From Verrucomicrobiota bacterium (lineage in GTDB: Bacteria > Verrucomicrobiota > Verrucomicrobiia > Opitutales > Opitutaceae): a DNA stretch of 64,000 nt. Position 1 is the stretch's first letter, and each line of letters starts with the position of its first letter. Below, piece by piece: positions 1-64,000 of this stretch. The notes under the pieces are model-generated. The model made no database searches, had not been told where the DNA came from, and saw only the letters and a list, made by a program, of their open reading frames with translations. Position numbers and translations under genes: made by a program. Location of the stretch: positions 1 through 64,000 of the forward strand of contig JAPLTN010000056.1 in assembly GCA_026398135.1 (NCBI GenBank), in the 5' to 3' direction.

Positions 1-73
1 TCAGCTTTATTGGGTCGGCTGGGCCGAGGTCGGCGACCTGGAGCGCATCTTCGGCGAAAAAAAGACGGCATAA
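1..73 (+). CDS. C-terminal end of an unidentified protein (5' truncated)
   Basis: An open frame beginning at base 2 runs to a TAA at 71-73 and encodes a 23-residue tail reading roughly QLYWVGWAEVGDLERIFGEK followed by KTA. It uses the GC-rich codons of neighbouring genes and is followed at once by a possible hairpin terminator, so it is most likely the true end of a gene starting upstream of the window. The tail is too short to assign a family. Confidence 0.55.
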   Translation, partial: QLYWVGWAEVGDLERIFGEKKTA

Positions 74-107
74 TCCCTTGCTGGAGTAAAACGGCCTGCC
101 CGGCCGT

Positions 108-129
108 ATGGGCGCAGCCTGCCCATTTT
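108..129 (+). terminator. Possible intrinsic terminator after the truncated gene
   Basis: ATGGGC at 108-113 and GCCCAT at 121-126 form a 6-bp stem with a 7-base loop, followed by a short T run (126-129). It lies 35 bases after the stop of the partial gene. The stem is short, so this is tentative. The rest of the 74-264 spacer shows nothing else I can support. Confidence 0.4.
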
Positions 130-264
130 CCGACGACGGGCTGATTCCCTCTCTTGGATTTATGCTTTTGGGCGCATCAATTTGCCTCTCGAACCCGCCG
201 ACTATCAATTAGCAGGTGCGCTGCCGAACACTGATGGGTAGGCCGATAGCGCGGGTGTCAGCGC

Positions 265-597
265 CTAGAGGGAATCCGGCGGAGCAGGCAGGTCACGGGC
301 CCGCTTGAGGTGGGCGCCGCGTTTCAAGGGCTTGGGCGTGCCGGAGTCCTCGGCGGCGGCGCGGAGGCGTTTGAGTTCGTCGAACTGCTTGGGTGACATC
401 AGGCGGCGGGGGACGCGTTTGGCGGCTTCATCCATGAGGCGATCCCAAAGTTCGCCAGTGATCGGCTCCAAGGGCTCCCAAGCGGTATGGTGGCCCTGGT
501 GGCGTTGCCACGTGACGGTGCCGCCGTGAAACACGACCCATACCTGATATTTGCCTTGTTCAGGGTCGCGGACCCACCAGCCGAATTCCATAGCCAT
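265..597 (-). CDS. Conserved-looking hypothetical protein, 110 aa
   Basis: I do not recognise the family. The protein begins MAMEFGWWVRDPEQGKYQVW, continues with a Trp/His-rich stretch (TWQRHQGHHTAWEP) and a helical segment (GELWDRLMDEAAKRVPRR), and ends in a basic Lys/Arg-rich tail. The balanced composition and the amphipathic helix make it look real. The open frame extends further upstream to 984, but that part is Arg/Pro/His-rich antisense of the next gene, so I start at the ATG at 597; the ATG at 591 is an alternative. It is transcribed divergently from the LolA-like gene. It could be a small cytosolic or nucleic-acid-associated protein, but no function is claimed. Confidence 0.6.
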   Translation of the reverse strand: MAMEFGWWVRDPEQGKYQVWVVFHGGTVTWQRHQGHHTAWEPLEPITGELWDRLMDEAAKRVPRRLMSPKQFDELKRLRAAAEDSGTPKPLKRGAHLKRARDLPAPPDSL

Positions 598-696
598 AGC
601 CCGAAGGGTAAAGCCCGCCGCAGAGTCGGGCGCCAGCGCAAAGCAGTCGGGCGGCTTCCGGCTTGCGCGGAGGGCGGGCCAAGCTCGGCATGTGGC

Positions 697-1446
697 ATGA
701 CACGTTTTGGGCGATTTACGCGATTGGGGGTGGGGTTGATCGCGTTCGGTGTGGCCACAAATGCGGGCAGGGCGGATCTGGCCGCCGATCTGGCGCGAAT
801 CGCCACCGAGGCGACGGGGGGGGCCCAGGCCATGGCTGCGCTGGCGAGTTGGCGCGCGGTCGGCGAAACCCGCATCGGTGAGCGCTTGGTGCCTTTCATT
901 CTTTACGTGGCGCGACCGCGTTCGGTGCGCATCGAAACGGTGGGCGAAGCAGGCTCGCTGGTGCGGGCTTTTGACGGCGTTCACGTGCCTTGGAAAAAAG
1001 CTGATGCGCTCAAGCCGCCCATGCGGTTGGGGCGTGAAGAGGAGCGTTTATTTGTGCAGGAGGCGGAGTTTGATTCGCCCTTGTATGACTACCAAGCGCG
1101 TCGAATCAGTCTGGACTACGCCGGCGAGAAGGTTGTTGGCGGCACGGCTTACCAGAGTTTGTTGGCGACGTTGAATTATAGCGAGGTGACCACTCTTTAC
1201 CTCGATGATGAGACCCACCTGCTGACCCGGCGGGAGGCGCGCCGAAAGCTGGCGGGGCGTGATGTGCGGATGGTCACGCATTACAGCGATTTTCGACCGG
1301 TGGCGGGGGTGCTCTTGCCCTATCGAATTCGGGTGGAATCGGAGGGGCGAACGCTGCACGAAAGTGTGATTGAAAGCTATGTGGCGAACCCGGACTTGCC
1401 GAAGGGTTTTTTCTCCCCGCCGGTCGCCGACTGGCCCAAACTTTAG
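697..1446 (+). CDS. Secreted LolA/LppX-like outer-membrane lipoprotein-sorting family protein
   Basis: This 249-residue protein starts with a Sec-type signal (MTRFGRFTRLGVGLIAFGVA, cleavage near NAGRA). The mature part alternates short beta strands in the pattern of LolA-type half-barrels: a helix with 'ATGGAQAMAALASWRAVGE', then strands such as FILYVARPRSVRIE, TLYLDDETHLLTRRE and LLPYRIRVES, ending in the 'FFSPPVADWPK' motif common to periplasmic LolA-like proteins. Family members bind lipid or lipoprotein acyl chains in the periplasm. The frame is open back to 487, but the upstream part lacks a signal and is Arg-rich, so the ATG at 697 is preferred. No lolCDE or lolB is adjacent, so a general lipid-binding role is as likely as lipoprotein carriage. 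Confidence 0.65.
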   Translation: MTRFGRFTRLGVGLIAFGVATNAGRADLAADLARIATEATGGAQAMAALASWRAVGETRIGERLVPFILYVARPRSVRIETVGEAGSLVRAFDGVHVPWKKADALKPPMRLGREEERLFVQEAEFDSPLYDYQARRISLDYAGEKVVGGTAYQSLLATLNYSEVTTLYLDDETHLLTRREARRKLAGRDVRMVTHYSDFRPVAGVLLPYRIRVESEGRTLHESVIESYVANPDLPKGFFSPPVADWPKL

Positions 1447-1513
1447 ACTCGGAACGAATCGCGCAACGAGCCGACTTGCCAGCCGGCACGGGGCGCAGTC
1501 AACTCGACACCTT

Positions 1514-2017
1514 ATGGCACTCTTTGGCTCTCTTTCCACGGTTCGTTCGCAGTTGGCTTCGTCGCCGGGCTTCGAACTGGCGCTGGCTTATGTGGCGCGT
1601 TGCCTGACACCGGGCTCGATCGAGGCGGCCCGAATCGCCGCCGTGCCGGTGGGTGCGACGGAGCGAATCGAACTGGGCGACGGCGTTTTTGCGTTGGAAC
1701 AGGCTTACGACACCAAGCCGGCGAGCGAAGGCCGTTGGGAAGCGCATGAGAAACACATCGACGTGCAGGTGGTGGTTTCGGGGCGGGAATTGATGCGCGT
1801 GATCGAGGCGAATCAGCTTACCCTTACCGAGGATTTGCGCGGCGCGCGCGACTTGATGTTTTACGCCGCGCACGATGGCGGCTCAACCTTGCGGGTGCTT
1901 GCGGGCGAGCTGGCGGTTTTTTTCCCGGTGGATGGCCACATGCCATCGCTGGCGGACGGGCAAACGTCGCTGGTGCGGAAAACGGTGGTCAAAGTCCCCG
2001 TGGTGGCTCGCGCGTGA
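1514..2017 (+). CDS. YhcH/YjgK/YiaL (DUF386) family protein
   Basis: The 167-residue protein shows the DUF386 hallmarks: 'WEAHEKHIDVQVVVSGRELM' in the middle, 'DLMFYAAHDGGS', 'GELAVFFPVDGHMPSL' and a C-terminal 'VRKTVVKVPV'. This is the cupin-like metal-site pattern of the YhcH family, in which members act on sugar anomers or sialic acid breakdown products and are sometimes called beta-galactosidase subunit beta. The ATG at 1514 was chosen because the upstream extension is antisense-like. Its stop overlaps the GTG start of rlmJ by four bases, so the two are probably co-transcribed although no functional link is known. No sugar catabolic genes are adjacent, so the substrate is unknown. Confidence 0.8.
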   Translation: MALFGSLSTVRSQLASSPGFELALAYVARCLTPGSIEAARIAAVPVGATERIELGDGVFALEQAYDTKPASEGRWEAHEKHIDVQVVVSGRELMRVIEANQLTLTEDLRGARDLMFYAAHDGGSTLRVLAGELAVFFPVDGHMPSLADGQTSLVRKTVVKVPVVARA

Positions 2018-2907
2018 ACTACCGCCACCATTTCCACGCGGCTAACTTTGCCGACGTGCTCAAACACGCCACGTTGCTAAGGCTCGTCGCCGGGCTGCAG
2101 GCGAAGGAGAAAGGGTTTCTTTACCTGGACTCTCACGCAGGCAGAGGCGGTTATGATCTGACGGCGGCGGCCACCGGCACTACGCGCGAGCGTGAAGCGG
2201 AGTGGCCGAACGGGCTGGGTCGGATATGGGGGCGGCGCGATCTTCCGCCTGAGCTCCAGGCTTATGTCGAGGCGGTGCGGGTATTTGATCAAACCACCCG
2301 CACGGCCAGCGGGGGTGGCAAGGCGGAGGGCGATTTTCCCCGGTTTTACCCCGGCTCGCCCTGGCTGGCGCAGGCGGCGTTGCGGGTGCAGGACCGGGCT
2401 TTGCTCTGCGAGCGCCAACCGGACGAAGCCGCCGCGTTGGCGGATAGTTTTCGCGGGGTTCGCCGCTGCTCCGTTCAAGCCATGGATGGCTACACGGCGG
2501 TGCGGGCGTACCTGCCCCCTCCAGAGCGCCGGGCGCTGGTTTTGATCGATCCTCCCTTCGAGGCGGCGGACGAGTGGACGAATGTGATCACCGCCTTGCG
2601 CGAAGGCTTGGCGCGTTTGCCGGGAGGCACGTTTGCGGTGTGGTATCCGCTCACGGCTCGCGCCCGGGTGGATGCGTTTTACCGGCAATTGCTGGCGTTG
2701 TCGAAATTGCCGCCGTGTTACACGGTCGAGTTACTCATCGCGGGCGACGGTGCAGCACTGAAGGTCTGGGGCTGCGGCTTGTTGGTCATCAATCCACCCT
2801 GGGGCAGTGCCCGCCCCTTGGATGCGATGGCGCGTTGGTTGGCCCCGGTGCTGGCGCAGGGGGATGGAGCGGCCGGTGGCGTGCATTGGCTGGTGCCGGA
2901 GGTTTAG
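2014..2907 (+). CDS. rlmJ: 23S rRNA (adenine-2030 N6)-methyltransferase RlmJ
   Basis: RlmJ places a methyl group from S-adenosylmethionine on the N6 of A2030 in 23S rRNA. The 297-residue protein opens with the family signature NYRHHFHAANFADVLKH, has 'YLDSHAGRGGYDL' as the AdoMet-binding loop, and the N6-adenine methyltransferase catalytic motif DPPF at residues 179-182 (LVLIDPPFEAADEW). Length matches the usual 280-300. It starts with GTG at 2014, overlapping the YhcH stop as GTGA, which fixes the start. The open frame is intact. Confidence 0.93.
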   Translation: MNYRHHFHAANFADVLKHATLLRLVAGLQAKEKGFLYLDSHAGRGGYDLTAAATGTTREREAEWPNGLGRIWGRRDLPPELQAYVEAVRVFDQTTRTASGGGKAEGDFPRFYPGSPWLAQAALRVQDRALLCERQPDEAAALADSFRGVRRCSVQAMDGYTAVRAYLPPPERRALVLIDPPFEAADEWTNVITALREGLARLPGGTFAVWYPLTARARVDAFYRQLLALSKLPPCYTVELLIAGDGAALKVWGCGLLVINPPWGSARPLDAMARWLAPVLAQGDGAAGGVHWLVPEV

Positions 2908-2994
2908 GCGGAATTACGTGCAACTACGTAGAGTTCCCCTTGCGCCAGGGGCGCTGGCGCGTTTGCTGGGGCGACCTGCGTTGGGTCACAGACC

Positions 2995-3678
2995 ATGTCT
3001 AAAGCTCCAAAATCCACAGTCTCTTCGCCAGTCGTCCGGGTGGTGATGATCGAGGACGATCCGGTTTACCGGCAGTTTTTACGTCAGGTATTGAAGAAGA
3101 TAGCTGGCGTGGCCTTGATCGGCGAGTTCGGCACGGCCAAGGAAGGCGTGGCCGCCTGTTTACGGGATAAACCCGAAGCCCTTTTACTCGATTTACATCT
3201 TCCGGATCAGCAAGGCGTAGAGGTTGTGCGCACGCTAAGGTTCACTTTGCCGGATATGATTGTGCTGCTAATGACCGCCCATCCGCGCGGGGATTTGCCC
3301 AGGGAATTACTCAAGCTTGGGGTCCAGGGTTTCTGTGACAAAACCGCCAGTTCCGTCGAATTGGCCAGAACCATACGCAGTGTTCTGGCCGGCGGTTTGA
3401 GCTACACCAGCACGGCAGGCCTGGCCAAGCCTCCTGCCGAGCCCATCGTGGTGCTGCCCGGCGACGCACAGAATGTCCTGCCGGAGGTGCTCACGACGCG
3501 GGAACTGGAGATCGCCAAGCTGGTGTCAGCTGCGCTCTCGTCCAAGGAAGTCGCGTCGAAACTCAATTTAAGCACACGCACGGTGGAAAAGCACCGGGCC
3601 AACATTCACGCCAAGCTGGGCGTGCGCGATGTGGTGGGCCTGACCCGTTGGTGCATGTATCACGACTTGGTAAAGTGA
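2995..3678 (+). CDS. NarL/FixJ-type response regulator (receiver plus LuxR-type HTH)
   Basis: This 227-residue two-domain regulator has an N-terminal receiver with the acidic pocket E20-D21-D22, phospho-acceptor D66 (ALLLDLHLPD), switch T94 (LLMTAHP) and conserved K116 (GFCDKTAS). A linker follows, then a LuxR-type helix-turn-helix at about residues 165-220 (LTTRELEIAKLV ... STRTVEKHRANIHAKLGV). All key phosphorylation residues are present, so it should act as a phosphorylation-dependent DNA-binding regulator. No histidine kinase lies next to it in this window, so it is an orphan here and its signal and targets are unknown. An 87-bp gap separates it from rlmJ. Confidence 0.9.
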   Translation: MSKAPKSTVSSPVVRVVMIEDDPVYRQFLRQVLKKIAGVALIGEFGTAKEGVAACLRDKPEALLLDLHLPDQQGVEVVRTLRFTLPDMIVLLMTAHPRGDLPRELLKLGVQGFCDKTASSVELARTIRSVLAGGLSYTSTAGLAKPPAEPIVVLPGDAQNVLPEVLTTRELEIAKLVSAALSSKEVASKLNLSTRTVEKHRANIHAKLGVRDVVGLTRWCMYHDLVK

Positions 3679-3710
3679 GGGTGTTCGCGCATTCGGGCAC
3701 TTGACCGCAT

Positions 3711-3745
3711 AAAAACCCCCGGATCGCCGCAGGAGCGAGCCGGGG
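3711..3745 (-). terminator. Intrinsic terminator of the Hsp20 gene
   Basis: Read on the minus strand, CCCCGG (3745-3740) pairs with CCGGGG (3722-3717) around a GC-rich loop that can fold further, followed by G and five Ts (3715-3711). It lies about 35 bases beyond the Hsp20 stop. The polarity of the T run shows that it serves the minus strand. Confidence 0.65.
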
Positions 3746-3779
3746 TGAACGGCGAGGCTTTTGGGGCTTGATCAAAACC

Positions 3780-4166
3780 TCACGCAGCGTTTGCGAGCGC
3801 GGAGCTTCGGCGCGGTATATTCACACTGAGAATGCCATCGGAGAGATCCGCTGTGAGCGTGGAGTAGTCGAGGTCGCGACCGAGGCGCAAACGCAGTTCG
3901 TAGTCGAGCTGGAAGCTCTCCAGGTTGGCGGCGGCGAAATTAACCCGCACATTATGGGTCTTGCGGCCAACGACCACGAGATCGGGTCCGCGCACCACGA
4001 TTTCGACTCCGGCGGCATCCACACCGGGCAGGAAAACGGTCAGCTTCACGCGGTCGCCGTGCGGTTGGCAATCGTAGTGCGGGCTGCGCGTCTCGCCATT
4101 AACGGCGGAGTCGGAACGGCCCGGACGACGACTGGTGGACAGCGTGGGCGGAAGGATCGTGTTCAT
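3780..4166 (-). CDS. Small heat shock protein, Hsp20/alpha-crystallin family
   Basis: The 128-residue protein carries an alpha-crystallin beta-sandwich from about residue 28: 'HGDRVKLTVFLPGVDAAGVEIVV', 'DLVVVGRKT', 'NFESFQLDYELRLRLG'-like strands, and the closing 'LTADLSDGILSVNIPRRS', which ends with the usual G-x-L strand and an I-P segment near the C-terminus. Small Hsps bind unfolding clients without ATP. The N-terminal arm of about 27 residues is Ser/Arg-rich and short for the family, so oligomer size may be small. The ATG at 4166 follows an AGAGGG-like Shine-Dalgarno on the minus strand. A terminator is present downstream. Confidence 0.88.
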   Translation of the reverse strand: MNTILPPTLSTSRRPGRSDSAVNGETRSPHYDCQPHGDRVKLTVFLPGVDAAGVEIVVRGPDLVVVGRKTHNVRVNFAAANLESFQLDYELRLRLGRDLDYSTLTADLSDGILSVNIPRRSSALANAA

Positions 4167-4646
4167 AGGAAAAAGAGAGGGAAAATTTTAAACTTAAATG
4201 GGTTAACGCATAACAAGGTGACACCTGACGGTCCCAAGTGGGCCGCCGGTGCGAGGAGTCTTCTTTTGCTTGCGGGGAGCCGCTTGGCGCGGGCTCAGAC
4301 TCGTCGGGCCGGACAGCACGTTGGGTGTTGTTTACACCAACGTTGTTGCGCGCCCTGCATCATGCCGTGGACGCATTGCGCAGTCTTCACGTTGGAAGCA
4401 CCGGCGGAGCGAAGGGCGATGATGGATGAGGAGGGCGTCATTTGGTTTTGTTGTGTTCAACATGCATATTGCATCCCCCGTGCCAAGTGCGCGGACGTTT
4501 CTGCCGGTTAAGATTGGGTGTCGAAACCGATCGGCCCGGCGCGGGCTTGAGTGGGAGTTCCGGCTTTAGCCGGGGACCGGTCACGCGAAGAGAAGGACCG
4601 CCCAAAGGCGGGACTCCAACGGCATCGGGCCTGGTGTTTCCTGCAC
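4167..4646 (-). other. 480-bp intergenic region between the Hsp20 gene and the kdgK terminator
   Basis: No convincing ORF is present; the short open frames here are compositionally poor. An AT-rich tract just upstream of the Hsp20 start (4170-4225) is the likely promoter of that minus-strand gene, though I cannot place -10/-35 boxes with confidence. The 4551-4619 stretch is an imperfect inverted repeat listed separately. Confidence 0.5.
4551..4619. repeat. Imperfect inverted repeat (GGAGTTCCGGCTTTAGCCGG-type arms)
   Basis: The left arm at 4553-4572 (GGAGTTCC..CTTTAGCCGG) and the right arm at about 4598-4617 (CCGCCCAAAGGCGGGACTCC) are near reverse complements, separated by about 25 bases. Each arm also contains a small hairpin of its own (CCGG-CTTTAG-CCGG and CCGCC-CAAA-GGCGG). 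It looks like a palindromic intergenic repeat rather than a gene. Confidence 0.55.
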
Positions 4647-4680
4647 AAAAAAGCCGGCCGCGCCGGGAAGCGCGGCCGGC
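4647..4680 (-). terminator. Strong intrinsic terminator of kdgK
   Basis: On the minus strand GCCGGCCGCG (4680-4671) pairs perfectly with CGCGGCCGGC (4662-4653) across an 8-base loop, followed by six Ts (4652-4647). It sits 37 bases after the kdgK stop. Confidence 0.85.
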
Positions 4681-4716
4681 CGGGTGAGTCCTACTGAAAG
4701 AGGTGTTTTCCGCCGC

Positions 4717-5811
4717 TTAGCGCACGACGCGGGCGCCGCCGCCGCCGATGGTCTTTTCGACCTCTTTTCGGGTGGCCATGGAGGTGTCGCCGGGAGTGGT
4801 CGAAGCCAGGGCACCGTGGGCGGCACCGTATTCGACGGCCTTCTTTGGGTCGTTGAATTCGAGGAAACCGAACTGCAGGCCGGAGGCGAAGGAATCGCCG
4901 CCGCCGACGCGGTCGAGGATCTCCAGGCGCGGGTATTGCTTGCTCTCGTAGAACTGGCCGTCGTGCCAGAGGATGGCCGACCAGTCGTTAACCGTGGCGG
5001 TGTGAACGTGACGCAGGGTGGTGGCGGCGACCTTGAAGTTGGGGAACTCCTTAACGGCGGTCTCGATCATGGCCTTGAAAGCGTCGGTCTCGATGTGCTT
5101 CAGGTCTTCGGCACCCTTGACCGCGAAGCCGAGCGAGGCGGTGAAATCCTCTTCGTTGCCGATCATGACATCGACGTATTTGGCGATCTCGCGGTTGACT
5201 TCCTGGGCTTTTTTGAGCCCGCCGATGGTCTTCCAGAGCGAGGGGCGGTAGTTGAGATCGTAGGAGACGATGACGCCGTGTTTGTTGGCGGCTTTGACCG
5301 CTTCGATGGTCGCCTCGGCGGTCGAGGTGGAGAGTGCGGCGAAGATGCCGCCGGTGTGGAACCAGCGGGCGCCGAGCTTGCCGAAAATGTGGTCCCAGTC
5401 GAAGTCGCCGGGCTTGATCTGGGAGGCGGCGGTGTTGCCGCGGTCGGGATTGCCGACTGCGCCGCGAATGCCAAAGCCGCGCTCGGTGAAGTTGAGCCCG
5501 TTGCGCACGGTGCGACCGATGCCGTCGTCCTCGCGCCATTTAATGAAGTCGGTGGCGACGCCGCCCTGCATGATGAAATCTTCGACGAGGTGGCCGATTT
5601 CGTTGTCAACGAAAGCGGTGGCGACGGCGGTTTTGAGACCGAAGCATTTGCGCAGGCCGCGGGAGGTGTTGTACTCGCCGCCGCCTTCCCAGGCCGCGAA
5701 GGAGCGGGCGGTGCGGATGCGGCCCTCGCCGGGATCGAGACGAAGCATGACTTCGCCGAGGGAGACTTGGTCGAAAACGACGGATGATTTATCGCGGAGG
5801 GTAAGGCTCAT
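4717..5811 (-). CDS. kdgK: 2-dehydro-3-deoxygluconokinase (PfkB family)
   Basis: This 364-residue PfkB sugar kinase phosphorylates 2-keto-3-deoxygluconate, the step feeding hexuronate or Entner-Doudoroff breakdown. Visible features are the N-terminal 'SLGEVMLRLDP' strand, the substrate-facing 'AWEGGGEYNTSRGL' segment, 'VSYDLNYRPSLWK' characteristic of KdgK, 'IGNEEDF', and the ATP/anion-hole signature 'DRVGGGDSFASGLQFGFL' with its catalytic Asp. The ATG at 5811 was chosen; the open frame runs to 5910, but the added part is unlike the family. It is followed by a strong terminator and stands alone, with no aldolase or uronate genes adjacent. It is divergent from the helicase gene across a 268-bp spacer in which I see no clear operator. 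Confidence 0.88.
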   Translation of the reverse strand: MSLTLRDKSSVVFDQVSLGEVMLRLDPGEGRIRTARSFAAWEGGGEYNTSRGLRKCFGLKTAVATAFVDNEIGHLVEDFIMQGGVATDFIKWREDDGIGRTVRNGLNFTERGFGIRGAVGNPDRGNTAASQIKPGDFDWDHIFGKLGARWFHTGGIFAALSTSTAEATIEAVKAANKHGVIVSYDLNYRPSLWKTIGGLKKAQEVNREIAKYVDVMIGNEEDFTASLGFAVKGAEDLKHIETDAFKAMIETAVKEFPNFKVAATTLRHVHTATVNDWSAILWHDGQFYESKQYPRLEILDRVGGGDSFASGLQFGFLEFNDPKKAVEYGAAHGALASTTPGDTSMATRKEVEKTIGGGGARVVR

Positions 5812-6079
5812 GGGTATAGAGGAAGTGAGGATAGGTTGATAAAGATGCGGAAGGCGGGGCGGAATCTTGGATTTTCCAAGGGGGGGGACAAGACAGCTCC
5901 TGACTAGCACAAAGGCGAGCGGTAGCCAGCGACTCAGAACTCACAAGAGAGCGGCCTCGGCAAACGTATGCAGACGGTGCGTCCAGACTGGATGAGGAAG
6001 GAGTATGCGCGGCTCAATAATGAGAAAGTTGCCGCAACATTTCGTGGCTTTGTGCGGGGAGGGCGACACGGTTCCCGGC

Positions 6080-7387
6080 ATGTCGTTTTCCAAACTGGGA
6101 CTTTCCGAATCGTTGCAGCGTGCCGTGGCGGTGTGGCATTACGAGGCACCGACGCCGATCCAGGCGGCGGCGATTCCGGTGATTTTGAAGGGCGGGGATG
6201 TGTGGGCCTCGGCGCAGACGGGGTCGGGCAAGACGGCGGCGTTTGCCTTGCCCTTGGTGCAAAAGCTGGCGGCGGCGCGCCGGCCGGACGGGCGGTTTGT
6301 GAGCGCGTTGATATTGGTGCCGACGCGGGAGCTGGCCACGCAGGTGGTGGAGGCGGTGCGGCGGTATGCGCGTTACCTTCCCCAGCCCTTGAAAACGCTG
6401 GTGGCGGTGGGCGGGCTGTCGATCAACCCGCAGATGATGGCCCTGGGCGGCGGGGCCGATCTGCTGGTCGCCACGCCGGGGCGCTTGCTGGATCTTATCG
6501 ACCACAATGCGCTCTCGCTGGCGGAGGTTTCGGTCCTGGTGCTGGACGAGGCGGACCGGCTGCTTGATCTGGGGTTCAAGGCCGAGCTGGATCGCATTGT
6601 CGGGCTGCTGCCGAAGCGGCGGCAGAGTTTGTTGTTTTCCGCGACGTTTCCGCCCGAGGTGCAGGCGCTGGCGGCGGTCTTGCTGCGCGACCCGGTGCGG
6701 ATCGAGGCACCGCAGACGGAGGAGGCCGCGCCGGAGATTTTGCAGCGCGTGATCGAGGTGGATGTGCCGCGCCGCACGCAGTTGTTGCGGCACCTGATCG
6801 AGACGAATCCGTGGACCGGCGTGCTGGTGTTTGTGGCGACCAAATACGCGACCGAACATGTGGCGGAAAAGCTGGTGCGGGCAGGGATCGCGGCGGCGGC
6901 CCTGCATGGCGAGTTGAGCCAGGGGGCGCGCACCCAGGCGCTGGCGGATTTGAAGGCGGGAAAAGTGAAGGTGTTGATCGCGACCGATCTGGTGGCGCGC
7001 GGGATCGACATTCCCAAGCTGCCGGTGGTGGTGAACTACGATTTGCCGCGCTCGGCGGTGGATTACACGCATCGCATCGGGCGCACGGGGCGGGCGGGGG
7101 AGGCGGGGGTGGCGATCAGTTTCGTGAGCGCCAGCACGTACGCGCACTTTTGCCTGATCGAGAAATTGCACAGTCTAACGCTTGAGCGGGAACAGATCGA
7201 AGGATTTGAGCCGCGCGAGACGGAGGCGGTATCGCCTTTGGTCGCGCCGGATGGCGGGGGCATCAAGGGGCGGCGAAAGAGCAAAAAGGATAAGATCCGC
7301 GAAGTGGCGGCCCGCTCGGTGGGTGAGCCGGTGCCGGTGCGGGTGGTCCCGCCGCGCCCGGCGGCGGGGCGGCGGGCAGGATTGTAA
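6080..7387 (+). CDS. DEAD-box ATP-dependent RNA helicase, RhlE-like
   Basis: A 435-residue two-domain RNA helicase. Domain 1 has the Q motif (PTPIQ, 25-29), motif I AQTGSGKT (45-52), Ia PTREL (81-85), Ib TPGR (132-135), motif II DEAD (156-159) and motif III SAT (187-189). Domain 2 has 'LVFVATKYATEHVAEKL', 'ATDLVARGIDIP' and motif VI HRIGRTGRAG, followed by a basic tail (GRRKSKKDKIREVAARS) and a Pro/Arg-rich end suited to RNA contact. It probably remodels rRNA or mRNA structure. The ATG at 6080 gives the usual N-terminus MSFSKLGLSESL; upstream in-frame codons from 6005 are not family-like. It belongs to the RhlE/RhlB/SrmB group by overall shape; the exact paralogue is uncertain. Confidence 0.9.
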   Translation: MSFSKLGLSESLQRAVAVWHYEAPTPIQAAAIPVILKGGDVWASAQTGSGKTAAFALPLVQKLAAARRPDGRFVSALILVPTRELATQVVEAVRRYARYLPQPLKTLVAVGGLSINPQMMALGGGADLLVATPGRLLDLIDHNALSLAEVSVLVLDEADRLLDLGFKAELDRIVGLLPKRRQSLLFSATFPPEVQALAAVLLRDPVRIEAPQTEEAAPEILQRVIEVDVPRRTQLLRHLIETNPWTGVLVFVATKYATEHVAEKLVRAGIAAAALHGELSQGARTQALADLKAGKVKVLIATDLVARGIDIPKLPVVVNYDLPRSAVDYTHRIGRTGRAGEAGVAISFVSASTYAHFCLIEKLHSLTLEREQIEGFEPRETEAVSPLVAPDGGGIKGRRKSKKDKIREVAARSVGEPVPVRVVPPRPAAGRRAGL

Positions 7388-7489
7388 GAAAGTATAATGG
7401 GGAGGGGAAACCACGGAGCGCAGGAACGATGCGGAGTGTGAGTTCGGAGGTGGTTCTCGCTATGCGAAGTGGAAATCCGCCATGTTGTC

Positions 7490-9052
7490 ATGGTGCTCAC
7501 TGGAACTTATCCGATTTTGAATTGTGACGAGGCGCGAGTCTTTGAGGCGGAGTATTTCGCGGGGGACGAAGCGCGCGAGTGGGCGGCTATGCGGGTGGCG
7601 GGGCGGGCGGTGGCCGACGGGGTGTTGCGGGATTATGCGGAGCTGGGCGAATTTCCCTCGAAGGCCCGCGTGCTGGTTTTGGTTGGTAAGGGGCATAATG
7701 GGGGCGACGCGCTCATCGCGGCCGCCGAGTTGCGTGCACGCTTTCCGGGTATTGCGGTGGATGTGTTGTTGGTTTTAGGCGAGCGGACTTTGCGGCCTTT
7801 GGCGCGGCGGTCTTTGGAGCTGGGAGCAGGGGGTGGAGAGCGCGGAGTTCGGCGGGTAGGCATGGACGGACGGGATTGGGAGTCGGGCTACGATGTGGTG
7901 TTGGACGGGGTGTTTGGGTTTCAGTTTAGGCCGCCGCTGGAGGGTGCGGTGGCCTTGGTTTTGGCGCGGGTTAACAAGTTTCCAATCCGGCTGCGGGCGG
8001 CGGTGGATTTGCCCAGCGGACTGGATGCGGCGGACGCGTTTCGGGCGGATTTCACTTACGCGACGGGGAGCGTGAAATCGCCGTTGCTCACGTTAACGAA
8101 CGCGGGACGGGTGCGTTTTATAGACCTCGGGTTCCACGGAAAGTGTAACCAATTTGGTTACACTATGCTGGGGTTGGGGGAGGGGGTGCTGGAGGGGTTG
8201 AGGGGGTTGAGGGCGGCGGGGTGTGATAAACGCACGTTTGGGCAGGTGTTGTTAGTGGCCGGGTCGCGGCGGTATGCGGGGGCGGCGTTGATGGCGACGC
8301 TGGCGGCTTTGCGTTCGGGGGCGGGCTTGGTCACGGCGGCGGTGCCGGAATCGCTCGTGCCGGCGTTTGTCGCGCAGGTGCCGGAGGCGATGTGGTTGGG
8401 CTTGCCGGAGACGCCGGACGGGGGGCTGGCCTTGGAGGGGCTCGGGCTGGTGCGCGAGGCGTTCGGGCGGGCGACGGCGGTGGTGCTGGGGCCGGGCTTG
8501 GGGACGGAACGGGAAACCTTGGCGCTGGCGGCGGAGATTGTGGCTGCTTGTCCGAGGCCGCTGGTGATCGATGCGGATGCGTTGCGGCCGGAGGTAGTGG
8601 GGCGGGGGAGCGCGGCGCGGGTGCTCACACCTCATGCGGGCGAATGGGCGCGGATCGCGGAGGTGGTGCCGAAGGGCGCGGTGGTGGTGCGCAAGGGGCC
8701 GATCACGCGGATCGAGACGGCGGGAGCGGGGGGAGGGGAAGCTGGTAGAGCTGGCAAGCTGTTAGAGCTAGTAAAGGGGAGTAGCGCCGGGAGCGGGGAG
8801 CGGGAGGCGGTTTACCATAGTTTTTTCGGCGGGCCGGTTTTGGCTCGGGGCGGGAGCGGGGACGTGTTGGCGGGTTTGATCGGCGGTTTGTTGGCGCAGG
8901 CACCGGAGGATGCGCTGGGGGCGGCGGCACGCGGGGTGGTGTGGCACGGAATGGCGGCGGATGCGCTGGCGCGCGCTCGCGGACAGGTGGCGGTGCGGAC
9001 GACGGAGCTGCTGGACTTTTTCGGGCCGGTGTTGCGGGATTCACGGTCATGA
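7490..9052 (+). CDS. nnr: Bifunctional NAD(P)H-hydrate repair enzyme (epimerase plus ADP/ATP-dependent dehydratase)
   Basis: Repairs hydrated NADH/NADPH. The N-terminal YjeF_N epimerase domain shows 'LVGKGHNGGDALIAAAEL' and 'VDLPSGLDAAD'. The C-terminal dehydratase domain shows 'GQVLLVAGSRRYAGAALMA', 'VLGPGLGTERE', 'LVIDADALRP', 'LTPHAGEWARI' and the nucleotide-binding 'LARGGSGDVLAGLIGG'. Length is 520 residues. Two segments look foreign. Residues about 218-227 (KCNQFGYTML), between the domains, are encoded by a 28-bp palindromic repeat found elsewhere in the window. Residues about 411-436 in the dehydratase domain, just before YHSFFGG, are encoded by a G-rich/AGCT repeat. Both keep the frame and the catalytic motifs remain, so the enzyme is probably active. 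The ATG at 7490 is preferred over an in-frame GTG at 7469. The stop overlaps dprA (ATGA). Confidence 0.88.
   Translation: MVLTGTYPILNCDEARVFEAEYFAGDEAREWAAMRVAGRAVADGVLRDYAELGEFPSKARVLVLVGKGHNGGDALIAAAELRARFPGIAVDVLLVLGERTLRPLARRSLELGAGGGERGVRRVGMDGRDWESGYDVVLDGVFGFQFRPPLEGAVALVLARVNKFPIRLRAAVDLPSGLDAADAFRADFTYATGSVKSPLLTLTNAGRVRFIDLGFHGKCNQFGYTMLGLGEGVLEGLRGLRAAGCDKRTFGQVLLVAGSRRYAGAALMATLAALRSGAGLVTAAVPESLVPAFVAQVPEAMWLGLPETPDGGLALEGLGLVREAFGRATAVVLGPGLGTERETLALAAEIVAACPRPLVIDADALRPEVVGRGSAARVLTPHAGEWARIAEVVPKGAVVVRKGPITRIETAGAGGGEAGRAGKLLELVKGSSAGSGEREAVYHSFFGGPVLARGGSGDVLAGLIGGLLAQAPEDALGAAARGVVWHGMAADALARARGQVAVRTTELLDFFGPVLRDSRS
8142..8169. repeat. 28-bp palindromic repeat, copy 1, inside nnr
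   Basis: A 23-bp palindrome (AGTGTAACC ... GGTTACACT, 8142-8164) is followed by ATGCT. The 28 bases match exactly, in inverse or direct orientation, those at 34168-34195 and 34291-34318. This copy is translated as part of the interdomain linker of nnr. The following GGGGTTGGGGG also resembles the G-rich flank of the copy at 34291. Confidence 0.9.
8738..8774. repeat. AGCT-periodic 37-bp repeat inside nnr
   Basis: AGCT occurs four times at 8-9 base spacing (GAAGCTGGTAGAGCTGGC.. onward). It aligns with 13841-13877 at 31 of 37 positions by hand count. Both copies lie beside G-rich 'GGGAGCGGGGAGCG' tracts. In this copy the sequence is translated within the nnr dehydratase domain. Confidence 0.75.
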
Positions 9053-10194
9053 GCGAGTTGACGGCCACCCAGGCGTTTTTGGTTTTGAATGCGCTGCCCG
9101 ACATCGGGCCGATCACGACGAACCGGTTGCTGGCGGCGTTTGGGGATGATCCGGCGCGTTTGCTCGATGCACCGCAGCGGGAGCTGGAGGCGGTGCGCGG
9201 GGTGGGACCGAAGATCAGCGCGAATCTGCGCGGCTGGCGGGCCTTGGTGGATCTGACGAAAGAGGAGGAGCGGCTGGCGCAGGCGGGGGCGACGTTTGTG
9301 AGCCGGCGGGATCCGGGGTATCCGCCCTTGCTGAAGGAATTGGCGGACGCGCCGCTGGGGCTGTATCGGCGGGGCGACTATGGGGTGGACGCGCCGTGCG
9401 TGGCGATCGTGGGGTCGCGCAGGACGACGCTTTACGGGCAGGCGACGGCGAAGAAGCTGGGCTGCGAATTGGCGAAGCTGGGGTTTTGCGTGGTTAGCGG
9501 GCTGGCGCGGGGGATCGACACGTTTGCGCACGAGGGGGCGCTGGAGGCGAAGGGGCGCACGGCGGCGGTATTGGGCACGGGAATCGACATCGTTTATCCG
9601 CCGGAGAACTTGGGACTTTATCGAAAAATCGAGGAGGGCGGCGGGGTGATTTTAACCGAGTTTCCGTTCGGACGGCGGGCGGACAAACAGTCGTTCGCGA
9701 TGCGCAACCGGATCGTGGCGGGGATGTGCCAGGCGGTGATTGTGGTGGAGAGCGATGTGAGCGGGGGCTCGATGATCACGGCGAAATTCGCGGGGGAGCA
9801 GGGACGGCTGGTATTCGCGGTGCCGGGACGGATCGACCAGCCGAGCAGCGCGGGGTGTCACCAGTTGATCCGCGATGGGGCGACCTTGCTGACCTCGGTG
9901 GACGATGTGTTGAGCGAGTTGAACTATCTGGAGGGTTTCGGCCCGGCGGGGGTGGCGGCGATTCCGGCGGATGGGGAGCGGGCGGCGCAGGCGAGCGCGC
10001 GGAAGGCGCCGGTGGATTTGAGTGAGGAGGAGGCGCGGGTGCTGGGGTGCTTTGCGGGCGGGGCGATCCTCGGGGTGGATGAGCTGGCGGGGGCCACGGG
10101 GCTGGGCGCTGGCGAGCTGTCGGCGGCGTTGATGATGCTGGAGCTGAAGCGGGCGGTGGCGAAGCGGGCCGATGGGCGGTTTGAGGCGCGCTAG
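9049..10194 (+). CDS. dprA: DNA-processing protein DprA (Smf)
   Basis: DprA binds incoming single-stranded DNA during natural transformation and loads RecA. The 381-residue protein has an N-terminal helix-hairpin-helix/SAM-like part (LPDIGPITTNRLLAAFGD, VRGVGPKISANL), the Rossmann-fold core with 'AIVGSRRTTLYG', 'VVSGLARGIDTFAHEGAL', 'AVLGTGIDIVYPPEN', 'FPFGRRADKQSFAMRNRIVAGM', 'GSMITAKFAGEQGR' and 'GCHQLIRDGATLL', then a C-terminal winged-helix-like domain (EEARVLGCFAGGAILGVDELA). The start overlaps the nnr stop as ATGA. No other competence genes are in the window, so transformability is not shown by this gene alone. Confidence 0.95.
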   Translation: MSELTATQAFLVLNALPDIGPITTNRLLAAFGDDPARLLDAPQRELEAVRGVGPKISANLRGWRALVDLTKEEERLAQAGATFVSRRDPGYPPLLKELADAPLGLYRRGDYGVDAPCVAIVGSRRTTLYGQATAKKLGCELAKLGFCVVSGLARGIDTFAHEGALEAKGRTAAVLGTGIDIVYPPENLGLYRKIEEGGGVILTEFPFGRRADKQSFAMRNRIVAGMCQAVIVVESDVSGGSMITAKFAGEQGRLVFAVPGRIDQPSSAGCHQLIRDGATLLTSVDDVLSELNYLEGFGPAGVAAIPADGERAAQASARKAPVDLSEEEARVLGCFAGGAILGVDELAGATGLGAGELSAALMMLELKRAVAKRADGRFEAR

Positions 10195-10251
10195 AGCGGG
10201 GAGCAGGGAGCGAGGAGGGGGAGCGAGGAGCCGGAGCGGAGGAGGTAAAAC

Positions 10252-10269
10252 ACAGGCAGGAATGCCTGT
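10252..10269. terminator. Small hairpin between convergent dprA and the S8-like gene
   Basis: ACAGGCA-GGAA-TGCCTGT is a perfect 7-bp stem with a tetraloop, in the 83-bp spacer between two convergent stops. It lacks a T run on either strand, so it is either a weak bidirectional terminator or a short dispersed palindrome. The bases before it (10195-10245) are a 'GGAGCAGGGAGCGAGGAG'-type purine repeat seen in several spacers of the window. Confidence 0.45.
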
Positions 10270-10277
10270 TCCACGCT

Positions 10278-12356
10278 TTACTGGCGGGTGACGCGGAGGC
10301 GGAGGAATTGGCGGGGGGCGGCGGCCAGGGGAGTGAGGGCGCGGACGGTGATTTGCTCGCCGGTGGGGCGGGCCTCGGCGTTCACGTCGGATGTGTAATC
10401 AGGTCCGCTGCGCCAGGTGGCGGTGAGGTCGTCGGTCCATTCGACGAGGTAATTGAGGTCGGAGCGGTCTGAGGGCTGGAAAAACGACAGGGCGAGGTAA
10501 AGCTCGGAGCCGGAAGCGGGGAGCAGGGAGAGGGAGTCAGGAGCGGGCGAGGAGTCCGGGGCGAGGGGCTCGCGGGCGAAGGCGTATTCGAGAAGATTGG
10601 AAAGACCGTCGGCGTCGGGGTCGGCGGTGGGGCCGGAGGTGTCGGGGGCGGCGAGTTGTTCGGCGGTGAAGCGGGCGAAGCGCCAGGCGTCGTAGGGTTT
10701 GTCTTGGAGGGTGGCGGTGGTGGTGGCGGGGGTAGTGACGGAGAGGTAATAGTCCTGGGCGAGGGAAAGCGTGACGGTGCGGGTGCCTTGGGCGAGGTCG
10801 TCGGCGACGGGGGTGATGGTTACCGTGGTGCTGGAGGAGCCGGCGGGGATAAGGGCGGTGGCGGGCGGAGTTTGGTAGTGGGTGCCGGGCAGGGCGGTGC
10901 CGCCCCAGGTGAGCGGGATGAGCAGGGGGGAGGTGGTGGGGCCGGTGCGGGTGAGAGTGAAGGTGGCGGGGCTGAGGTTGGTTTCGCGGGCGGTGGCGGC
11001 GGTGGCTTCGACGGTGACGGTGGGCGAGGTGCGCCAGGCGAGGGCATAAGAGGTGGAGGAATTACTGGATGAGGAAACTTGCAGGGCGTAGCGGCCGGGC
11101 GGGAGGGTGGCTTGGTAGAGGTGTTCGACGTTATCCACCGGGCTGAGGCTGGCGTCGAGTTGGGTGCCGAGGGTGAAGGTGCCGGGGGTGACGGGGAAAA
11201 GGCGGAGGTCGAGATTGGGGAGGCTGGTGCTGAAACCGCCGGTTAAGGTGCTGAAGCTGAGGTTGCGGTGCCAGGTGAGGGCGGCGGAGAAACGGGTGGC
11301 GGTGGAGCCTGAAGAAATATCGAAGAAGTAGGTGCGGCTGGATGCGGAGGTGCTGCTGCGGACGGTGGAAGTGGTCCAGCCGGTGTCGGCGACGGTGGAA
11401 GAGTCGGAGGCGGTTTGGCGACCGGCGCTGAGGATGCGGTAGGAGAGGAGGACGTTGAGCGCGCCTGCGCCGTAGGTGGCGTCGTAGGGTTTTGTGGTGT
11501 CGACGCGGGACCAGGAGGTGAGGTCATCCTTGGTGGCGCCGGCGAGGAGGAAGGCTTTGGTCAGGCGAGGGTAGTCGGCGGTGGCGAGGGAGGGGGTGTA
11601 AGCGGTGTTGCGGAGCTTTTCGGAAATGAGTCCCGCGACGCTGGAGACCTGGGGGGTGGCGAAGCTGGTGAGCGATTCGTAGGCGACGAGGTCGGGTTTC
11701 ATTCGGCCGGCTATGTCGTGGCTGGTGAGACCGGCGGCGTGATTGCCGCTGGTAAGGCCTACGGAGAGGCTGTGGTAGCCTTGGACCATGAGGTCGGGCA
11801 GGGTGGTGCTGGCGCCGTTATTGGTGCCGACGACGGCGAGGAAGCCGTCGCGGTCGCTGGCGTAGTCGAGGCGCTGGTTAAAGTTGGCGACGGCCGAGGT
11901 GATCGTAGCTTCTGTGAATTGGGCGCGGTCGAATTGGGCGATCCAGCTGTGGTTTTGAATGCGGCGGGCTTCGGTCAGAGGCGCGGAAGTCGTGCCGTAT
12001 TTTAGAAACCCAGAGTTGAGCCAAGCGTTGGCGTTGTAGGCGTCGATTGTGGCGGTGTCAGGGATGACGCTGGAGGCGGTGCTATAGAAATATACGGCGA
12101 CGGTGGAGGCGTGGCCATTTGCACCCGAGGCGCCGGATTTCAAGGTCGGGGCTTTCCCGGGTGAATCGGCGGCGTAATTGGCTGAGCCATCGGGAGCCTC
12201 GATCTGGCTGACGCCGGATACGACAGCGGTGGGGACGCCGGTGGTATAGGTCTGAAGCAGGCGGGTGTAGCCAACGTCGTCGCGCCAGTCGGCGCGCAGG
12301 GCACCGAGGAGCAGGGCGAAGAGAAAAAGGAGGCGTGCGGCGGGGGCGGGCTTCAC
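10278..12356 (-). CDS. Secreted S8 (subtilisin-like) peptidase homologue with altered active site and Calx-beta domain
   Basis: A 692-residue exported protein with a signal peptide (residues 1-22). A subtilase-like region follows: 'GVSQIEAP' (E53 where subtilases have the catalytic Asp), 'NGHASTVAVYF' (H82), 'IQNHSWI' (N136), 'VVGTNNG' (N179-N180) and 'GRMKPDLVAYESLTSFATPQVSS' with Ser231 in the position of the GTSxATP serine. So His and Ser are kept while Asp appears replaced by Glu and the Gly-Thr before Ser is Leu-Thr. A jelly-roll-like segment, a Calx-beta domain (about 475-575, TVTVEATAATARETN..FTLTRTG) and a C-terminal 'DPDADGLSNLLEYAF' tail follow. This tail type is common on secreted Verrucomicrobiota proteins. 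It is probably extracellular or surface-located; activity is uncertain. Confidence 0.72.
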   Translation of the reverse strand: MKPAPAARLLFLFALLLGALRADWRDDVGYTRLLQTYTTGVPTAVVSGVSQIEAPDGSANYAADSPGKAPTLKSGASGANGHASTVAVYFYSTASSVIPDTATIDAYNANAWLNSGFLKYGTTSAPLTEARRIQNHSWIAQFDRAQFTEATITSAVANFNQRLDYASDRDGFLAVVGTNNGASTTLPDLMVQGYHSLSVGLTSGNHAAGLTSHDIAGRMKPDLVAYESLTSFATPQVSSVAGLISEKLRNTAYTPSLATADYPRLTKAFLLAGATKDDLTSWSRVDTTKPYDATYGAGALNVLLSYRILSAGRQTASDSSTVADTGWTTSTVRSSTSASSRTYFFDISSGSTATRFSAALTWHRNLSFSTLTGGFSTSLPNLDLRLFPVTPGTFTLGTQLDASLSPVDNVEHLYQATLPPGRYALQVSSSSNSSTSYALAWRTSPTVTVEATAATARETNLSPATFTLTRTGPTTSPLLIPLTWGGTALPGTHYQTPPATALIPAGSSSTTVTITPVADDLAQGTRTVTLSLAQDYYLSVTTPATTTATLQDKPYDAWRFARFTAEQLAAPDTSGPTADPDADGLSNLLEYAFAREPLAPDSSPAPDSLSLLPASGSELYLALSFFQPSDRSDLNYLVEWTDDLTATWRSGPDYTSDVNAEARPTGEQITVRALTPLAAAPRQFLRLRVTRQ

Positions 12357-12377
12357 GCGAAGGGTGGGGGCGGGGAG

Positions 12378-12716
12378 TTAACCCGGAGGCCAGGTGAGTT
12401 GGCGACCGGCTAGGAGGTGAACGTGGAGATGGGGGACGGTTTCGCAAGCGTCGGGGCCGTGGTTGATGACGAGTCGGAAGCCGCGCTCGAGCTTGAGTTG
12501 TTTAGCAACCATGCCGGCGGTGAGCAGGAGGTGGCCGAGAGTGGCCTGCTGGTCGGGGGGTGCCTCGCCGACGCGGGGGATGACGGTCTTGGGGATAATG
12601 AGCAGGTGGACCGGGGCCTGCGGCTGGATGTCGTGGATGACAATGCAGAGCTCGTCTTCATGCTCGATACGGGCGGGGATTTCGCGGGCGATGATGCGTT
12701 CAAATAGGGTGGGCAT
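12378..12716 (-). CDS. HIT-family nucleotide hydrolase/transferase (HinT-like)
   Basis: The 112-residue protein matches the HIT superfamily: N-terminal 'FERIIAREIPARIEHEDELCIVIHDI', 'PVHLLIIPK', 'FRLVINHGPDACETVPHLHVHLLAGRQL' with the histidine triad H96-x-H98-x-H100. HinT-type enzymes cleave purine nucleoside phosphoramidates, with the middle His forming a covalent AMP intermediate. Length and the C-terminal position of the triad fit the HinT branch. It starts 19 bases after the upstream hypothetical gene and probably shares its transcript; the S8-like gene follows after 21 bases. Confidence 0.92.
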   Translation of the reverse strand: MPTLFERIIAREIPARIEHEDELCIVIHDIQPQAPVHLLIIPKTVIPRVGEAPPDQQATLGHLLLTAGMVAKQLKLERGFRLVINHGPDACETVPHLHVHLLAGRQLTWPPG

Positions 12717-12734
12717 GGCAAGAGCAGGGGAACT

Positions 12735-13253
12735 TTAGAGAAAGAGTAGGCGCAGTTCGGCGTCGGGGCGGGAACGGGCGGCGGTGAGGTCGCGGACGTA
12801 GGCGAGGGCCTCGTCGTAGTCGCGGCGGCGGCGGAGGGTCTCGCGTTGGGCGGGGGGGAGGAAGGCGGCGCGAAGGTTGGTGACAAGGAGAGTGGCTTCG
12901 CGATGGGGGGCGAGACGTTTGAGTCCGGCCATGAGCTCGGCGCGGGCGAAGAGCGGGGTGGCGGAGGTGAGGGTGGTGAGGGCGTCCCAGTGGAAAAAAC
13001 CTTGCCCCGGTTGATCGGCGAAAAACGCACCGAGCAGGCGGGCGGCGGCGGCGGTGAAGGCGGCGTCGTAGCGGGCGGCGAATTCGGGGTGTTCGCGGGT
13101 CTGGGTTTCGAGCTCGGCCAGGCTGAAGGCGATGGCTCCGTGGATCTGGCGGGCGAGGTAGAGATCGTCGCCGGTGAGGCGGGCGAAGAGGGCGTTGACA
13201 AAGTGCAGGCGGCGCAGGTCGTCGCGGGTGGCGGGCGCGGGTGGCGGGGGCAT
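12735..13253 (-). CDS. Hypothetical alpha-helical protein, 172 aa
   Basis: I do not recognise a family. After a Pro-rich start (MPPPPAPATRDDLRR) the protein is mostly predicted helix: 'LHFVNALFARLTGDDLYLARQIHGAIAFSLAELE', 'YDAAFTAAAARLLGAFFADQPG', 'LTTLTSATPLFARAELMAGLKRL', 'RREALRRRRDYDEALAYVRDL'-like segments. There is no signal peptide or membrane segment, so it is likely cytosolic. A GTG at 13271 would extend it by six residues, but those bases belong to a repeat (see 13262-13335), so I prefer the ATG at 13253. It sits in a minus-strand run after nrdR and before the HIT gene. Confidence 0.6.
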   Translation of the reverse strand: MPPPPAPATRDDLRRLHFVNALFARLTGDDLYLARQIHGAIAFSLAELETQTREHPEFAARYDAAFTAAAARLLGAFFADQPGQGFFHWDALTTLTSATPLFARAELMAGLKRLAPHREATLLVTNLRAAFLPPAQRETLRRRRDYDEALAYVRDLTAARSRPDAELRLLFL

Positions 13254-13261
13254 CGGGCTTT

Positions 13262-13335
13262 TTTTAACCACTAATGGGCACTAATTATCACTGATTAAAA
13301 ATCAGACGGGGGTTTGATCAGTGATAATGAGTGAG
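13262..13335. repeat. Inverted repeat with 'ACCACTAATGGGCACTAATTATCACTGAT' type sequence
   Basis: ATTATCACTGAT (about 13283-13294) and ATCAGTGATAAT (13317-13328) are perfect reverse complements around an AAAATCAGACGGGGGTTT spacer, and flanking CACTAAT/GAGTG bases extend the pairing loosely. The tandem CACTAATGG / CACTAATTA at 13269-13286 resembles AT-rich intergenic repeats seen in many bacterial genomes. It lies just after the nrdR stop and may terminate nrdR transcription. Confidence 0.7.
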
Positions 13336-13345
13336 GATTCTTGGT

Positions 13346-13813
13346 TTAGACCGGGGCTTCGGGTTTTTGGCCGAGGTCTTTGATTTCGCTGACGAATTCG
13401 GAGACGTCGCGGAACTCCTTATACACACTGGCGAAGCGCACGTAGGCAACGTGGTCGATTTTGCGAAGTTGGTGCATGACGCCCTCGCCGATGGCGTCGC
13501 TGGGGATCTCGGTGTCGTGGCGGGCTTCGAGGATGTCCATGACATCGTCCACCAGCATGCTGATGCGTTCGGCGTCTATGGGGCGTTTATGGCAGGCGGC
13601 GCGGACGGAACGGGTGAGTTTCTCGCGGTCGAAATCCTGGCGGCGGCCGTCGTGTTTGAGGACGACGATGCCTTCGCGCACGAGGGTTTCGGTGGTGGTG
13701 AAGCGGTGGCCGCACTCCAGGCATTCGCGGCGGCGGCGGATGGTGTTGCCCTCGCGGCTGATGCGGGAGTCGATCACCTTATCTTCGATGGAGGTGCATT
13801 TGGGACAGCGCAT
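13346..13813 (-). CDS. nrdR: Transcriptional repressor NrdR
   Basis: NrdR is an ATP/dATP-sensing zinc-finger repressor of ribonucleotide reductase genes. The 155-residue protein has the zinc ribbon C3-C6...C31-C34 (MRCPKC .. ECLECGHRF), the linker 'RFTTTETLVREGIVVLKHDGRR', and the ATP-cone domain with 'FDREKLTRSVRAACHKRPI', 'VDDVMDILEARHDTEIPSDAIGEGVMHQL' and 'AYVRFASVYKEFRDVSEFVSEI'. Length is standard. No nrdA/nrdB gene or obvious NrdR box lies in the window, so its targets must be elsewhere. The downstream inverted repeat may serve as terminator. Confidence 0.96.
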   Translation of the reverse strand: MRCPKCTSIEDKVIDSRISREGNTIRRRRECLECGHRFTTTETLVREGIVVLKHDGRRQDFDREKLTRSVRAACHKRPIDAERISMLVDDVMDILEARHDTEIPSDAIGEGVMHQLRKIDHVAYVRFASVYKEFRDVSEFVSEIKDLGQKPEAPV

Positions 13814-13840
13814 TGTGGAGCAGGGAGCGGGGAGCGTAAG

Positions 13841-13877
13841 GAAGCTAGCAGGGCTGGTAAGCTGGTAGAGCTTGTAA
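13841..13877. repeat. AGCT-periodic 37-bp repeat between nrdR and pabA
   Basis: This is the noncoding counterpart of 8738-8774: GAAGCTAGCAGGGCTGGT followed by AAGCTGGTAGAGCTTGTAA, next to 'GGAGCAGGGAGCGGGGAGCG' at 13817-13836. It fills most of the 82-bp gap between the two genes. Confidence 0.75.
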
Positions 13878-13895
13878 GCGGAGCGGGGGCCGGAG

Positions 13896-14468
13896 TCAGG
13901 CGGCGTCGAGATTTAGGAAGTTTTCCAGGATGCGCATGCCGCCTTCGGTGGCGATGCTTTCGGGGTGGAATTGAACGCCCCAGATGGGGAGTTCGCGGTG
14001 GCGCAGGCCCATGATTTCTCCTTCGGCGGTTTCGGCAGTGATGGCGAGGCAGGCGGGCAGGGTGGCGCGCTCGACGAGCAAGGAGTGGTAACGGGTGGCG
14101 GCGAAGCCTTGGGGCATGCCGGCGAACACGTCGGTATTTTGATGGAGAATGGGCGAGGTTTTGCCGTGCATGAGACGGTCGGCGCGGACGACGCGGCCGC
14201 CGAAGTAGTGGCCGATGGATTGGTGGCCGAGGCAGACGCCGAGAATGGGTTTTTTGCCGGCGAAGGCACCGATCATTTCGAGGGAAACTCCGGCCTCGGC
14301 GGGCGAGCATGGGCCGGGGGAAATCAGGATGCGGTCGGGGTTGAGCGCGAGGGCTTCGGCGGGGGTGATCTCGTCGTTGCGGAAGACACGTTGCGCCACG
14401 CCCAGTTGCCCGAAGTATTGGACGAGGTTGAAGGTAAAGGAGTCGTAGTTGTCGATGACGAGGAGCAC
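13896..14468 (-). CDS. pabA: Anthranilate/aminodeoxychorismate synthase glutamine amidotransferase subunit
   Basis: A 190-residue class I glutamine amidotransferase (TrpG/PabA type) that supplies ammonia to chorismate-using synthases in tryptophan or folate synthesis. It begins [20 protein letters not shown], has '[12 protein letters not shown]', the nucleophile C79 in '[11 protein letters not shown]', and the H168/E170 pair in 'WGVQFHPES'. It has 'THGKTS'-type 'MHGKTSPI' and 'YHSLLVE' motifs typical of the family. No trpE or pabB is adjacent, so TrpG versus PabA cannot be decided and it may serve both pathways, as in some bacteria. Confidence 0.88.
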
Positions 14469-14563
14469 GCGCGAGAGGGTTTAAACGGGCACAGTGAGGC
14501 GACAGTCGGTCGGGGTGCAAGCCGGGTGTGCGGCGGCAAGGCGCGCTTGGCTGGACGGACGGG

Positions 14564-15454
14564 TCAGCCGGTTTTGCCGTCGAGGCGGCGGAGGGCTTCG
14601 GCGGGGCGGTTGAAAGACGGTTCCATTTCCAAGGCCTTGGCGTAGGCGGCACGGGCGGCGGCGGGGTCGCGGCGTTTCTCCGCGATCAGGCCGAGCCAGT
14701 ACCAGACGCCGGCATGGCTGGGCTCGCTGGGGCGGGGCACGACGGCGAAGCAGCGGCGGAGTGCGGCTTCGCCATCGGGGAGACGGAGTCCGCTTTCGGC
14801 GACGGTGCGTCCCAGGGTGAACAAGGCGATGTAGTCGTCGGGCTTGACCCGAAGGGCGGCATCACAGGCGGCGAGGGCTTCGGGGAACTTTTTTTCCTGG
14901 ACCAGAATCGAGGCCTGCCAAGCTGCGCCGCGCACCGGGTCGAGCCGAGCCACGGCGTCGGCATGGAAGCGGGCTTTGGCGACGTCGCCGCCGACCAGGC
15001 CGGGGGCTTGGCGGTAAAAGTCCACCAGACCTTCACGATAGGCGATTTCGTCGGGGGCGAGTGCGACGGCTTTTTCCAAAAGTTCCCGTCCGCGCCGGGC
15101 CAGACGGATGGCGCGCAGACTGAGGCCCAGTTCGCCGGCGCGCAGCATGCAGATGCCGCCGTAGAGACCGATGATGCGGGGGTCTTCCGGGAAACGGTCG
15201 GACAGGGGTTCGAGCAGGGCGAGGGCTTCGTCGCGACGGCCGGTGCGATCGTTTACCCGCGCCAGAAGCAGGGTGGCCTCGGGGAGGCCGGGTTGGGCGG
15301 CGAGGAGTTGTTCCAAGGGAACACGGGCTTCGGGCAGGCGTTGTTCGCGAACGAGACGCCGGGCCTCGCTGAGCACGGTTTCCGTGTCCGGTGCGGCGTG
15401 CAAAAGCGTGGCGCCGAGGAGCGCGAGCGCGGTAATGAGACGGAAGTTTACCAT
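14564..15454 (-). CDS. Exported tetratricopeptide-repeat protein
   Basis: The 296-residue protein has a signal peptide (MVNFRLITALALLGATLLHA, cleavage near APDTE) and then several TPR-like helix pairs: 'EARRLVREQRLPEARVPLEQLLAAQPG', 'ATLLLARVNDRTGRRDEALALLEPLSDRFPED', 'ASILVQEKKFPEALAACDAALRVKPDD' and 'WYWLGLIAEKRRDPAAARAAYAKALEMEPS'. TPRs mediate protein-protein contacts, here in the periplasm. The ATG at 15454 was chosen because it gives the signal peptide; the upstream extension does not. It starts just 25 bases after the MacB-type permease stop and may be part of that operon, perhaps as an accessory. Its partner is unknown. Confidence 0.8.
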   Translation of the reverse strand: MVNFRLITALALLGATLLHAAPDTETVLSEARRLVREQRLPEARVPLEQLLAAQPGLPEATLLLARVNDRTGRRDEALALLEPLSDRFPEDPRIIGLYGGICMLRAGELGLSLRAIRLARRGRELLEKAVALAPDEIAYREGLVDFYRQAPGLVGGDVAKARFHADAVARLDPVRGAAWQASILVQEKKFPEALAACDAALRVKPDDYIALFTLGRTVAESGLRLPDGEAALRRCFAVVPRPSEPSHAGVWYWLGLIAEKRRDPAAARAAYAKALEMEPSFNRPAEALRRLDGKTG

Positions 15455-15479
15455 GGCAGGCGACGCTTCGCCGCCGATG

Positions 15480-16688
15480 TTACTCGAAACGCAGGGCTTC
15501 GATGGGGTCAAGCTGGGCGGCTTTGTGCGCGGGATAAAATCCGAAGACGATGCCGACAAAGGCCGAGATACCGACCGAGATCAGCACGGCGTTGGTCGAG
15601 ACCAGCACGGACCAGCCGGTGAATTTAGAAAGCACCTGCGAGAGGCCGGTGCCGAGGAGCACGCCGGCGATGCCGCCGAGCACACTGAGCACCATGGCTT
15701 CGATGAGGAATTGCACGCGGATGTCGCGATCGTGGGCCCCGATGGCGAGGCGGATGCCGATCTCGCGGGTGCGCTCGGTGACGGATACGAGCATGATGTT
15801 CATGATACCGATGCCGCCGACGAAGAGGGAGACCCCGGCGATGGCGCCGAGGAGGAGCGTCATGACGCGCGCGGTGGCGGTGGCGGTCTGGGCGAGTTCG
15901 AGCTGGTTGCGCACCGTGAAATCGGGTTCTCGACCGCGGCGGCGCTGGGTGAGCAGGTCGGTAGTGTCCTGCTGGATGCGCGGCATGACCTCGGGGTTGG
16001 CGGCCTCGATGAGGATGGTGTTTACCGTGGTGCGGCGGTTGAGGCGGCGCATGTGGGTGGTGTAGGGCACGATGATGGTGTCGTCCTGATCCTGGCCGAA
16101 GAAGTTGAAGCCTTTGCTCACCAGAATGCCGCGCACGATGAAGGGGATGTTGCGGATGCGGATGGTCTGGCCGAGGGGATCGGAGTTGGGGAAAAGCTGT
16201 TTGGCGATGGTGGTGCCGATGACGCAGACCTTGGCTGCGGAGCGCAGGTCCTGGTCGCCGAACATGGTGCCGGTTTCGGTGTCCCAGGCGCGAACGCTGA
16301 GGTATTCGGGGCCGACGCCGCGCACCTGGGTGTTCCAGTTGAGGCCGTTGGCGAGGACTTGGTTGCGGTCGCTTACCTCGGGGGAAATGGCGGCGATATC
16401 GGCGACGTCGCGGCGGATGGCGTCGATGTCTTCGATGGTGAGGGTGGAGGCGGAGCCGAAGCCGCCGCGCGCGCCGCCGGTGGAGAAGCTGCCGGGGAAA
16501 ACGGTCACGACATTTCGGCCCAGGGAGGCGATCTGGTTTTCCACCTGGACCTTGGCTCCGTTGCCGATGGCCACGGTGGCGATCACGCCGGCCACGCCGA
16601 TAATGATGCCCAGGGCGGTGAGAGCGGAGCGGAGCTTGTTCCGGCGCAGGGCGCGAAGGGCGATGATGGTGGTGGCGAGAAGACGCAT
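15480..16688 (-). CDS. MacB-type ABC transporter permease (FtsX-like)
   Basis: A 402-residue permease with the MacB topology: one N-terminal membrane helix (ALTALGIIIGVAGVIATVAIG), a large periplasmic MacB_PCD domain (about 50-270; IGNGAKVQVENQIASLGRNVV, DIDAIRRDV..ISPEVSDRN, GQTIRIRNIPFIVRGIL), then an FtsX domain with three helices near the C-terminus ('LLLGAIAGVSLFVGGIGIMNIMLVSVTERTREIGIRLAIGA' etc.) and the usual ending 'YPAHKAAQLDPIEALRFE'. MacB proteins act as mechanotransmission exporters with a MacA adaptor and an outer-membrane channel. ATPase and adaptor genes are upstream on the same strand. The ATG at 16688 was chosen; codons up to 16772 come from the intervening inverted repeat. 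Confidence 0.9.
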   Translation of the reverse strand: MRLLATTIIALRALRRNKLRSALTALGIIIGVAGVIATVAIGNGAKVQVENQIASLGRNVVTVFPGSFSTGGARGGFGSASTLTIEDIDAIRRDVADIAAISPEVSDRNQVLANGLNWNTQVRGVGPEYLSVRAWDTETGTMFGDQDLRSAAKVCVIGTTIAKQLFPNSDPLGQTIRIRNIPFIVRGILVSKGFNFFGQDQDDTIIVPYTTHMRRLNRRTTVNTILIEAANPEVMPRIQQDTTDLLTQRRRGREPDFTVRNQLELAQTATATARVMTLLLGAIAGVSLFVGGIGIMNIMLVSVTERTREIGIRLAIGAHDRDIRVQFLIEAMVLSVLGGIAGVLLGTGLSQVLSKFTGWSVLVSTNAVLISVGISAFVGIVFGFYPAHKAAQLDPIEALRFE

Positions 16689-16694
16689 GGCGGG

Positions 16695-16797
16695 AGGGTT
16701 AAAAATGACCAATGACGAATGACCGATAGTGGATGGGTTTAGACGAATTGGGCGGTTGGCGATCTCGCCCATTCGTCATTCGGCATTGGTCATTTCA
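16695..16797. repeat. Inverted repeat between MacB-type permease and ATPase genes
   Basis: AAATGACCAATGACGAATGAC at the left end (about 16704-16724) and ATTCGTCATTCGGCATTGGTCATTT at the right end (about 16771-16795) are near-perfect reverse complements around a spacer of about 45 bases. The right end reaches the stop codon of the ATPase gene. It interrupts an operon whose other junctions are short. Confidence 0.8.
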
Positions 16798-17571
16798 CGC
16801 CGCAGGCGTGGTGGTGAGTTTGGCCTGGGCCTCGGCGGTGTGCAGTTTGGCGAGTTCCTCGGCGGCGATCATGCGGTTTTGCACGGGTTCGTCGCGCACC
16901 ACCAGGCCATCACGGACCACCAGGATGCGTTTGCAGTAACTGGCGACATCGAGCTCGTGGGTGACCATGACGATGGTGATGCCCTGTTCGTTGAGGCGTT
17001 GAAAAACGCCCATGACCTCGACGGAGGTTTTGCTGTCGAGATTGCCGGTGGGCTCGTCGGCGAGGAGCAGGCGGGGCTCGTTGACCAGAGCGCGGGCAAT
17101 GGCGACGCGTTGTTGCTGGCCGCCGGAGAGCTGGGAGGGCAGGTGGTCGAAGCGTTTGCCCAGTCCGACGATTTCGAGGGCGGCCAGGGCGCGGCGTTTC
17201 ATCTCCTCGCCGGAGACCCGGCGGGGGGCGTATAGCATGGGGAGCTCGACGTTTTCGAGGGCGGAGGTACGGGCGAGCAGGTTGAAGCCTTGGAAAACGA
17301 AACCGAGTTTTTGATTACGGAGGTCGGCGCGGGCGGAGCGGTCGAGGTCGGCGACGTTGACGCCGTCGAGCAGGTAATCGCCCGAAGTGGGCCGGTCGAG
17401 GCAGCCCAAGGTATTCATGAGGGTGGATTTCCCGGATCCGGAGGCACCCATGATGGCGATGAAATCGCCGGTGTGAATATCGAGCGAGATGCCGCGCACG
17501 GCGTGCACTTCAAGATCGCCGTTGCGGTAGGTTTTGCGGATGTCGCGAAGCTGAACGACGGGAGTGCTCAC
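16795..17571 (-). CDS. MacB-type ABC transporter ATP-binding protein
   Basis: The 258-residue ATPase of the LolD/MacB class has '[41 protein letters not shown]' (Walker A), Q-loop '[27 protein letters not shown]', the signature '[16 protein letters not shown]', Walker B '[13 protein letters not shown]', and '[11 protein letters not shown]' (H-loop). All catalytic residues are present. It pairs with the separately encoded permease at 15480-16688, so this is the split version of MacB. The C-terminal end 'TTPAA' stops at the edge of an inverted repeat. An antibiotic, peptide or lipoprotein-type substrate is possible; none can be read from sequence. Confidence 0.93.
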
Positions 17572-17601
17572 CGGTAGGATGGGGTGCGTTAAGCCGCGGG
17601 C

Positions 17602-18987
17602 TTAGAAACGACGCGTGGGTGAGAAGGGACTGGACGGGGCGGCGGTGGCGGCCTTGGCGGCGGCGGGATCAAGGACGCCGGTGATGACTTTATCGTCTTG
17701 GGCGAGACCGGCGATAACCTCGGTGTTGATGCCGTCGGTGATACCGAGGCGAACTTCGATGGGCTGGGCGCGGGGGCCGGTGGGTTGATCCACGGGTTTG
17801 AAAAGGGTGCGCACCGTTTCGAGTACAGGGGCGGAGGCGGCGGGGCGGCGGCGACCTCCACCTTCTCCGGGCTGAGGCAGCTCGATGCCGCGTTCGGCGG
17901 CGAGGGCGCGGACCTTGGTCATCTGTGCTTCAGTGGGGCGGCCTTCGCCTTGCTTGTAGCCCACTTCTTTGAGGAGTTCGCGGAAGGGATTGGCAGGGGC
18001 GGCGGGTTTGTCGGCGGCGGCAGCGGCGACTTCGGGCGAAGGGGGCAGGGCGGGGAGTTTCACTGCGTCGTCGAGCCGGACTCGGAGGGCGGCGTTGGTA
18101 ACGATGAGGGCGTTGGTTTTTTCCTGCACAGTCACGGTGACGTTGGCGGTCATGCCGGGCTTGAGCGTGAGGTTGTCGTTGTTGACGTCGATGATGGTGG
18201 CATAGGTGACGACGTTGGATTGGGTGACGGGCTGATTGCGGATTTGTTGCACGACGCCGCGAAAGGATTGGCCGGGAAAGGCGTCCACGGTGAAGGCAAC
18301 ATTCTGACCTTCGCGAACGGTGCCGATGTCGGCCTCGGCGATGGCGGCTTTGATTTGGAGCAGTCGGAGGTCGTTGACCAAAACGAAGAGGATGGGGGCG
18401 GAGGTGCTGGCCGAGACGGTCTTGCCGGCGATGGCGGGGCGGTCGAGCACGCTGCCGTCGATGGGGGCGGTGATGGTGCAGCGAGCCAGGTCCACTTTGG
18501 CGGTTTCCACCGAGGCGGTGCGGATCTGGAGCTGGGCCTCGGCCTGGGCGAGCTGGGCTACGACCTGGTCGAGCTCTTGCTGGGAAACGAGCTTACGTTC
18601 GTTAAGGGATTTGATGCGGTCGGCGTTGAGTTTAACGAGGCGGTAATTGGCGCTGGTATTGGCCAATTCGGCTTGGGCGGATTGAAGGCGGGTCTCGTAG
18701 GTGGCGGGGTCGATGCGAGCCAAGACGTCGCCGGCTTTTACCTTGGAGTTGTAATCGACGAGCACCTCTTTGATGAGACCGGAGATTTGAGAACTGACCT
18801 CCACGGTGGCGACGGGCTGAAGATCGCCGGTGGCGGTGACGGTCTGGGTGAGTGTGCCGCGGGTGATGGCGGCGGTTTTAAAGCTGACTGGCACGGGTTT
18901 GGCGCTGTCGCGCCACCAGAGGTAGCCACCGCCAGCAGCAGCCAATACAATAACGGGAAGAATAAGACGGCTAAGGCGAAAAGACAT
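17602..18987 (-). CDS. MacA-like periplasmic adaptor (HlyD/RND family membrane fusion protein)
   Basis: The 461-residue protein has an N-terminal membrane anchor (ILPVIVLAAAGGGYLWW), then the barrel-sandwich 'VTATGDLQPVATVEVSSQISGLIKEVLVDYNSKVKAGDVLARID', a coiled-coil hairpin (about 95-165; 'LQSAQAELANTSANYRLVKLNADRIKSLNERKLVSQQEL'), and beta-barrel segments 'ITAPIDGSVLDRPAIAGKTVS', 'FTVDAFPGQSFRGVVQQIR'. It carries a long Ala/Pro-rich and charged insertion at about 330-400 (ADKPAAPANPF...RRRPAASAP) before the last barrel strand, longer than in typical MacA. It links the MacB permease to an outer-membrane channel, which is not encoded here. It is the first gene of the operon. Confidence 0.9.
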   Translation of the reverse strand: MSFRLSRLILPVIVLAAAGGGYLWWRDSAKPVPVSFKTAAITRGTLTQTVTATGDLQPVATVEVSSQISGLIKEVLVDYNSKVKAGDVLARIDPATYETRLQSAQAELANTSANYRLVKLNADRIKSLNERKLVSQQELDQVVAQLAQAEAQLQIRTASVETAKVDLARCTITAPIDGSVLDRPAIAGKTVSASTSAPILFVLVNDLRLLQIKAAIAEADIGTVREGQNVAFTVDAFPGQSFRGVVQQIRNQPVTQSNVVTYATIIDVNNDNLTLKPGMTANVTVTVQEKTNALIVTNAALRVRLDDAVKLPALPPSPEVAAAAADKPAAPANPFRELLKEVGYKQGEGRPTEAQMTKVRALAAERGIELPQPGEGGGRRRPAASAPVLETVRTLFKPVDQPTGPRAQPIEVRLGITDGINTEVIAGLAQDDKVITGVLDPAAAKAATAAPSSPFSPTRRF

Positions 18988-19109
18988 GGAGGGAGTGGCA
19001 GTCGATGCGAGTCGTGGCGGTTTAAAAGTCGTGGAGTGGTCGCTGGAATCTGCAGTGCGGTGACGCGTTTGGACTTCTCGGGTTGCACAAAAAGTGCCGG
19101 GGATGGGAA

Positions 19110-19604
19110 TTATTTTTCGGACTTCGTTTCGAAGTAGGCGCTATGGAGGGCGGCGGCGACCAACGGGGGGACGAAATGGCGGACGTCGCCGCCGAGTTTG
19201 GCGACCTGTTTGACGAGGTTGGAACTGGTATAGCTGTATGTTTCGCGAGGCATTACGAAGATGGTTTCGAGGGCGGGCTCGAGATGACGGTTCATGAGCG
19301 CCATGTTGAACTCGAATTCGAAGTCGGAAAGGGCGCGGATGCCGCGAATGACGGCGATGGCGTTCTGCGCGCGGGCGAATTCCACTAGAAGGCCGTCGAA
19401 GGCGGTGGCGTGGACGTTGGGTAAATGGGTGCTGGCGGCGCGCACGAGTTCGAGGCGGCGCTCCTGACTGAAGAGGGGGCCTTTGCCGGGGTTGGCGGCG
19501 ATGGCGACGGTGACCTTGTCGAAAAGCCGCGAGGCGCGTTCGAGGACGTCGAGGTGTCCGTAGGTGATGGGGTCGAAGGTACCGGGATAGATGCAGTGGC
19601 GCAT
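19110..19604 (-). CDS. coaD: Phosphopantetheine adenylyltransferase
   Basis: CoaD transfers AMP from ATP to 4'-phosphopantetheine, the penultimate step of coenzyme A synthesis. The 164-residue protein has the nucleotidyltransferase motif 'YPGTFDPITYGHLDVLERA' (T9/H17 catalytic region), 'VAIAANPGKGPLFSQERRLELV', 'GLLVEFARAQNAIAVIRGIRALSDFEFEFNMALMN' and the closing motif 'YSYTSSNLVKQVAKLGGDVRHFVPPLV'. Length is typical. It stands alone in its transcription direction, with 122 bp to the MacA gene. Confidence 0.96.
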   Translation of the reverse strand: MRHCIYPGTFDPITYGHLDVLERASRLFDKVTVAIAANPGKGPLFSQERRLELVRAASTHLPNVHATAFDGLLVEFARAQNAIAVIRGIRALSDFEFEFNMALMNRHLEPALETIFVMPRETYSYTSSNLVKQVAKLGGDVRHFVPPLVAAALHSAYFETKSEK

Positions 19605-20001
19605 GGTGGGTCGAGTGGACTAGGTCAGTCGCGATGGTGGAGGGCAAGGGCAAGCACGGTGGGTTGGAGGAGGTTAAGTATTACGCAGATCGGTGTGATG
19701 CGGAGAGAGGCGGATATTTTGCGTGATTTAACGCAGGTGCGGGAAAGCGCAGGTTTATCCTAGGCCGCCAGCTGCTCCGCCGATGCCGTGCATGTTAAAG
19801 GCAAAGTAACCCAATAGGTTACTTGATGCAGGGGGCTTTGCGGGGGGGGAAGCGAGGGGCAATGGAGGGCGGGGTGGTTTAGGGTGGGGGGCGCAGCGTC
19901 GGGGTGGGTGGTATTATTGGTGAGTCGATTGGGTAAACAGGCGTGTCCTGCCTTGCTTCGGCGAGGGGAGGGAGGCTGAGTGCTGGTCAGTTTTTATCTT
20001 C
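19605..20001. other. 397-bp spacer between divergent coaD and pgsA
   Basis: No gene is supported. It should hold the promoters of coaD (minus) and pgsA (plus), but I cannot assign boxes. It includes a palindrome at 19804-19824 (separate entry) within a run of G-rich DNA. Confidence 0.5.
19804..19824. repeat. Palindrome related to the 28-bp repeat family
   Basis: AAGTAACC (19804-19811) and GGTTACTT (19817-19824) form a perfect 8-bp inverted repeat around CAATA, followed by GATGCAGGGGG. The GTAACC..GGTTAC core, the AT-rich centre and the ATGC-plus-G-run flank resemble the units at 8142, 34168 and 34291, but it is not identical. It could be a diverged copy or an operator. Confidence 0.6.
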
Positions 20002-20583
20002 ATGTGGAATCTGCCTAACATACTCACGCTTTCCCGGATCCCGCTGATGTTTCTGATCGTGGGGCTGATGTATCTGGATTGGACCGGAGGGGCGACACTG
20101 GCGTTTTGGCTGTTTATCGCGGCCGCGATCAGCGACTGGCTGGATGGCTCGATCGCGCGGCGGCGGGGCATCGTTTCGAATTTCGGCAAGTTCATGGACG
20201 CGCTGACCGACAAGATTCTGGTGATCGGACTCATGGTCGCGTTTGTGGAGCAAGGCACATTGCCGGTGCCTTTCGTCTTGGTGACGCTGTGTCGCGAATT
20301 CATGGTTTCAGGCATGCGCATGGTGGCGGCGGCCAAGGGCGTGGTGGTGCCGGCGGATAGCGGCGGCAAAACCAAGACGGTTTCGCAGATGATCGCGATC
20401 GGGTGTTTGCTGGCTGCGCCGATGTTGCAGGATGACATTGCGTCCTGGGTGGACTGGCCGGTGCATGACCTGGCGGAATGGGTGCACACGGCGGGTTTGG
20501 TCGGTTTTATCATCGGGACCTTTTTGGCGGTGTGGTCGGGTTACCGTTATCTTCGCCGGAACTGGGCTTTGTTTACGGAGTGA
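20002..20583 (+). CDS. pgsA: CDP-diacylglycerol--glycerol-3-phosphate 3-phosphatidyltransferase
   Basis: PgsA makes phosphatidylglycerophosphate from CDP-diacylglycerol at the inner membrane. The 193-residue integral protein contains the complete CDP-alcohol phosphatidyltransferase signature D48-G-x2-A52-R53-x8-G62-x3-D66-x3-D70, and several membrane helices (LPNILTLSRIPLMFLIVGLMYL, ATLAFWLFIAAAISDWL, LVGFIIGTFLAVWSGYRYL). The next gene, pgpA, performs the following step, so the two form a short pathway operon with a 27-bp gap. Confidence 0.95.
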   Translation: MWNLPNILTLSRIPLMFLIVGLMYLDWTGGATLAFWLFIAAAISDWLDGSIARRRGIVSNFGKFMDALTDKILVIGLMVAFVEQGTLPVPFVLVTLCREFMVSGMRMVAAAKGVVVPADSGGKTKTVSQMIAIGCLLAAPMLQDDIASWVDWPVHDLAEWVHTAGLVGFIIGTFLAVWSGYRYLRRNWALFTE

Positions 20584-20610
20584 GGTCGGCAGGGCTGCTT
20601 TTTTTCGATC

Positions 20611-21120
20611 ATGATCCAGGGGAAATCTCTTTGGCCGCGTTTTTTGCCCACCGCCTGGGTGGTGAATCTCGCCACGGTCGGGCCGGTCGGGCGGGTGCGC
20701 CGGGCTCCGGGCACGGCGGGGGCGTTTGCGGGGTTGCTCTACTTCACGGTTTTTTTTGCCCGGCTTCCCGGTTGGGCGGTGGTATTGTGGACCTTGCCGA
20801 TCCTTTATCTGGCGGTGGCGATTTGCGGGGAGGCGGAGTTCAGGCTGGGGGAACGCGATCCGGGTTTCGTGGTGTTGGACGAATTCGTGGTGATGCCGTT
20901 GTGCTTCATCGGCTGGCAGGGGTTGCCTTCGGATTGGCCGGAGTGGGCGATTTTTATCGGGGGCTTCGGACTGTTCCGGCTTTTCGACATCGCCAAGCCG
21001 CTGGGCATATCGCGGCTGCAAGACTTGCCGGGAGGCTGGGGCGTGGTGGCGGACGACGTGGCGGCGGCGCTGGCAAGCTGCGCGGTGCTGCACGCGGCAG
21101 GACTGGCGTGGGCGCGCTGA
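20611..21120 (+). CDS. pgpA: Phosphatidylglycerophosphatase A
   Basis: PgpA dephosphorylates phosphatidylglycerophosphate to phosphatidylglycerol. The 169-residue membrane protein shows the family features 'LATVGPVGRVRRAPGTAGAFAGLLYF', 'GERDPGFVVLDEFVVMP' (acidic motif for metal binding), 'FRLFDIAKPLGISRLQDLPGGWGVVADDVAAAL', with hydrophobic helices between. The motif order and length match PgpA. It follows pgsA directly, giving strong context support. Convergent with the LpxH-type gene downstream. Confidence 0.92.
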   Translation: MIQGKSLWPRFLPTAWVVNLATVGPVGRVRRAPGTAGAFAGLLYFTVFFARLPGWAVVLWTLPILYLAVAICGEAEFRLGERDPGFVVLDEFVVMPLCFIGWQGLPSDWPEWAIFIGGFGLFRLFDIAKPLGISRLQDLPGGWGVVADDVAAALASCAVLHAAGLAWAR

Positions 21121-21149
21121 GCGTGAGCGCGTAGTGCGCAGAACGGAGC

Positions 21150-21169
21150 GGCATTCGCGAGCGAACGCC
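21150..21169. repeat. Short palindrome in the pgpA / LpxH-type convergent spacer
   Basis: GGCATTCGCGAGCGAACGCC is an inverted repeat of 10-base arms with two mismatches. It sits between two convergent stops and could work as a bidirectional terminator, although no T run follows on either strand. Confidence 0.4.
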
Positions 21170-21198
21170 CTACCTGCGAGCAGGGTGGCCCCCTTGGC

Positions 21199-22041
21199 TC
21201 AGGCGGCAGGCACGGACGCGGGTGGCTGGATTTCGGCTGGCTCCAGGGCTTCGCTGGCTTCGGTGTTTTCTTCTTCCAGCGGGTAGTCCCGGCGGAAGGC
21301 GGCAAAGTCGATCAACTCGATGCGGCCGTCGAAATGCTCGACCAGTGCGGTGAGGCTCTCGACCCAGTCGCCGCTGTTGAGGTAATGGACGTCGCCCATC
21401 ATGCGGTCGGCGGCGGTGTGGATATGGCCGCACATGACGCCGGTGCATCCCCGGCTCTTGGCGAGTTCGGAGATGTGCTGTTCAAAGTTGGAGACGTGGT
21501 TGACCGCCTGTTTTACGCGCGCCTTCACCGCTTGGGAAATGGAGTAGTAGTCCTTGCCGCGCCAGGCGCGCCATTTGTTGTAGAGCCGATTGATACGCAG
21601 AAGGACGCGGTAACCCCAGTCGCCAAGGTAGGCGAGGAAGACGAAGTTTTTGGTGACGGTATCGAAGACGTCGCCGTGGAGCACGAAGTAGCGGCGGCCG
21701 TCGGCGGTCTCGTGGATGTGGTCTTCGACGATCTGAAGGTTTTCGAAGGCGATGGGGAGGAACTTGGCGAGGACGTCGTCATGGTTGCCGCGCAGGTAGA
21801 TGACCTGGGTGTCGCGCTTCTCCATTTTCTTGAGGACGTGGCGGATGAAACGGGTATGGGACTTGGGCCAGTAGCCGCTCTGGCGGAGGCGCCAGCCGTC
21901 GATGATGTCGCCGTTTAGGATAAGTTTATCGCAACGGGTGTATTTGAGAAAATGATTCACCTCCCGGGCTTTGCAGTCATGGGTGCCGAGGTGGACATCG
22001 GAGAGAATGACAGTGCGGACTTTTAGGAGGCGTTTTTCCAT
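21199..22041 (-). CDS. UDP-2,3-diacylglucosamine diphosphatase-like metallophosphoesterase (LpxH type)
   Basis: The 280-residue calcineurin-type phosphoesterase carries the metal ligands in order: DVHLG (15-19), GD-x2-D (44-48), GNHDD (85-89), 'FVLHGDVFDT', and 'GVMCGHIHTA', with the substrate-side 'INRLYNKWRAWRGKDYYSISQAVKARVK' helix typical of the long LpxH-like group. LpxH removes UMP from UDP-2,3-diacylglucosamine to give lipid X, which LpxB then uses; lpxB is present at 50977. An Ala/Glu/Pro-rich tail (EEENTEASEALEPAEIQPP) extends the C-terminus. LpxH or another UDP-lipid or phospho-lipid hydrolase remains possible. Confidence 0.82.
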   Translation of the reverse strand: MEKRLLKVRTVILSDVHLGTHDCKAREVNHFLKYTRCDKLILNGDIIDGWRLRQSGYWPKSHTRFIRHVLKKMEKRDTQVIYLRGNHDDVLAKFLPIAFENLQIVEDHIHETADGRRYFVLHGDVFDTVTKNFVFLAYLGDWGYRVLLRINRLYNKWRAWRGKDYYSISQAVKARVKQAVNHVSNFEQHISELAKSRGCTGVMCGHIHTAADRMMGDVHYLNSGDWVESLTALVEHFDGRIELIDFAAFRRDYPLEEENTEASEALEPAEIQPPASVPAA

Positions 22042-22106
22042 CGCGGTTAATGCGTTAGCAAGCGATCAGGCCGGTTCCTAGCGGTAAAACGGGCGTAACA
22101 CAATTG

Positions 22107-23006
22107 TTACGGAACCTTCACGGCCCCGGGGGCCGGGATGGCGATGCGGAGGCTGGCGGGGAGCACGTGGACTTCGAGATTGGCGCCGGCTTCGCGCACT
22201 TCGCCGTCGGTGTGGATGGGACCGGGGGCGGAGCGTTCGATGAGGAAGCGATCGGAGCGAAGTCGCGTGACGCTGGGGGAACCGTCGAGGCGTTTGGTGA
22301 AGAGACGTTCGGCGAGGGGCAGGACGTTGAACGGTGTGAGGCGCTGGATGACGGTGAGGTCGAGCAGGCCGTCGTCCACCCGGGCTTCGGGGGCGATATA
22401 GCAATCGTTGCCGTATTGGTCGGAATTGGCGACGGCGACGATGAAGGCTCGGGAACGGACTTCGTGTTCGCCGGCACGAATGGTGTAATAAGCGGTGCGG
22501 TAGCCGAAAAGCGTCTTGGTGGCAGTGCGCACGTAGGAGGTGAGGCCGCGGGTGGTGAGCGCGTTAAAGCGGGCGCTGATTTCGGCATCGAAGCCCAGTC
22601 CCATGGCGTTGAAGAAGGCGTGTCCGTCGGCGACGCCGGTGTCGATCACGCGGGAGTGGTTATCGAGCAGGGCGCGAAAGGCGCCTTTGCCGGGGATGCC
22701 GAGGTGGCGGCCGAGGCCGTTGCCCGAACCGCAGGGGATAAGGCCAAGGGTGGCTCCGGTGCCGACGAGGGCGGTGGCGATCTCGTTCATGGTACCGTCG
22801 CCGCCAATAGCTACAACTAAGTCGCAGCCTTCGTCGATGGCGCGGCGGGCGAGTTCGGTGGCGTGAAGGGGCCGCTCGGTGGGGACCACGGTGGCGTCGA
22901 GCCGGTGCTCGGCTATGAAGGCGCGGGCGCGTTCAAGCAGCCACGGGTTGCGGGCGTTGTGGCCGGAGCGGGGATTAAAAATAAAACGGGCGCGGGGGAG
23001 GGACAT
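22107..23006 (-). CDS. Diacylglycerol kinase-like lipid kinase (YegS/DagK family)
   Basis: The 299-residue soluble lipid kinase has 'ARFIFNPRSGHN' at the N-terminus, the ATP-binding 'VVAIGGDGTMNEIATALVG' (GGDGT 68-72), 'LGLIPCGSGNGLGRHLGIP' and 'DTGVADGHAFFNAMGLGFDAEISARFN' motifs, then a beta-rich C-terminal domain with 'VDDGLLDLTVIQRLT'. These kinases phosphorylate diacylglycerol or related lipids at the inner membrane. The ATG at 23006 matches family starts; the longer frame to 23132 is antisense-like. It lies between an LpxH-type gene and a GT4 gene on the same strand, in keeping with lipid or glycolipid metabolism. Confidence 0.9.
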   Translation of the reverse strand: MSLPRARFIFNPRSGHNARNPWLLERARAFIAEHRLDATVVPTERPLHATELARRAIDEGCDLVVAIGGDGTMNEIATALVGTGATLGLIPCGSGNGLGRHLGIPGKGAFRALLDNHSRVIDTGVADGHAFFNAMGLGFDAEISARFNALTTRGLTSYVRTATKTLFGYRTAYYTIRAGEHEVRSRAFIVAVANSDQYGNDCYIAPEARVDDGLLDLTVIQRLTPFNVLPLAERLFTKRLDGSPSVTRLRSDRFLIERSAPGPIHTDGEVREAGANLEVHVLPASLRIAIPAPGAVKVP

Positions 23007-23046
23007 CCGGGGCTGAAGTTCAGGCGGCGAAAGAGAAAGGGCGAGT

Positions 23047-24219
23047 CTAGCTTGCTCCAGCGGCGACTTCGCGCAGATCGCGGGCGAAGCCGTCGATGAC
23101 ACTGGACCAGGGAATGGTCTCGGCGGTGGCACGGGCGCGGAGACGGAGGGTGTTGCGCAGTTCGGCGTCGGTGGCGAGAGCGTGGGTGCCGGCGAGCAGG
23201 GCGCTCTCGTCGCCGAAGGGAGCGAGCCAGCCGGTTTCCCTGTGTTTCAGATAGCGGGCGGCGGCGGCGTACTCGTAGGCGCAAACGGCAAGGCCGGAGG
23301 CCATGGCCTCGGTGACGACGTTGCCAAAAGTCTCGGTCTGGCTGGGGTAAACAAAGATGTCGGCCGAGGCGTAAAGGCGGGCGAGGGCGTCGCGATCAAC
23401 AAAGCCGGTGAAGGTGGTCCAAGGGTGGTCGCGTTGAAGTTTTTTACGCAAGGGGCCGTCGCTCACGAGCACGAAGCGGGCGCGGGGATGGGCGGCGCGC
23501 ACCTCCGACCAGGCGCGGAAGAGCAAGGCGTAGTTTTTCTCGGCGGCGACGCGGCTGACATGGAGAAAAACGGGGTCGTCGGGGTCGGCACCCCAGGAGG
23601 CGCGAAGAGCGGGGTCGCGTTTGGAGGGGGTAAAGTGGGTGGTATCGACGCCGCGCGAGAGGAGCTTCATGCCGCGAAAGCCATCGCGGGTGAGCTCGGC
23701 GTTGAGCGCGTCGGTGGGGGAGAGGGTGATGCGGGTGCGGTTATGGAACCAACGCAGGTAGGCGAGGGCGGGGCGGGTGAGGAAGTTGAAGCCGTAGTGT
23801 TTGGAGTAGCTGTGAAAATTGGTGTGAAAGGAGGAGGCGAGCGGGATGCCGAGGGCGTCGGCGGCGGAGAGGGCGGACCAGCCGAGCGGGCCCTCGGTGG
23901 CGACGTGCACGACATCGGGGCGCTCGGCGCGCCAGGCGCGCAGGAGACGGCCGCGCGCGGGCAGGCCGAGGCGCAGCAGCGGGTAGCCGGGGATGGGCAG
24001 GCCGGGGTAAAGCACCTCGCGGAAAGAACCGGCAGCGGGGAGCTTGGCGGACGCAGCGGTAGGGGCGGCTTCGGCGGGTTGTCGCGGGCGGTGCACGGTG
24101 ACCGCGAAGCCACGGGCGGAGAGGCCGGTGGCGAGATTGCCGAGGGTCATGGCGACGCCATTGATCTCGGGTGGGAAGGTTTCGGTGACGAGGGCGAGTT
24201 TCACGCTTGCGACGGGCAT
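23047..24219 (-). CDS. Family 4 glycosyltransferase, lipid or mannosyl type
   Basis: A 390-residue GT-B retaining glycosyltransferase. The N-terminal domain begins 'KLALVTETFPPEINGVAMTLGNLATGL' and includes 'DVVHVATEGPLGWSALSAADALGIP' and 'SFHTNFHSYSKHYG'. The C-terminal donor domain has 'FLHVSRVAAEKNYALLFRAW' and the E-x7-E motif in 'QTETFGNVVTEAMASGLAV'. The 'FPPEINGVA..' and 'SFHTNF..Y' patterns recall SqdX/GPI-mannosyl and diacylglycerol glycosyltransferases. With the lipid kinase next to it, a membrane glycolipid product is plausible, but neither donor nor acceptor can be read from the sequence. Confidence 0.85.
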   Translation of the reverse strand: MPVASVKLALVTETFPPEINGVAMTLGNLATGLSARGFAVTVHRPRQPAEAAPTAASAKLPAAGSFREVLYPGLPIPGYPLLRLGLPARGRLLRAWRAERPDVVHVATEGPLGWSALSAADALGIPLASSFHTNFHSYSKHYGFNFLTRPALAYLRWFHNRTRITLSPTDALNAELTRDGFRGMKLLSRGVDTTHFTPSKRDPALRASWGADPDDPVFLHVSRVAAEKNYALLFRAWSEVRAAHPRARFVLVSDGPLRKKLQRDHPWTTFTGFVDRDALARLYASADIFVYPSQTETFGNVVTEAMASGLAVCAYEYAAAARYLKHRETGWLAPFGDESALLAGTHALATDAELRNTLRLRARATAETIPWSSVIDGFARDLREVAAGAS

Positions 24220-24289
24220 GGTTCGCGGGTGCCTCCTTAGGCAACGGCAAAACCGTCACCCAACTCAGTATATCACGCCTCCGTAACCT

Positions 24290-25246
24290 ATGTGTCGTTT
24301 CCTTTACGTGCTTACCGGACCGACGGCGGTAGGAAAAACCGAGTTGGCGCTGGCTTGGGCGGAGGCGAACGGGGCGGAGATTGTCTCGTGCGATGCGAGT
24401 TTGTTTTATCGCGGGATGGATATCGGCACGGCCAAGCCGACGGCGTCGGAAAGGGCGCGGGTGCCGCATGCGCTGATTGATATTTGCGAAGTGCGGGAGC
24501 GCATGGATGTGGCGCGCTATGTGGCGCGGGCGCGGACGGCGTGCGAAGAAATCGCGGCACGGGGGCGGCGGGTTTTGGTGACGGGCGGGAGCGGGTTTTA
24601 TTTGAAGGCGTTTTTCGGGCCGGTGGCGGATGACGTGGCGGTGCCGTCGGAATTGCGGTCTGAGCTACAGGAGCGGCTGGCGACGGGCGGCGAGACGGGC
24701 GCGGGGCTGGCGGATTTGTTGGCGGAGTTGCGCGCGTTGAATCCGGGCGGGCTGGGTGAGCTGGATGTGAAAAACCCGAGGCGGGTGATTCGGGCGCTGG
24801 AGCGGTGCCGGGCGAGCGGGCGTACGCTGGCCGAACTGGCGGCGGAGTTTGCGGCGAGGCCGGGGCCTTTTGCGGATTGGGAGGTGCGGGCGGTGCGCTT
24901 GGATCGCGAAGCGGAGGCGTTGCGCGCGCGGGTGGAGACGCGGGTCGCGGGGATGTTGCGGGCCGGATTAGTGGAGGAGGTGCGGCGGCTGCGTGCGGCT
25001 GGTTTGGAGGAAAACCCCAGCGCGGCCTCGGCCATCGGATATCGGGAAACGCTGGCCGCGCTGGCGGCGGCGGAGGGGCGCGGGGGAGCGGTGGACGAGC
25101 GGGCGCTGGGGGCGGAAATCGCGCTGAACACGTGGGGACTGGTGCGCAAGCAGCGCACGTGGTTTCGCACCCAGTTGCCGGAGGGGAAGGTTCGGGTGGT
25201 GGCGGCGGAAGGCGCGCGGGTGGCGGATTTGTTTCCGTTGGAGTGA
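24290..25246 (+). CDS. miaA: tRNA dimethylallyltransferase
   Basis: MiaA adds a dimethylallyl group to N6 of A37 in tRNAs reading UNN codons. The 318-residue protein has the P-loop GPTAVGKT (10-17), 'VSCDASLFYRGMDIGTAKPT' (D35; E. coli has DSALIYKG here, so Ser and Ala are swapped), 'VTGGSGFYLKAFFGP', 'NPRRVIRALERCRASGRTL', 'GLVEEVRRL' and 'AIGYRETLAAL..NTWGLVRKQRTWFR'. Length is typical. It is divergent from the GT4 gene across 70 bp and is followed by aroB after 69 bp. Confidence 0.95.
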   Translation: MCRFLYVLTGPTAVGKTELALAWAEANGAEIVSCDASLFYRGMDIGTAKPTASERARVPHALIDICEVRERMDVARYVARARTACEEIAARGRRVLVTGGSGFYLKAFFGPVADDVAVPSELRSELQERLATGGETGAGLADLLAELRALNPGGLGELDVKNPRRVIRALERCRASGRTLAELAAEFAARPGPFADWEVRAVRLDREAEALRARVETRVAGMLRAGLVEEVRRLRAAGLEENPSAASAIGYRETLAALAAAEGRGGAVDERALGAEIALNTWGLVRKQRTWFRTQLPEGKVRVVAAEGARVADLFPLE

Positions 25247-25315
25247 GGCGGTTAAGCGGGAGGTAGAGAGTGTGCCGCGTTGACCGCGCGGCGGGCGGGG
25301 CTTTGTAGTGCGAAG

Positions 25316-26410
25316 ATGCAAAGTTCTCTTCGCGTGATTCTGGGCGAGCGCAGCTACGATCTGTTCTTCGGATCGGGCATTTTGGCGGGTTTGCGCGACG
25401 AGATCGCGGCGCTGCGCGCGGCGGGGCGGCGGGTGGCCTTGGTCACGGACGAGAATCTGGCGCGTGATCAGGCGGGGGTTCTGGCGTTGCTGGCGGGAGG
25501 GGCGGAGGCGCTGCCGGTCTTGGTTTTGCCGGCGGGCGAAGGCACCAAGCGACTGGCGGAATTGGGGCGGGTGTGGGATTTTTTGGCGACCAACCGGCTG
25601 GACCGCAGTTCGGTGTTGGTGGCGCTCGGCGGCGGCGTGATCGGGGATCTGGCGGGTTTCGCGGCGGCGAGTTATTTGCGCGGGATCCCTTTTATCCAGG
25701 TGCCGACCACGCTGCTCGCGATGGTGGATAGCTCGGTGGGCGGGAAGACCGGAATCAATCTGGAGGCGGGAAAAAATCTGGTGGGCGCGTTTCACCAGCC
25801 GCACGCGGTGCACATTGACACGGCGTTGCTGGCCACGCTGCCGCCGCGGGAGTTTGCCGCCGGCATGGCGGAGGTGATCAAATACGGACTGCTGGCCGAC
25901 GCAGAGCTGTTTGCGCGGCTGGAACGCGCGCCGCTGACGCTGGCTAGCGACGATCTGGCGGCGGTGGTGCGGCGGTGTTGCGCGTTGAAGGCGGCGGTGG
26001 TGGAGGCCGATGAACGCGAGACGGCGAAGGAGGGAGGGCGGGCCTTGTTGAATCTCGGGCATACCTTTGGCCACGCCATCGAGCAGGTGACTGGCTACGG
26101 AACCTATCTGCACGGCGAGGCGGTGGCGGTGGGGCTGGTGGCGGCGGCGCGACTGTCGGAGAAGCTGGGCTATATCGGCGCGGCGGAAGTGGCGCGGGTG
26201 GAGGCGGTGGTGGCGGCGCACGGTCTGCCGGTGCGCTTGCGCGAGGCCTTGCCGCTGGGTCCGCTGACGGCGGCGATGGCGCGGGATAAAAAAGTGCGGG
26301 CAGGCGGGTTGCGTTTCGTGGTGCTGCGCACGCTGGGCGAGTCGGCGACGCAGGGCGGCATAGATCCGGCGCTGGCCGAGGCGGCGTTTCGTGAAGTCGG
26401 GGCGGTTTGA
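25316..26410 (+). CDS. aroB: 3-dehydroquinate synthase
   Basis: AroB converts DAHP to 3-dehydroquinate, the second shikimate-pathway step, using NAD and a divalent metal. The 364-residue protein has 'LVTDENLARDQAGVL', the NAD-binding 'LVALGGGVIGDLAGFAAASYLRGIPFIQVPTTLLAMVDSSVGGKTGINL', metal ligands in 'MAEVIKYGLL' and 'LNLGHTFGHAIE' with the later His in 'YLHGEAVAVG', and 'MARDKKVRAGGLRFVVL'. All catalytic motifs are present. The ATG at 25316 is preferred over an upstream TTG at 25280. Confidence 0.95.
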   Translation: MQSSLRVILGERSYDLFFGSGILAGLRDEIAALRAAGRRVALVTDENLARDQAGVLALLAGGAEALPVLVLPAGEGTKRLAELGRVWDFLATNRLDRSSVLVALGGGVIGDLAGFAAASYLRGIPFIQVPTTLLAMVDSSVGGKTGINLEAGKNLVGAFHQPHAVHIDTALLATLPPREFAAGMAEVIKYGLLADAELFARLERAPLTLASDDLAAVVRRCCALKAAVVEADERETAKEGGRALLNLGHTFGHAIEQVTGYGTYLHGEAVAVGLVAAARLSEKLGYIGAAEVARVEAVVAAHGLPVRLREALPLGPLTAAMARDKKVRAGGLRFVVLRTLGESATQGGIDPALAEAAFREVGAV

Positions 26411-26417
26411 GCTAACT

Positions 26418-27395
26418 TTACAAATCGAAGTGGCAGGCGACGCGGTGGTCGGGTCGGGCGGGGTCGGGGGCGCGGAGAATCGGTGCTTCGTTACGGCAGC
26501 GATCCTGGGCGTGGGGGCAGCGGGGATGAAAAGGGCAACCCGAGGGCGGGTGGATGGGCGAAGGCACGTCGCCTTGGAGCACGATGCGGGTGGAGCGGCG
26601 GCGGGGCTCGGCCACCGGTATGGCGGAGATCAAGGCTCGTGTATACGGGTGCGCGGGGCGGCGGTAGATGCTCTCGGCGTCGGCGATTTCCACGATGCGG
26701 CCAAGATACATGACGGCGATGCGGTCGGAGACGTGCTTAACGACGGCCAGGTCGTGGGCGATGAAGAGGTAGGCGAGGCCGAGTTCGCGTTGCAGGTCGA
26801 GCAGGAGGTTGAGGACCTGGCCCTGGATGGAGACATCCAGGGCGGAGACGGGTTCGTCGCAGAGGATGAGCTTGGGGTTGAGGGCGAGGGCGCGGGCGAT
26901 GCCGATGCGCTGGCGTTGTCCGCCGGAAAACTCGAAGGGGAAGCGGTCGGCGGCGGTGGCGGGCAGACCCACGCGGTCGAGCAGGGCGGCGACGCGTGCG
27001 GCGCGGTCGGCGGTGGAGCCGACGCCGTGGATGAGGAAGGGTTCGGCGAGGATTTCGCCGACGGAGTGGCGGGCGTTGAGCGAGGCGGCGGGGTCTTGAA
27101 AGACCATCTGGAGCTCGCGGCGGTGGGGTTTCAGGGCGCGGGCGGAGAGCGGGGCGAGGTCGGTGCCGTTGAAGTGGATAGAGCCGGCGGTGGGGGTGTT
27201 GAGCCGGACGATGGTTTTGCCCAGGGTGGATTTTCCGCAGCCGGATTCGCCGACCAGGCCGAGGGTTTCTCCGGCGTTTAGGGTGAAAGAAACACCATCG
27301 ACCGCGCGGCACCAGGCCTGGGCGCGGCGCAGCACGCCGCCGCGCACCGGGAAGTGCATGCGGAGGTCACGGACGTCGAGGAGGGGGGATGACAT
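26418..27395 (-). CDS. Peptide ABC transporter ATP-binding protein (OppF/DppF type)
   Basis: The 325-residue ATPase has '[37 protein letters not shown]' (Walker A), '[22 protein letters not shown]', the signature '[36 protein letters not shown]' (Walker B) and the oligopeptide-transporter C-terminal domain with '[14 protein letters not shown]' and the Fe-S-type cysteine region '[15 protein letters not shown]'. It is the second ATPase of the peptide importer at 26418-34022. An AAA-family gene at 27423 now separates it from the OppD-type gene. It ends only 7 bp from the convergent aroB stop. Confidence 0.92.
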
Positions 27396-27422
27396 GGGAA
27401 ACGGGGAGCTAGGAGCGGGGAG

Positions 27423-28748
27423 TTAGGAGAGTTCGGAAAGCAGCCAGTCGGCGGCTAGTTGGTGGCGCAGGGGGGCGGGTAGGGTCTGGCTGGTCGGAAT
27501 GGGGTCTAGAGTGATGAGGATCGGTATGGCTTCGGGGTGGAGCTCTGCGGCACTTTGCAGGGCGCGCACTTCGCGCTCGAAGGTGGTGGATGCGGAGGCG
27601 TCCACGCAGACCTGTATCAGCCAGGTGGAGCCGTCGGGGTGGCGAGCATGGAAATCCACTTCAAAGCCCTCCGGGGTGCGAAGGTAGCCAACGTCACAGG
27701 CGCGCCGTTCGAGCTCGACCAACACGGTGGTTTCCAAGGCCTGACCCAAGTTTGCGCGTCCGGAGCGTTCGTAAAGTGGGATAAGTCCGGGGTCGATGGG
27801 GTAGGCTTTACGCGGGTTTACCATGCGTTGGCGTTCGGAAGCAGTGTGCATGCTCACCGTGCGGATGATAAAGGCGTCCTCCAGGTGGGCCAGGTAGGCG
27901 TGGACAGTGTCTTTGGCCACGGGGATTCCTTGAGAGCGGAGGGCGTCGTAAAATTTTTGCACGCTAAACGGGGAGGCTGCGGCGGAAAGCAACTGACGCA
28001 GCATCCAACGCAGCGCAGTCGGGTTGGAGACGGCGTGCCTCTCGATAACGTCGCGCAGGAGGGCAACATCCACGTAGCTCCGTAACAGTGCGGAGCGGTC
28101 GCGAACATCCAGCCTCTGGGCTTCGGGGAAGCCTCCACCAGTGAGGTAAGTTCTTAACTCATGTTCCACGCGCGAGCGGGTGGCTTTGGGCAAGGCTACC
28201 CACGGGCGGGTCGGCTCTTGGCCGATGTGGCGCAAGGCTTCACGAAAGCTGAAAGGATGGACGAGGACCTCAAGGGCGCGTCCTCGCATGGAAGTGGCGA
28301 CTTCGCGGCTGAGCAGACGCGCGGACGAGCCGGATAGAAACAAGTCGATTTGCTCGGTATCCATCAGACGCCGGACATAGGTTTCCCAGCCCGGAACGAC
28401 CTGAATTTCGTCTAGCAGGAACGTGACTCTGCGCTGATCCCGCCACTCGGGATGAAGGCGGAAGTAGGCTTCGGTGAGATGGTGGAGGGCGCTTGTTGGC
28501 ATCCCAAATAAGCGTTCGTCTTCGAGGTTTAGGTAGAGCAGCGCCTCGCGCGGGGTACCGGCGGCAAGCCGATCCGCCAAGCATTGCCAGAGGAAGGAAG
28601 TCTTGCCTGCACGTCGCATACCGATGACCGCGAGCGCCTTGCCGGAAATAGCCGGCAGATGCACTGACCGACGGGTAAGCAAAGGTAGTGGAGCCGCCAA
28701 ACTGTCGGCGATCTTGGCCTCAAAGATTGGGGTGTAATCGCCCTTCAT
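27423..28748 (-). CDS. AAA ATPase with DUF4143 domain
   Basis: The 441-residue protein belongs to the AAA_14/DUF4143 group: P-loop 'GMRRAGKT' (43-50), Walker B 'LLDEIQ' (111-116), sensor '[37 protein letters not shown]', then the DUF4143 region (about 180-400) with '[13 protein letters not shown]', '[13 protein letters not shown]', and '[22 protein letters not shown]', the nuclease-like fold core. The role of this family is unsettled; its members are often scattered accessory genes. This one lies between the two ATPase genes of a peptide transporter operon, with no obvious Shine-Dalgarno, and with a small palindrome at its upstream border. It has lower G-skew and more AT than neighbours, suggesting recent acquisition (inference). 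Confidence 0.88.
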
Positions 28749-28765
28749 GGAGGTTAATACTTCGT

Positions 28766-28794
28766 AAATTTATACTTTTTAAAAGGATAAATTT
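28766..28794. repeat. AT-rich palindrome at the upstream border of the AAA gene
   Basis: AAATTTATACTTTT (28766-28779) and AAAAGGATAAATTT (28781-28794) are reverse complements except for one position, around a single T. It overlaps the last stop codon of the OppD-type gene and lies 17 bp upstream of the AAA gene start. Minus-strand TATAAATT could serve as a -10 element. It may be a terminator, an operator of the AAA gene or an insertion footprint. Confidence 0.65.
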
Positions 28795-29773
28795 AAGGGC
28801 TAGCGAGTGTTTGCCAGTGATGACAGGCGACGGTGTGGGCGGCGGAAACGGGTTCGAGCGGCGGTTGGCTGGCGCAGGCGGGGGTGGCGTGGGGGCAGCG
28901 GTTTTGGAAGCGGCAGCCGGCGGGCATTTCGGCCAGGCCGGGGACCTGGCCGGGGATGGTGGCGAGGCGGCTTTTGCGCTCGGCGTCGAGCCTGGGGATG
29001 GCGCGGAGCAGGCCTTGGGTGTAGGGGTGTTTGGGCGCGCGGAACAGCTCTTCGATGGGGGCGTATTCGGCCACGCGGCCGCCATACATCACGAGCACGT
29101 CGTCGCACATCTCGGCCACGACGCCGAGGTCGTGGGTGATGAGCACGGTGGCCATGCCAAATTCGGTTTGCAGAGAGCGCAGGAGGTCTAGGATTTGGGC
29201 CTGGATGGTGACGTCGAGCGCGGTGGTGGGTTCGTCGGCGACGAGCAGGGCGGGGCGGCAGGCCAGGGCCATGGCGATGACCACGCGCTGGCGCATTCCG
29301 CCGGAGAGCTGGTGGGGGTATTCGAGGGCGCGGATCTCGGGCGAGGGGATGCCGACCTTGGCGAGCATTTCCACCGCGAGGCGGTGGGCTTCGGATTTGT
29401 CTTTTGTGCGATGGAGGAGAAAGACCTCGGCGAGCTGGCGGCCGATGCGGTGGACCGGGTTGAGGGCGGTCATCGGTTCCTGAAAAACCATGCCGATGCG
29501 GGCGCCGCGCAGGGCGTGCAGTTGCGCGGGGGTGGCGCGGGCGATGTCGAGGCCGTCGAAGACGATGGAGCCGCCGAGGATGCGGCCGGCGGGCTGGGGC
29601 AGGAGGCGCAGGAGCGAGAGGGCGGTGACGGACTTGCCGCAGCCGGATTCGCCGACGATGCCGAGGGTGCGACCGGAGGAGACGGAAAAGCTCACTCCGT
29701 CCACCGCGCGGAGAAGTCCGGCGTCGGTGGCGAACCCGACGGCTAGGTCGCGGACTTCAAGCAGGGGAGGCAT
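28793..29773 (-). CDS. Peptide ABC transporter ATP-binding protein (OppD/DppD type)
   Basis: The 326-residue ATPase has '[38 protein letters not shown]' (Walker A), Q-loop '[22 protein letters not shown]', the signature '[36 protein letters not shown]' (Walker B), '[25 protein letters not shown]', and the oligopeptide C-terminal region '[13 protein letters not shown]', '[16 protein letters not shown]'. It drives peptide import with the OppF-type ATPase. It follows the binding-protein gene after 64 bp that hold a tandem repeat. Confidence 0.93.
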
Positions 29774-29786
29774 GGGGCGGGGCGGA

Positions 29787-29821
29787 AAAGTAGCGAGTAG
29801 CGGGTAGTGAGTATCGAGTAG
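29787..29821. repeat. TAGCGAGTAG-type tandem repeat, copy 1
   Basis: Tandem AAAAGTAGCGAGTAGCGGG followed by TAGTGAGTATCGAGTAG forms degenerate 5- to 8-base units (GTAG, CGAG). A close relative lies at 32952-32987. Both sit in spacers of the same operon. Confidence 0.7.
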
Positions 29822-29836
29822 TTGGATGTGGCGAAG

Positions 29837-31876
29837 CTAGTCCTTGGGTTTCCACTGGTCGTGGATTTTGACCGAGGGGGGGAAGGTTTTGGTCTCGTCG
29901 CGCAGAGCGGAGAGGGTTTCGGGTTTCTTGGTTTCGTCCAGCCAGTGGGTGCCGTATTCGAAGGCGTCGCCGGAGAAACGGAAGGCGTGGCCGGAGGGGA
30001 AGTTGACCCAGCGCCAGGTGGCGGTGCGAAAGAAGGGCAGGGCGAAACCGGGGGAGAAGGAGGCGTTGGCGTAGAGCAATTCTTCCATGCGGTGGGCCAT
30101 GACGCGCATCTCGTCGAGGTTGTCGGATTTGTCGTAACGGGTGATGAGGGCGTCGAGCTCGGGCAGGGCGATGCTTTCGAGGTTGTTGGTCTGGACCTTG
30201 GGTTTGCGGGCGGGGTTGGGGGTGAGGCCGTCGGCGGCGTAGGGTTGGTCGTAGGCGTTTATGCCGTGGTGAGTTTCCCAATAGCGGGGGTAAAGCTCCA
30301 CGCCGATGCCGAAGGCGGAGAAGGTGATCTGGTGGTTTTTCTCCTGCACTTTTTTCCAGGCGGCGGAGGCGTCGAGAATCTCGACTTGGAAATCGAGCCC
30401 GGCTTTGCGGGCCTCTTGCTGGAGAATGGTGAGCACGGGGGCGAGGGCTTCGTAACCGGTGGTGATGGTGACGGCGAGGCGGGTGCCGTCGGGTTTGCGC
30501 AGGATGCCGTCAGGGCCGGGGATGGTGTAACCGGCGCGGGCAAAGTGTTCGCGGGCTTGGGCGACATCGAAGGGGCGGCCGCGCAGGGTGGGGTGGCTCA
30601 TGTCGCCGTAGCCCTGGTTGGAGGTGTGGAGGCGGGTGTAGTCGCCGCGGAAAAACTGGTCTATGACAAGCTGCCAGCTGGAGGCGAACTGGATGCCGAG
30701 GCGGACGTTGAGGTCGTCGAGGGGCGGCTTGGCGGTGTTCATCCAGAGGCCGTAGTTGGGCCGGGGCACGTCGTTGAAGAAAGTGGCTTTCTGGATGAGT
30801 CCCCGGGTGACGAGCGGGTGGGCGTCCGGCAGGCGTTCGTAATTGTATTCGGCGAGGTTCATGCCGAAGGCGTCGAGTTCGCCGAGGAGGAAGGCTTCCC
30901 AGGCCTTGGTGGTCTCGCGGATGACGCGCAGGTGGAGGGCGGCGGGGTTGTAGCGGTAGCGGAACTGGCGCTTGTCGTTGGCCCACCAGTTTTCGAGGCG
31001 GGAGAGGACGATGTAATTGCGGGCGGTGGTGGTGCGTTTGAGTTCGGCGTCAGAGATGACCCAGGGGCCGGTGGTGGGCTCGAAGCGCCAATTGTAGCGG
31101 GTGACGTAGTCGTCGCCGAGTTCGCGGTAGAAGTGGGCGGGTTTGGGGCCGAGGCCGAGCACGCGGCTGAGCAGATCGGGGCGGGACTGGGCGAGGGTGA
31201 CGGCGAAGGTGTGGTCGTCGTAGCGGGTGATGCGGGTGTAGGTTTCGCCGATGCCGTAGTAGTTGTTATACCAGGGGGCCTGGATGTATTTGCCCTGAAA
31301 AAACCAGAAGCTGAAGAGGAAGTCGGCGGTGGTGACGGGCGGGCCGTCGCTCCAGCGGGCGGCAGGGTCGAGGCGGACGTAAACGGTCTTGGCCGGCAGA
31401 TCGACCGCCCACGAAGTGGCGAGGCCGGGGAAGAAACGGTGGGGGCCGGGGACATCGGGGTGGAGCTGGCCGAGGCTTAGGGCGTTTTCGTCGAGGATGA
31501 AACCGCGGAAGCCGCTGTTGGAGTCGGGGCCGACGGGGCGCAGGGTGCGGGGGAAATCCTGGATACGCCCTTGGAAAGTGCCGCCGCGTTTGCGCTCGGG
31601 CGATCCGAGTTCGGGGAGGTCGGAGCCGTCTTCCCAAGTGAGGTTGGCGGGGAGGTCGGCGGGAGTTTTGAAAACGAAAAACTCGGGGTGGGCGGCGTAG
31701 TAGGCCTGGATCTCGGCGGTGTTGTCGCGGGTGGCCGGGGCGGCGGAGTCGGAGGCGGGCGGAGTGCTGCCGGGAGCGGAGGCGTTGGCAGAGTCGGGGT
31801 TTTTGGAGCCGGAGCACGCGGCGAGGCCGAGGGCGAGGGCGGCGAGGACGAGGGTGCGGAGCGGGCGGGTGTTCAT
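29837..31876 (-). CDS. Peptide-binding lipoprotein of an ABC importer (SBP family 5, YejA-like)
   Basis: The 679-residue precursor has a lipoprotein signal 'LVLAALALGLAAC' with lipidated Cys21, a Ser/Ala/Pro-rich linker to about residue 50, then an SBP_bac_5 domain: 'RGGTFQGRIQDFPRTLRPVGPDSNS', 'GLATSWAVDLPAKTVYVRLDPAARWSDGPPVTTADFLFSFWF', 'AWEAFLLGELDAFGMNLAEYNY', 'FNDVPRPNYGLWMNTAKPPLDDLNVRLGIQFAS', 'YWETHHGINAY' and 'HRMEELLYANASFSPGFALPFF'. The length and the 'FNTARPPFDDVRVR'-like segment recall YejA of E. coli, which imports microcin C and peptides. Its start overlaps the permease stop (ATGA). Confidence 0.88.
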   Translation of the reverse strand: MNTRPLRTLVLAALALGLAACSGSKNPDSANASAPGSTPPASDSAAPATRDNTAEIQAYYAAHPEFFVFKTPADLPANLTWEDGSDLPELGSPERKRGGTFQGRIQDFPRTLRPVGPDSNSGFRGFILDENALSLGQLHPDVPGPHRFFPGLATSWAVDLPAKTVYVRLDPAARWSDGPPVTTADFLFSFWFFQGKYIQAPWYNNYYGIGETYTRITRYDDHTFAVTLAQSRPDLLSRVLGLGPKPAHFYRELGDDYVTRYNWRFEPTTGPWVISDAELKRTTTARNYIVLSRLENWWANDKRQFRYRYNPAALHLRVIRETTKAWEAFLLGELDAFGMNLAEYNYERLPDAHPLVTRGLIQKATFFNDVPRPNYGLWMNTAKPPLDDLNVRLGIQFASSWQLVIDQFFRGDYTRLHTSNQGYGDMSHPTLRGRPFDVAQAREHFARAGYTIPGPDGILRKPDGTRLAVTITTGYEALAPVLTILQQEARKAGLDFQVEILDASAAWKKVQEKNHQITFSAFGIGVELYPRYWETHHGINAYDQPYAADGLTPNPARKPKVQTNNLESIALPELDALITRYDKSDNLDEMRVMAHRMEELLYANASFSPGFALPFFRTATWRWVNFPSGHAFRFSGDAFEYGTHWLDETKKPETLSALRDETKTFPPSVKIHDQWKPKD

Positions 31877-32937
31877 TGGTAAGTGGTAAAGGTGCGGGGA
31901 TCGAAGGCCTCGCGGATGGCCTCGCCGACGAAGGTAACGAGGGTGAGCACGAGGGTCATGGCGGTGACGGCGGAGAGCACGATCCAGGGGGCGGTGGTGA
32001 GGTTTTGGGTGCCTTGGCGGAGCAGTTCGCCCCAGCTCGGCGTTGGCACGGGAAGCCCGAAACCGAGAAAATCAAGCGCGGTAAGCGAACCGATGGCGCC
32101 GGCGACGGTGAAGGGCACGAAGGTGACGAGGGTGGCGGCGGTGTTGGGCAGGATGTGGCGGAGAATGATGCGGGTGTCGCCCGCACCGAGGACGCGGGCG
32201 GAGGCCACGTAGTCGCGGGCCATTTCCTTGAGTGTGCCGGTGCGCATGTAATAGGTCATGCCCATCCAGCCGAAGGCGATGTTGATGGCGACGAGCCAGC
32301 CGAGGGAGGGGCGCACGAGCGAGGCGATGATGATGACGACGTAGAGGAAGGGGACGTTGGACCAGATCTCGATCAGGCGTTGGAAAACGAGGTCGAAGGT
32401 GCCGCCGTAGTAGCCCATGGCGCAGCCGATGAGGATGCCGAGCAGGTAGCTGCCGAGCACGAACCAGAGGGAGAAGATGAGGGCCTGGCGGAAACCGTAA
32501 ACGAGGCGGCCGAGGATGTCGCGGTTTTGGGTGTCGGTGCCGAGGAGGTGGCGTTGGGCGAGGTCGGGCGGGCGGGCGCGGAAGAACTGGCCGGGGTAGC
32601 AGTTTTCGGTGGGGTTGTAGGGGATGGCGGCGAGCAGGGCGAAATCACCCCGGGCCCGGGCGGCGGGGTCGGTGCGCAGGCGTTCGCGGAGCTGGCGGTA
32701 GTCGGTTTCCCAGGGGTAGCCGAGGCCGAAGGTTTCGCCGGGGATAACGTCGCCGTAGGCGGGGAAAAACCAGCGGCTTTCGTGGCGGACGACGAGCGCG
32801 CGGCTGTTGATAAAGAGTTCGGCGAAAAGGGTAAAAACGATGAGCCCGCTCAGCAGCACGAAGGACCAAAACCCGCGCCGCAGGGCGCGGAAGCGGCGGA
32901 GTTTTTTTACCGTGATGGGGTTGAGGCGGACGGGCAT
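31873..32937 (-). CDS. Peptide ABC transporter permease (YejE/OppC type)
   Basis: The 354-residue permease has a cytosolic start (RFRALRRGFWSFVLLSGLIVFTLFAELF, first helix), a periplasmic segment of about 100 residues, then five further helices and the EAA-type motif 'ASARVLGAGDTRIILRHILPNTAATLVTFVPF'. The 'LGTDTQNRDILGRLVYGFRQAL' region and 'GYYGGTFDLVFQRLIEIWSNVPFLYVVIIIASLV' match YejE. It pairs with the YejB-type permease upstream and overlaps the binding-protein start by four bases. Confidence 0.92.
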   Translation of the reverse strand: MPVRLNPITVKKLRRFRALRRGFWSFVLLSGLIVFTLFAELFINSRALVVRHESRWFFPAYGDVIPGETFGLGYPWETDYRQLRERLRTDPAARARGDFALLAAIPYNPTENCYPGQFFRARPPDLAQRHLLGTDTQNRDILGRLVYGFRQALIFSLWFVLGSYLLGILIGCAMGYYGGTFDLVFQRLIEIWSNVPFLYVVIIIASLVRPSLGWLVAINIAFGWMGMTYYMRTGTLKEMARDYVASARVLGAGDTRIILRHILPNTAATLVTFVPFTVAGAIGSLTALDFLGFGLPVPTPSWGELLRQGTQNLTTAPWIVLSAVTAMTLVLTLVTFVGEAIREAFDPRTFTTYQ

Positions 32938-32951
32938 GGTTTGGGAGTGGG

Positions 32952-32987
32952 AAAAGTAGCGAGTAGTGAGTAGCGGGTAGTGAGTAG
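32952..32987. repeat. TAGCGAGTAG-type tandem repeat, copy 2
   Basis: AAAAGTAGCGAGTAGTGAG and TAGCGGGTAGTGAGTAG form the same degenerate tandem as 29787-29821, in the spacer between the two permease genes of the same operon. Confidence 0.7.
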
Positions 32988-33002
32988 GCGGAGGCGGGCG
33001 GG

Positions 33003-34022
33003 TTAATTAAAACGGATGCGGGGATCTAACCAGGCGACGAGCATGTCGGAGAGGATGTTGCCGATGAGCAGAAGCGCGGAGGAGATGAGCAGGATGCCCA
33101 TGACGACCGGGTAATCGCGATCGACGAGGGATTTGAAGCCCAGCAGGCCCATGCCATCGATGTCGAAGACGACCTCGATGAGGAAGCTGCCGGTGAGCAC
33201 GAGGCCGATGTTTTGCCCGAAGGTGGTGGCGATGGGGATGAGGGAATTGCGCAGGGCGTGGCGGAAGACGGCGGCGCGGAACGGCACGCCCTTGGCCACG
33301 GCGGTGCGCACGTAGTCGGCGGCGAGGTTATCCATGAGGTGGTTTTTCATCAGCATGGTGGTGAAGGCGAAGCTGCCGACCAGGTAGGCGACGAGCGGCA
33401 GGGCGGTGTGGCGAAACAAGTCCCAGGCCTGGGCGGCGAGGCCGAGTTCGGCGAAGTCGTCACCCACGAAGCCGCCGAGCGGGAGCCAGCGAAGTTTTAC
33501 GGCAAAGAGCAGGAGGAGCAGACTTCCGAGGGCGTAGCCAGGCACGGCATAGCCGAAGAAAACCAGGACGGACGTGGCGTTGTCCATCGGACTGCGGTGG
33601 CGGAGGGCCTTGACGATGCCGAGGGGCAGGCAAAGCGCGTAGGTGAGCACGGTGGTGACCAGGCCGAAGTAGATCGAGATGGTGAGCTTGGAATTGATGA
33701 CGGTGGCGACCGGTTGGTGGTAGATGTGAGAATCGCCGAGGTCGCCGCGCACGACCTTGCCCATCCAGTCGGCGTAGGCGGCATACCAGGGTTTATCGAA
33801 GCCGTAGAAACGCTTGAGTTGCTGGATTTGCTCCTCGGAAAGGGAGGTGTCGGAGCCGGCGGTGGGGCGGACGGATTTGCCCATGTCGGCCTGGCGGGCC
33901 TCGGCGAGGGCGCGTTCGATGGGGCCGCCGGGCACGAGCCGGGTGATGAAAAAGACGATCAGCGTCACCCCGAGGAGCGTCGGGGGGATCAAGAGGAAGC
34001 GTCGGATAAAGTAGTCCCGCAT
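33003..34022 (-). CDS. Peptide ABC transporter permease (YejB/OppB type)
   Basis: The 339-residue permease starts MRDYFIRRFLLIPPTLLGVTLIVFFITRLVPGG, the usual OppB/YejB N-terminus, has a YejB-type periplasmic insert ('QLKRFYGFDKPWYAAYADWMGKVVRGDLGDSHIYHQPV') and the EAA loop 'DYVRTAVAKGVPFRAAVFRHALRNSLIPIATTFG', ending 'GNILSDMLVAWLDPRIRFN'. Six membrane helices can be seen. The ATG at 34022 gives the family start; the extra frame to 34145 is in the upstream spacer. It is the first gene of the importer operon (B-E-A-D-[AAA]-F). Confidence 0.92.
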   Translation of the reverse strand: MRDYFIRRFLLIPPTLLGVTLIVFFITRLVPGGPIERALAEARQADMGKSVRPTAGSDTSLSEEQIQQLKRFYGFDKPWYAAYADWMGKVVRGDLGDSHIYHQPVATVINSKLTISIYFGLVTTVLTYALCLPLGIVKALRHRSPMDNATSVLVFFGYAVPGYALGSLLLLLFAVKLRWLPLGGFVGDDFAELGLAAQAWDLFRHTALPLVAYLVGSFAFTTMLMKNHLMDNLAADYVRTAVAKGVPFRAAVFRHALRNSLIPIATTFGQNIGLVLTGSFLIEVVFDIDGMGLLGFKSLVDRDYPVVMGILLISSALLLIGNILSDMLVAWLDPRIRFN

Positions 34023-34167
34023 GGGTGTGGGAATGAGCGTAGGGCGTAAGGAATTTCGGCGAGCTTGCGAAGGGCGTTGCCGTGGGGACAGCGCGAAATG
34101 CGCCAAGTGCCGATTGTTGCTCAGCCTTAGCGTAAGATTCTGCATGTTACCCCCAACGTGAGACTAC

Positions 34168-34195
34168 AGCATAGTGTAACCAAATTGGTTACACT
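34168..34195. repeat. 28-bp palindromic repeat, copy 2
   Basis: AGCAT at 34168-34172 is followed by the 23-bp palindrome AGTGTAACC..GGTTACACT at 34173-34195. The complementarity here extends outwards to about 21-base arms (ACTACAGCAT.. and ..ATACTGCAGT) with two mismatches. The 28 bases are identical, in the reverse orientation, to 8142-8169 and 34291-34318. Confidence 0.9.
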
Positions 34196-34290
34196 ATACT
34201 GCAGTGGGGTGCGGTGGAAGTAGTAGGTAGAGGTAAGTGGCGTAATTTTGATTAAGGGAGCTTCGAGAATAGCGAAGAGGTTACGGGAAA

Positions 34291-34318
34291 AGTGTAACCA
34301 ATTTGGTTACACTATGCT
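34291..34318. repeat. 28-bp palindromic repeat, copy 3
   Basis: The 23-bp palindrome at 34291-34313 is followed by ATGCT. It has the same orientation as the copy in nnr and is inverted relative to copy 2. The downstream CGGGGCGGGG tract parallels GGGGTTGGGGG after the nnr copy. Confidence 0.9.
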
Positions 34319-34438
34319 CGGGGCGGGGTGGAAATTGGGGGCGGGGCTGATGGTTAGCGGTGGGTGGGGGATGGGAGTGGGGCCTGGGCGTGGGTGGGGC
34401 TTGCGTTGGGATGGGGGGAGCTACGTCCTCGTGCTCAT

Positions 34439-35293
34439 ATGATCGGGGTTTTTGATTCCGGGTTTGGCGGGTTGACCGTGCTGGCTTCGTTGCTGCGCAC
34501 GTTGCCGCGCTATAATTATCTCTTTTTAGCCGATAGTGCGCGGGCACCCTACGGCGCGCGGAGTGCAGATGTGGTTAACGAGTTCACGCTGGAGGCGGTG
34601 GAGTGGCTGTTTGACCAAGGGTGCACGCTCGTGGTTCTCGCCTGCAACACGGCCTCGGCCCGGGCGTTGAGGAATATTCAACAGCTTCACTTACCGCGCC
34701 ATCGGCCGGATAGGCGGCTGTTGGGCGTGGTGCGGCCTTCGGTGGAAGCATTGGCCGGTTTGCCGCCGGGCGCGGTGGCTTTGCCGGGCGAGACTGCGCC
34801 GTCAGCGGCGGAGGGCTTTGTGGTGGTGCTGGGGACCGAGAGCACGATCGCTTCGGACTCCTACGGTATCGAACTGCGAAAACTCGCGCCGGGGCTGACG
34901 CTGGCGCAGCAGGCGTGTCCGCTGTGGGCGCCGCTGGTCGAGGCGGGCGAGTTGGACGGGCCGGGCACGGAGTGGTTTTTGCGGCGCGCATTGGAGCCGT
35001 TTTTGCCGCCGCACCGCGTGCCGCAGCGCATGCTGCTGGGGTGCACGCACTATCCGCTCTTGTTACCCGCGCTTCGGCGCATCGTGCCGCCGGAGGTGGA
35101 GTTGCTCGCGCAGGGAGAGATCGTGGCGACGCGGTTGGCGGACTGGATGGCGCGGCACCCGGAGCAGGAGCAGAGGTTAACGCGTGGCGGCGGGCGGCGT
35201 TTTGCGACGACGGACGATCCGGATTGGTTCGCGGCGCGCGGGGAGCGTTTGCTGGGGCAACCGATTCGAGCGGAGCGGGTGCGCTTAAAGTAA
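34439..35293 (+). CDS. murI: Glutamate racemase
   Basis: MurI makes D-glutamate for peptidoglycan. The 284-residue protein has 'IGVFDSGFGGLTVL' (D6-S7), 'DSARAPYGARS', the two catalytic cysteines C69 in 'VLACNTAS' and C202 in 'LLGCTHYPLLLP' (with T203 and H204), and a helical C-terminus. A 20-residue Ala/Pro/Gly-rich insertion at about 107-127 (GLPPGAVALPGETAPSAAEG) is longer than in most MurI proteins. The ATG at 34439 was chosen because upstream in-frame sequence is G-rich spacer. It is followed by a MazG-like gene after 52 bp. Confidence 0.95.
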   Translation: MIGVFDSGFGGLTVLASLLRTLPRYNYLFLADSARAPYGARSADVVNEFTLEAVEWLFDQGCTLVVLACNTASARALRNIQQLHLPRHRPDRRLLGVVRPSVEALAGLPPGAVALPGETAPSAAEGFVVVLGTESTIASDSYGIELRKLAPGLTLAQQACPLWAPLVEAGELDGPGTEWFLRRALEPFLPPHRVPQRMLLGCTHYPLLLPALRRIVPPEVELLAQGEIVATRLADWMARHPEQEQRLTRGGGRRFATTDDPDWFAARGERLLGQPIRAERVRLK

Positions 35294-35345
35294 GCGAGGC
35301 GAATGGCCGCTCGACCTGGCGGCGGCGGGGCGCTTGGTTAGGCGC

Positions 35346-35729
35346 ATGGACAACACGGGTTTAACGGATGCGACGACCACGCTGGGGGAAATCAAGGCGC
35401 GGGTGCTGGCCTTTGCCGACGAGCGGGATTGGCAACAATTTCATGCGCCGAAAAACCTGAGCATGGCGCTGGCGGCCGAGGCCGGGGAGCTGATGGAGCA
35501 TTTTCTCTGGGACACCCCCGAGGCCTCGCGCACCAAGGTAATGGACGACACCGTGCGGCGGGCCAAGATCGAGGAGGAGCTGGCCGACGTGGTGATCTAC
35601 GCGCTGGAGTTCGCCAACATGACGGGCATCGACGTGGCGGCGGCGATCGAGCGCAAGATGGCTCAAAACGCCGCCAAATACCCCGTGGCCAAGGCCAAGG
35701 GGCGGAGCGTTAAATATACCGAGCTTTAG
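35346..35729 (+). CDS. MazG-like nucleotide pyrophosphohydrolase (RS21-C6/dCTPase type)
   Basis: The 127-residue all-alpha NTP pyrophosphatase has the family helices 'RDWQQFHAPKNLSMALAAEAGELMEHFLW' and 'AKIEEELADVVIYALEFANMTGIDVAAAIERKMAQNAAKYPV', where the E-x3-E...E-E-E-x2-D pattern binds Mg2+. This group hydrolyses dCTP, modified dNTPs or other NTPs as a house-cleaning enzyme. The C-terminal 'AKAKGRSVKYTEL' is typical. It is the last gene before a hairpin element, which may end transcription. Confidence 0.88.
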   Translation: MDNTGLTDATTTLGEIKARVLAFADERDWQQFHAPKNLSMALAAEAGELMEHFLWDTPEASRTKVMDDTVRRAKIEEELADVVIYALEFANMTGIDVAAAIERKMAQNAAKYPVAKAKGRSVKYTEL

Positions 35730-35737
35730 GGCCTTAT

Positions 35738-35860
35738 TCTAATTCGCTTTCAAATTAAGCTGAATTGGCCGGGGACGTCCAACTCTACATCTGACTATTT
35801 GTGTAGCGTTGGCCGTCCCCGGCCAATTCAGCTATCGGCTCATCTTGATCGCGAATTGGA
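35738..35860. repeat. Long hairpin element, copy 1 (GGCCGGGGACG-type)
   Basis: The core inverted repeat is AGCTGAATTGGCCGGGGACG.. at 35758 and ..CGTCCCCGGCCAATTCAGCT ending at 35833, with the loop around 35790-35800. Outer bases (AATTCGC and GCGAATT, about 35740 and 35852) extend the palindrome imperfectly. The loop-side bases TTGTGTAGCGTTGGCCG are shared word for word with the element at 54324-54450. It fills the spacer between convergent mazG-like and mrp genes and can fold into a very stable stem. Confidence 0.85.
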
Positions 35861-35861
35861 A

Positions 35862-36962
35862 TTAGACGGCGGGCGGCTGGCTGGACGGGGTTTTCTTTTC
35901 CAGGCGGGCGAGCAGTTCGGCGACGATGGCGGAGAAGTGGCGGGAGGCCTCGCCGTCGGGTTGGGCGGCGACGAGCGGGGTACCGGCATCGCCGGCGGCG
36001 CGCACTTCGGGGATGAGCGGCACCTGGCCGAGCAGCACGGTGCCGAGGCTGTCGGCGGTGAGTTGTCCGCCGCCTTCGCCGAAGAGGGCGTGGCGCAGGC
36101 CGGCGGGGTCGGTGAACCAGCTCATGTTTTCCACCACGCCGATGAGGGGGACGTTGACCTTTTGGAACATGAGTCCGCCCTTGCGCGCGACCTGGGTGGC
36201 GGCGGGTTGGGGGGTGGTGACCAGCACTGCGCCGTCGAGCGGGAGGGTTTGCACGAGGCTGAGCTGGGCGTCGCCGGTGCCGGGCGGCAGATCCACGAGG
36301 AGGAGGTCGAGGGGGCCCCACTCCACGTTTTGCACGAACTGCTGGATGGTCTTCATGATCATGGGGCCGCGCCAGACGACGGGGGTGTTGTCGTCCACCA
36401 GGAAGCCCATGCTCATGACTTTGACGCCGTGGGCTTCGATGGGGATGAGACGGGAGTTTTCGCCTTCACCCTGAACCTCGGGGCGCTGGCCGTGGAGGCC
36501 GATCATGAGGGGGACGGAGGGGCCGTAGATGTCGCAGTCCATCAGGCCGACGCGGCCTGGGCGGCCGAGGGCGGCGAGGTGGGCGGCGGCGGCGACGGCG
36601 AGGTTGACCGAGAAGGTGGACTTGCCGACGCCGCCCTTGCCGGAGGCGATGGCGACGGCGTGGCGGATGGTCTTGGGAGCGTTGGCGTTGCCGCCGAGGT
36701 TGCCGCCGGGGGCGACCTTGGGAGCGGTTACGGCGATGTCGATGACCACGTCCTTAACCTCGGGGATGGCGCGCAGGCAGGCCTCGACCTCGCGTTTGAG
36801 GTGGGTGGGGATCTTGGGGTCGGCGGTGGTGATGGCCAACGCGACGCGGGCGGTGCCGTCGAGCAGGGCGGCGGATTTGACCAGACCGAACGACACGATG
36901 TCGCGGCTGAATCCGGGGTATTTGACCTGTTTGAGGTGTTCCTTGAGGGCGTCGGGTGTCAT
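35862..36962 (-). CDS. Mrp/ApbC-family P-loop iron-sulfur carrier-like ATPase
   Basis: The 366-residue protein has an N-terminal DUF59-like domain ('VKYPGFSRDIVSFGLVKSAALLDGTARVALAITTADPKIP', 1-75), then the deviant Walker A 'GKGGVGKST' (108-116), 'MDCDIYGPSVPLMIGL' and 'LDLLLVDLPPGTGDAQLSLVQTLPLDGAVLVTTPQPAA'. Mrp proteins load Fe-S clusters onto targets. The C-terminal 'ENMSWFTDPAGLRHALFGEGGG' region lacks the usual C-x2-C pair (CPDCG-type) that binds the bridging cluster, so cluster carriage may differ. An Ala/Pro-rich end follows. It is convergent with the MazG-like gene across the long hairpin. Confidence 0.88.
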   Translation of the reverse strand: MTPDALKEHLKQVKYPGFSRDIVSFGLVKSAALLDGTARVALAITTADPKIPTHLKREVEACLRAIPEVKDVVIDIAVTAPKVAPGGNLGGNANAPKTIRHAVAIASGKGGVGKSTFSVNLAVAAAAHLAALGRPGRVGLMDCDIYGPSVPLMIGLHGQRPEVQGEGENSRLIPIEAHGVKVMSMGFLVDDNTPVVWRGPMIMKTIQQFVQNVEWGPLDLLLVDLPPGTGDAQLSLVQTLPLDGAVLVTTPQPAATQVARKGGLMFQKVNVPLIGVVENMSWFTDPAGLRHALFGEGGGQLTADSLGTVLLGQVPLIPEVRAAGDAGTPLVAAQPDGEASRHFSAIVAELLARLEKKTPSSQPPAV

Positions 36963-37055
36963 GGCGGTTAAATTAAAAAAGAAACGGGATTGGCGTTGAG
37001 CGGTCGAGTGGCGGGGTAAATAGATAAGGCGTCAACTTCACACCCACTCTTCTTC

Positions 37056-38288
37056 ATGTTCACTTATTTCTCCATTCGGTTTCACACTTTGGTTTTATTC
37101 GCTGGCGCCGCTTTGGCGGTGCTCGGTTCGGGCGCGAGTCCGGTCCAGGCGCAGGGGGCGAAAAACATGGGCGACGTGACGATCAACACCGAGCTCAAGA
37201 ACACGGCCATACGGGTTACGGGCGCGACGCCCGAACTGAACTCGCTGGCGAATCAGGCGTTCGCCGCGCACGGGGCTTTTCGGAGGGTGGAAAAGGGGTT
37301 TGTTTTTGACGTGAAATTCGCTCCCGGCGGCGGTCCTAACCAGGTGCAGGTGACGGTGACGCGCGGGCAGGGCACGCCGGTGCTGAGCCAGGTGGTGTCG
37401 GGCAACACGCCGCGCAACGCGCTTTTTCGCGCCGGCGATCTGGCAGTGAAAGCGATGACTGATAAACCCGGTTTCTTCGCCTCCAAGCTGGCCTTTATCG
37501 GCGAGCGCACCGGCAAACCCGAGGTTTACGTGGGGGATTTGTTCATGGGCGAGGTTCGCCAGATCACCAATGACAAGGCGCTGGCGCTCACGCCGCGCTG
37601 GGCGCCGGATGGCACCCGTCTGATCTACACCAGCTATTTCCGGTCCAGCGCTCCTGATATCTTCATACTCGATTTGGGCACCCTGCAGAGAAACACCTTC
37701 GTGAGTTTCAAAGGCACCAACATTTGCGGGCGTTTCAGTCCGGACGGTAGCAATGTCGCCATGGTGCTCTCCGGCGAGGGCAATCCGGAGGTCTACGTGG
37801 GCAACGCGCAAGGCCGCAAGATCACGCGCAAGACGCACACCCGGGCAATCGAGTCCTCGCCGGTTTTTTCGCCGGATGGTTCGCAACTGGTGTTTACTTC
37901 GGATGCGGCGGGCGGTCCCCAGCTGTACACGATGGCGACGGCGGGAGGCGAGGCGCGTCGCCTGGGCACGCGTTTGAGCAACTACTGTGCGGAGCCGGAT
38001 TGGAGCAAGGCGGACCCGACCAAGATCGTTTTTACCGCCCGTATTGGCAGCGGATTTCAAATCGCGGTGTACGATCTGAAATCGGGTATAGCCAAGGTGG
38101 TTTCCAAGGCACCCTCCGATGCGGTGGAGCCAAGCTGGCTGGCTGACGGACGCCACGTGGTATTCTCGGCCCGCGCGGCCGGAACCAGCAGCCTGTGGAT
38201 TCTGGATACGGAAAACGGCAAGGCCACGCAGTTGAGCTCGGCGTCGGCGGGCAAGCTCTCGCAGGCCAGCGTGCTGGATCCGCGCTGA
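37056..38288 (+). CDS. tolB: Tol-Pal system beta-propeller protein TolB
   Basis: The 410-residue periplasmic protein has a signal peptide (about 1-32, ending PVQAQ), an N-terminal alpha/beta TolB_N domain (about 40-140, 'DVTINTELKNTAIRVTGATPELNSLANQAF'), and a beta-propeller with WD40-like blades such as 'SKLAFIGERTGKPEVYVGDLFMGEVRQIT', 'PRWAPDGTRLIYTSYFRSSAPDIFILDL', 'GRFSPDGSNVAMVLSGEGNPEVYV', 'PVFSPDGSQLVFTSDAAGGPQLYTM' and 'PSWLADGRHVVFSARAAGTSSLWIL'. The D-G/x-P-D-G repeats are typical. It helps the outer membrane invaginate during division. tolQRA and pal are not in this window. A strong hairpin follows. Confidence 0.86.
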   Translation: MFTYFSIRFHTLVLFAGAALAVLGSGASPVQAQGAKNMGDVTINTELKNTAIRVTGATPELNSLANQAFAAHGAFRRVEKGFVFDVKFAPGGGPNQVQVTVTRGQGTPVLSQVVSGNTPRNALFRAGDLAVKAMTDKPGFFASKLAFIGERTGKPEVYVGDLFMGEVRQITNDKALALTPRWAPDGTRLIYTSYFRSSAPDIFILDLGTLQRNTFVSFKGTNICGRFSPDGSNVAMVLSGEGNPEVYVGNAQGRKITRKTHTRAIESSPVFSPDGSQLVFTSDAAGGPQLYTMATAGGEARRLGTRLSNYCAEPDWSKADPTKIVFTARIGSGFQIAVYDLKSGIAKVVSKAPSDAVEPSWLADGRHVVFSARAAGTSSLWILDTENGKATQLSSASAGKLSQASVLDPR

Positions 38289-38353
38289 GGCGCGGAACGG
38301 GCGAGGCGTTTTTGAGACACCGGATCGTTTAAAACAAATCCATGGTCGGAACG

Positions 38354-38385
38354 TGCAGGGCGGGGTGCAGTGACCCCGCCCTGCA
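38354..38385. terminator. Perfect 13-bp hairpin between convergent tolB and ridA-like genes
   Basis: TGCAGGGCGGGGT (38354-38366) pairs perfectly with ACCCCGCCCTGCA (38373-38385) around a 6-base loop. There is no T run, but its place between two convergent stops and the strength of the stem suggest a bidirectional terminator or a dispersed palindrome. Confidence 0.65.
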
Positions 38386-38402
38386 TGGGGAAATCGTAGG
38401 CT

Positions 38403-38879
38403 CTACCGTTTTGCGGCGACGCCGAGGATCTCGAAGCGGGCGTTGTAGAGCAGTTGGTTGGTGCCGAGAAAGGCGCGGGCGGGGAATTCCTGCTTAAAAT
38501 AGGTGCGGTAGATTTGATTGAAGGTGCCGTAGAGCGAGAGGTCGGAGCAGAGGATTTGCACCATGACGAGGTCGTCCATGGTCATGCCGGCGGAGGCGAG
38601 GGTGGCCTTGACCTGATCGAGCAGGAGCCTGGCCTCGCCCTCGGCGGTGTCGGGGACTTTTTTGGCTTCGGTCAGGCCGATGTGGCCGGAGATGTAGAGG
38701 GTGTTACCCACCAGCACGGCGGCGCTGAAGGCGCGCGGATCGCCGACGTTGGAGCGGGGGTCGATATACTCACGCCGGACGGGTTCATCGGCGCGGACGG
38801 ATGTAAGGCCGAGAGTAGTCAGGGCGGTTAAAACGAAGAGGAAACGGGGCGCGAAACGGCGGAGGGTGGAGGAATTCAT
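38403..38879 (-). CDS. Exported RidA/YjgF/YER057c/UK114-family protein
   Basis: The 158-residue protein begins with a clear signal peptide (MNSSTLRRFAPRFLFVLTAL, cleavage near VRADE), unusual for a family that is normally cytosolic. The mature part has 'FSAAVLVGNTLYISGHIGLT', 'EARLLLDQVKATLASAGMTMDDLVMVQILCSDLSLYGTFNQIYRTYF' and 'EFPARAFLGTNQLLYNARFEILGVA'. The Arg of 'PAR' matches R105 of E. coli RidA, the enamine/imine hydrolase residue, and the closing Glu is present. So the fold and the key residue are kept while the location seems periplasmic. The ATG at 38879 is preferred over an in-frame start at 38945. Confidence 0.85.
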   Translation of the reverse strand: MNSSTLRRFAPRFLFVLTALTTLGLTSVRADEPVRREYIDPRSNVGDPRAFSAAVLVGNTLYISGHIGLTEAKKVPDTAEGEARLLLDQVKATLASAGMTMDDLVMVQILCSDLSLYGTFNQIYRTYFKQEFPARAFLGTNQLLYNARFEILGVAAKR

Positions 38880-39002
38880 GCCCCGCTGGAGTAGCTTGGC
38901 CCATACCAATCCGGAAGCGTCGGGCACGGAGGCCCTACGCAGCACGCGGGACGCGTACGCCCCCCGGACCGACGGACGCGGACCGCCGAACTCGCGCGGG
39001 AG

Positions 39003-39866
39003 TTATTTCTGCAAAGCGCCGGGCTTAGGCCCGCTTTCGGCCAACCAAACGGCGGTGGCGAGCAGGGCGAGGCTGAGGGCGAGTTTCACCGGGTCGGTGG
39101 GTTCGCGGAAGAGGAGGAGCGAGGCCACCACGCCGAGAGGGATTTTGGCGTTGTTGAGTGCGGCGAGGGTGCCCGCGTTGACCCGGGCGAGACCGATGTT
39201 CCAGAGGAAAAAGCCCGCGCCGCTCGCCCCCAGTCCGAGACCGGCAAGGACCAGCCATTGGGTCGCGGTCGGAGTGAAGGCCGCCCACGCAGTGAAGGGC
39301 AGCGAAACGAGGGCGGTGGTGGCGAAGCCGCCGAGAGCGAGCCAGCCGAAAAGGTGGGCGTCGCACAGGTGGGCGAGGGCGGGGCGGGTGCGTTTGTAGG
39401 CGATCTGGCCGGCGGCGAAGCAGAGGTTGGCTCCTTGCACGAGGGTGAAGCCGATCATGGCGTCGGGCGTGCCCACACCGCGCCACACCAGCACGCCCGC
39501 GCCGACGGCGGAGAGCAGGGCGGCGGCGGCGTGGCGCGGGGCGAGTTTGTTGTCCAGCGCGCCGTCGAGCAGCACGACGTAGAGCGGAGTGAGAATGGTG
39601 AACAGATACACCTCGTGGCCCTGGAGATGTTTGAACGCCTGCAAGTAGAGTAAATACATGACGCCGAACTGGATCGCGCCGATGCCGGCCAGCCAGGCGG
39701 CGGTGCGTTTGGCGAGCAGGGCGGGGCGGAGAAACGCGGCGAAAACCATCAGGGTGAGGCCCAACCGGACGGTGGCCACGGCGGGGGAGGAGAGGTCGCC
39801 GAGGAAGTGTTTGATCAGGCCGGGGGAAAAGGCCCAGAGCAGGGAGACAAAAAGGAGAATGAGCAT
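39003..39866 (-). CDS. EamA-family (DMT superfamily) transporter
   Basis: The 287-residue protein has about ten membrane helices in two EamA repeats: 'LILLFVSLLWAFSPGLIKHFLGD' at the start, 'GIGAIQFGVMYLLYLQAFKHLQGHEVYLFTILTPLYVVLLD', and in the second half 'GASGAGFFLWNIGLARVNAGTLAALNNAKIPLGVVASLLLFREP'. Drug/metabolite transporters of this type export amino acids or metabolites; the substrate is unknown. It sits on the minus strand after the iron-type permease with a 30-bp gap and may share its transcript. The Gly/Pro-rich end is short. Confidence 0.85.
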   Translation of the reverse strand: MLILLFVSLLWAFSPGLIKHFLGDLSSPAVATVRLGLTLMVFAAFLRPALLAKRTAAWLAGIGAIQFGVMYLLYLQAFKHLQGHEVYLFTILTPLYVVLLDGALDNKLAPRHAAAALLSAVGAGVLVWRGVGTPDAMIGFTLVQGANLCFAAGQIAYKRTRPALAHLCDAHLFGWLALGGFATTALVSLPFTAWAAFTPTATQWLVLAGLGLGASGAGFFLWNIGLARVNAGTLAALNNAKIPLGVVASLLLFREPTDPVKLALSLALLATAVWLAESGPKPGALQK

Positions 39867-39895
39867 CTTGAATACGAGAAGCGGGCGGGGGGGCG

Positions 39896-41590
39896 TCAGA
39901 CCCGGAAAATGGCGCCGAGTTTTTTGCCCAAGGCGAGGCTGAGTCCGCCGAGGCAGATGGCGAGAAAGGTCATGGCCCAGACGCCGAGTGCGCTGGCGAT
40001 GAACTGGCCGTCGCCGATGAGTTGGAAGAGTTCCAAGATCGTTTTGGTAATCGGGTAAAAGGCCTGTTTTTGGGCGAGGATGAGCGAGTCGGAGACTTCC
40101 AGCATGGCGAAGGCGAAGGCGAGCAGACCGCCCGCGATCACGTTGGCGGCGATGAGGGGCAGGGTGATTTTCCAGACCGCGCGCAGCGGCGGGCAGCCGA
40201 GGTTTTGGGCGGCCTCTTCGAGGGTTTCGCTGGTCTGTTCCAGGCCCGCCGCCGCCGCACGGACCACGTAGGGCAGGCGGCGCACCGAGTAGGCGATGAT
40301 GAGCAGGGCGGTGGGGTTTTGGATCGGGTTAAGAAAAGAAAAGAAGCGGCCTTCCTGGCTCATGACGAGATAGCCAAAGGCGAGCACCAGGCCGGGCACT
40401 GCGAGGGGCAGCATGGCCAGCACATCGAGCAGGCCGCGCCAGCGCAGGCGCGAGCGCACGACCACGTAGGCGATGGCGACACCGAGGACTAGGTCGATCA
40501 CGGTGCTGGCGGCGGCGAAGATGATGGAGTTGCGAATGGCCGGAACGGTGAGCGGGTGGCCGAGCGCGAGTTCAAAGTTTTTCAGGGTAAAGCTGCTTGG
40601 CAGGATGCTCGCATACCAGTCGGTGGCGAAGGCGGTGAGCACGACGCCTAAATGGGGCAGCACGGCCACGGCGGTGGCAGAGGCGAAGGCGGCGGTGCAG
40701 AGCCAGGCGAGTCCGGGCGGCAGCGGGCGCGCGCCGCCGGTCGATGAGGCCTTGGACATCATGGCGTAGGCGCGACGCCCGAAAAGCCCCTTGCCCACCA
40801 AGTAGAGAGCGGTGGTGCTGAGCAGGAGCAGAGTAACCAAAGCGTAGGGGGCGGGGCTGCCGCCGATGTCTTTGAGTCCGTAAAAAATCTGCACCGAAGT
40901 GATGCGCGAGTAATCGAAGATTAGCGGCACGCCGAGTTCGGTGAAGGCGGCGATAAATACGATGGTGCCGCCCGCGAAAAGTCCGGGCCGGATGAGTGGC
41001 AGGGTGACGCGAAAAAAACGCCGCAGACCGGTGCAGCCGAGGTTTTCGGCCGCTTCGTCCAGCGCGGGATCCACGTTGGCGAGGGCGGCGGCGCAGTTGA
41101 GGTAAACGATGGGGTAGAGCGAGAGCGCGCTGACCGCCGCCATGCCCCAAAACGGGGCGACGGCGAACCAATCTAAAGTCCAGCCCTCGGGGCGCAGGCC
41201 GAGTTGAATGAGCAGGGCGTTGAGCGCGCCGTATTGTCCGAAAATCTGTTTTATGCCGATCGCGCCGACGAAGGGCGGGAGGATCATGGGCACGAGGATG
41301 AAGGCTCCGAGCAGGGTTTTGCCGGGGAAGACATAGCGGTCGGCCAGCCAGGCCAATGGGAGCCCGAGGGCGAAGGCGAGGCTGGTGGTGGCGAGGCCGA
41401 GGGCGAAGGCGTTGCGCAGACCTTCTCGGTAGAGTGGATCGGCGAGCAGGGCTACGAAGGTTCGCAGGGTGAAACGGCCGTCGGCGTTGAGAAAGCCGCC
41501 GCGCAAAATCTGAAAAACCGGCCAGAAGAAAAACGCCGCGAAAAACAGCAGCGTTATAACAAAAACCAAACGCGCGAAGTTGCGGGACAT
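39896..41590 (-). CDS. Iron(III)-type ABC transporter permease with two fused membrane domains
   Basis: The 564-residue protein contains two BPD_transp_1 domains (about 50-265 and 345-545), each with an EAA loop: 'AAENLGCTGLRRFFRVTLPLIRPGLFAGGTIVFIAAFTELGVPLIF' and 'AAQNLGCPPLRAVWKITLPLIAANVIAGGLLAFAFAMLEVSDSLILA'. This fused layout is typical of FbpB/SfuB iron importers and of some phosphonate or thiamine transporters. No binding protein or ATPase gene is adjacent, so it is an orphan permease in this window. It begins 30 bp after a small hypothetical gene on the same strand. Confidence 0.87.
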   Translation of the reverse strand: MSRNFARLVFVITLLFFAAFFFWPVFQILRGGFLNADGRFTLRTFVALLADPLYREGLRNAFALGLATTSLAFALGLPLAWLADRYVFPGKTLLGAFILVPMILPPFVGAIGIKQIFGQYGALNALLIQLGLRPEGWTLDWFAVAPFWGMAAVSALSLYPIVYLNCAAALANVDPALDEAAENLGCTGLRRFFRVTLPLIRPGLFAGGTIVFIAAFTELGVPLIFDYSRITSVQIFYGLKDIGGSPAPYALVTLLLLSTTALYLVGKGLFGRRAYAMMSKASSTGGARPLPPGLAWLCTAAFASATAVAVLPHLGVVLTAFATDWYASILPSSFTLKNFELALGHPLTVPAIRNSIIFAAASTVIDLVLGVAIAYVVVRSRLRWRGLLDVLAMLPLAVPGLVLAFGYLVMSQEGRFFSFLNPIQNPTALLIIAYSVRRLPYVVRAAAAGLEQTSETLEEAAQNLGCPPLRAVWKITLPLIAANVIAGGLLAFAFAMLEVSDSLILAQKQAFYPITKTILELFQLIGDGQFIASALGVWAMTFLAICLGGLSLALGKKLGAIFRV

Positions 41591-41620
41591 ACGGAGTCGG
41601 CGCGGCGCGCGGGGCGAGGG

Positions 41621-41884
41621 TTACGGGGTGGCCGACGCGGCGGGCGCGACGGGGGCGGCGGGCGCGGCTTTTTTGGCGGGCCAGAAGGTGGCCTGGCGCA
41701 GGGCGGCGTCTTTGCTCACGCCGAGGGTGTGGGCGACGGCATTGAGCCGGGAAGCTTCGGCGGGGGTAAGGGTGGTGGTGCGGGCGGTGCCGTCGCGATC
41801 CGTCCAGCTGACGTTGTGGGAGCGTTGACGCGAGGTTTTGACCAGGTCGCGCAGAAAATCCTGGTCGGCTTCGGAAAGGTTCAT
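41621..41884 (-). CDS. Small hypothetical protein, 87 aa
   Basis: I do not recognise a family. It reads MNLSEADQDFLRDLVKTSRQ, then SHNVSWTDRDGTARTTTLT, PAEASRLNAVAHTLGVSKDA, LRQATFWPAKK and an Ala/Pro tail. The helices and the absence of repeats suggest a soluble protein. It precedes the iron-type permease by 30 bp and may be co-transcribed with it. It starts 47 bp after the htpG terminator, leaving little room for a promoter. Confidence 0.6.
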   Translation of the reverse strand: MNLSEADQDFLRDLVKTSRQRSHNVSWTDRDGTARTTTLTPAEASRLNAVAHTLGVSKDAALRQATFWPAKKAAPAAPVAPAASATP

Positions 41885-41930
41885 GGGGGCAGGTTCGGGG
41901 GCGGGCGGGTGTTTGGCCAGTCGGGAGAAG

Positions 41931-41968
41931 TAAAAATAAACGCCGCACCGGGAGATCCGGTGCGGCGT
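41931..41968 (-). terminator. Intrinsic terminator of htpG
   Basis: On the minus strand CGCCGCACCGG (41967-41957) pairs perfectly with CCGGTGCGGCG (41951-41941) over a 5-base loop, followed by the T-rich TTTATTTTTA (41940-41931). It lies about 30 bases after the htpG stop. Confidence 0.9.
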
Positions 41969-41998
41969 GATCAGGGCACGGAAGCGACTCGCGTTTTT

Positions 41999-43861
41999 TT
42001 AGAGCTGTTCGAGCAGCTTGTAGAGGCGGGCGACCATCTTGCTGGGGTCTTCGAAGAGACCGGCGGCAATGAGGGCGTTGTCCAAGATTTGCTCGGCAAC
42101 CATGGTGGCGCGCTCGGGGTTGGCTTCGCGGGTGGCGGCGAGGCGTTTGATCACGGCGTGGCGGGGGTTGAGTTCGAGGGAGACTTTGACCGGGGCCTCG
42201 GGCTCGTCTTTCTTCATGGCCATCATCATGCGGCGCATTTGCGGGGTCATGAAGCGGTCGGCGTTGATGGCGAGGGCGGGCGAATCGACCAGGCGGTCGC
42301 TGGCCTTTACCTCGGTCACGCGGTCGCCGAGGGTGGTCTTGAGCCATTCGGCGAGCGTTTTGACCTGGTCTTCGCTCAGGTCGCCGTCGGCGGCGGGCGG
42401 CTTGGGCGCGTCGGGGAGCTTGGCGTCGGGGCTATCGGCGGCGACGAGCTTCTTGCCGTCGAATTCGCGCACGTTGTTCATCACGTATTCGTCCACCGCC
42501 TCGACGCAGAAGAGGACTTCGAGGCCGCGGGCCTTCATGCCTTCGAGGTAGGGGCCGGCTTCGATGGCGGCGCGGCTGGGGCCGGAGAGGTAGTAGATCT
42601 CGGACTGGCCTTCCTTGAGACGGGTCACGTAGTCGGCGAGGGAGGTGGTCTTGCCGGCCTCGGTGAAAGTGGACTCGTAGCGGAGGAGCTTCACCAAACC
42701 ATCCTTGTGGGTCCAATCGAGGGCGGCGCCTTCTTTGAGGAATACGCCGAACTCGGCGTAGAACGCGTCGTAGGTTTCGGGGCGGGCCTTGGCTTCGTCG
42801 GCGAGGAATTTGAGGAAACGGGAGGTGACGGTTTTGCCGATTTTTTCGAGCAGGGCTTTGTCCTGCATCGTCTCGCGGGAGATGTTGAGCGGGAGGTCTT
42901 CGCTATCGACCACGCCCTTCATGAAACGCAGCCACTCGGGGAGGAGGTCCTTGGGGCGGGAGTCGATCAGGACCTTTCGGCAATAGAGCGAGACGGCGGG
43001 CTCGGCGCGTTGCATGCCGAACTTTTCGGGGTTCTCCTTGGGGACGAAGAGGAGCGAGGCGATCTGGAGCGGGGCGTCGGCGGTGAAGTGGAGACGCAGG
43101 CGGGGCTCGTCGTAGGCGTGGGCCTGGAACTTGTAGAAGGCGGTGTATTCCTCGTCCGTGATCTCGTTTTTGGAGCGCAGCCAGAGGGCGGTGACGGTGT
43201 TGACGTGGTCGCCGTCGAGCTTGATGGGGAAGGAGACGAAGGCGCTGTATTTTTTGAGGATGTCCTCGACGCGGTGCTTCTTGGCGAAGTCCTCGGCGTC
43301 GTCCTTGAGCTGAAGGACGATCTTGGTGCCGCGGGTGGTGTATTCGGGGGCGGGTTCGAGGGTGTAGTTGCCGGTGCCTTCGCTGCGCCAGACGTAGGCG
43401 GGGGCGTCGGGCTGCCAGGATTTGGAGAAGACCTCGACGGATTTGGCGGCCATGAAGGCGGCGTAGAAACCGACGCCGAACTGGCCGATGAGATTGGAGT
43501 TTTTCTGGCCGCCCTCGCCGAGGGCTTTGAGGAAGGCCTTGGAGCCGGAGTGGGCGATGGTGCCGAGGTTTTTGGCGAGTTCGTCGCGGGTCATGCCGAT
43601 GCCGGCGTCCTCGATGACGAGGGTCTTGGCCTTCTCGTCGGTGGTGACGGTGATTTCCAGCGGGCGGTCGGCGTCGTGGATGTTTTTCTCGGTGAGCTGG
43701 AGGTGGCGGAGCTTTTCCGAGGCGTCGGAGGCGTTGGAAACAAGCTCGCGGATGAAGATCTCCTTCTCGGTGTAGAGCGAGTGGATGACGATATCCAGGA
43801 GCTGCTTGATCTCGGCTTGGAATTCGAAGGATTGCGGAGCAGGTGCGGTATCGGTGGACAT
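41999..43861 (-). CDS. htpG: Molecular chaperone HtpG (Hsp90)
   Basis: The 620-residue Hsp90 has the GHKL ATPase domain with 'RELVSNASDASEKLRHL', 'LVIEDAGIGMTRDELAKNLGTIAHSGSKAFL' and 'IGQFGVGFYAAFMAA', the middle domain with 'LYCRKVLIDSRPKDLLPEWLRFMKGVVDSEDLPLNISRE', and the C-terminal dimerisation helices ('AVIKRLAATREANPERATMVAEQILDNALIAAGLFEDP'). ATP-site and middle-domain catalytic Arg/Gln motifs are kept. It is a standalone gene, with a strong terminator and a repeat-containing upstream region. No CIRCE or sigma-32 element could be placed with confidence. Confidence 0.96.
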   Translation of the reverse strand: MSTDTAPAPQSFEFQAEIKQLLDIVIHSLYTEKEIFIRELVSNASDASEKLRHLQLTEKNIHDADRPLEITVTTDEKAKTLVIEDAGIGMTRDELAKNLGTIAHSGSKAFLKALGEGGQKNSNLIGQFGVGFYAAFMAAKSVEVFSKSWQPDAPAYVWRSEGTGNYTLEPAPEYTTRGTKIVLQLKDDAEDFAKKHRVEDILKKYSAFVSFPIKLDGDHVNTVTALWLRSKNEITDEEYTAFYKFQAHAYDEPRLRLHFTADAPLQIASLLFVPKENPEKFGMQRAEPAVSLYCRKVLIDSRPKDLLPEWLRFMKGVVDSEDLPLNISRETMQDKALLEKIGKTVTSRFLKFLADEAKARPETYDAFYAEFGVFLKEGAALDWTHKDGLVKLLRYESTFTEAGKTTSLADYVTRLKEGQSEIYYLSGPSRAAIEAGPYLEGMKARGLEVLFCVEAVDEYVMNNVREFDGKKLVAADSPDAKLPDAPKPPAADGDLSEDQVKTLAEWLKTTLGDRVTEVKASDRLVDSPALAINADRFMTPQMRRMMMAMKKDEPEAPVKVSLELNPRHAVIKRLAATREANPERATMVAEQILDNALIAAGLFEDPSKMVARLYKLLEQL

Positions 43862-44281
43862 GGTGATAAGGTAGGGGAGGGTGAGAAGTTACCAATGCGG
43901 GCAAAAAATCAAGCACCGCGCCCATGGCTGGTGTGGGGCATACCGCGTATTTACAAAGATTCCAAAAGCCGGACCCAGATTGCCACGAAAAACACGAAGA
44001 ATCCTGATGCAAATCGTAGCCGCTTGCGCGCGCCTATAGGCGCCTGAAGTATTCCCTTCGCGTTTGGTTTGTTGTGTTTTTCGTGGCTAAAAAGTTTGAA
44101 CTGGATCGTTTCGCGCCTCCTTCGTTTACCACTGAATCAAGCACTTGGGGGATTGGTGAATAGGTTGATGTGGGGCATTGGGCAATATCGGTCTGGACCT
44201 CGCGGGCTTCTTTTCGGATTGAACGCACATCAACTCGACACGAACACACCCCGTTTCGCGGATTTCGGGAAAGGCGCGGCC
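43862..44281. other. 420-bp divergent spacer between htpG and trmO with an inverted repeat
   Basis: No gene is supported. The region must hold the htpG and trmO promoters. It contains the 14-bp inverted repeat at 43982-43995 and 44074-44087 (separate entry) and is more AT-rich (for example 44041-44180) than the flanking genes. Confidence 0.5.
43982..44087. repeat. Inverted repeat, GCCACGAAAAACAC arms
   Basis: GCCACGAAAAACAC (43982-43995) and GTGTTTTTCGTGGC (44074-44087) are perfect reverse complements 78 bp apart. The sequence resembles a common intergenic repeat seen in many bacterial genomes (established knowledge of the sequence style; not searched here). Confidence 0.75.
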
Positions 44282-44977
44282 ATGACCGAGCTAAGTCCGG
44301 TGGCATTTCTGCGTACGCCGTTTGCGGAGAAGTTCGGCATCCCGCGCCAGAGCGGGATCGTGCCCGCCGCCGAGGGGCGGGTGGAGTTTTTGCCCGCGTT
44401 TTCCTCGCCCGATTTTGTGCGCGGCATCGAGGCGTTTTCGCACCTTTGGCTGATCACCGGGTTTCATAAAAACCCGGCCTGGGATGGCTCCGCCACGGTG
44501 CGGCCCCCGCGTCTGGGCGGCAACGAACGGGTGGGGGTCTTCGCCTCGCGCTCGCCGCTTCGGCCGAATGGCCTGGGGCTTTCGCTGGTCACGCTGCTCG
44601 CGGTCGAGCCCGGCGCGCTGCGGGTGGGCGGCATCGACTGCGTGGACGGCACGCCGGTTTACGATGTGAAGCCTTACCTGCCCTACTGCGAAGCGCACCC
44701 GGACGCGCGGGCGGATTGGGCGCAGGGTGCGCCGACGGCGCGGAGCGAGGACCAGATTCTGATCGCACCGGAATTGGCCGCGATTTTGCCAAATGAAACG
44801 CGGGTGCTGGTAAGTCAGTTGCTCGCGCTGGACTTGCAGCCTGCTTATCAGGCCGAGGAAACGGGGCGGATCTACGGCATGACGGTGGCCGGCTGGAATG
44901 TGCGCTGGCGCAAGGCGGCGGCGGGTGCGGTCGAGTTGGTCTCGGCGGTTCCGGTGGGCCGCGAGGGGAGAATTTAG
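44282..44977 (+). CDS. trmO: tRNA (N6-threonylcarbamoyladenosine-37) methyltransferase TrmO
   Basis: TrmO (TsaA) methylates t6A37 in some tRNAs. The 231-residue protein has 'PVAFLRTPFAEKFGIPRQSGI', 'VEFLPAFSSPDFVRGIEAFSHLWLITGFH', 'RVGVFASRSPLRPNGLGLSLVTLLAVEPG' and 'VYDVKPYLPYCE', the signature regions of the family, then a C-terminal domain with 'LLALDLQPAYQAEETGRIYGMTVAGWNVRW'. The ATG at 44282 is preferred over the open frame from 44069. Its stop overlaps the convergent GT83 gene's stop by four bases. Confidence 0.92.
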   Translation: MTELSPVAFLRTPFAEKFGIPRQSGIVPAAEGRVEFLPAFSSPDFVRGIEAFSHLWLITGFHKNPAWDGSATVRPPRLGGNERVGVFASRSPLRPNGLGLSLVTLLAVEPGALRVGGIDCVDGTPVYDVKPYLPYCEAHPDARADWAQGAPTARSEDQILIAPELAAILPNETRVLVSQLLALDLQPAYQAEETGRIYGMTVAGWNVRWRKAAAGAVELVSAVPVGREGRI

Positions 44978-46668
44978 TCGCGCCGCCAGACCGATAATTC
45001 CTGCCAGCGGGTGCGGCCGGGATTGAAGCCCGCGAGGGTCTGGCGAGTCCAACCGGGGCGGGTCAGGGCGGCGGGCGGGGCAGTTTGCACCCGCCACCGG
45101 TCAAGCCCGGTAAACAGGTGAATCGGGTCGATTTGCCGGTCCACGGTCACCACCACCAAGGGGCCTGGTTTGGCAATTTCCCCGGCCAGTTCCGCGGGGG
45201 TGAGGTCGTTCAGCCATAGCCGATGACTGTAAAAAACGAGGCTGGGCTCGGTGAATCCCGCGCCGATGAAACGGGTCCCGGCGGGCGCATCGATCCAGCG
45301 TGAAGGTAGCGCGATGCTGAGGCTGGCGGAGCGCAGGCCGCCGGCGAGCAGGCTGGCGCCGGCGGCAACTCCCAGACCGCCACCGATCAAGCCTGCGCGC
45401 AGCCACTTACCTCCCGACACGGTGCCACCGGCAATGCCAAGCAGTCCCAGAACAACCAGAAACAATCCGGTGAAGGCAGGCCGCAGCATTGAGGCGTAAT
45501 CCGGGAGCGGGCGGAATTGAAGCGCAACGAGGCCGATCAGCACAACGACCGCCAAAACCGTTAATGCAATCAGTCCGCCGCGCCGCCAGGCGGGGCGGGG
45601 CGCCGTCAGGCCTTCGCCCAGCAGGAGAAAAAAGGCCGGGAACGCGGGCAGCACGTAATGGGGCAGTTGCGTCGCGTAGAGCGTGAAAATCAAATACGGT
45701 GCGGTGAGCCAACTGGCCAGCCAGCGATGGCGGATGTCGCGGGTTTTGAGGGCAAACCACGCCAGCGGAGCAAAGACGATCCACGGGAAGAGACTGAGTG
45801 GAGCGGTGGTGAGGTAGAAAAACGGATTGTAGCTGCGTCCGTTGAATTTCTCGTAACCGCGCTTAACCACGTGTTCCCCGATGCCGACCGCGAAAAAACG
45901 CCCTTCGGTGGCGATCAGCGCGGGGATGCCCCACAGCGCGATCAAGGCCAGCGCGAGCAGTGCGCCCCGACCCGCCGCCAGCCGGTGCCAAGGCAAGGGC
46001 TCCCGCCAAAAGGCGAACCGCAGCAAAAGCAGACTCACCAACGGCACCGCCAGCGTGATGGGACCTTTGGCTAAAAACCCCACCGCAACCGATACCCATA
46101 GCGCCCACCACCAACCCCGAGCGTGAGCATGATCTTCTTCCGTAATTCGCTCGGCGGGGGCGGGCGTTGGTGACGTTCCCCAGGCGCGGTTGGCCGGGAA
46201 GAGCAGCGCCGCCAACGCGATTTGAATGACCGTAATCGCCAGCACCATCGGCAGATCGGCCAAGGCGAGACGTCCATGGATAAACAACTGAATACACGTG
46301 GCCAGGCCGATGGCGGCCAGCCACCCGACAGCGTCTCCGAACCAGCGGCGACCTTGCCACCAAACGATCAAAACCAAGGCGGCCGCGCAGAGCACATTGG
46401 GGAAACGCGCGCCGAATTCGTTTTGCCCGAAAATCGCGTAACCGCAGCGCATCAACCAGTAAGACAGTGCCGGTTTATCGAAGCGATCGTGCCCGTTAAA
46501 GGTGGGTATAATCCAATCGCTCCGCTCCGCCATCTCGCGGCTGGCGGTGGCAAAACGTGGCTCGTCACGATCCAGAAGCGGAAGTGTGCCCGTGCCCGGT
46601 AGGAGCATGAGCAGGGTAAACCCCAAGAGGAAAAAGGGGGCGAGTCGGCCGGTAAGAACGTTATTCAT
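44974..46668 (-). CDS. ArnT-like (GT83) membrane glycosyltransferase
   Basis: The 564-residue integral membrane protein has about 11-12 hydrophobic helices and the GT83/PMT N-terminal motif 'LLDRDEPRFATASREMAERSDWIIPTFNGHDRFDKPALSYWL' (acidic D-E-x-R and the loop used by ArnT). Such enzymes move a sugar from undecaprenyl phosphate to lipid A or another acceptor on the periplasmic face. C-terminal 'GFTEPSLVFYSHR', a conserved segment, is present. The upstream genes of the operon provide a GT2 synthase (ArnC-like), a LABN protein and a PAP2 phosphatase. The ATG at 46668 overlaps the PAP2 stop by eight bases. Confidence 0.86.
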   Translation of the reverse strand: MNNVLTGRLAPFFLLGFTLLMLLPGTGTLPLLDRDEPRFATASREMAERSDWIIPTFNGHDRFDKPALSYWLMRCGYAIFGQNEFGARFPNVLCAAALVLIVWWQGRRWFGDAVGWLAAIGLATCIQLFIHGRLALADLPMVLAITVIQIALAALLFPANRAWGTSPTPAPAERITEEDHAHARGWWWALWVSVAVGFLAKGPITLAVPLVSLLLLRFAFWREPLPWHRLAAGRGALLALALIALWGIPALIATEGRFFAVGIGEHVVKRGYEKFNGRSYNPFFYLTTAPLSLFPWIVFAPLAWFALKTRDIRHRWLASWLTAPYLIFTLYATQLPHYVLPAFPAFFLLLGEGLTAPRPAWRRGGLIALTVLAVVVLIGLVALQFRPLPDYASMLRPAFTGLFLVVLGLLGIAGGTVSGGKWLRAGLIGGGLGVAAGASLLAGGLRSASLSIALPSRWIDAPAGTRFIGAGFTEPSLVFYSHRLWLNDLTPAELAGEIAKPGPLVVVTVDRQIDPIHLFTGLDRWRVQTAPPAALTRPGWTRQTLAGFNPGRTRWQELSVWRRD

Positions 46669-47356
46669 GGTGGGGCGAGTCCGGTAACCGAGCACTCGTT
46701 TGGGTGAGTTTTCGGGCGGCGAGTCCGAAGCAAATTCCGCAAAGCAGGCCTAAAACGGCACCGGCCAAAAGATCAGTCGGGTAGTGTCTCGGGACAAGCA
46801 AGCGAGCGGTCATAACGATCAAGGCGAGGGGCGTCGCCGCGAGAGCCAGACGCGGGGACAGTATCCAAAGCGCCCCGATCAAGGCCGACCAATGCATGGC
46901 GTGCCCGGAGGGAAACGAATTCCAAGTGGGATGAAACCAGTCTAATTGATCGGGAACCGGCAGATGGGGCCTGGGACGGCCGATGATTTTCTTAAGCACC
47001 TGGACCAGAACGCCACTGGTAAACATGGCCAAAACGCTGGCGATAAGGGGAATCCGGTAATGCGGGTTGCGCCGCCATTCCGCCCAGAGCCAAACCGTCG
47101 CGACTAAGATTAGTGGGCCAATATGCAGTTCGCCGAGCAAACTGAGTAACTTAGCCCATTCGACCACATTCTCGGTGCGCCAAGTCGCGAGCCAATCCAT
47201 GATCGGGTGGTCCAAGGTATGGAGTGCCAAGAGGGAAACTCCCAGACTCGCGAATACGATCAGGGACTTCCGTCGAGACACCCATGCAACGGACCACGCG
47301 CCCGAGTAAAGCCGACCGATGACAACCCAATACGAAATGGATTTTGCAGTGCTCAT
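46661..47356 (-). CDS. PAP2-family phosphatase, membrane-bound
   Basis: The 231-residue protein has several helices and the complete acid phosphatase motif: 'KKIIGRPRP' (K-x6-R-P), 'SFPSGHAMHWSAL' (P-S-G-H) and 'RLLVPRHYPTDLLAGAVLG' (S/R-x5-H-x3-D). PAP2 membrane enzymes remove phosphate from undecaprenyl pyrophosphate, phosphatidyl or lipid A phosphates. Here it lies between LABN and the GT83 gene, suggesting removal of a lipid-carrier or lipid A phosphate in the same pathway. It overlaps the LABN stop by four bases (ATGA). The frame further upstream to 47392 is LABN antisense-like. Confidence 0.88.
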   Translation of the reverse strand: MSTAKSISYWVVIGRLYSGAWSVAWVSRRKSLIVFASLGVSLLALHTLDHPIMDWLATWRTENVVEWAKLLSLLGELHIGPLILVATVWLWAEWRRNPHYRIPLIASVLAMFTSGVLVQVLKKIIGRPRPHLPVPDQLDWFHPTWNSFPSGHAMHWSALIGALWILSPRLALAATPLALIVMTARLLVPRHYPTDLLAGAVLGLLCGICFGLAARKLTQTSARLPDSPHHE

Positions 47357-47670
47357 GCCGTCTGGCCGGGGCGGGGCTTGATTTCGAGCCATAGATTATA
47401 AACAGCGGTGAATGCGGGAAATAAGTTGGAAAGCACACCCACGGAGTCGTTTTTCCCCAGCGTGAAGTAGCCCAGCAGCAAGAGGCTGCCGGAGACGCTC
47501 ATATACCAGAAAGCCCGGGGCATCACCGGACGTCCGGCTCGCCGGGAGGCGATGAGTTGCACGACCCAGCGACCGGCGAATAAGCCGACTCCCAGGTAGC
47601 CAACCAGCTTCCAACCCGTGATCACCAGGTGGATGGGGCCGAGATCGAGACGTAGAAATATTTCGTTCAC
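47353..47670 (-). CDS. Lipid A biosynthesis N-terminal domain (LABN) small membrane protein
   Basis: The 105-residue protein has three hydrophobic helices and the family pattern 'GWKLVGYLGVGLFAGRWVVQLIASRRAGRPVMPRAFWYMSVSGSLLLLGYFTLGKNDSVGVLSNLFPAFTAVYNLWL', seen here in part. LABN proteins occur alone or fused to LpxB-like domains and are often encoded with ArnC/ArnT-type genes, where they are thought to help flip or handle lipid-linked sugars. Its stop overlaps the PAP2 gene start. The exact role is unknown. Confidence 0.85.
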   Translation of the reverse strand: MNEIFLRLDLGPIHLVITGWKLVGYLGVGLFAGRWVVQLIASRRAGRPVMPRAFWYMSVSGSLLLLGYFTLGKNDSVGVLSNLFPAFTAVYNLWLEIKPRPGQTA

Positions 47671-47693
47671 AAAAAATTAACGGATTAGGAGGT

Positions 47694-48413
47694 TTATTCG
47701 ACCCGGACGGAAACAGGATTGGGTGCCAAAACCCCTGCGGGAAAACGGATCTGGCGGGTCAGCAACCACGATACGCCAAAGAGATCCCGGATTCCCCGCA
47801 GGGCGCGACCGCCAATCGTATACTTGGAAACGCCGCGCAGTCGGGGGCGATGATTCACCGGCACCTCCACCAGGCGCAGTCCGGCGTTGCGCAAAAGGGC
47901 GGGGATGTAGCGATGCAGCCCGTTAAAGGGCACGAGCAAATCGATGTGTTCGCGACGCAAGGCCTTGAGCGAACACCCGGTGTCGCGGATGCCGTCCTTC
48001 AGAAACCCGCGGCGGATGCTGTTGGCGATGCGGGAAGAAACGCGGCGATTCCACGTGTCGCGTCGGTTACGCCGCCAGCCGCAGGCCAGATCGGCATCGT
48101 TGAGCGCGGCGATGAGAGCGGGAATGTCGGCCGGATCGTTTTGCCCGTCCCCATCCAGCATCACGCAAATGCGTCCGCTCGCGCGGCGCAGCCCGGCGTA
48201 GAGGGCGGCGCTCTGGCCCCGGTTGATCGGAAAGGTCACGACCTGGATGCCGAACTCGCCGCGCAGAACCGCGTTGGTCGAGTCGGTTGAGCCATCATCC
48301 ACCGTCACGATTTCAGCCCCGGGACAGGCGGTTCGGATCTCAGTCAGAAGATCGAGAATGTTCTCCGCCTCGTTGTAAAAGGGCACGATGATCGAAATCT
48401 CAGGTATGGGCAT
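47694..48413 (-). CDS. Family 2 glycosyltransferase (DPM1/ArnC-like)
   Basis: The 239-residue protein has 'ISIIVPFYNEAENILDLL', 'IVTVDDGSTDSTNAVL', the catalytic D-x-D in 'CVMLDGDGQNDPADIPAL' (87-89), 'CGWRRNRRDTWNRRVSSRIANSIRR', 'DTGCSLKALRREHIDLLVPFNGLHRYIPALL' and 'NHRPRLRGVSKYTIGGRALRG'. These match DPM1/ArnC-like enzymes that make undecaprenyl- or dolichyl-phosphate sugars. It has no C-terminal membrane helices. It is the first gene of the operon with LABN, PAP2 and GT83, so it likely makes the lipid-linked sugar used by GT83. Confidence 0.9.
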   Translation of the reverse strand: MPIPEISIIVPFYNEAENILDLLTEIRTACPGAEIVTVDDGSTDSTNAVLRGEFGIQVVTFPINRGQSAALYAGLRRASGRICVMLDGDGQNDPADIPALIAALNDADLACGWRRNRRDTWNRRVSSRIANSIRRGFLKDGIRDTGCSLKALRREHIDLLVPFNGLHRYIPALLRNAGLRLVEVPVNHRPRLRGVSKYTIGGRALRGIRDLFGVSWLLTRQIRFPAGVLAPNPVSVRVE

Positions 48414-48560
48414 GGATTAGATTGTGTGAAGAATTTGGCTTTCCTCGCATGACTAGGCTTCACTCGAAGGAATAGTTCATTTCCACTTATTAAATGAAAC
48501 ATTCAAGTTACGAATATTACGAACGTGCCACGGGTCGTGAAGGGCATTGCCTGCCATAGG
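48414..48560. promoter_or_regulatory. Divergent promoter region between the GT2 operon and the second PAP2 gene
   Basis: This AT-rich spacer separates the divergent GT2 (minus) and PAP2 (plus) start codons and is the likely site of promoters for both. TTCATTT (48476-48482) and AAATGAA (48492-48498) form a 7-bp inverted repeat over a 9-base spacer, and a near-direct repeat GTTACGAATATTACGAAC follows at about 48507-48524. Either could be an operator; nothing is proven. Confidence 0.4.
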
Positions 48561-49847
48561 ATGACTGCTCGTGCTCACCCGATGACTTTCGCTGCAAATT
48601 CCAAGAGCCACGCCCGCTGGTACCATTTGGGTGTTTGGCTGCTGTTGGCCTTGGGCCTGACCCCGCTATTTTGGTTTACCGAACTGGATATCCGGGCGGC
48701 CCGTTTGTTTTACGATACGACCCATCCCGAGGCGCCTTGGTGGTTGGATAATGTCTTGTGGGTGAAGATTTTTTATTATGCTCCGCCTGTGCTGGTGGCG
48801 CTCATGCTGATCGCCGCTATCTGGGCATTCGTGCAGGGGGCGCGACAACCGCAAAAACGCCGGATGCAGCGCAACGGCGTGTTCTTATTGGTCACCTTGC
48901 TTTTGGGGCCGGGAATTTTGGTCAATGCGGTTTTTAAAAACCATTGGGGGCGTCCAAGGCCCAAGCATATCGTTCAGTTCAATGGGCCGGAAACCTACCG
49001 TCCGCCCTTGCTCAAGGGCGAGGCAGGCAAAGCCAAGTCGTTCCCGGCCGGACATCCTTCGGTGGCCTTCGCTTACGTGGCTTTTTATTTCCTCTTCCGG
49101 CGCAGTCGGCCAAAACTGGCGTGGACGGCGTTTATCTTATCGACCCTGCTTGGAGTCGGCATGGGAGCGGCGCGAATGGCGGCGGGCGCTCACTTTTTAT
49201 CCGATGTCATCTGGTCAGCGCTCATCACGTGGTGGGCCGTGTGGTTCGCTTATTACTTTATTGTTAGAATGGAAACAGAGCCGGAGACCACGCCTGAAAC
49301 CTGCGAAACCGCGGCAGTGCCAGCTACAAATTACTCTGGTGTAGCGACTTGTTTAGCGTGGTTCAAAAACAGCGCTTTGGTTATCGGGGTGTTGATAATG
49401 GTGGTCGGAGTCTTGCTCGCGACGCCTCTGCACAAACAGTTTAAATTCGAGTGGGGAAAACTGGAGCTGGCACCGAGTGCATTGATGATCGTTTCGCCAG
49501 GTGCCTCCGTGCGTGTGCGCGTGATTGCCGACGGTGAAGGTCCGGCGTTTTCGATCAAACAAACCATCCAGGGGTTTGGCCTGCCGGGAGGGTGGCTGAA
49601 AGCGTCCACAGATCCCATTAAAAATCCCGGTTCCTGGACCTACGAAGGTCGTGCCAGGGGAACATTTACTGACCTGGAAAACACCGTTGAAATCGTCGTT
49701 AGATCCACGCAAATCGCTACGATGCAAGTTCTTGTCGGCGAAGGCGGCGGCGTTAAAGTGGAGGATGATTCCGGACGGCTCGCCGTAACTTCGGATGTTC
49801 GTGTAGAAGCGATGAAGCGCGAACCATCGGCGTTACCGAACGGTTAA
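48561..49847 (+). CDS. PAP2-family phosphatase with an additional C-terminal beta domain
   Basis: The 428-residue protein has an N-terminal membrane region (LGVWLLLALGLTPLFWF, FYYAPPVLVALMLIAAIWAFV, VFLLVTLLLGPGILVNAVF) and the phosphatase motifs 'KNHWGRPRP', 'KSFPAGHPSVAFAYVAFYF' and 'RMAAGAHFLSDVIWSALI'. A further helix (ALVIGVLIMVVGVLLATPLHKQF) precedes a beta-rich periplasmic domain (about 300-428; 'WGKLELAPSALMIVSPGASVRVRVIADGEG'). The PSGH motif is PAGH here, as in LpxE/LpxF-like lipid A phosphatases. The extra domain is not a family I recognise. The ATG at 48561 is preferred; an in-frame GTG (48525) and ATG (48582) also exist. It is divergent from the GT2 operon. Confidence 0.82.
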   Translation: MTARAHPMTFAANSKSHARWYHLGVWLLLALGLTPLFWFTELDIRAARLFYDTTHPEAPWWLDNVLWVKIFYYAPPVLVALMLIAAIWAFVQGARQPQKRRMQRNGVFLLVTLLLGPGILVNAVFKNHWGRPRPKHIVQFNGPETYRPPLLKGEAGKAKSFPAGHPSVAFAYVAFYFLFRRSRPKLAWTAFILSTLLGVGMGAARMAAGAHFLSDVIWSALITWWAVWFAYYFIVRMETEPETTPETCETAAVPATNYSGVATCLAWFKNSALVIGVLIMVVGVLLATPLHKQFKFEWGKLELAPSALMIVSPGASVRVRVIADGEGPAFSIKQTIQGFGLPGGWLKASTDPIKNPGSWTYEGRARGTFTDLENTVEIVVRSTQIATMQVLVGEGGGVKVEDDSGRLAVTSDVRVEAMKREPSALPNG

Positions 49848-49981
49848 ACCGTGCGAATAGCTGACCGGGGGCCGGGCACATCGAGGGCGGAACGCGGCAT
49901 TAATTAAGCTGATTGTCTGGCTGTGGCATATCCCGCTCGCCTCGCGGGTTTGGCTAAGACAATTCTCGGCGTTCTTTTCCC

Positions 49982-50980
49982 GTGAACTTCTTCTTTTCTC
50001 CCAAGCCCAAAGTAAAATGCGGCGTCGCCGGCGTAGGCTCGCTGGGCCAGCATCACGCCCGCATCTACGCCGCGTTGCCCAATGTGGAATTCATGGGGAT
50101 TTTCGAGGCCGATGACGCCCGCGCGGCCGAGATTTGCGCCCGGCATAATTGCAAACGCTACGCCACACTCGAGGAACTGGGCGAGGCGTGCGACGCCATT
50201 TCGGTCGTCGTGCCCACCGACAAACACGAGCGGGTGGCCATCCCCTTGCTGGAGCGAAAAACCCATCTCCTGATCGAGAAACCCATCACCGCGACGCTGG
50301 AGGAGGCCGAGCGCGTGCTCGCCGCCGCCCAAGCCCACGGGTGCATCGTGCAAGTGGGTCACATCGAGCATTTTAATCCGGTTATGAGCTTCATGGAGAA
50401 GCACATCGACCGTCCGGGATATATCACCGCCGAGCGGCTGGCCCCCTACACGCCGCGCGGCACCGAGGTCGGCGTGGTGCTCGATCTCATGATTCACGAC
50501 ATCGGCATCGTGCTCGCCTTGGTTAAATCGCCCATTCGCAAAATCGACAGCGTCGGGGTGCACGTGCTCTCCAAAACCGAAGACATCGCCAACGCCCGCA
50601 TCGAGTTTGAAAACGGGTGCGTGGCCAACCTCAGCGCCAGCCGCATGAGCCTGAAGAAAAACCGCGAGATTCGGATTTTCCAGGACGACGCCTACCTCTC
50701 GCTCGATTTCATGAACCAAAAAGGCCACTTGGTGAAAAAGAGCGATGTCATCGCCTATGGGTTAAAGGTGAAGATCGGCCTGGCCAAGGCGGGCGACGCC
50801 AGCTCGATTCCGGTCCAGGAAATACCCATCGAAAAGGACGAGCCCCTGAAATTGGAGCTGCAACATTTTGCCGAAAGCGTGGCCGAGCTAAAGCAGCCCA
50901 AAGTGGGGGCGGCCCTGGGCAAGACCGCGCTCGAAGTCGCCATCCAGATCACCGAACAAATCAAAGCAGCTAAAAAATGA
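49982..50980 (+). CDS. Gfo/Idh/MocA-family oxidoreductase, candidate UDP-GlcNAc 3-dehydrogenase (GnnA-like)
   Basis: The 332-residue protein has the NAD-binding N-terminus 'KCGVAGVGSLGQHHARIYAALPNVEFMGIF', the catalytic Lys motif 'LLIEKPITATLEEAERVLAAA', 'VQVGHIEHFNPVM' and a C-terminal alpha/beta domain with 'DLMIHDIGIVLALVKSP' (the His-Asp region). It overlaps lpxB by four bases. GnnA, from the same family, oxidises the 3-OH of UDP-GlcNAc so that GnnB (a DegT aminotransferase) can add an amino group for amide-linked lipid A. A DegT gene lies at 55441. The lpxB overlap and this partner make the GnnA assignment attractive, but it is inference. It starts with GTG at 49982. Confidence 0.72.
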   Translation: MNFFFSPKPKVKCGVAGVGSLGQHHARIYAALPNVEFMGIFEADDARAAEICARHNCKRYATLEELGEACDAISVVVPTDKHERVAIPLLERKTHLLIEKPITATLEEAERVLAAAQAHGCIVQVGHIEHFNPVMSFMEKHIDRPGYITAERLAPYTPRGTEVGVVLDLMIHDIGIVLALVKSPIRKIDSVGVHVLSKTEDIANARIEFENGCVANLSASRMSLKKNREIRIFQDDAYLSLDFMNQKGHLVKKSDVIAYGLKVKIGLAKAGDASSIPVQEIPIEKDEPLKLELQHFAESVAELKQPKVGAALGKTALEVAIQITEQIKAAKK

Positions 50981-52125
50981 GCAATGCGGCACTGCCCTTT
51001 CGACTCGCCCCTCCCGCCTTCGGCCGGGTGGACCTGCTTGTGATCGCGGGTGAACACTCGGGTGACGAGCATGCCGCGCGCATGGTGGCCGGGCTGCGCA
51101 GTCGCGACCCGGCGGCACAGGTATGCGCGCTGGGGGGCAGGCACCTCGCGGCCAGTGGAGCGCAGTTGCTGCATGATTTAACCGCTTCGTCCGTGGTCGG
51201 GCTGGTGGAGGTTTTGAAAAACTATCCGTTTTTTAAGACGCTGTTTTATGAGATCCTGCGCTGGATCGAAGAACACCGGCCGCGCGCGGTGTGTTTTGTG
51301 GATTACCCGGGGTTGAATTTGCGCCTCGCCGCCGCGCTGAACGAACGCGGGCTGGCGGCCAAGGCGGGCGGACCGGTCAAACTGCTGTTTTATATTTCGC
51401 CGCAAATCTGGGCCTGGAAGGCCGGGCGGCGTTTTAGCATGGCCAAATATCTCGATGCGCTCGCCTGCATTTTCCCTTTCGAGGTGGCTTGCTACGCCGA
51501 CACGGAGCTGGCGGTTGACTTCGTAGGCCACCCGTTTCTGGCCGAGGACTATGTCGCGCCGGTGCGCTTCGACCCTGACGCGCCGGTATTGCTCCTGCCC
51601 GGCAGCCGCAAGCAGGCCGTGGGACGCATCTGGCCGGTGCTACGCGACGGCTATCTGGCCTACGGTAAACGAGGTGCGCGGGTGATTCATCCCAGCCCGG
51701 CGATCCGTGAGGTGATCGAGCAAGGCGGCGTGCCATCGGGGGTGGAACTGGTGCCCAATGGCGGGGTGGTTGCCGCGTCCGCCGTGCTGACCTCCAGCGG
51801 CACGATGTCCCTGCACTGCGCGCTGGCCGGATTGCCGGGAGCGATTGTTTACCGCGCCAACCCGATCACCTATTTGCTCGGGCGTTGGTTGGTCAAAATT
51901 CCTTACCTGGGGATCAATAACCTGCTGCTGCGCGAGTCCATGTATCCGGAGTATATTCAAGGCGCGGCGTCGTCGGCGGCGCTGGCCGGGGAGCTGCGCG
52001 ATTGTTTGGAAACCCCCGCACGCCTCGACGCCACCCGGGCGCAGGTCGAGCGTTTGCGGGCCCACTTGCGGCAGACAGCCGGTGGCACGGTGGTGGATTG
52101 GCTGATCCGCCGCGGACTGAGTTAA
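50977..52125 (+). CDS. lpxB: Lipid A disaccharide synthase
   Basis: LpxB joins lipid X and UDP-2,3-diacylglucosamine to form the lipid A disaccharide. The 382-residue GT19 protein has 'VDLLVIAGEHSGDEHAARMVAGL', 'VGLVEVLKNYPFF', 'VCFVDYPGLNLRLAAALNERG', 'LLFYISPQIWAWKAGRRFSMAKYLDALACIFPFE', 'VDFVGHPFL', 'PVLLLPGSRKQAV', 'VLTSSGTMSLHCALAGLPGAIVYR' and 'PYLGINNLLL'. All are family motifs. A 14-residue N-terminal extension precedes the first strand. It overlaps the GnnA-like gene (ATGA). Confidence 0.95.
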   Translation: MSNAALPFRLAPPAFGRVDLLVIAGEHSGDEHAARMVAGLRSRDPAAQVCALGGRHLAASGAQLLHDLTASSVVGLVEVLKNYPFFKTLFYEILRWIEEHRPRAVCFVDYPGLNLRLAAALNERGLAAKAGGPVKLLFYISPQIWAWKAGRRFSMAKYLDALACIFPFEVACYADTELAVDFVGHPFLAEDYVAPVRFDPDAPVLLLPGSRKQAVGRIWPVLRDGYLAYGKRGARVIHPSPAIREVIEQGGVPSGVELVPNGGVVAASAVLTSSGTMSLHCALAGLPGAIVYRANPITYLLGRWLVKIPYLGINNLLLRESMYPEYIQGAASSAALAGELRDCLETPARLDATRAQVERLRAHLRQTAGGTVVDWLIRRGLS

Positions 52126-52206
52126 TTTACGCGCTTCTCCCGGGTTCCTGAAAGCGGGCTGCACGCTTGCGGATGGCTTGGGGAGCACAAAACTCGCCGC
52201 GTTCAC

Positions 52207-54318
52207 ATGCGATCCGATTCCACTGCAGCCACCTCGACCAATCCCTTCCTCGACGAAGCATTTCGCATTCGTTGGGCCGAACACCGGCCCGAGCTTATCG
52301 CCCCGGCGGTCACGAGTGCGTTGGCCGAGGGGCAGTCCGCGTTGGACGCCATCGCCGCGCGGGCCGAAAGCGGGGATGCCACCTTTGAAAACACCTTTGT
52401 CGCCTTGGAGACCGCCACCGAGCGTTTGAACTTCGCCTGGGCCAAGGTAACGCATCTGCAATCGGTCGCCGATTCGCCCGCCTTGCGCGAAGCCCACAAC
52501 GCGATGCTTCCACGGGTGTCGGCCTTTACCGCAGCCATTCCCTTGAACCCGCGTCTGTGGGCCGCGTTGCAGGCCGGGGCGGCTTCGCCCGGCGGACGCG
52601 CCGTGACCGGGGCCTGGGCGCGACTCCGCGACGAAACCTTGGAAAACTTCCGCGAGGCCGGGGCCGACTTGCCCGAGGCTTCCCGGGCGCGACTGGAGGC
52701 GATCGAAGCGGAACTGGCCCAGCTGACCCAGAAATACTCCGAGAACACCCTCGATTCCACCAACGCCTGGCAGCTGGTGGTGGAGGATCCGAAGCGCTTG
52801 GGCGGATTGCCGCCGCACGCCGTGGCCGCCGCGCGGGACTCGGCGCGCAAGAAAGGCCTCGGAACGGACGACGCGCCGGTCTGGCGCTTCACTTTGCACG
52901 GCCCCTCGCAGGAGCCGGTGATGCTTTACGCCGAGGACGAGTCGCTGCGTCGCGAAATCTGGGCGGCCTCGGTCGCGGTGGCCGCCGAGGCGGAAGGCGG
53001 AAAGTGGGATAACGGTCCGCTGGTGCAGAAAATTCTCGCCCTGCGGGCCGAGAAAGCGGCGGTGCTGGGCCGGAGCAACTTTGCCGATCTTGTGCTTTCT
53101 CGCCGCATGGCGAAAACCGGCGCAAAGGCCCTGGCGTTTGTGACGGATTTCGAGGCCCGGTGCCGCGTCGCCTTTACCCGCGAGTGCGAGGAACTGGAGC
53201 GGTTCAAGGCGGATACGACCGGCCAGCCGGTCTCACGTTTAAAGGCATGGGAAATATCCTATTGGTCCGAAAAACTCCGGGTTGCGCGTCATGCGTTTGA
53301 TGAAGAGTCCTTGCGGCCCTATTTCGAGGTAACCCGGGTGCAGGCCGGTCTTTTCGAGCTGGCGACGCGCATCTTCGGGCTGCGTATCAACGAAGTGCAA
53401 ATTACCTCAGACGAGAAATGGTGCGATGAGGTAAAGTACTACGAGGTCCACGATGAAAACGGACGCCACGCCGGGTCCTTCTACGCCGACTGGCATCCGC
53501 GTGAATCGAAGCGCGGCGGCGCCTGGATGGGCTATCTGGTGACGGGGGGGGCGCTCCCTTTGGAAGCGGGTGGGGGACGAGCACCGCATCTGGGCTATAT
53601 TTGCGGCAATATGTCCCCACCCACGCCGGGACAGCCGGCCTTGCTCACGCATCGGGAGGTGGAGACGATTTTCCATGAGTTCGGCCACCTGCTGCATCAC
53701 CTCTTGGGCGAGGTTCCGGTGAAGTCTTTGAACGGGGTCAACGTGGCCTGGGACTTTGTCGAACTGCCTTCGCAAATCATGGAGAATTGGTGCTGGGAGC
53801 GCGCCTCGCTCGATCTCTTTGCCCGGCATTACCAGACGGGAGAACCGATACCGGAAGACCTGTTCCAAAAGATGGTCGGCGCGCGTAATTTCCGTTCGGC
53901 GTGCGCGGCGATGCGCCAGACGCAATTCGCCAAAATGGACCTGCTCTTGCACCTGAGCGCCCAGGATTTCGTGACGGGCGATCTGGAGGCCAAGACCCGG
54001 GCGCTGGTGGCCGACTGCATGTTGCCGACCGAGCCTCCGGCCCGGACGATCGTGCGCCGTTTTGGGCATTTGTTTTCCGATCCGGTGGGTTATGCGGCGG
54101 GCTACTATTCCTACAAGTGGGCGGAGGTCCTGGAGGCCGATGCCTTCACGCGCTGGAAGGCGGAAGGGGTGTTCTCGCGGTCGGTCGGGGCGCAGTTCGT
54201 CGAGCACATCCTCAGCAAAGGTAACAGTGAGGATGCGGCGGTGCTGTTTCGGCGTTTCATGGGGCGGGACGCCGATCCCGCCGCCTTGCTGGTGCGCAGC
54301 GGGCTGGCGGCTGCTTAG
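52207..54318 (+). CDS. prlC: Oligopeptidase A (M3 family zinc peptidase)
   Basis: The 703-residue metallopeptidase has the zinc site HEFGH at residues 490-494 ('TIFHEFGHLLHHLL') and downstream family segments 'DFVELPSQIMENWCWERASLDLFARHYQTG', 'YAAGYYSYKWAEVLEADAFTRW'. The N-terminal helical half (NPFLDEAFRIRWAEHRPELIAPAVTSALAEGQ) is typical of PrlC, which degrades signal peptides and short peptides in the cytosol. Size is standard. It lies 81 bp after lpxB with no obvious link, and is followed by a hairpin element and a terminator. Confidence 0.95.
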   Translation: MRSDSTAATSTNPFLDEAFRIRWAEHRPELIAPAVTSALAEGQSALDAIAARAESGDATFENTFVALETATERLNFAWAKVTHLQSVADSPALREAHNAMLPRVSAFTAAIPLNPRLWAALQAGAASPGGRAVTGAWARLRDETLENFREAGADLPEASRARLEAIEAELAQLTQKYSENTLDSTNAWQLVVEDPKRLGGLPPHAVAAARDSARKKGLGTDDAPVWRFTLHGPSQEPVMLYAEDESLRREIWAASVAVAAEAEGGKWDNGPLVQKILALRAEKAAVLGRSNFADLVLSRRMAKTGAKALAFVTDFEARCRVAFTRECEELERFKADTTGQPVSRLKAWEISYWSEKLRVARHAFDEESLRPYFEVTRVQAGLFELATRIFGLRINEVQITSDEKWCDEVKYYEVHDENGRHAGSFYADWHPRESKRGGAWMGYLVTGGALPLEAGGGRAPHLGYICGNMSPPTPGQPALLTHREVETIFHEFGHLLHHLLGEVPVKSLNGVNVAWDFVELPSQIMENWCWERASLDLFARHYQTGEPIPEDLFQKMVGARNFRSACAAMRQTQFAKMDLLLHLSAQDFVTGDLEAKTRALVADCMLPTEPPARTIVRRFGHLFSDPVGYAAGYYSYKWAEVLEADAFTRWKAEGVFSRSVGAQFVEHILSKGNSEDAAVLFRRFMGRDADPAALLVRSGLAAA

Positions 54319-54323
54319 CTGTG

Positions 54324-54450
54324 TTCGCGTTTAAGTTGAGCTGCATTGGCCCGGGACGGCCAACCTTACATTTAACACCCAGCTTACTGGCATTTAGTCG
54401 TTTGTGTAGCGTTGGCCGTCCCCGGCCAATTCCTGCTTTCGGCTCATGTT
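54324..54450. repeat. Long hairpin element, copy 2 (GGCCGGGGACG-type)
   Basis: The left arm around 54324-54370 (GAGCTGCATTGGCCCGGGACGGCCAAC) pairs with the right arm 54402-54450 (GTTGGCCGTCCCCGGCCAATTC) over a longer loop than copy 1. The inner bases TTGTGTAGCGTTGGCCGTCC are shared exactly with copy 1 (35799-35818), and both right ends continue with TCGGCTCAT. The loops differ, so these are two diverged copies of one element. Confidence 0.85.
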
Positions 54451-54526
54451 AGCACCCGCACCCAACCCTGAGGGTGAGGTAAAAACGCCCGCTACTTTCG
54501 CAGCCCCGGCGCCCTTCGGGGTGGAG

Positions 54527-54559
54527 AGCCGGTGCGGTTACAAATCGCACCGGCTTTTT
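54527..54559 (+). terminator. Intrinsic terminator between prlC and the YugP-type gene
   Basis: AGCCGGTGCG (54527-54536) and CGCACCGGCT (54546-54555) form a perfect 10-bp stem with a 9-base loop, followed by TTTTT (54555-54559). It lies about 210 bp after prlC, beyond the hairpin element, and about 75 bp before the next gene. Confidence 0.85.
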
Positions 54560-54632
54560 CATGCGCGGCCACTTCCACTTGCAAAGCGCGGCAAGGCACA
54601 CCTCTTACGCCGTAACTCAATCCATTCCTACC

Positions 54633-55322
54633 ATGCCTATCTGGATAATACTCGTTATCGTTCCCATGCTCTTCGGCTTCTACGCCCAGATGAAAATCCG
54701 GAGCGCTTACCAAAAGAACAGCCAGGTCGGTTCGCGCAGCCGCATCACCGGCCGCGAGGCGGCCGAGGCGGTCATACGCTCGGCCGGAATCAATGATGTG
54801 AAAATCATCGAGGTTCCGGGCGAGTTGACCGACCACTACAACCCGATGACCAAGGAACTCGCGTTGTCGGAGCATAATTATCACGGCCACAGCCTCGCCG
54901 CCCTCGGCGTCGCGGCCCACGAGGCGGGGCACGCCATCCAGCACAAGGTCGGCTACTCCATGATGACGGTTCGCCAGACGCTCGTGCCCGCAACCCAGAT
55001 CGCCGCCAGCGTTTCCAACTTCGTTATGATCGCGGGCATTTTCCTGCTCAGCACCGCAATCGGCGGCAAGCTGCTGGTCGTGGGTGCCGTCGCGCTTGCG
55101 GTGATCTGTCTCTTCCAATTCGTGACTCTGCCGGTGGAGTTCGACGCCAGCCGCCGGGCCAAGGAACAGTTGGTCGGTCTGGGAATCCTCGACCGTGATG
55201 AAATGAGCGGAGTCAACGAGACCCTCAACGCCGCCGCGCTGACTTACGTCGCCGCGTTTGTCGCCGCGCTGGGTTCGCTCCTGCACATCCTGCTCATGCT
55301 CTCGGGGCGGCGTGATGATTAA
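54633..55322 (+). CDS. YugP-type zinc metallopeptidase, membrane-bound
   Basis: The 229-residue protein has an N-terminal helix (MPIWIILVIVPMLFGFYAQ), the zinc site HEAGH at residues 96-100 ('GVAAHEAGHAIQHKVGYS'), and further helices ('VSNFVMIAGIFLLSTAIGGKLLVVGAVALAVICLFQFVTLPVEF'), ending with 'ALTYVAAFVAALGSLLHILLML'. 'VPGELTDHYNPMTKELALSEHNYHGHSLAA' is typical of the YugP/DUF zinc-peptidase family. It probably cleaves membrane or short protein substrates; none is known. It begins after a strong terminator and so has its own promoter. Confidence 0.9.
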   Translation: MPIWIILVIVPMLFGFYAQMKIRSAYQKNSQVGSRSRITGREAAEAVIRSAGINDVKIIEVPGELTDHYNPMTKELALSEHNYHGHSLAALGVAAHEAGHAIQHKVGYSMMTVRQTLVPATQIAASVSNFVMIAGIFLLSTAIGGKLLVVGAVALAVICLFQFVTLPVEFDASRRAKEQLVGLGILDRDEMSGVNETLNAAALTYVAAFVAALGSLLHILLMLSGRRDD

Positions 55323-55440
55323 GCCGCATCGCTTAGCCGACGCGTAGGGACTTCCGGCGGCGCTCCGAATTTCGGGGTGCCGCTTTTTCGTGTTTTCGTG
55401 TGTTGTCAGGGCGGTGCGGGGGAGCGATAGGTGGCCGCCC

Positions 55441-56544
55441 ATGAAAGTCCCTTTTCTTGATCTTTCGCTTCAGCACCGCGCCCTTCGCGAACAGGCTCTG
55501 GCCGCTTTGACGGCGACCTACGACGCCACTCGCTTCTGCCTGGGCAAGGACGTGGAGGATTTTGAAAACGCGTTTTCCAAGACCTTGCATTATCCCGCGA
55601 CGCTGGCGGTGAACAGCGGGACATCCCCTTTGCACCTGGCCGCAACGCTGGCGGGCTGGGGGCCGGGCGACGAAGTCATCGCGCCGCCCTTCACCTTTAT
55701 CTCCACCGTGTGGGGCATCAGCTACGTCGGGGCCACCCCGGTGTTTGTCGATGTGGAGCAGGATACCTTTAACTTGGATCCGGCCAAGATCGAGGCGGCA
55801 ATCACGCCACGGACCAAGGGAATCATTGCTGTTCATCTTTTCGGCCAGCCGGCGCGGATGCAGGAAATTCTGGCCATAGCGCGCAAGCACGGCCTGTTTG
55901 TGGTCGAGGATTGTGCCCAGGCTGCGGGCGCGCACTACCAAGGGACGCCGGTCGGGCTCTTGGGCGATGCAGGCACCTTCAGCTTTTACCCGACGAAAAA
56001 TCTCGGAGGCTGCGGCGAGGGCGGCGCGTTTGTCTCGCGGCGCGACGAGCTGTTTAACAAAGCGAAACTGTTGCGCGTGCATGGTTCCGGCCGCCGTTAT
56101 TACCATGACCACGTGGGGTTCAATTTCCGCATGGATGGATTTCAAGGCGCGCTATTGAGCGTTAAACTGCCGCACTTAGCGGGGTGGACGGCGCGGCGGC
56201 GGGCCATTGCGGCTCGTTATCTCGAAGGCATTAAGCTGGCGGACACGATTCTGCCGGTCGCGGGACGTCGCGAGGGCGAAAGCGTGTGGCATCAGTTTAC
56301 CCTGAGGCATCCGCGACGCGAAGCCCTGCGCGCCCATTTGGCGGCCTGCGAAGTGGGCACGGATCTCATCTATCCGGTGCCTTTGCATCGCCAGGCGTGT
56401 TACGCCCATCTTGGCTATGCGGAGGGTTCTTTGCCGGTCGCGGAACGAGCCTGTGCCACGGTGCTCAGTTTGCCGATTTTCCCGGAGCTCACGGACGCGC
56501 AGGTTGAGCATGTTATCTCGGCGGTAAACGGGTTCACTGGATAA
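55441..56544 (+). CDS. DegT/DnrJ/EryC1 family PLP-dependent aminotransferase
   Basis: The 367-residue sugar aminotransferase has the PLP lysine K186 in 'SFYPTKNLGGCGEGG', plus 'DEVIAPPFTFISTVWGISYVGATPVFVDVEQDTFNLDP', 'VVEDCAQAAGAHYQG' and 'FNFRMDGFQGALLSVKL', all family motifs. Such enzymes add an amino group to a keto-sugar nucleotide. A GnnA-like oxidoreductase at 49982 could provide UDP-3-keto-GlcNAc, making this a GnnB candidate for amide-linked lipid A, but other sugar pathways (for example dTDP or UDP amino sugars) are equally possible on sequence alone. Confidence 0.88.
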   Translation: MKVPFLDLSLQHRALREQALAALTATYDATRFCLGKDVEDFENAFSKTLHYPATLAVNSGTSPLHLAATLAGWGPGDEVIAPPFTFISTVWGISYVGATPVFVDVEQDTFNLDPAKIEAAITPRTKGIIAVHLFGQPARMQEILAIARKHGLFVVEDCAQAAGAHYQGTPVGLLGDAGTFSFYPTKNLGGCGEGGAFVSRRDELFNKAKLLRVHGSGRRYYHDHVGFNFRMDGFQGALLSVKLPHLAGWTARRRAIAARYLEGIKLADTILPVAGRREGESVWHQFTLRHPRREALRAHLAACEVGTDLIYPVPLHRQACYAHLGYAEGSLPVAERACATVLSLPIFPELTDAQVEHVISAVNGFTG

Positions 56545-56721
56545 GCAGTCTGATGAGCACAAAGGCGATACAATAGGTCTTTTAGCGGGCAAGCAGTAGG
56601 GTGCTGCTGCCTTCGTGCTATTCGTTGCGCGGCGGCCAACGAATGAGGAGCTTTAGCCATTTGCTGAACAGGCTTGGTCATTGAGGCGTTTTTAGGGGGT
56701 GGGCAGCTTGGTGGCTGCGGC

Positions 56722-57093
56722 ATGAACGACCACCCCTACGCATTTCTGGCTCTGTTTGCCGGCGTAGCCTTGGCCTTTCCGCTCATCCTTCTCGGGGTGG
56801 CGCAACTGTGGGTCCGGTGTTTTCAGGCGGCCAAACCGGGACCGATGAAAAACACCACCTACGAGTGCGGTCTCGCCTCGTCCGGCGATTCCTGGATTCA
56901 GTTCAAAGCGCACTATTACCTCTACGCGATTTTGTTCCTGATCTTCGACGTCGAGGTGTTGTTCCTCCTGCCTTTCGCGGTTAATTTCACCCACTTACCG
57001 GCCGGCGCTTTGGTCGCCATGTTGGTGTTTATGCTCTTGCTGGCCGAGGGCTTGGTCTGGGCCTGGCATCGCGGCCATCTCGATTGGAAATGA
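56722..57093 (+). CDS. nuoA: NADH-quinone oxidoreductase subunit A
   Basis: NuoA is a small membrane-arm subunit of complex I. The 123-residue protein has three helices and the conserved loop '[44 protein letters not shown]', including the conserved Cys and acidic residues. It begins the nuo operon after a 177-bp spacer with no clear promoter boxes I can place, and its stop overlaps nuoB (ATGA). Length is typical. Confidence 0.94.
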
Positions 57094-57767
57094 GCACGCC
57101 TGCCCCCACTGCCGCGCCCCAACCGTTTCCGGCCGCCGGCAATATCTCCGATGCCGACCGGGAGAACCTGCGCCGCAACGGGGTACTGCTCACCAGTCTC
57201 GAAGAGCTCTATAACTGGGGACGCAGCAACTCCATCTGGCCCCTGCAATTCGGCCTCGCGTGCTGCGCGATTGAAATGATCGCCGCCGCCACCGCCCGTT
57301 TCGACATCGCGCGTTTTGGGGCGGAGATTTTCCGGCCCTCACCCAGGCAAGCCGATCTGATGATTGTCTCCGGCACGGTGACCAAAAAGATGATTCCCCA
57401 GGTCGTACGGCTTTGGAACCAGATGCCGGAGCCCAAATACTGCATCGCCATGGGTGCCTGTGCGATTTCCGGCGGTCCTTTTAAGCAGGGTTACAACGTG
57501 CTTAAGGGCGTGGATCGCTTCATTCCGGTGGATATCTACATACCCGGCTGCCCGCCCCGTCCCGAGGCTTTGCTCAATGGCCTGATGCAGTTGCAGAAGA
57601 AGATTCGCGGAGAGCATTTAACCGGTCCCGACGCGGCCAAACACACCCGGGCCGATGCGCCCAGCGAGTATGCCGTGCCGACTTGCGGAGCCCATGATAT
57701 AGAACCCACGCACAATCCGGCGGTTTGGACCCCGCCCGTCCCGTTGGGGCGTTTGGGCAAAGGCTGA
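57090..57767 (+). CDS. nuoB: NADH-quinone oxidoreductase subunit B
   Basis: NuoB carries the N2 4Fe-4S cluster that passes electrons to quinone. The 225-residue protein has the ligands C58-C59 ('[10 protein letters not shown]'), C124 ('MGACAISGG') and C154 ('[11 protein letters not shown]'), with '[15 protein letters not shown]'. A C-terminal extension after residue 170 ([23 protein letters not shown]) is longer than in short NuoB proteins. The start at 57090 overlaps nuoA (ATGA); an upstream TTG at 57084 is possible but unlikely. nuoC follows after 3 bp. Confidence 0.95.
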
Positions 57768-57770
57768 ACC

Positions 57771-58445
57771 ATGGAATCCCTCGAACAGATCCGTGACCGC
57801 CTGCTCGCCCGTTTCCCGGGCGCAACGATTACGCTCGTGCCCAATCCCGGTCCCGCCGCCGAGCATACGATTAGCCTGGATAACGCCCATGCGTTCGAGA
57901 TCGCCCGGTTTCTTCGCGATGATCCGGCGCTTCAGCTCGACTATTGCTCCAACGTCACGGGCATCGACTGGCCGGAAAAGGAAATCGTGGAAACCAAGAA
58001 GGTCAGCGTGGCCGATCCCGCTGGCGGCCCGGCCAAAGTGGTCGAGGAAAAAACCAAGCGCATCGAGCCGGGCCGGCTGGAAGCGGTGTATCATCTCTAC
58101 TCGATGGCGCTGCGCCATGGTCCGGTGATCATCCGGCTGCGCACCGGGAATCGCAGCGATCAGGTGACCGTCCCTTCCCTGACGCCGGTCTGGCGTTCGT
58201 GCGATTTTCAGGAGCGGGAGATTTTCGATCTCTTCGGCATCGTTTTTGAAGGCCACCCCAATCTTCGCCGCCTGCTGATGTGGGGCGATTTTAAGGACCA
58301 CCCGATGCGCAAGGATTACGTCGAGCCCGACGATTACGAGTGGGAGCCGACGCCCCATGCCGAGGTGCTGGAACGGGCGCAAGCCCACTACCCAAGCGTT
58401 ACGCCCGGCGTGTCGGCCCCAGCCCAAGTGGAGGCCAAGCCATGA
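57771..58445 (+). CDS. nuoC: NADH-quinone oxidoreductase subunit C
   Basis: NuoC is a peripheral-arm subunit contacting NuoD. The 224-residue protein has '[16 protein letters not shown]', '[19 protein letters not shown]', '[54 protein letters not shown]', the usual 30-kDa subunit signature. A Val/Glu-rich insertion at about 70-100 ([29 protein letters not shown]) is longer than in many homologues. Its stop overlaps nuoD (ATGA), so C and D are separate genes here rather than fused. Confidence 0.94.
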
Positions 58446-59626
58446 GCCCCGCAGCCCCCACGCAGGCTCCCGCACCCTTCGGTGCGCCGTCCGGCCCGAC
58501 GGTGCGCACTGTGACCGATGCGTTTCACGGCGACCTGCTGGAGGTGTCGATGGGGCCGCAACACCCGTCCACCCATGGCGTTTTCCGCATGGATGTGACC
58601 CTCGACGGCGAGGTCATTGTTAAACTCAAACCGGTCTTCGGCTACCTGCACCGCAACCACGAGAAGATCGCCGAGAATACGAGTTATCTGGCGTCGATGC
58701 CCTACACCGACCGGCTCGATTACCTCTGTTCGATGTCCACCAACTGGGCCTATGCCCTCGCGGTGGAAAAACTCGCGGGGCAAGCCGTCCCGGATCGGGC
58801 GCAGTATCTGCGCATCATTCTCGCGGAGCTCACCCGGATCGTAAATCACGCCTGTCTGGTCGGGTTTCTTTTCAACGACCTCGGCACCTCGTTTACGCCG
58901 CTGCTGTACGCCTTCCGCGAGCGCGAGAAAATCATCGACCTGTTCGAGGCCCTGAGCGGCTCGCGCATGATGTGTAATTATCAGCGCTTTGGTGGTTGCC
59001 GTATCGACCCCTCGCCCGAGTGGCTCGCCGCCGCCAGTCGTTTGGTGGATAACTTTCCCCGCTTCCTGGACGAGTACGAGCGCATGTTGACGGGGAATGA
59101 AATCCTGCTGGCCCGCACCCAGGGAGTCGGCCGGCTGAAGGCGGCCAATGCCATCAACGCCGGCATAACCGGCCCCGTGCTTCGCGCCGCCGGGGTTAAT
59201 TATGACCTGCGCAAGGTGGATGCCTACGGGTTCTACTCGCGTTTCGATTTCCGCGTGCCGCTCGGTGAGCATGGCGACACCTACGACCGCTACATGATGC
59301 GCATTTTGGAAATGCGGGAGTCGGTCAAAATCCTGCAACAGGCGTTCCGCGACTTGCCTACCGGTCCCATCATGGACCCGAAGGCCAAGATCCGCGGTTT
59401 CCGCCCCAAGGCCGGCGAAGCCTACGGCCGGCTCGAAAGCCCCAAGGGCGAACTGGGTTTTTACCTGCTCAGCGACGGCACCCCGAACCCCTACCGCTAC
59501 CGCGTGCGCCCCCCTTCCTTGATCAACCTGACGCTCCTCGAAGAGATGTGCCTGGGCCACACCGTGGCCGATGCCGTGGTCATCCTCGGCTCCATCGACA
59601 TCGTGCTTGGGGAGGTCGATCGCTAA
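58442..59626 (+). CDS. nuoD: NADH-quinone oxidoreductase subunit D
   Basis: NuoD forms the quinone pocket with NuoB. The 394-residue protein has '[48 protein letters not shown]', '[25 protein letters not shown]', '[16 protein letters not shown]', '[36 protein letters not shown]', '[29 protein letters not shown]' and C-terminal '[24 protein letters not shown]'. It starts in an ATGA overlap with nuoC. The next gene is nuoI, with 5 bp between, not nuoE. Confidence 0.95.
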
Positions 59627-59631
59627 CTGCC

Positions 59632-60255
59632 ATGCTAGGCTCCGGCATACTCAAAGGTCTGGCTGTCACCGCGAAGAATTTCGCGGGCAGCTTTTACGAT
59701 CCCGAACGCATGGCCACCGTGCAATATCCGGAGGAGCGCGCGCCCCTGGGCGAGCACTACCGGAGCTTCCCCTTGCTGGTGTGCGAGAACGCCGCCGACC
59801 CCTTGGGGACCTTGCGCTGCGTGGCCTGCACCATTTGCGAAAAAGAATGTCCGCCTCAGTGCATCTACATCGAGAAGAGCAAAGACAAGAAGCCCGACGC
59901 CACCGGCAAACCGCAGCTCTACCCCGTCATCTTCACGATCGACACCGCCGTGTGCATGGGCTGCGGCATCTGCGCCGAACTTTGCCCCTTTGATTCCATA
60001 AAAATGGACAAGGTTTTTGAGGTTACGGCCACGAACCGTTTCACCGGTTTGCTGCTGGAGCGCGACCAACTGGCGAAGTCCAACGCTTACTACCACTCGA
60101 TCCGCCCGGCCGAGGCTGCCGAAGTGGACGCCCGCCTGGCAGCCGAACGTCTCGCCGCCGAAGAAAAAGCCAAGGCCGCCGCGCTGGCCAAAGCCGCGGC
60201 CGCCGCTGCCAAGGCCGCCGCCGCGCCTCCGACCACGCCCCCTTCCGCCGCATGA
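59632..60255 (+). CDS. nuoI: NADH-quinone oxidoreductase subunit I
   Basis: NuoI carries two 4Fe-4S clusters (N6a/N6b). The 207-residue protein has the two C-x2-C-x2-C-x3-C sets: C63/C66/C69/C73 and C108/C111/C114/C118. The C-terminal 35 residues are an Ala/Lys/Glu helix (ERLAAEEKAKAAALAKAAA..) with a Pro end, not found in short NuoI proteins. It follows nuoD directly and overlaps nuoH (ATGA), in the order seen when nuoEFG is missing from the operon. Confidence 0.93.
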   Translation: MLGSGILKGLAVTAKNFAGSFYDPERMATVQYPEERAPLGEHYRSFPLLVCENAADPLGTLRCVACTICEKECPPQCIYIEKSKDKKPDATGKPQLYPVIFTIDTAVCMGCGICAELCPFDSIKMDKVFEVTATNRFTGLLLERDQLAKSNAYYHSIRPAEAAEVDARLAAERLAAEEKAKAAALAKAAAAAAKAAAAPPTTPPSAA

Positions 60256-61514
60256 GTGCTTACGCCATGGCCGTTGCCGGCTCCGAACCCTTTTTAGAGC
60301 GCGCGCCGCTGCTGCTGCGTGATGCCTTCGTGCAACTCTTACCGGCACCTACCCAGTGGCTGGTGCATCACCTGATCACCATCGTCGCGATTCTGGCGGT
60401 GTTCGGGCTCTTCTTTGCGTTTACCACGATTGCGGAACGAAAGCTTCTGGGACGTCTGCAAAATCGTCGTGGGCCCAATCGAACCGGAGTCCCGCAGTTT
60501 TCCATCCTGCCCTGGCGTTTCAAACACACCTTGTTCGGACTTTCCCAGCCCTTTGCCGACGCGGTCAAAGCCCTGACCAAAGAGGACATCGTGCCTGCCG
60601 CCGCCGATAAGCTGCTGCACTTCCTCGCTCCGGTATTGGTCGTGGCTTTTTCACTGCTGACCTTCGCGGTGCTGCCTTTCGGTCGGAACCTGATCCCGGT
60701 TGAGCTGGATTCGGCGCTGCTTTATTTCTTCGCCGCCGGTTCCGCGACCGAACTCACCATCTTCATGGCCGGTTGGGCGAGTCGTAACAAATACTCCCTC
60801 CTGGCGGCCATGCGCGCGCTGGCGCAGGTGATCAGCTATGAGCTACCGCTGATGCTTTCGGTCGTTCCGGTTGTGCTGGTCGCCGGTTCATTATCGACCC
60901 GTGAAATCGCGCTCGCCCAAGGCGGTTGGACCTTTGGGATCATTCCGCACTGGAATGTCTTCACGCCCTGGGGCTTTGCCGGATTCCTGCTTTTCCTTGT
61001 TGCGGCGCTGGCTGAAAGCAACCGGTCGCCCTTCGATTTGCCCGAGGCGGAGAGTGAGCTGGTCGCCGGACACCTGACCGAATACTCGGGGTTTAAATAC
61101 GCGCTGTTTTTCATGGCGGAGTATTTCGGCCTCACCGCGCTTAGCGGGTTGGGCATCACGATTTTTCTCGGCGGCTGGCAGGCTCCGGTGCCCTTCCTCG
61201 GCTTTGTGCCCTCATATGCCTGGTTCATGCTGAAGCTGGTCGGCATGATAGGCTTTTTCATCTGGGTGCGCGGCACCTTGCTGCGTCTTCGTATCGACCA
61301 GCTGACCCGGCTGGCCTGGCAGTTTATCGTGCCGCTGGCCTTGATCAACCTGCTCAACGCCGCGTTCTGGTCGCTCACCCGGGATTGGACCGGCGCACTC
61401 CAACTGGTGCGTTGGGTAATCTCCGCCGCCATCGTCGTCGGGCCCTTTGTTTTACTGGGTCGCAAACTGAATGCCGGCCGCGCCCCGCGCACCTACCGCT
61501 ACGCCACGTCATGA
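60252..61514 (+). CDS. nuoH: NADH-quinone oxidoreductase subunit H
   Basis: NuoH lies at the membrane end of the quinone channel. The 420-residue protein has eight or so helices and the conserved loops 'TIAERKLLGRLQNRRGPNRTGVPQF', 'FADAVKALTKEDIVPA', 'AGWASRNKYSLLAAMRALAQVISYELPLMLSVVPVVL' and 'ESNRSPFDLPEAESELVAGHLTEYSGFKYALFFMAEYF'. It overlaps nuoI and nuoJ. Length is a little long owing to an N-terminal extension (MSAYAMAVAGSEPFL...). Confidence 0.95.
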   Translation: MSAYAMAVAGSEPFLERAPLLLRDAFVQLLPAPTQWLVHHLITIVAILAVFGLFFAFTTIAERKLLGRLQNRRGPNRTGVPQFSILPWRFKHTLFGLSQPFADAVKALTKEDIVPAAADKLLHFLAPVLVVAFSLLTFAVLPFGRNLIPVELDSALLYFFAAGSATELTIFMAGWASRNKYSLLAAMRALAQVISYELPLMLSVVPVVLVAGSLSTREIALAQGGWTFGIIPHWNVFTPWGFAGFLLFLVAALAESNRSPFDLPEAESELVAGHLTEYSGFKYALFFMAEYFGLTALSGLGITIFLGGWQAPVPFLGFVPSYAWFMLKLVGMIGFFIWVRGTLLRLRIDQLTRLAWQFIVPLALINLLNAAFWSLTRDWTGALQLVRWVISAAIVVGPFVLLGRKLNAGRAPRTYRYATS

Positions 61515-62029
61515 CCCTCGCGCTGATCCTTCTTTCCGTGCTCATCCTTGGCAGCGCCATCGTGGCCTTGTCGCTGCGCAATCTCATCCACAGCGCGTTA
61601 TTGCTGGTGGCCTGCTGGGCGGGAATCGCGGCGTTTTACCTTTGGGCCGGAGCCGAGTTTGTCGCCTTCGCGCAAGGCCTGGTTTACGTCGGGGCGATTT
61701 CGATGGTCGTGCTCTTCGCCGTGTTACTGACGCGGCAGGGGACCGCATCCGAACCGCTGGGCTTCGCTTCGTGGCAACGGTTCATCCTGGCGCTGGTCGC
61801 GGGCGGCGGAGTGGCGGGAATCCTGGTCGGGGCCGTGCTGGGCACGCCGCTTACGGTCACGACCCCCGGCCCGGTTCCAGTCTTAACGGTGAAGCAAATC
61901 GGGGCGCAGCTTATGGGCCCGCACGTCGTCGCGCTGCTGGTGGTGGGTATTTTGCTTACGGTCTCGCTGCTCGGCGCGGTGGTTTTGGCCGCCGAGGAAA
62001 ACGTCAAAAGTCCGGAGGACGAGGTATGA
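61511..62029 (+). CDS. nuoJ: NADH-quinone oxidoreductase subunit J
   Basis: NuoJ is a five-helix membrane subunit. The 172-residue protein has 'LLSVLILGSAIVALSLRNLIHSALLLVACWAGIAAFYLWAGAEFVAFAQGLVYVGAISMVVLFAVLLT', the conserved region around the Tyr/Gly helix, then 'MGPHVVALLVVGILLTVSLLGAVVLA'. It starts in an ATGA overlap with nuoH and overlaps nuoK by four bases. Size is typical. Confidence 0.92.
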   Translation: MTLALILLSVLILGSAIVALSLRNLIHSALLLVACWAGIAAFYLWAGAEFVAFAQGLVYVGAISMVVLFAVLLTRQGTASEPLGFASWQRFILALVAGGGVAGILVGAVLGTPLTVTTPGPVPVLTVKQIGAQLMGPHVVALLVVGILLTVSLLGAVVLAAEENVKSPEDEV

Positions 62030-62337
62030 GTCCGCTGCAACTGTGTCTGCTGCTTTCGAGCCTGCTCTTCTGCGTGGGACTGGTCGCGGCCATGGCGCGT
62101 AGCAACGCCATCCTGGTATTGCTGGGCGTCGAGCTGATGCTCAACGCGGCCAATATCAACTTCATCGCGTTCTGGCGCTATGGTCCGAATCCCGAAGCCG
62201 GCACCGGGGTGTTGTTTGTATTGTTCTCCATCGCCGTCGCCGCCGCCGAGGCCGCTGTCGGACTCGCCCTGGTGATCGCGGTTTACCGGCACCAGAAAAC
62301 CATCCGCCTCGCTTCGATCAACCGTCTTAAAGGCTGA
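62026..62337 (+). CDS. nuoK: NADH-quinone oxidoreductase subunit K
   Basis: NuoK is a three-helix antiporter-like subunit. The 103-residue protein has 'LLLSSLLFCVGLVAAMARSNAILVLLGVELMLNAANINFIAFWRY' with the conserved membrane Glu (GVELM), and 'FVLFSIAVAAAEAAVGLALVIAVYRHQ', with the second buried Glu. It overlaps nuoJ (ATGA); nuoL begins 3 bp later. Confidence 0.95.
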   Translation: MSPLQLCLLLSSLLFCVGLVAAMARSNAILVLLGVELMLNAANINFIAFWRYGPNPEAGTGVLFVLFSIAVAAAEAAVGLALVIAVYRHQKTIRLASINRLKG

Positions 62338-62340
62338 GGT

Positions 62341-64000
62341 ATGCACCTTCCCGTCTCCCTTGTTTGGCTCATACCTGCGTTGCCCTTGCTGGCGGCCGGC
62401 ATTGCCGCGCTCGCGCCACGCAGCTGCCGGACCCTTGCGGCCGGGGCCGCCATCGCCGCCATGATCGCGGCGTTCGTGATCTCGTGCCTCGCACTGCACA
62501 CCGCTCTCGCCGATCCGGGGGCAAAGTTGGTCGCGAATTTCGAGTGGTTCGATGTCGGCGCAGGCGCGATGCGTCTGGGTTGGCTGCTCGATCCGCTGAC
62601 CGCGTTCATGTGCGTGATGGTGACCTTCGTGGCTTCGCTGATTTTTATCTTCAGCACCGGCTACATGAAGGCGGACGCGAATTTTAAACAGTTCTTCTGT
62701 TTTCTCAGCCTGTTCGCCGCCGCCATGCTCGGCATCCTGGTCGCGAACAGTCTGCTGCTGCTCTTCATTTGCTGGGAACTGGTGGGGCTCGCTTCGTATT
62801 TGTTGATCGGATTCTGGTTTCACAAACCCAGCGCCGCCGCCGCCGCGAAAAAAGCCTTCATCACCACACGCATCGGCGACCTCGGTTTGCTCCTGGGCTT
62901 GCTCTGGTTGGCGGACTCGACCGGTTCCTTGCTTTTCTACGACGGCGGCAACGGCGTGCTCGAAGTGGCGGCGCTCGGTTCGCTGGCCAGTCAGGTGACG
63001 GTCGGCGGCCTGGCCGTTTCCACGGCCATAGGGTTGCTTATTTTCTGCGGGGCCGTTGGCAAATCCGGCCAGTTTCCGCTGCACGTCTGGCTGCCCGACG
63101 CGATGGAAGGCCCGACCCCGGTCAGCGCGCTCATTCACGCCGCGACGATGGTGGCGGCCGGGGTGTTTTTGATCGCCCGGGTATATCCCCTGATGTCCGC
63201 CGATCTGGCGCTCCCGCTGGTGCCGCTCCATGCCTTGACGGTGGTGGCCTTTATCGGAGCCATCACCGCGCTGCTGGGCGCGACCATCGCGGTCGCCCAA
63301 AATGACATTAAGCGCGTGCTGGCTTTTTCCACCGTTTCCCAGCTCGGCTACATGATGCTGGCGCTTGGGGTGGGTTCCTGGGTGGCGGCGATCTTCCATT
63401 TGCTGACTCATGCCTTTTTCAAGGCGCTGCTCTTTTTGGGCGCGGGCTCGGTGATCCACGCCGCCCACCACGAACAAGATATTCGCCGCCTCGGCGGTCT
63501 GCGCGGACGGATGCGCATCACCTTTGCCACTTTCGCGATTGGCATGATGGCGCTCTCCGGCGTGCCGTTTTTGTTCTCCGGTTTCTGGAGCAAAGAGGCT
63601 ATTTTGCACGCCGCGCATGGCTGGCAGGTTTCCCATCTGCCGTTTGGGGCGGCGCTCGTCGCGGTGGTGCTGACGGCCTTCTACATGACACGGCTGGTCG
63701 CCGAGACTTTTTTCGGAACGGCGCGCACCGAGGAGACCGAGCACGCGCATGAAAATTCGGCGGTGATGACGGTGCCGCTCATCTTGCTGGCGGTTGGGGC
63801 CGTGGCGCTTGGTTTTCTGGGAACACCGGCCTTTCCCTGGTTGCAGGCCCGGCTGCTGGGCGAGCCGGAAGTTCACGGGCATCCCCTATTTGAAAGCGCC
63901 GGCTTGATGATGCTCTCGATTGTTTTGGTCGCGGTTGGCTTGGGCGCGGGCTGGGCGATTTACGGTCGCAGGCCGCGAGTCGCGTTGGATGCGGTGGACC
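62341..64000 (+). CDS. nuoL: NADH-quinone oxidoreductase subunit L (3' end beyond the window)
   Basis: NuoL is the largest antiporter-like subunit and carries the lateral helix. The frame is open from the ATG at 62341 to the end of the window (553 codons plus one base). It includes 'FICWELVGLASYLLIGFWFHKPSAAAAAKKAFITTRIGDLGLLLGL', 'FPLHVWLPDAMEGPTPVSALIHAATMVAAGVFLIARVYP', 'AQNDIKRVLAFSTVSQLGYMMLALG', 'FHLLTHAFFKALLFLGAGSVIH' and 'FSGFWSKEAILH', all conserved with Lys and His/Glu proton-path residues. The C-terminal lateral helix region is cut off. nuoM and nuoN presumably follow. Confidence 0.95.
   Translation, partial: MHLPVSLVWLIPALPLLAAGIAALAPRSCRTLAAGAAIAAMIAAFVISCLALHTALADPGAKLVANFEWFDVGAGAMRLGWLLDPLTAFMCVMVTFVASLIFIFSTGYMKADANFKQFFCFLSLFAAAMLGILVANSLLLLFICWELVGLASYLLIGFWFHKPSAAAAAKKAFITTRIGDLGLLLGLLWLADSTGSLLFYDGGNGVLEVAALGSLASQVTVGGLAVSTAIGLLIFCGAVGKSGQFPLHVWLPDAMEGPTPVSALIHAATMVAAGVFLIARVYPLMSADLALPLVPLHALTVVAFIGAITALLGATIAVAQNDIKRVLAFSTVSQLGYMMLALGVGSWVAAIFHLLTHAFFKALLFLGAGSVIHAAHHEQDIRRLGGLRGRMRITFATFAIGMMALSGVPFLFSGFWSKEAILHAAHGWQVSHLPFGAALVAVVLTAFYMTRLVAETFFGTARTEETEHAHENSAVMTVPLILLAVGAVALGFLGTPAFPWLQARLLGEPEVHGHPLFESAGLMMLSIVLVAVGLGAGWAIYGRRPRVALDAVD

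Follow-up and report, generated by a model that had tools for sequence, protein, structure and literature searches.

Tagless palindromes at shared positions in an Opitutaceae genus, with letters that differ between species

How does a short palindrome come to be read in frame inside a protein gene and to stand, letter for letter, in intergenic DNA of the same genome? The window, by which we mean the whole 64,000-nucleotide stretch of Opitutaceae DNA analysed here, raises this question in the gene nnr; it lies on contig 57 of a 3.39-Mb genome in 117 contigs (G000). Three identical 28-bp palindromic units had been described in it by the initial annotation, and we found AGTGTAACCAATTTGGTTACACTATGCT at all three places, on the + strand at 8142–8169 and 34291–34318 and on the − strand at 34168–34195. 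Among 100 dinucleotide shuffles, none contained a match to the 23-bp core within 3 mismatches. The palindromes are genuine and go beyond what chance would give. The window's features are as follows.

7469–9052, + strand: nnr, with YjeF_N and Carb_kinase domains and the palindrome in the linker
8142–8164, + strand: 23-bp palindrome of type A, read in frame within nnr
8165–8169, + strand: ATGCT tail of the nnr copy
19806–19822, − strand: GTAACCTATTGGGTTAC, a palindrome of type B and the fourth superfamily member within the window, not listed in the initial annotation, intergenic according to a crude gene finder
34173–34195, − strand: A-type palindrome, intergenic, with its ATGCT tail at 34168–34172
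34291–34313, + strand: A-type palindrome, intergenic, in the orientation opposite to the preceding copy, with its tail at 34314–34318

The nnr palindrome and its family in G000

The nnr palindrome encodes KCNQFGYTML, residues 225–234 of the open reading frame that starts at 7469, between the Pfam matches YjeF_N (41–194) and Carb_kinase (260–516); the ORF and domain positions bear out the predicted in-frame reading within the linker. Three exact copies of the 28-mer, ATGCT included, exist in G000, every one inside the window. The ATGCT tail occurs in 3 of the 22 A copies, these being the window's three, and the remaining A copies mostly go on with ACTTT; the 28-mer is not the repeating unit that it had been taken for.

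The genome-wide family that had been suspected does exist. Its core is a 17-bp hairpin, GTAACC-N5-GGTTAC, present in 75 copies; a search for GTAACC-N(3–8)-GGTTAC gave 75 places, with a centre of 5 nt in each. These fall into discrete forms, A (22 copies, including that in nnr), B (26), C (25), and other variants (2), with the centres AATTT (one AATAT) in A, TATTG in B, and TATTA in C. The 21-mer core of A matched 21 places within 2 mismatches, 20 of them exactly, and a reversed control matched none. Centre and flanks go together: the A centre is accompanied by AGT on the left in 20/22 copies and by ACT on the right in 20/22, and the non-A copies have AA before them in 52/53 cases and TTT or TTG after them in 50/53. 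The TATTG centre outnumbers its flipped form 26:1. This linkage and orientation bias indicate that the forms travel as blocks. The A form often lies within CCCGGMAAAGT..ACTTTKCCGGG, and many B and C copies, on the opposite strand, read CAAA-GTAACCyAATAGGTTAC-TTGATGCTkGGGG. MITEs have terminal inverted repeats, target duplications, and a parent IS; by eye, we saw no longer shared body in the 28 nt on each side of the 75 copies.

The copies are clustered, with 10 neighbour gaps below 500 bp where ~0.8 are expected, and according to the crude gene finder they do not avoid divergent promoters (15/53 non-A copies). Because this gene finder missed nnr and a TatD-like gene, the in-gene numbers given below are minima taken from aligned proteins. 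A few copies in G000 and in its relative G003 lie at contig ends, where an assembly artefact is possible; the majority lie elsewhere. Transcription terminators were rejected on inspection: the GC arms enclose the A/T runs, and copies also occur at divergent promoters.

Shared slots with differing cassettes

Close nnr orthologues were obtained from ten genomes, and the linker palindrome stands at the same spot in 9/10 species, in several of them with no length change relative to the palindrome-free gene of G010. The initial annotation had taken the palindrome for a linker insert and had predicted its absence from close relatives; instead, 8/9 of the other orthologues retrieved also have it, and the linker, measured from (I/L)DLGF to DKRTFG, is 39 residues long both in G010 and in palindrome-bearing G003, compared to 41 in G000. 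Codon for codon, the G010 linker resembles a decayed form of that in G004. Most orthologous palindromes differ from G000 in their letters; the one in G008 is imperfect and that in G002 has 8-bp arms of the GTCAA type. Neither result that would have told against the initial reading was seen: the genome has further copies of the family, and only G006 (NQFGYKML) has linker residues close to those of G000. The linkers of G012 and G013 carry two GTCACC copies each and are 31 residues longer than that of G000.

The suggested likeness to the palindromic elements of Rickettsia is a fair one. Seven further A copies are in frame in other G000 proteins that align with G003. They lie in genes that we take, from sequence motifs, to be CysJ-like (1), UvrA-like (3), and TatD-like (1), and in one more gene (2), and most aligned in-gene A copies use the single frame CN(Q/H)(F/I)GYT. 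In the CysJ-like gene, palindromes occupy the same codons before PRLYS in four species, as A in G000, B in G003, and GTCACC in G012 and G013, the last two genes being one codon shorter just upstream. The three A palindromes of the UvrA-like gene (L014, G000:C73:45281-45403) stand in frame and use two reading frames between them, compared to one palindrome in G003, and one copy at locus L018 in G000 comes with 84 bp, or 28 residues, more than G003. Swaps at the same codons, taken together with the length gains at L018, in the UvrA-like gene, and in nnr of G012 and G013, indicate that both rewriting and growth happen.

Across the genome, automated pairing by flanks placed a G003 copy at the position of 58/75 G000 copies; the 58 pairs correspond to 55 distinct G003 copies, two (L009 and L144) are weak, and the pairing missed L012, which individual alignment pairs with a C copy. 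Pairs of the same form (G000–G003) comprised A–A 1, B–B 13, and C–C 18, and pairs of different form A–B 8, A–C 4, B–C 7, and C–B 4, with 3 others. Seventeen G000 copies (A 9, B 6, C 2) have no partner in G003, which is 92% complete. In the 44 non-A pairs that scored at least 400, two of which have variant centres, the arms showed 0/528 mismatches and every core mismatch fell in the centre (24/220), at a flank identity of 83% within 100 bp.

Among 14 A copies aligned individually to G003, 7 face B or C (L001, L005, L012, L013, and L014, together with L004, which has poor flanks, and L017, aligned on one side only), L002 faces A, L003 faces another inverted repeat, L010 gave no clear alignment, and at four (L009, L016, and both L018 copies) G003 has no palindrome. 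Automated pairing sets the A copies of nnr and of the 34-kb spacer opposite B copies, giving nine sites with A in G000 and B or C in G003. Judged by position only, six loci with B or C in G000 hold A in G007, and at nine loci both genomes have A; in view of the latter nine, a large share of the A copies may just be old. Also by position only, GTCACC copies in G012 lie near G003 B/C slots at L308/L175 and L319, L320/L073, and C copies of G010 lie near slots L151, L001, and L085; many other cross-dialect position matches did not coincide with any palindrome. At the L003 slot, the inverted repeat in G003 (L233, G003:C70, near 3890–4010) is longer and imperfect, TTAACCACGGATTACAC..GTGTAATCTGTGGTTAA.

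Beyond the core, outer arms are complementary within a copy and different between copies. At least 12 further paired bases were present in 7/21 A copies (shuffled partners: mean 0.5, maximum 3 in 1000 shuffles), and at least 8 in 15/74 non-A copies of G003 (shuffled 1.6, maximum 7); outer-arm pairing of the non-A copies in G000 was not above chance, with at least 8 further bases in 3/52 (0.95, maximum 5). The 44 non-A pairs show 20 compensatory differences, compared to 6.4 after shuffling (maximum 18; 0/1000 shuffles reach 20), and the 11 pairs of A with non-A show a weak excess (41 compared to 32; 13/1000 shuffles reach the observed value). Template switching at hairpins would give compensatory arm differences of this kind (PMC8794818).

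Dialects across the genus and beyond

Counts of the GTAACC form in 15 genomes of the genus range from 77 in G003 and 75 in G000 through G007 (37), G002 (36), G006 (22), G008 and G010 (15 each), G005 (12), G012 (10), G004 (7), G013 (6), G001 (5), and G014 (1) to none in G009 and G011. The GTCACC form is found 53 times in G012 and 36 times in G013, and the remaining 13 genomes hold 0–3 copies each. From what stands in the nnr slots of G001 and G004 we predicted a third form, GTCAAT, and a search for GTCAAT-N(3–7)-ATTGAC then found it in G002 (34), G004 (14), G001 (12), G010 (5), and G003 (1), with none in the other 10 genomes. These two types also occupy nnr slots, GTCACC in G012 and G013, and GTCAAT in G001, G004, and approximately G002. 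Two dialects can share a genome, as with 36 GTAACC and 34 GTCAAT copies in G002 and with 10 GTAACC and 53 GTCACC copies in G012; of the 55 palindromes in the G012 loci that were fetched, only 5 were of mixed dialect. At L304, L305, and L309 in G012, GTCACC palindromes form arrays of five to seven, spaced 44 to ~200 bp apart.

The A 21-mer, with up to 2 mismatches, was present in 13/95 genomes, three of them outside the genus. A scan of GTDB contigs, from which records of the window's own genome were possibly omitted, found the exact A core in 30 stretches, in metagenome-assembled genomes titled Opitutaceae bacterium or Akkermansia muciniphila. The palindrome-bearing contigs at L203, L204, L207, L208, L210, L222, and L224 bear the latter title, and such titles may be wrong. 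In G010, the single complete genome, whose origin we placed by GC skew and by the dnaA-like gene that stands at base 1, 15/18 dialect palindromes lie clustered in the origin-side half (17/20 when two chance-like matches are included).

Proposed in-place overwriting and its rivals

These results suggest that palindromes are overwritten in place, besides being freshly inserted. REP-like hairpin cassettes, each made of a 6-bp arm, a 5-nt centre, a second 6-bp arm, and a few to ~12 neighbouring bases, would occupy old, fixed chromosomal slots, and the content of a slot would be replaced by another cassette from the same cell, either through ectopic conversion or through a putative enzyme that exchanges hairpins specifically. 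Overwriting of this kind would keep the copies within a genome identical and could let one version take over many slots; template switching during replication would then mend or extend the arms with locus-specific complementary sequence, and copies in protein linkers would survive because the palindrome preserves open reading frames. Shared slots, discrete cassettes, differing cassettes at orthologous slots, and symmetric arms are what we observe; how a cassette is copied, by which enzyme, and in what direction and order the swaps ran are what we infer. We give this whole reading a probability of about 45%. The linkage of centre and flanks, the scarcity of intermediates, and the same-register swaps in coding sequence favour overwriting over point-by-point change. 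Against it, conversion between sequences of 17–40 bp would fall far below the usual homology lengths, and we found no enzyme for it, the 32 Y1 loci described below being without a dialect hairpin. The net gains noted above, the seven of 14 individually aligned A copies that do not face B or C (four with an empty G003 site), the nine loci at which G007 also has A, the 17/75 unpaired copies, the chance-level arms of non-A copies in G000, and the weak compensatory excess in pairs of A with non-A also count against overwriting.

A serious rival, which we nevertheless think unlikely to be the answer, holds that the palindromes are conserved sites for a dimeric DNA-binding protein, a nucleoid or chromosome organiser or a global regulator, and that dialects track its specificity. 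Chromosome-organising sites of the matS, Noc, and SlmA type each have a sequence-specific binding protein, and arms that do not change while flanks drift and the centre alone varies are compatible with a candidate site of this kind. So are half-sites 11 bp apart, slots retained in coding sequence, indifference to divergent promoters, and, in G010, a weak origin-side bias with many clustered sites. A co-evolving protein would, however, require several coordinated changes at many sites, and it does not readily account for centres and flanks linked as blocks, for two dialects coexisting in G002 and in G012, for the rarity of mixed palindromes, or for locus-specific outer arms. Independent insertion, recurring at the same tolerant spots, is close to the view of the initial annotation and could explain the in-frame length gains and the prevalence of one frame among in-gene A copies; it is very improbable given an nnr linker occupied in nine of ten species, several at the length of palindrome-free G010, and a CysJ-like gene occupied at the same codons in four. 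The more general proposition, that a tagless family keeps inherited positions while its letters are replaced genome-wide at intervals, a new dialect overwriting the old, genes included, either by an undescribed form of hairpin copying or by way of a co-evolving binding protein, is one that we hold only tentatively.

The size, copy number, and close clustering of the palindromes would also fit ordinary REP elements, which a RAYT (Y1 transposase) would spread by way of their single-stranded hairpins. The family Opitutaceae includes the REP-rich Opitutus terrae (PMC3733652), and G000 has multiple copies of a 332-aa Y1 transposase (L159:58-1053; contig edges C94, C95, C82, C27, C26, C64, and C88). 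We nonetheless consider this explanation improbable. GTAG or its complement lies within 12 nt of 4/75 copies and CGTC of 3/75, no RAYT gene stands beside a palindrome among the loci examined, and 0/32 fetched Y1 loci (~3 kb each, out of 35 matches across the 15 genomes, of which several are incomplete) carry a dialect hairpin. RAYT mobilisation was rejected because neither the five Y1 genes of G000 nor the other loci examined in the genus carry one; the multicopy element was set aside as a parent for the same reason, in the stretches examined. A relation between the 332-aa gene and palindrome number seemed hinted at, but G002 (79% complete, 36 copies), which gave no Y1 match, and G007 (83% complete) are palindrome-rich and without a match to that gene.

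Published REPs (PMC3733652) are short dispersed palindromes with GTAG or CGTC tags, some clustered and some in ORFs including uvrA; intragenic GTAG REPs are most numerous in O. terrae, and two Xanthomonas species have different REPs at about the same recB site. REPs inside genes are thus already published. The A/B/C palindromes resemble REPs in being short (core 17–23 bp plus flanks, compared to 20–40 bp in REPs), numerous, and clustered, and differ in that they lack the tag, have no RAYT next to the copies examined, and swap type at many conserved slots. Like the palindromic elements of Rickettsia (PMC10969869), they stand in frame in unrelated genes; those elements are ~150 bp long, whereas ours have a core of 17–23 bp, are mostly intergenic and, in nnr, bring no net insert. 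Near-identical short palindromes of clade-specific type are shared with REPINs (PMC3116915) and RAYT-dependent REP classes (PMC3686654, PMC8266576), but here pairs are in the minority and a cognate RAYT was not found. As in the template-switch hairpins of PMC8794818, complementary multi-base changes create or mend stems, with the difference that compensatory changes here surround a constant repeated core. Among the matches listed in our search of open-licence papers, none reported this tagless family or dialect swaps at conserved slots; fixed slots with swapped letters and species dialects are apparently new.

That REP-like repeats are identical within a genome and different between species is an old question, for which Higgins et al., as cited in PMC3116915, are said to have proposed gene conversion in 1988. 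A genus with the same slots and different cassettes makes it testable site by site, with exact register at the coding slots.

Several Y1 loci have features of their own. Pieces of the 332-aa gene lie at contig ends, with AGGGACAGGTTAAATATG upstream in three G000 copies and in the G003 copy. At L160, a 197-aa Y1 transposase frame is flanked by near-identical palindromes GGTCGTCGCTTGYCGACGACC (1748–1769 and 2497–2518), a candidate REPtron unrelated to the A/B/C palindromes. In G010, three equal-scoring Y1 transposase matches follow one another at a regular 836-bp spacing (G010:C1:723729-725730).
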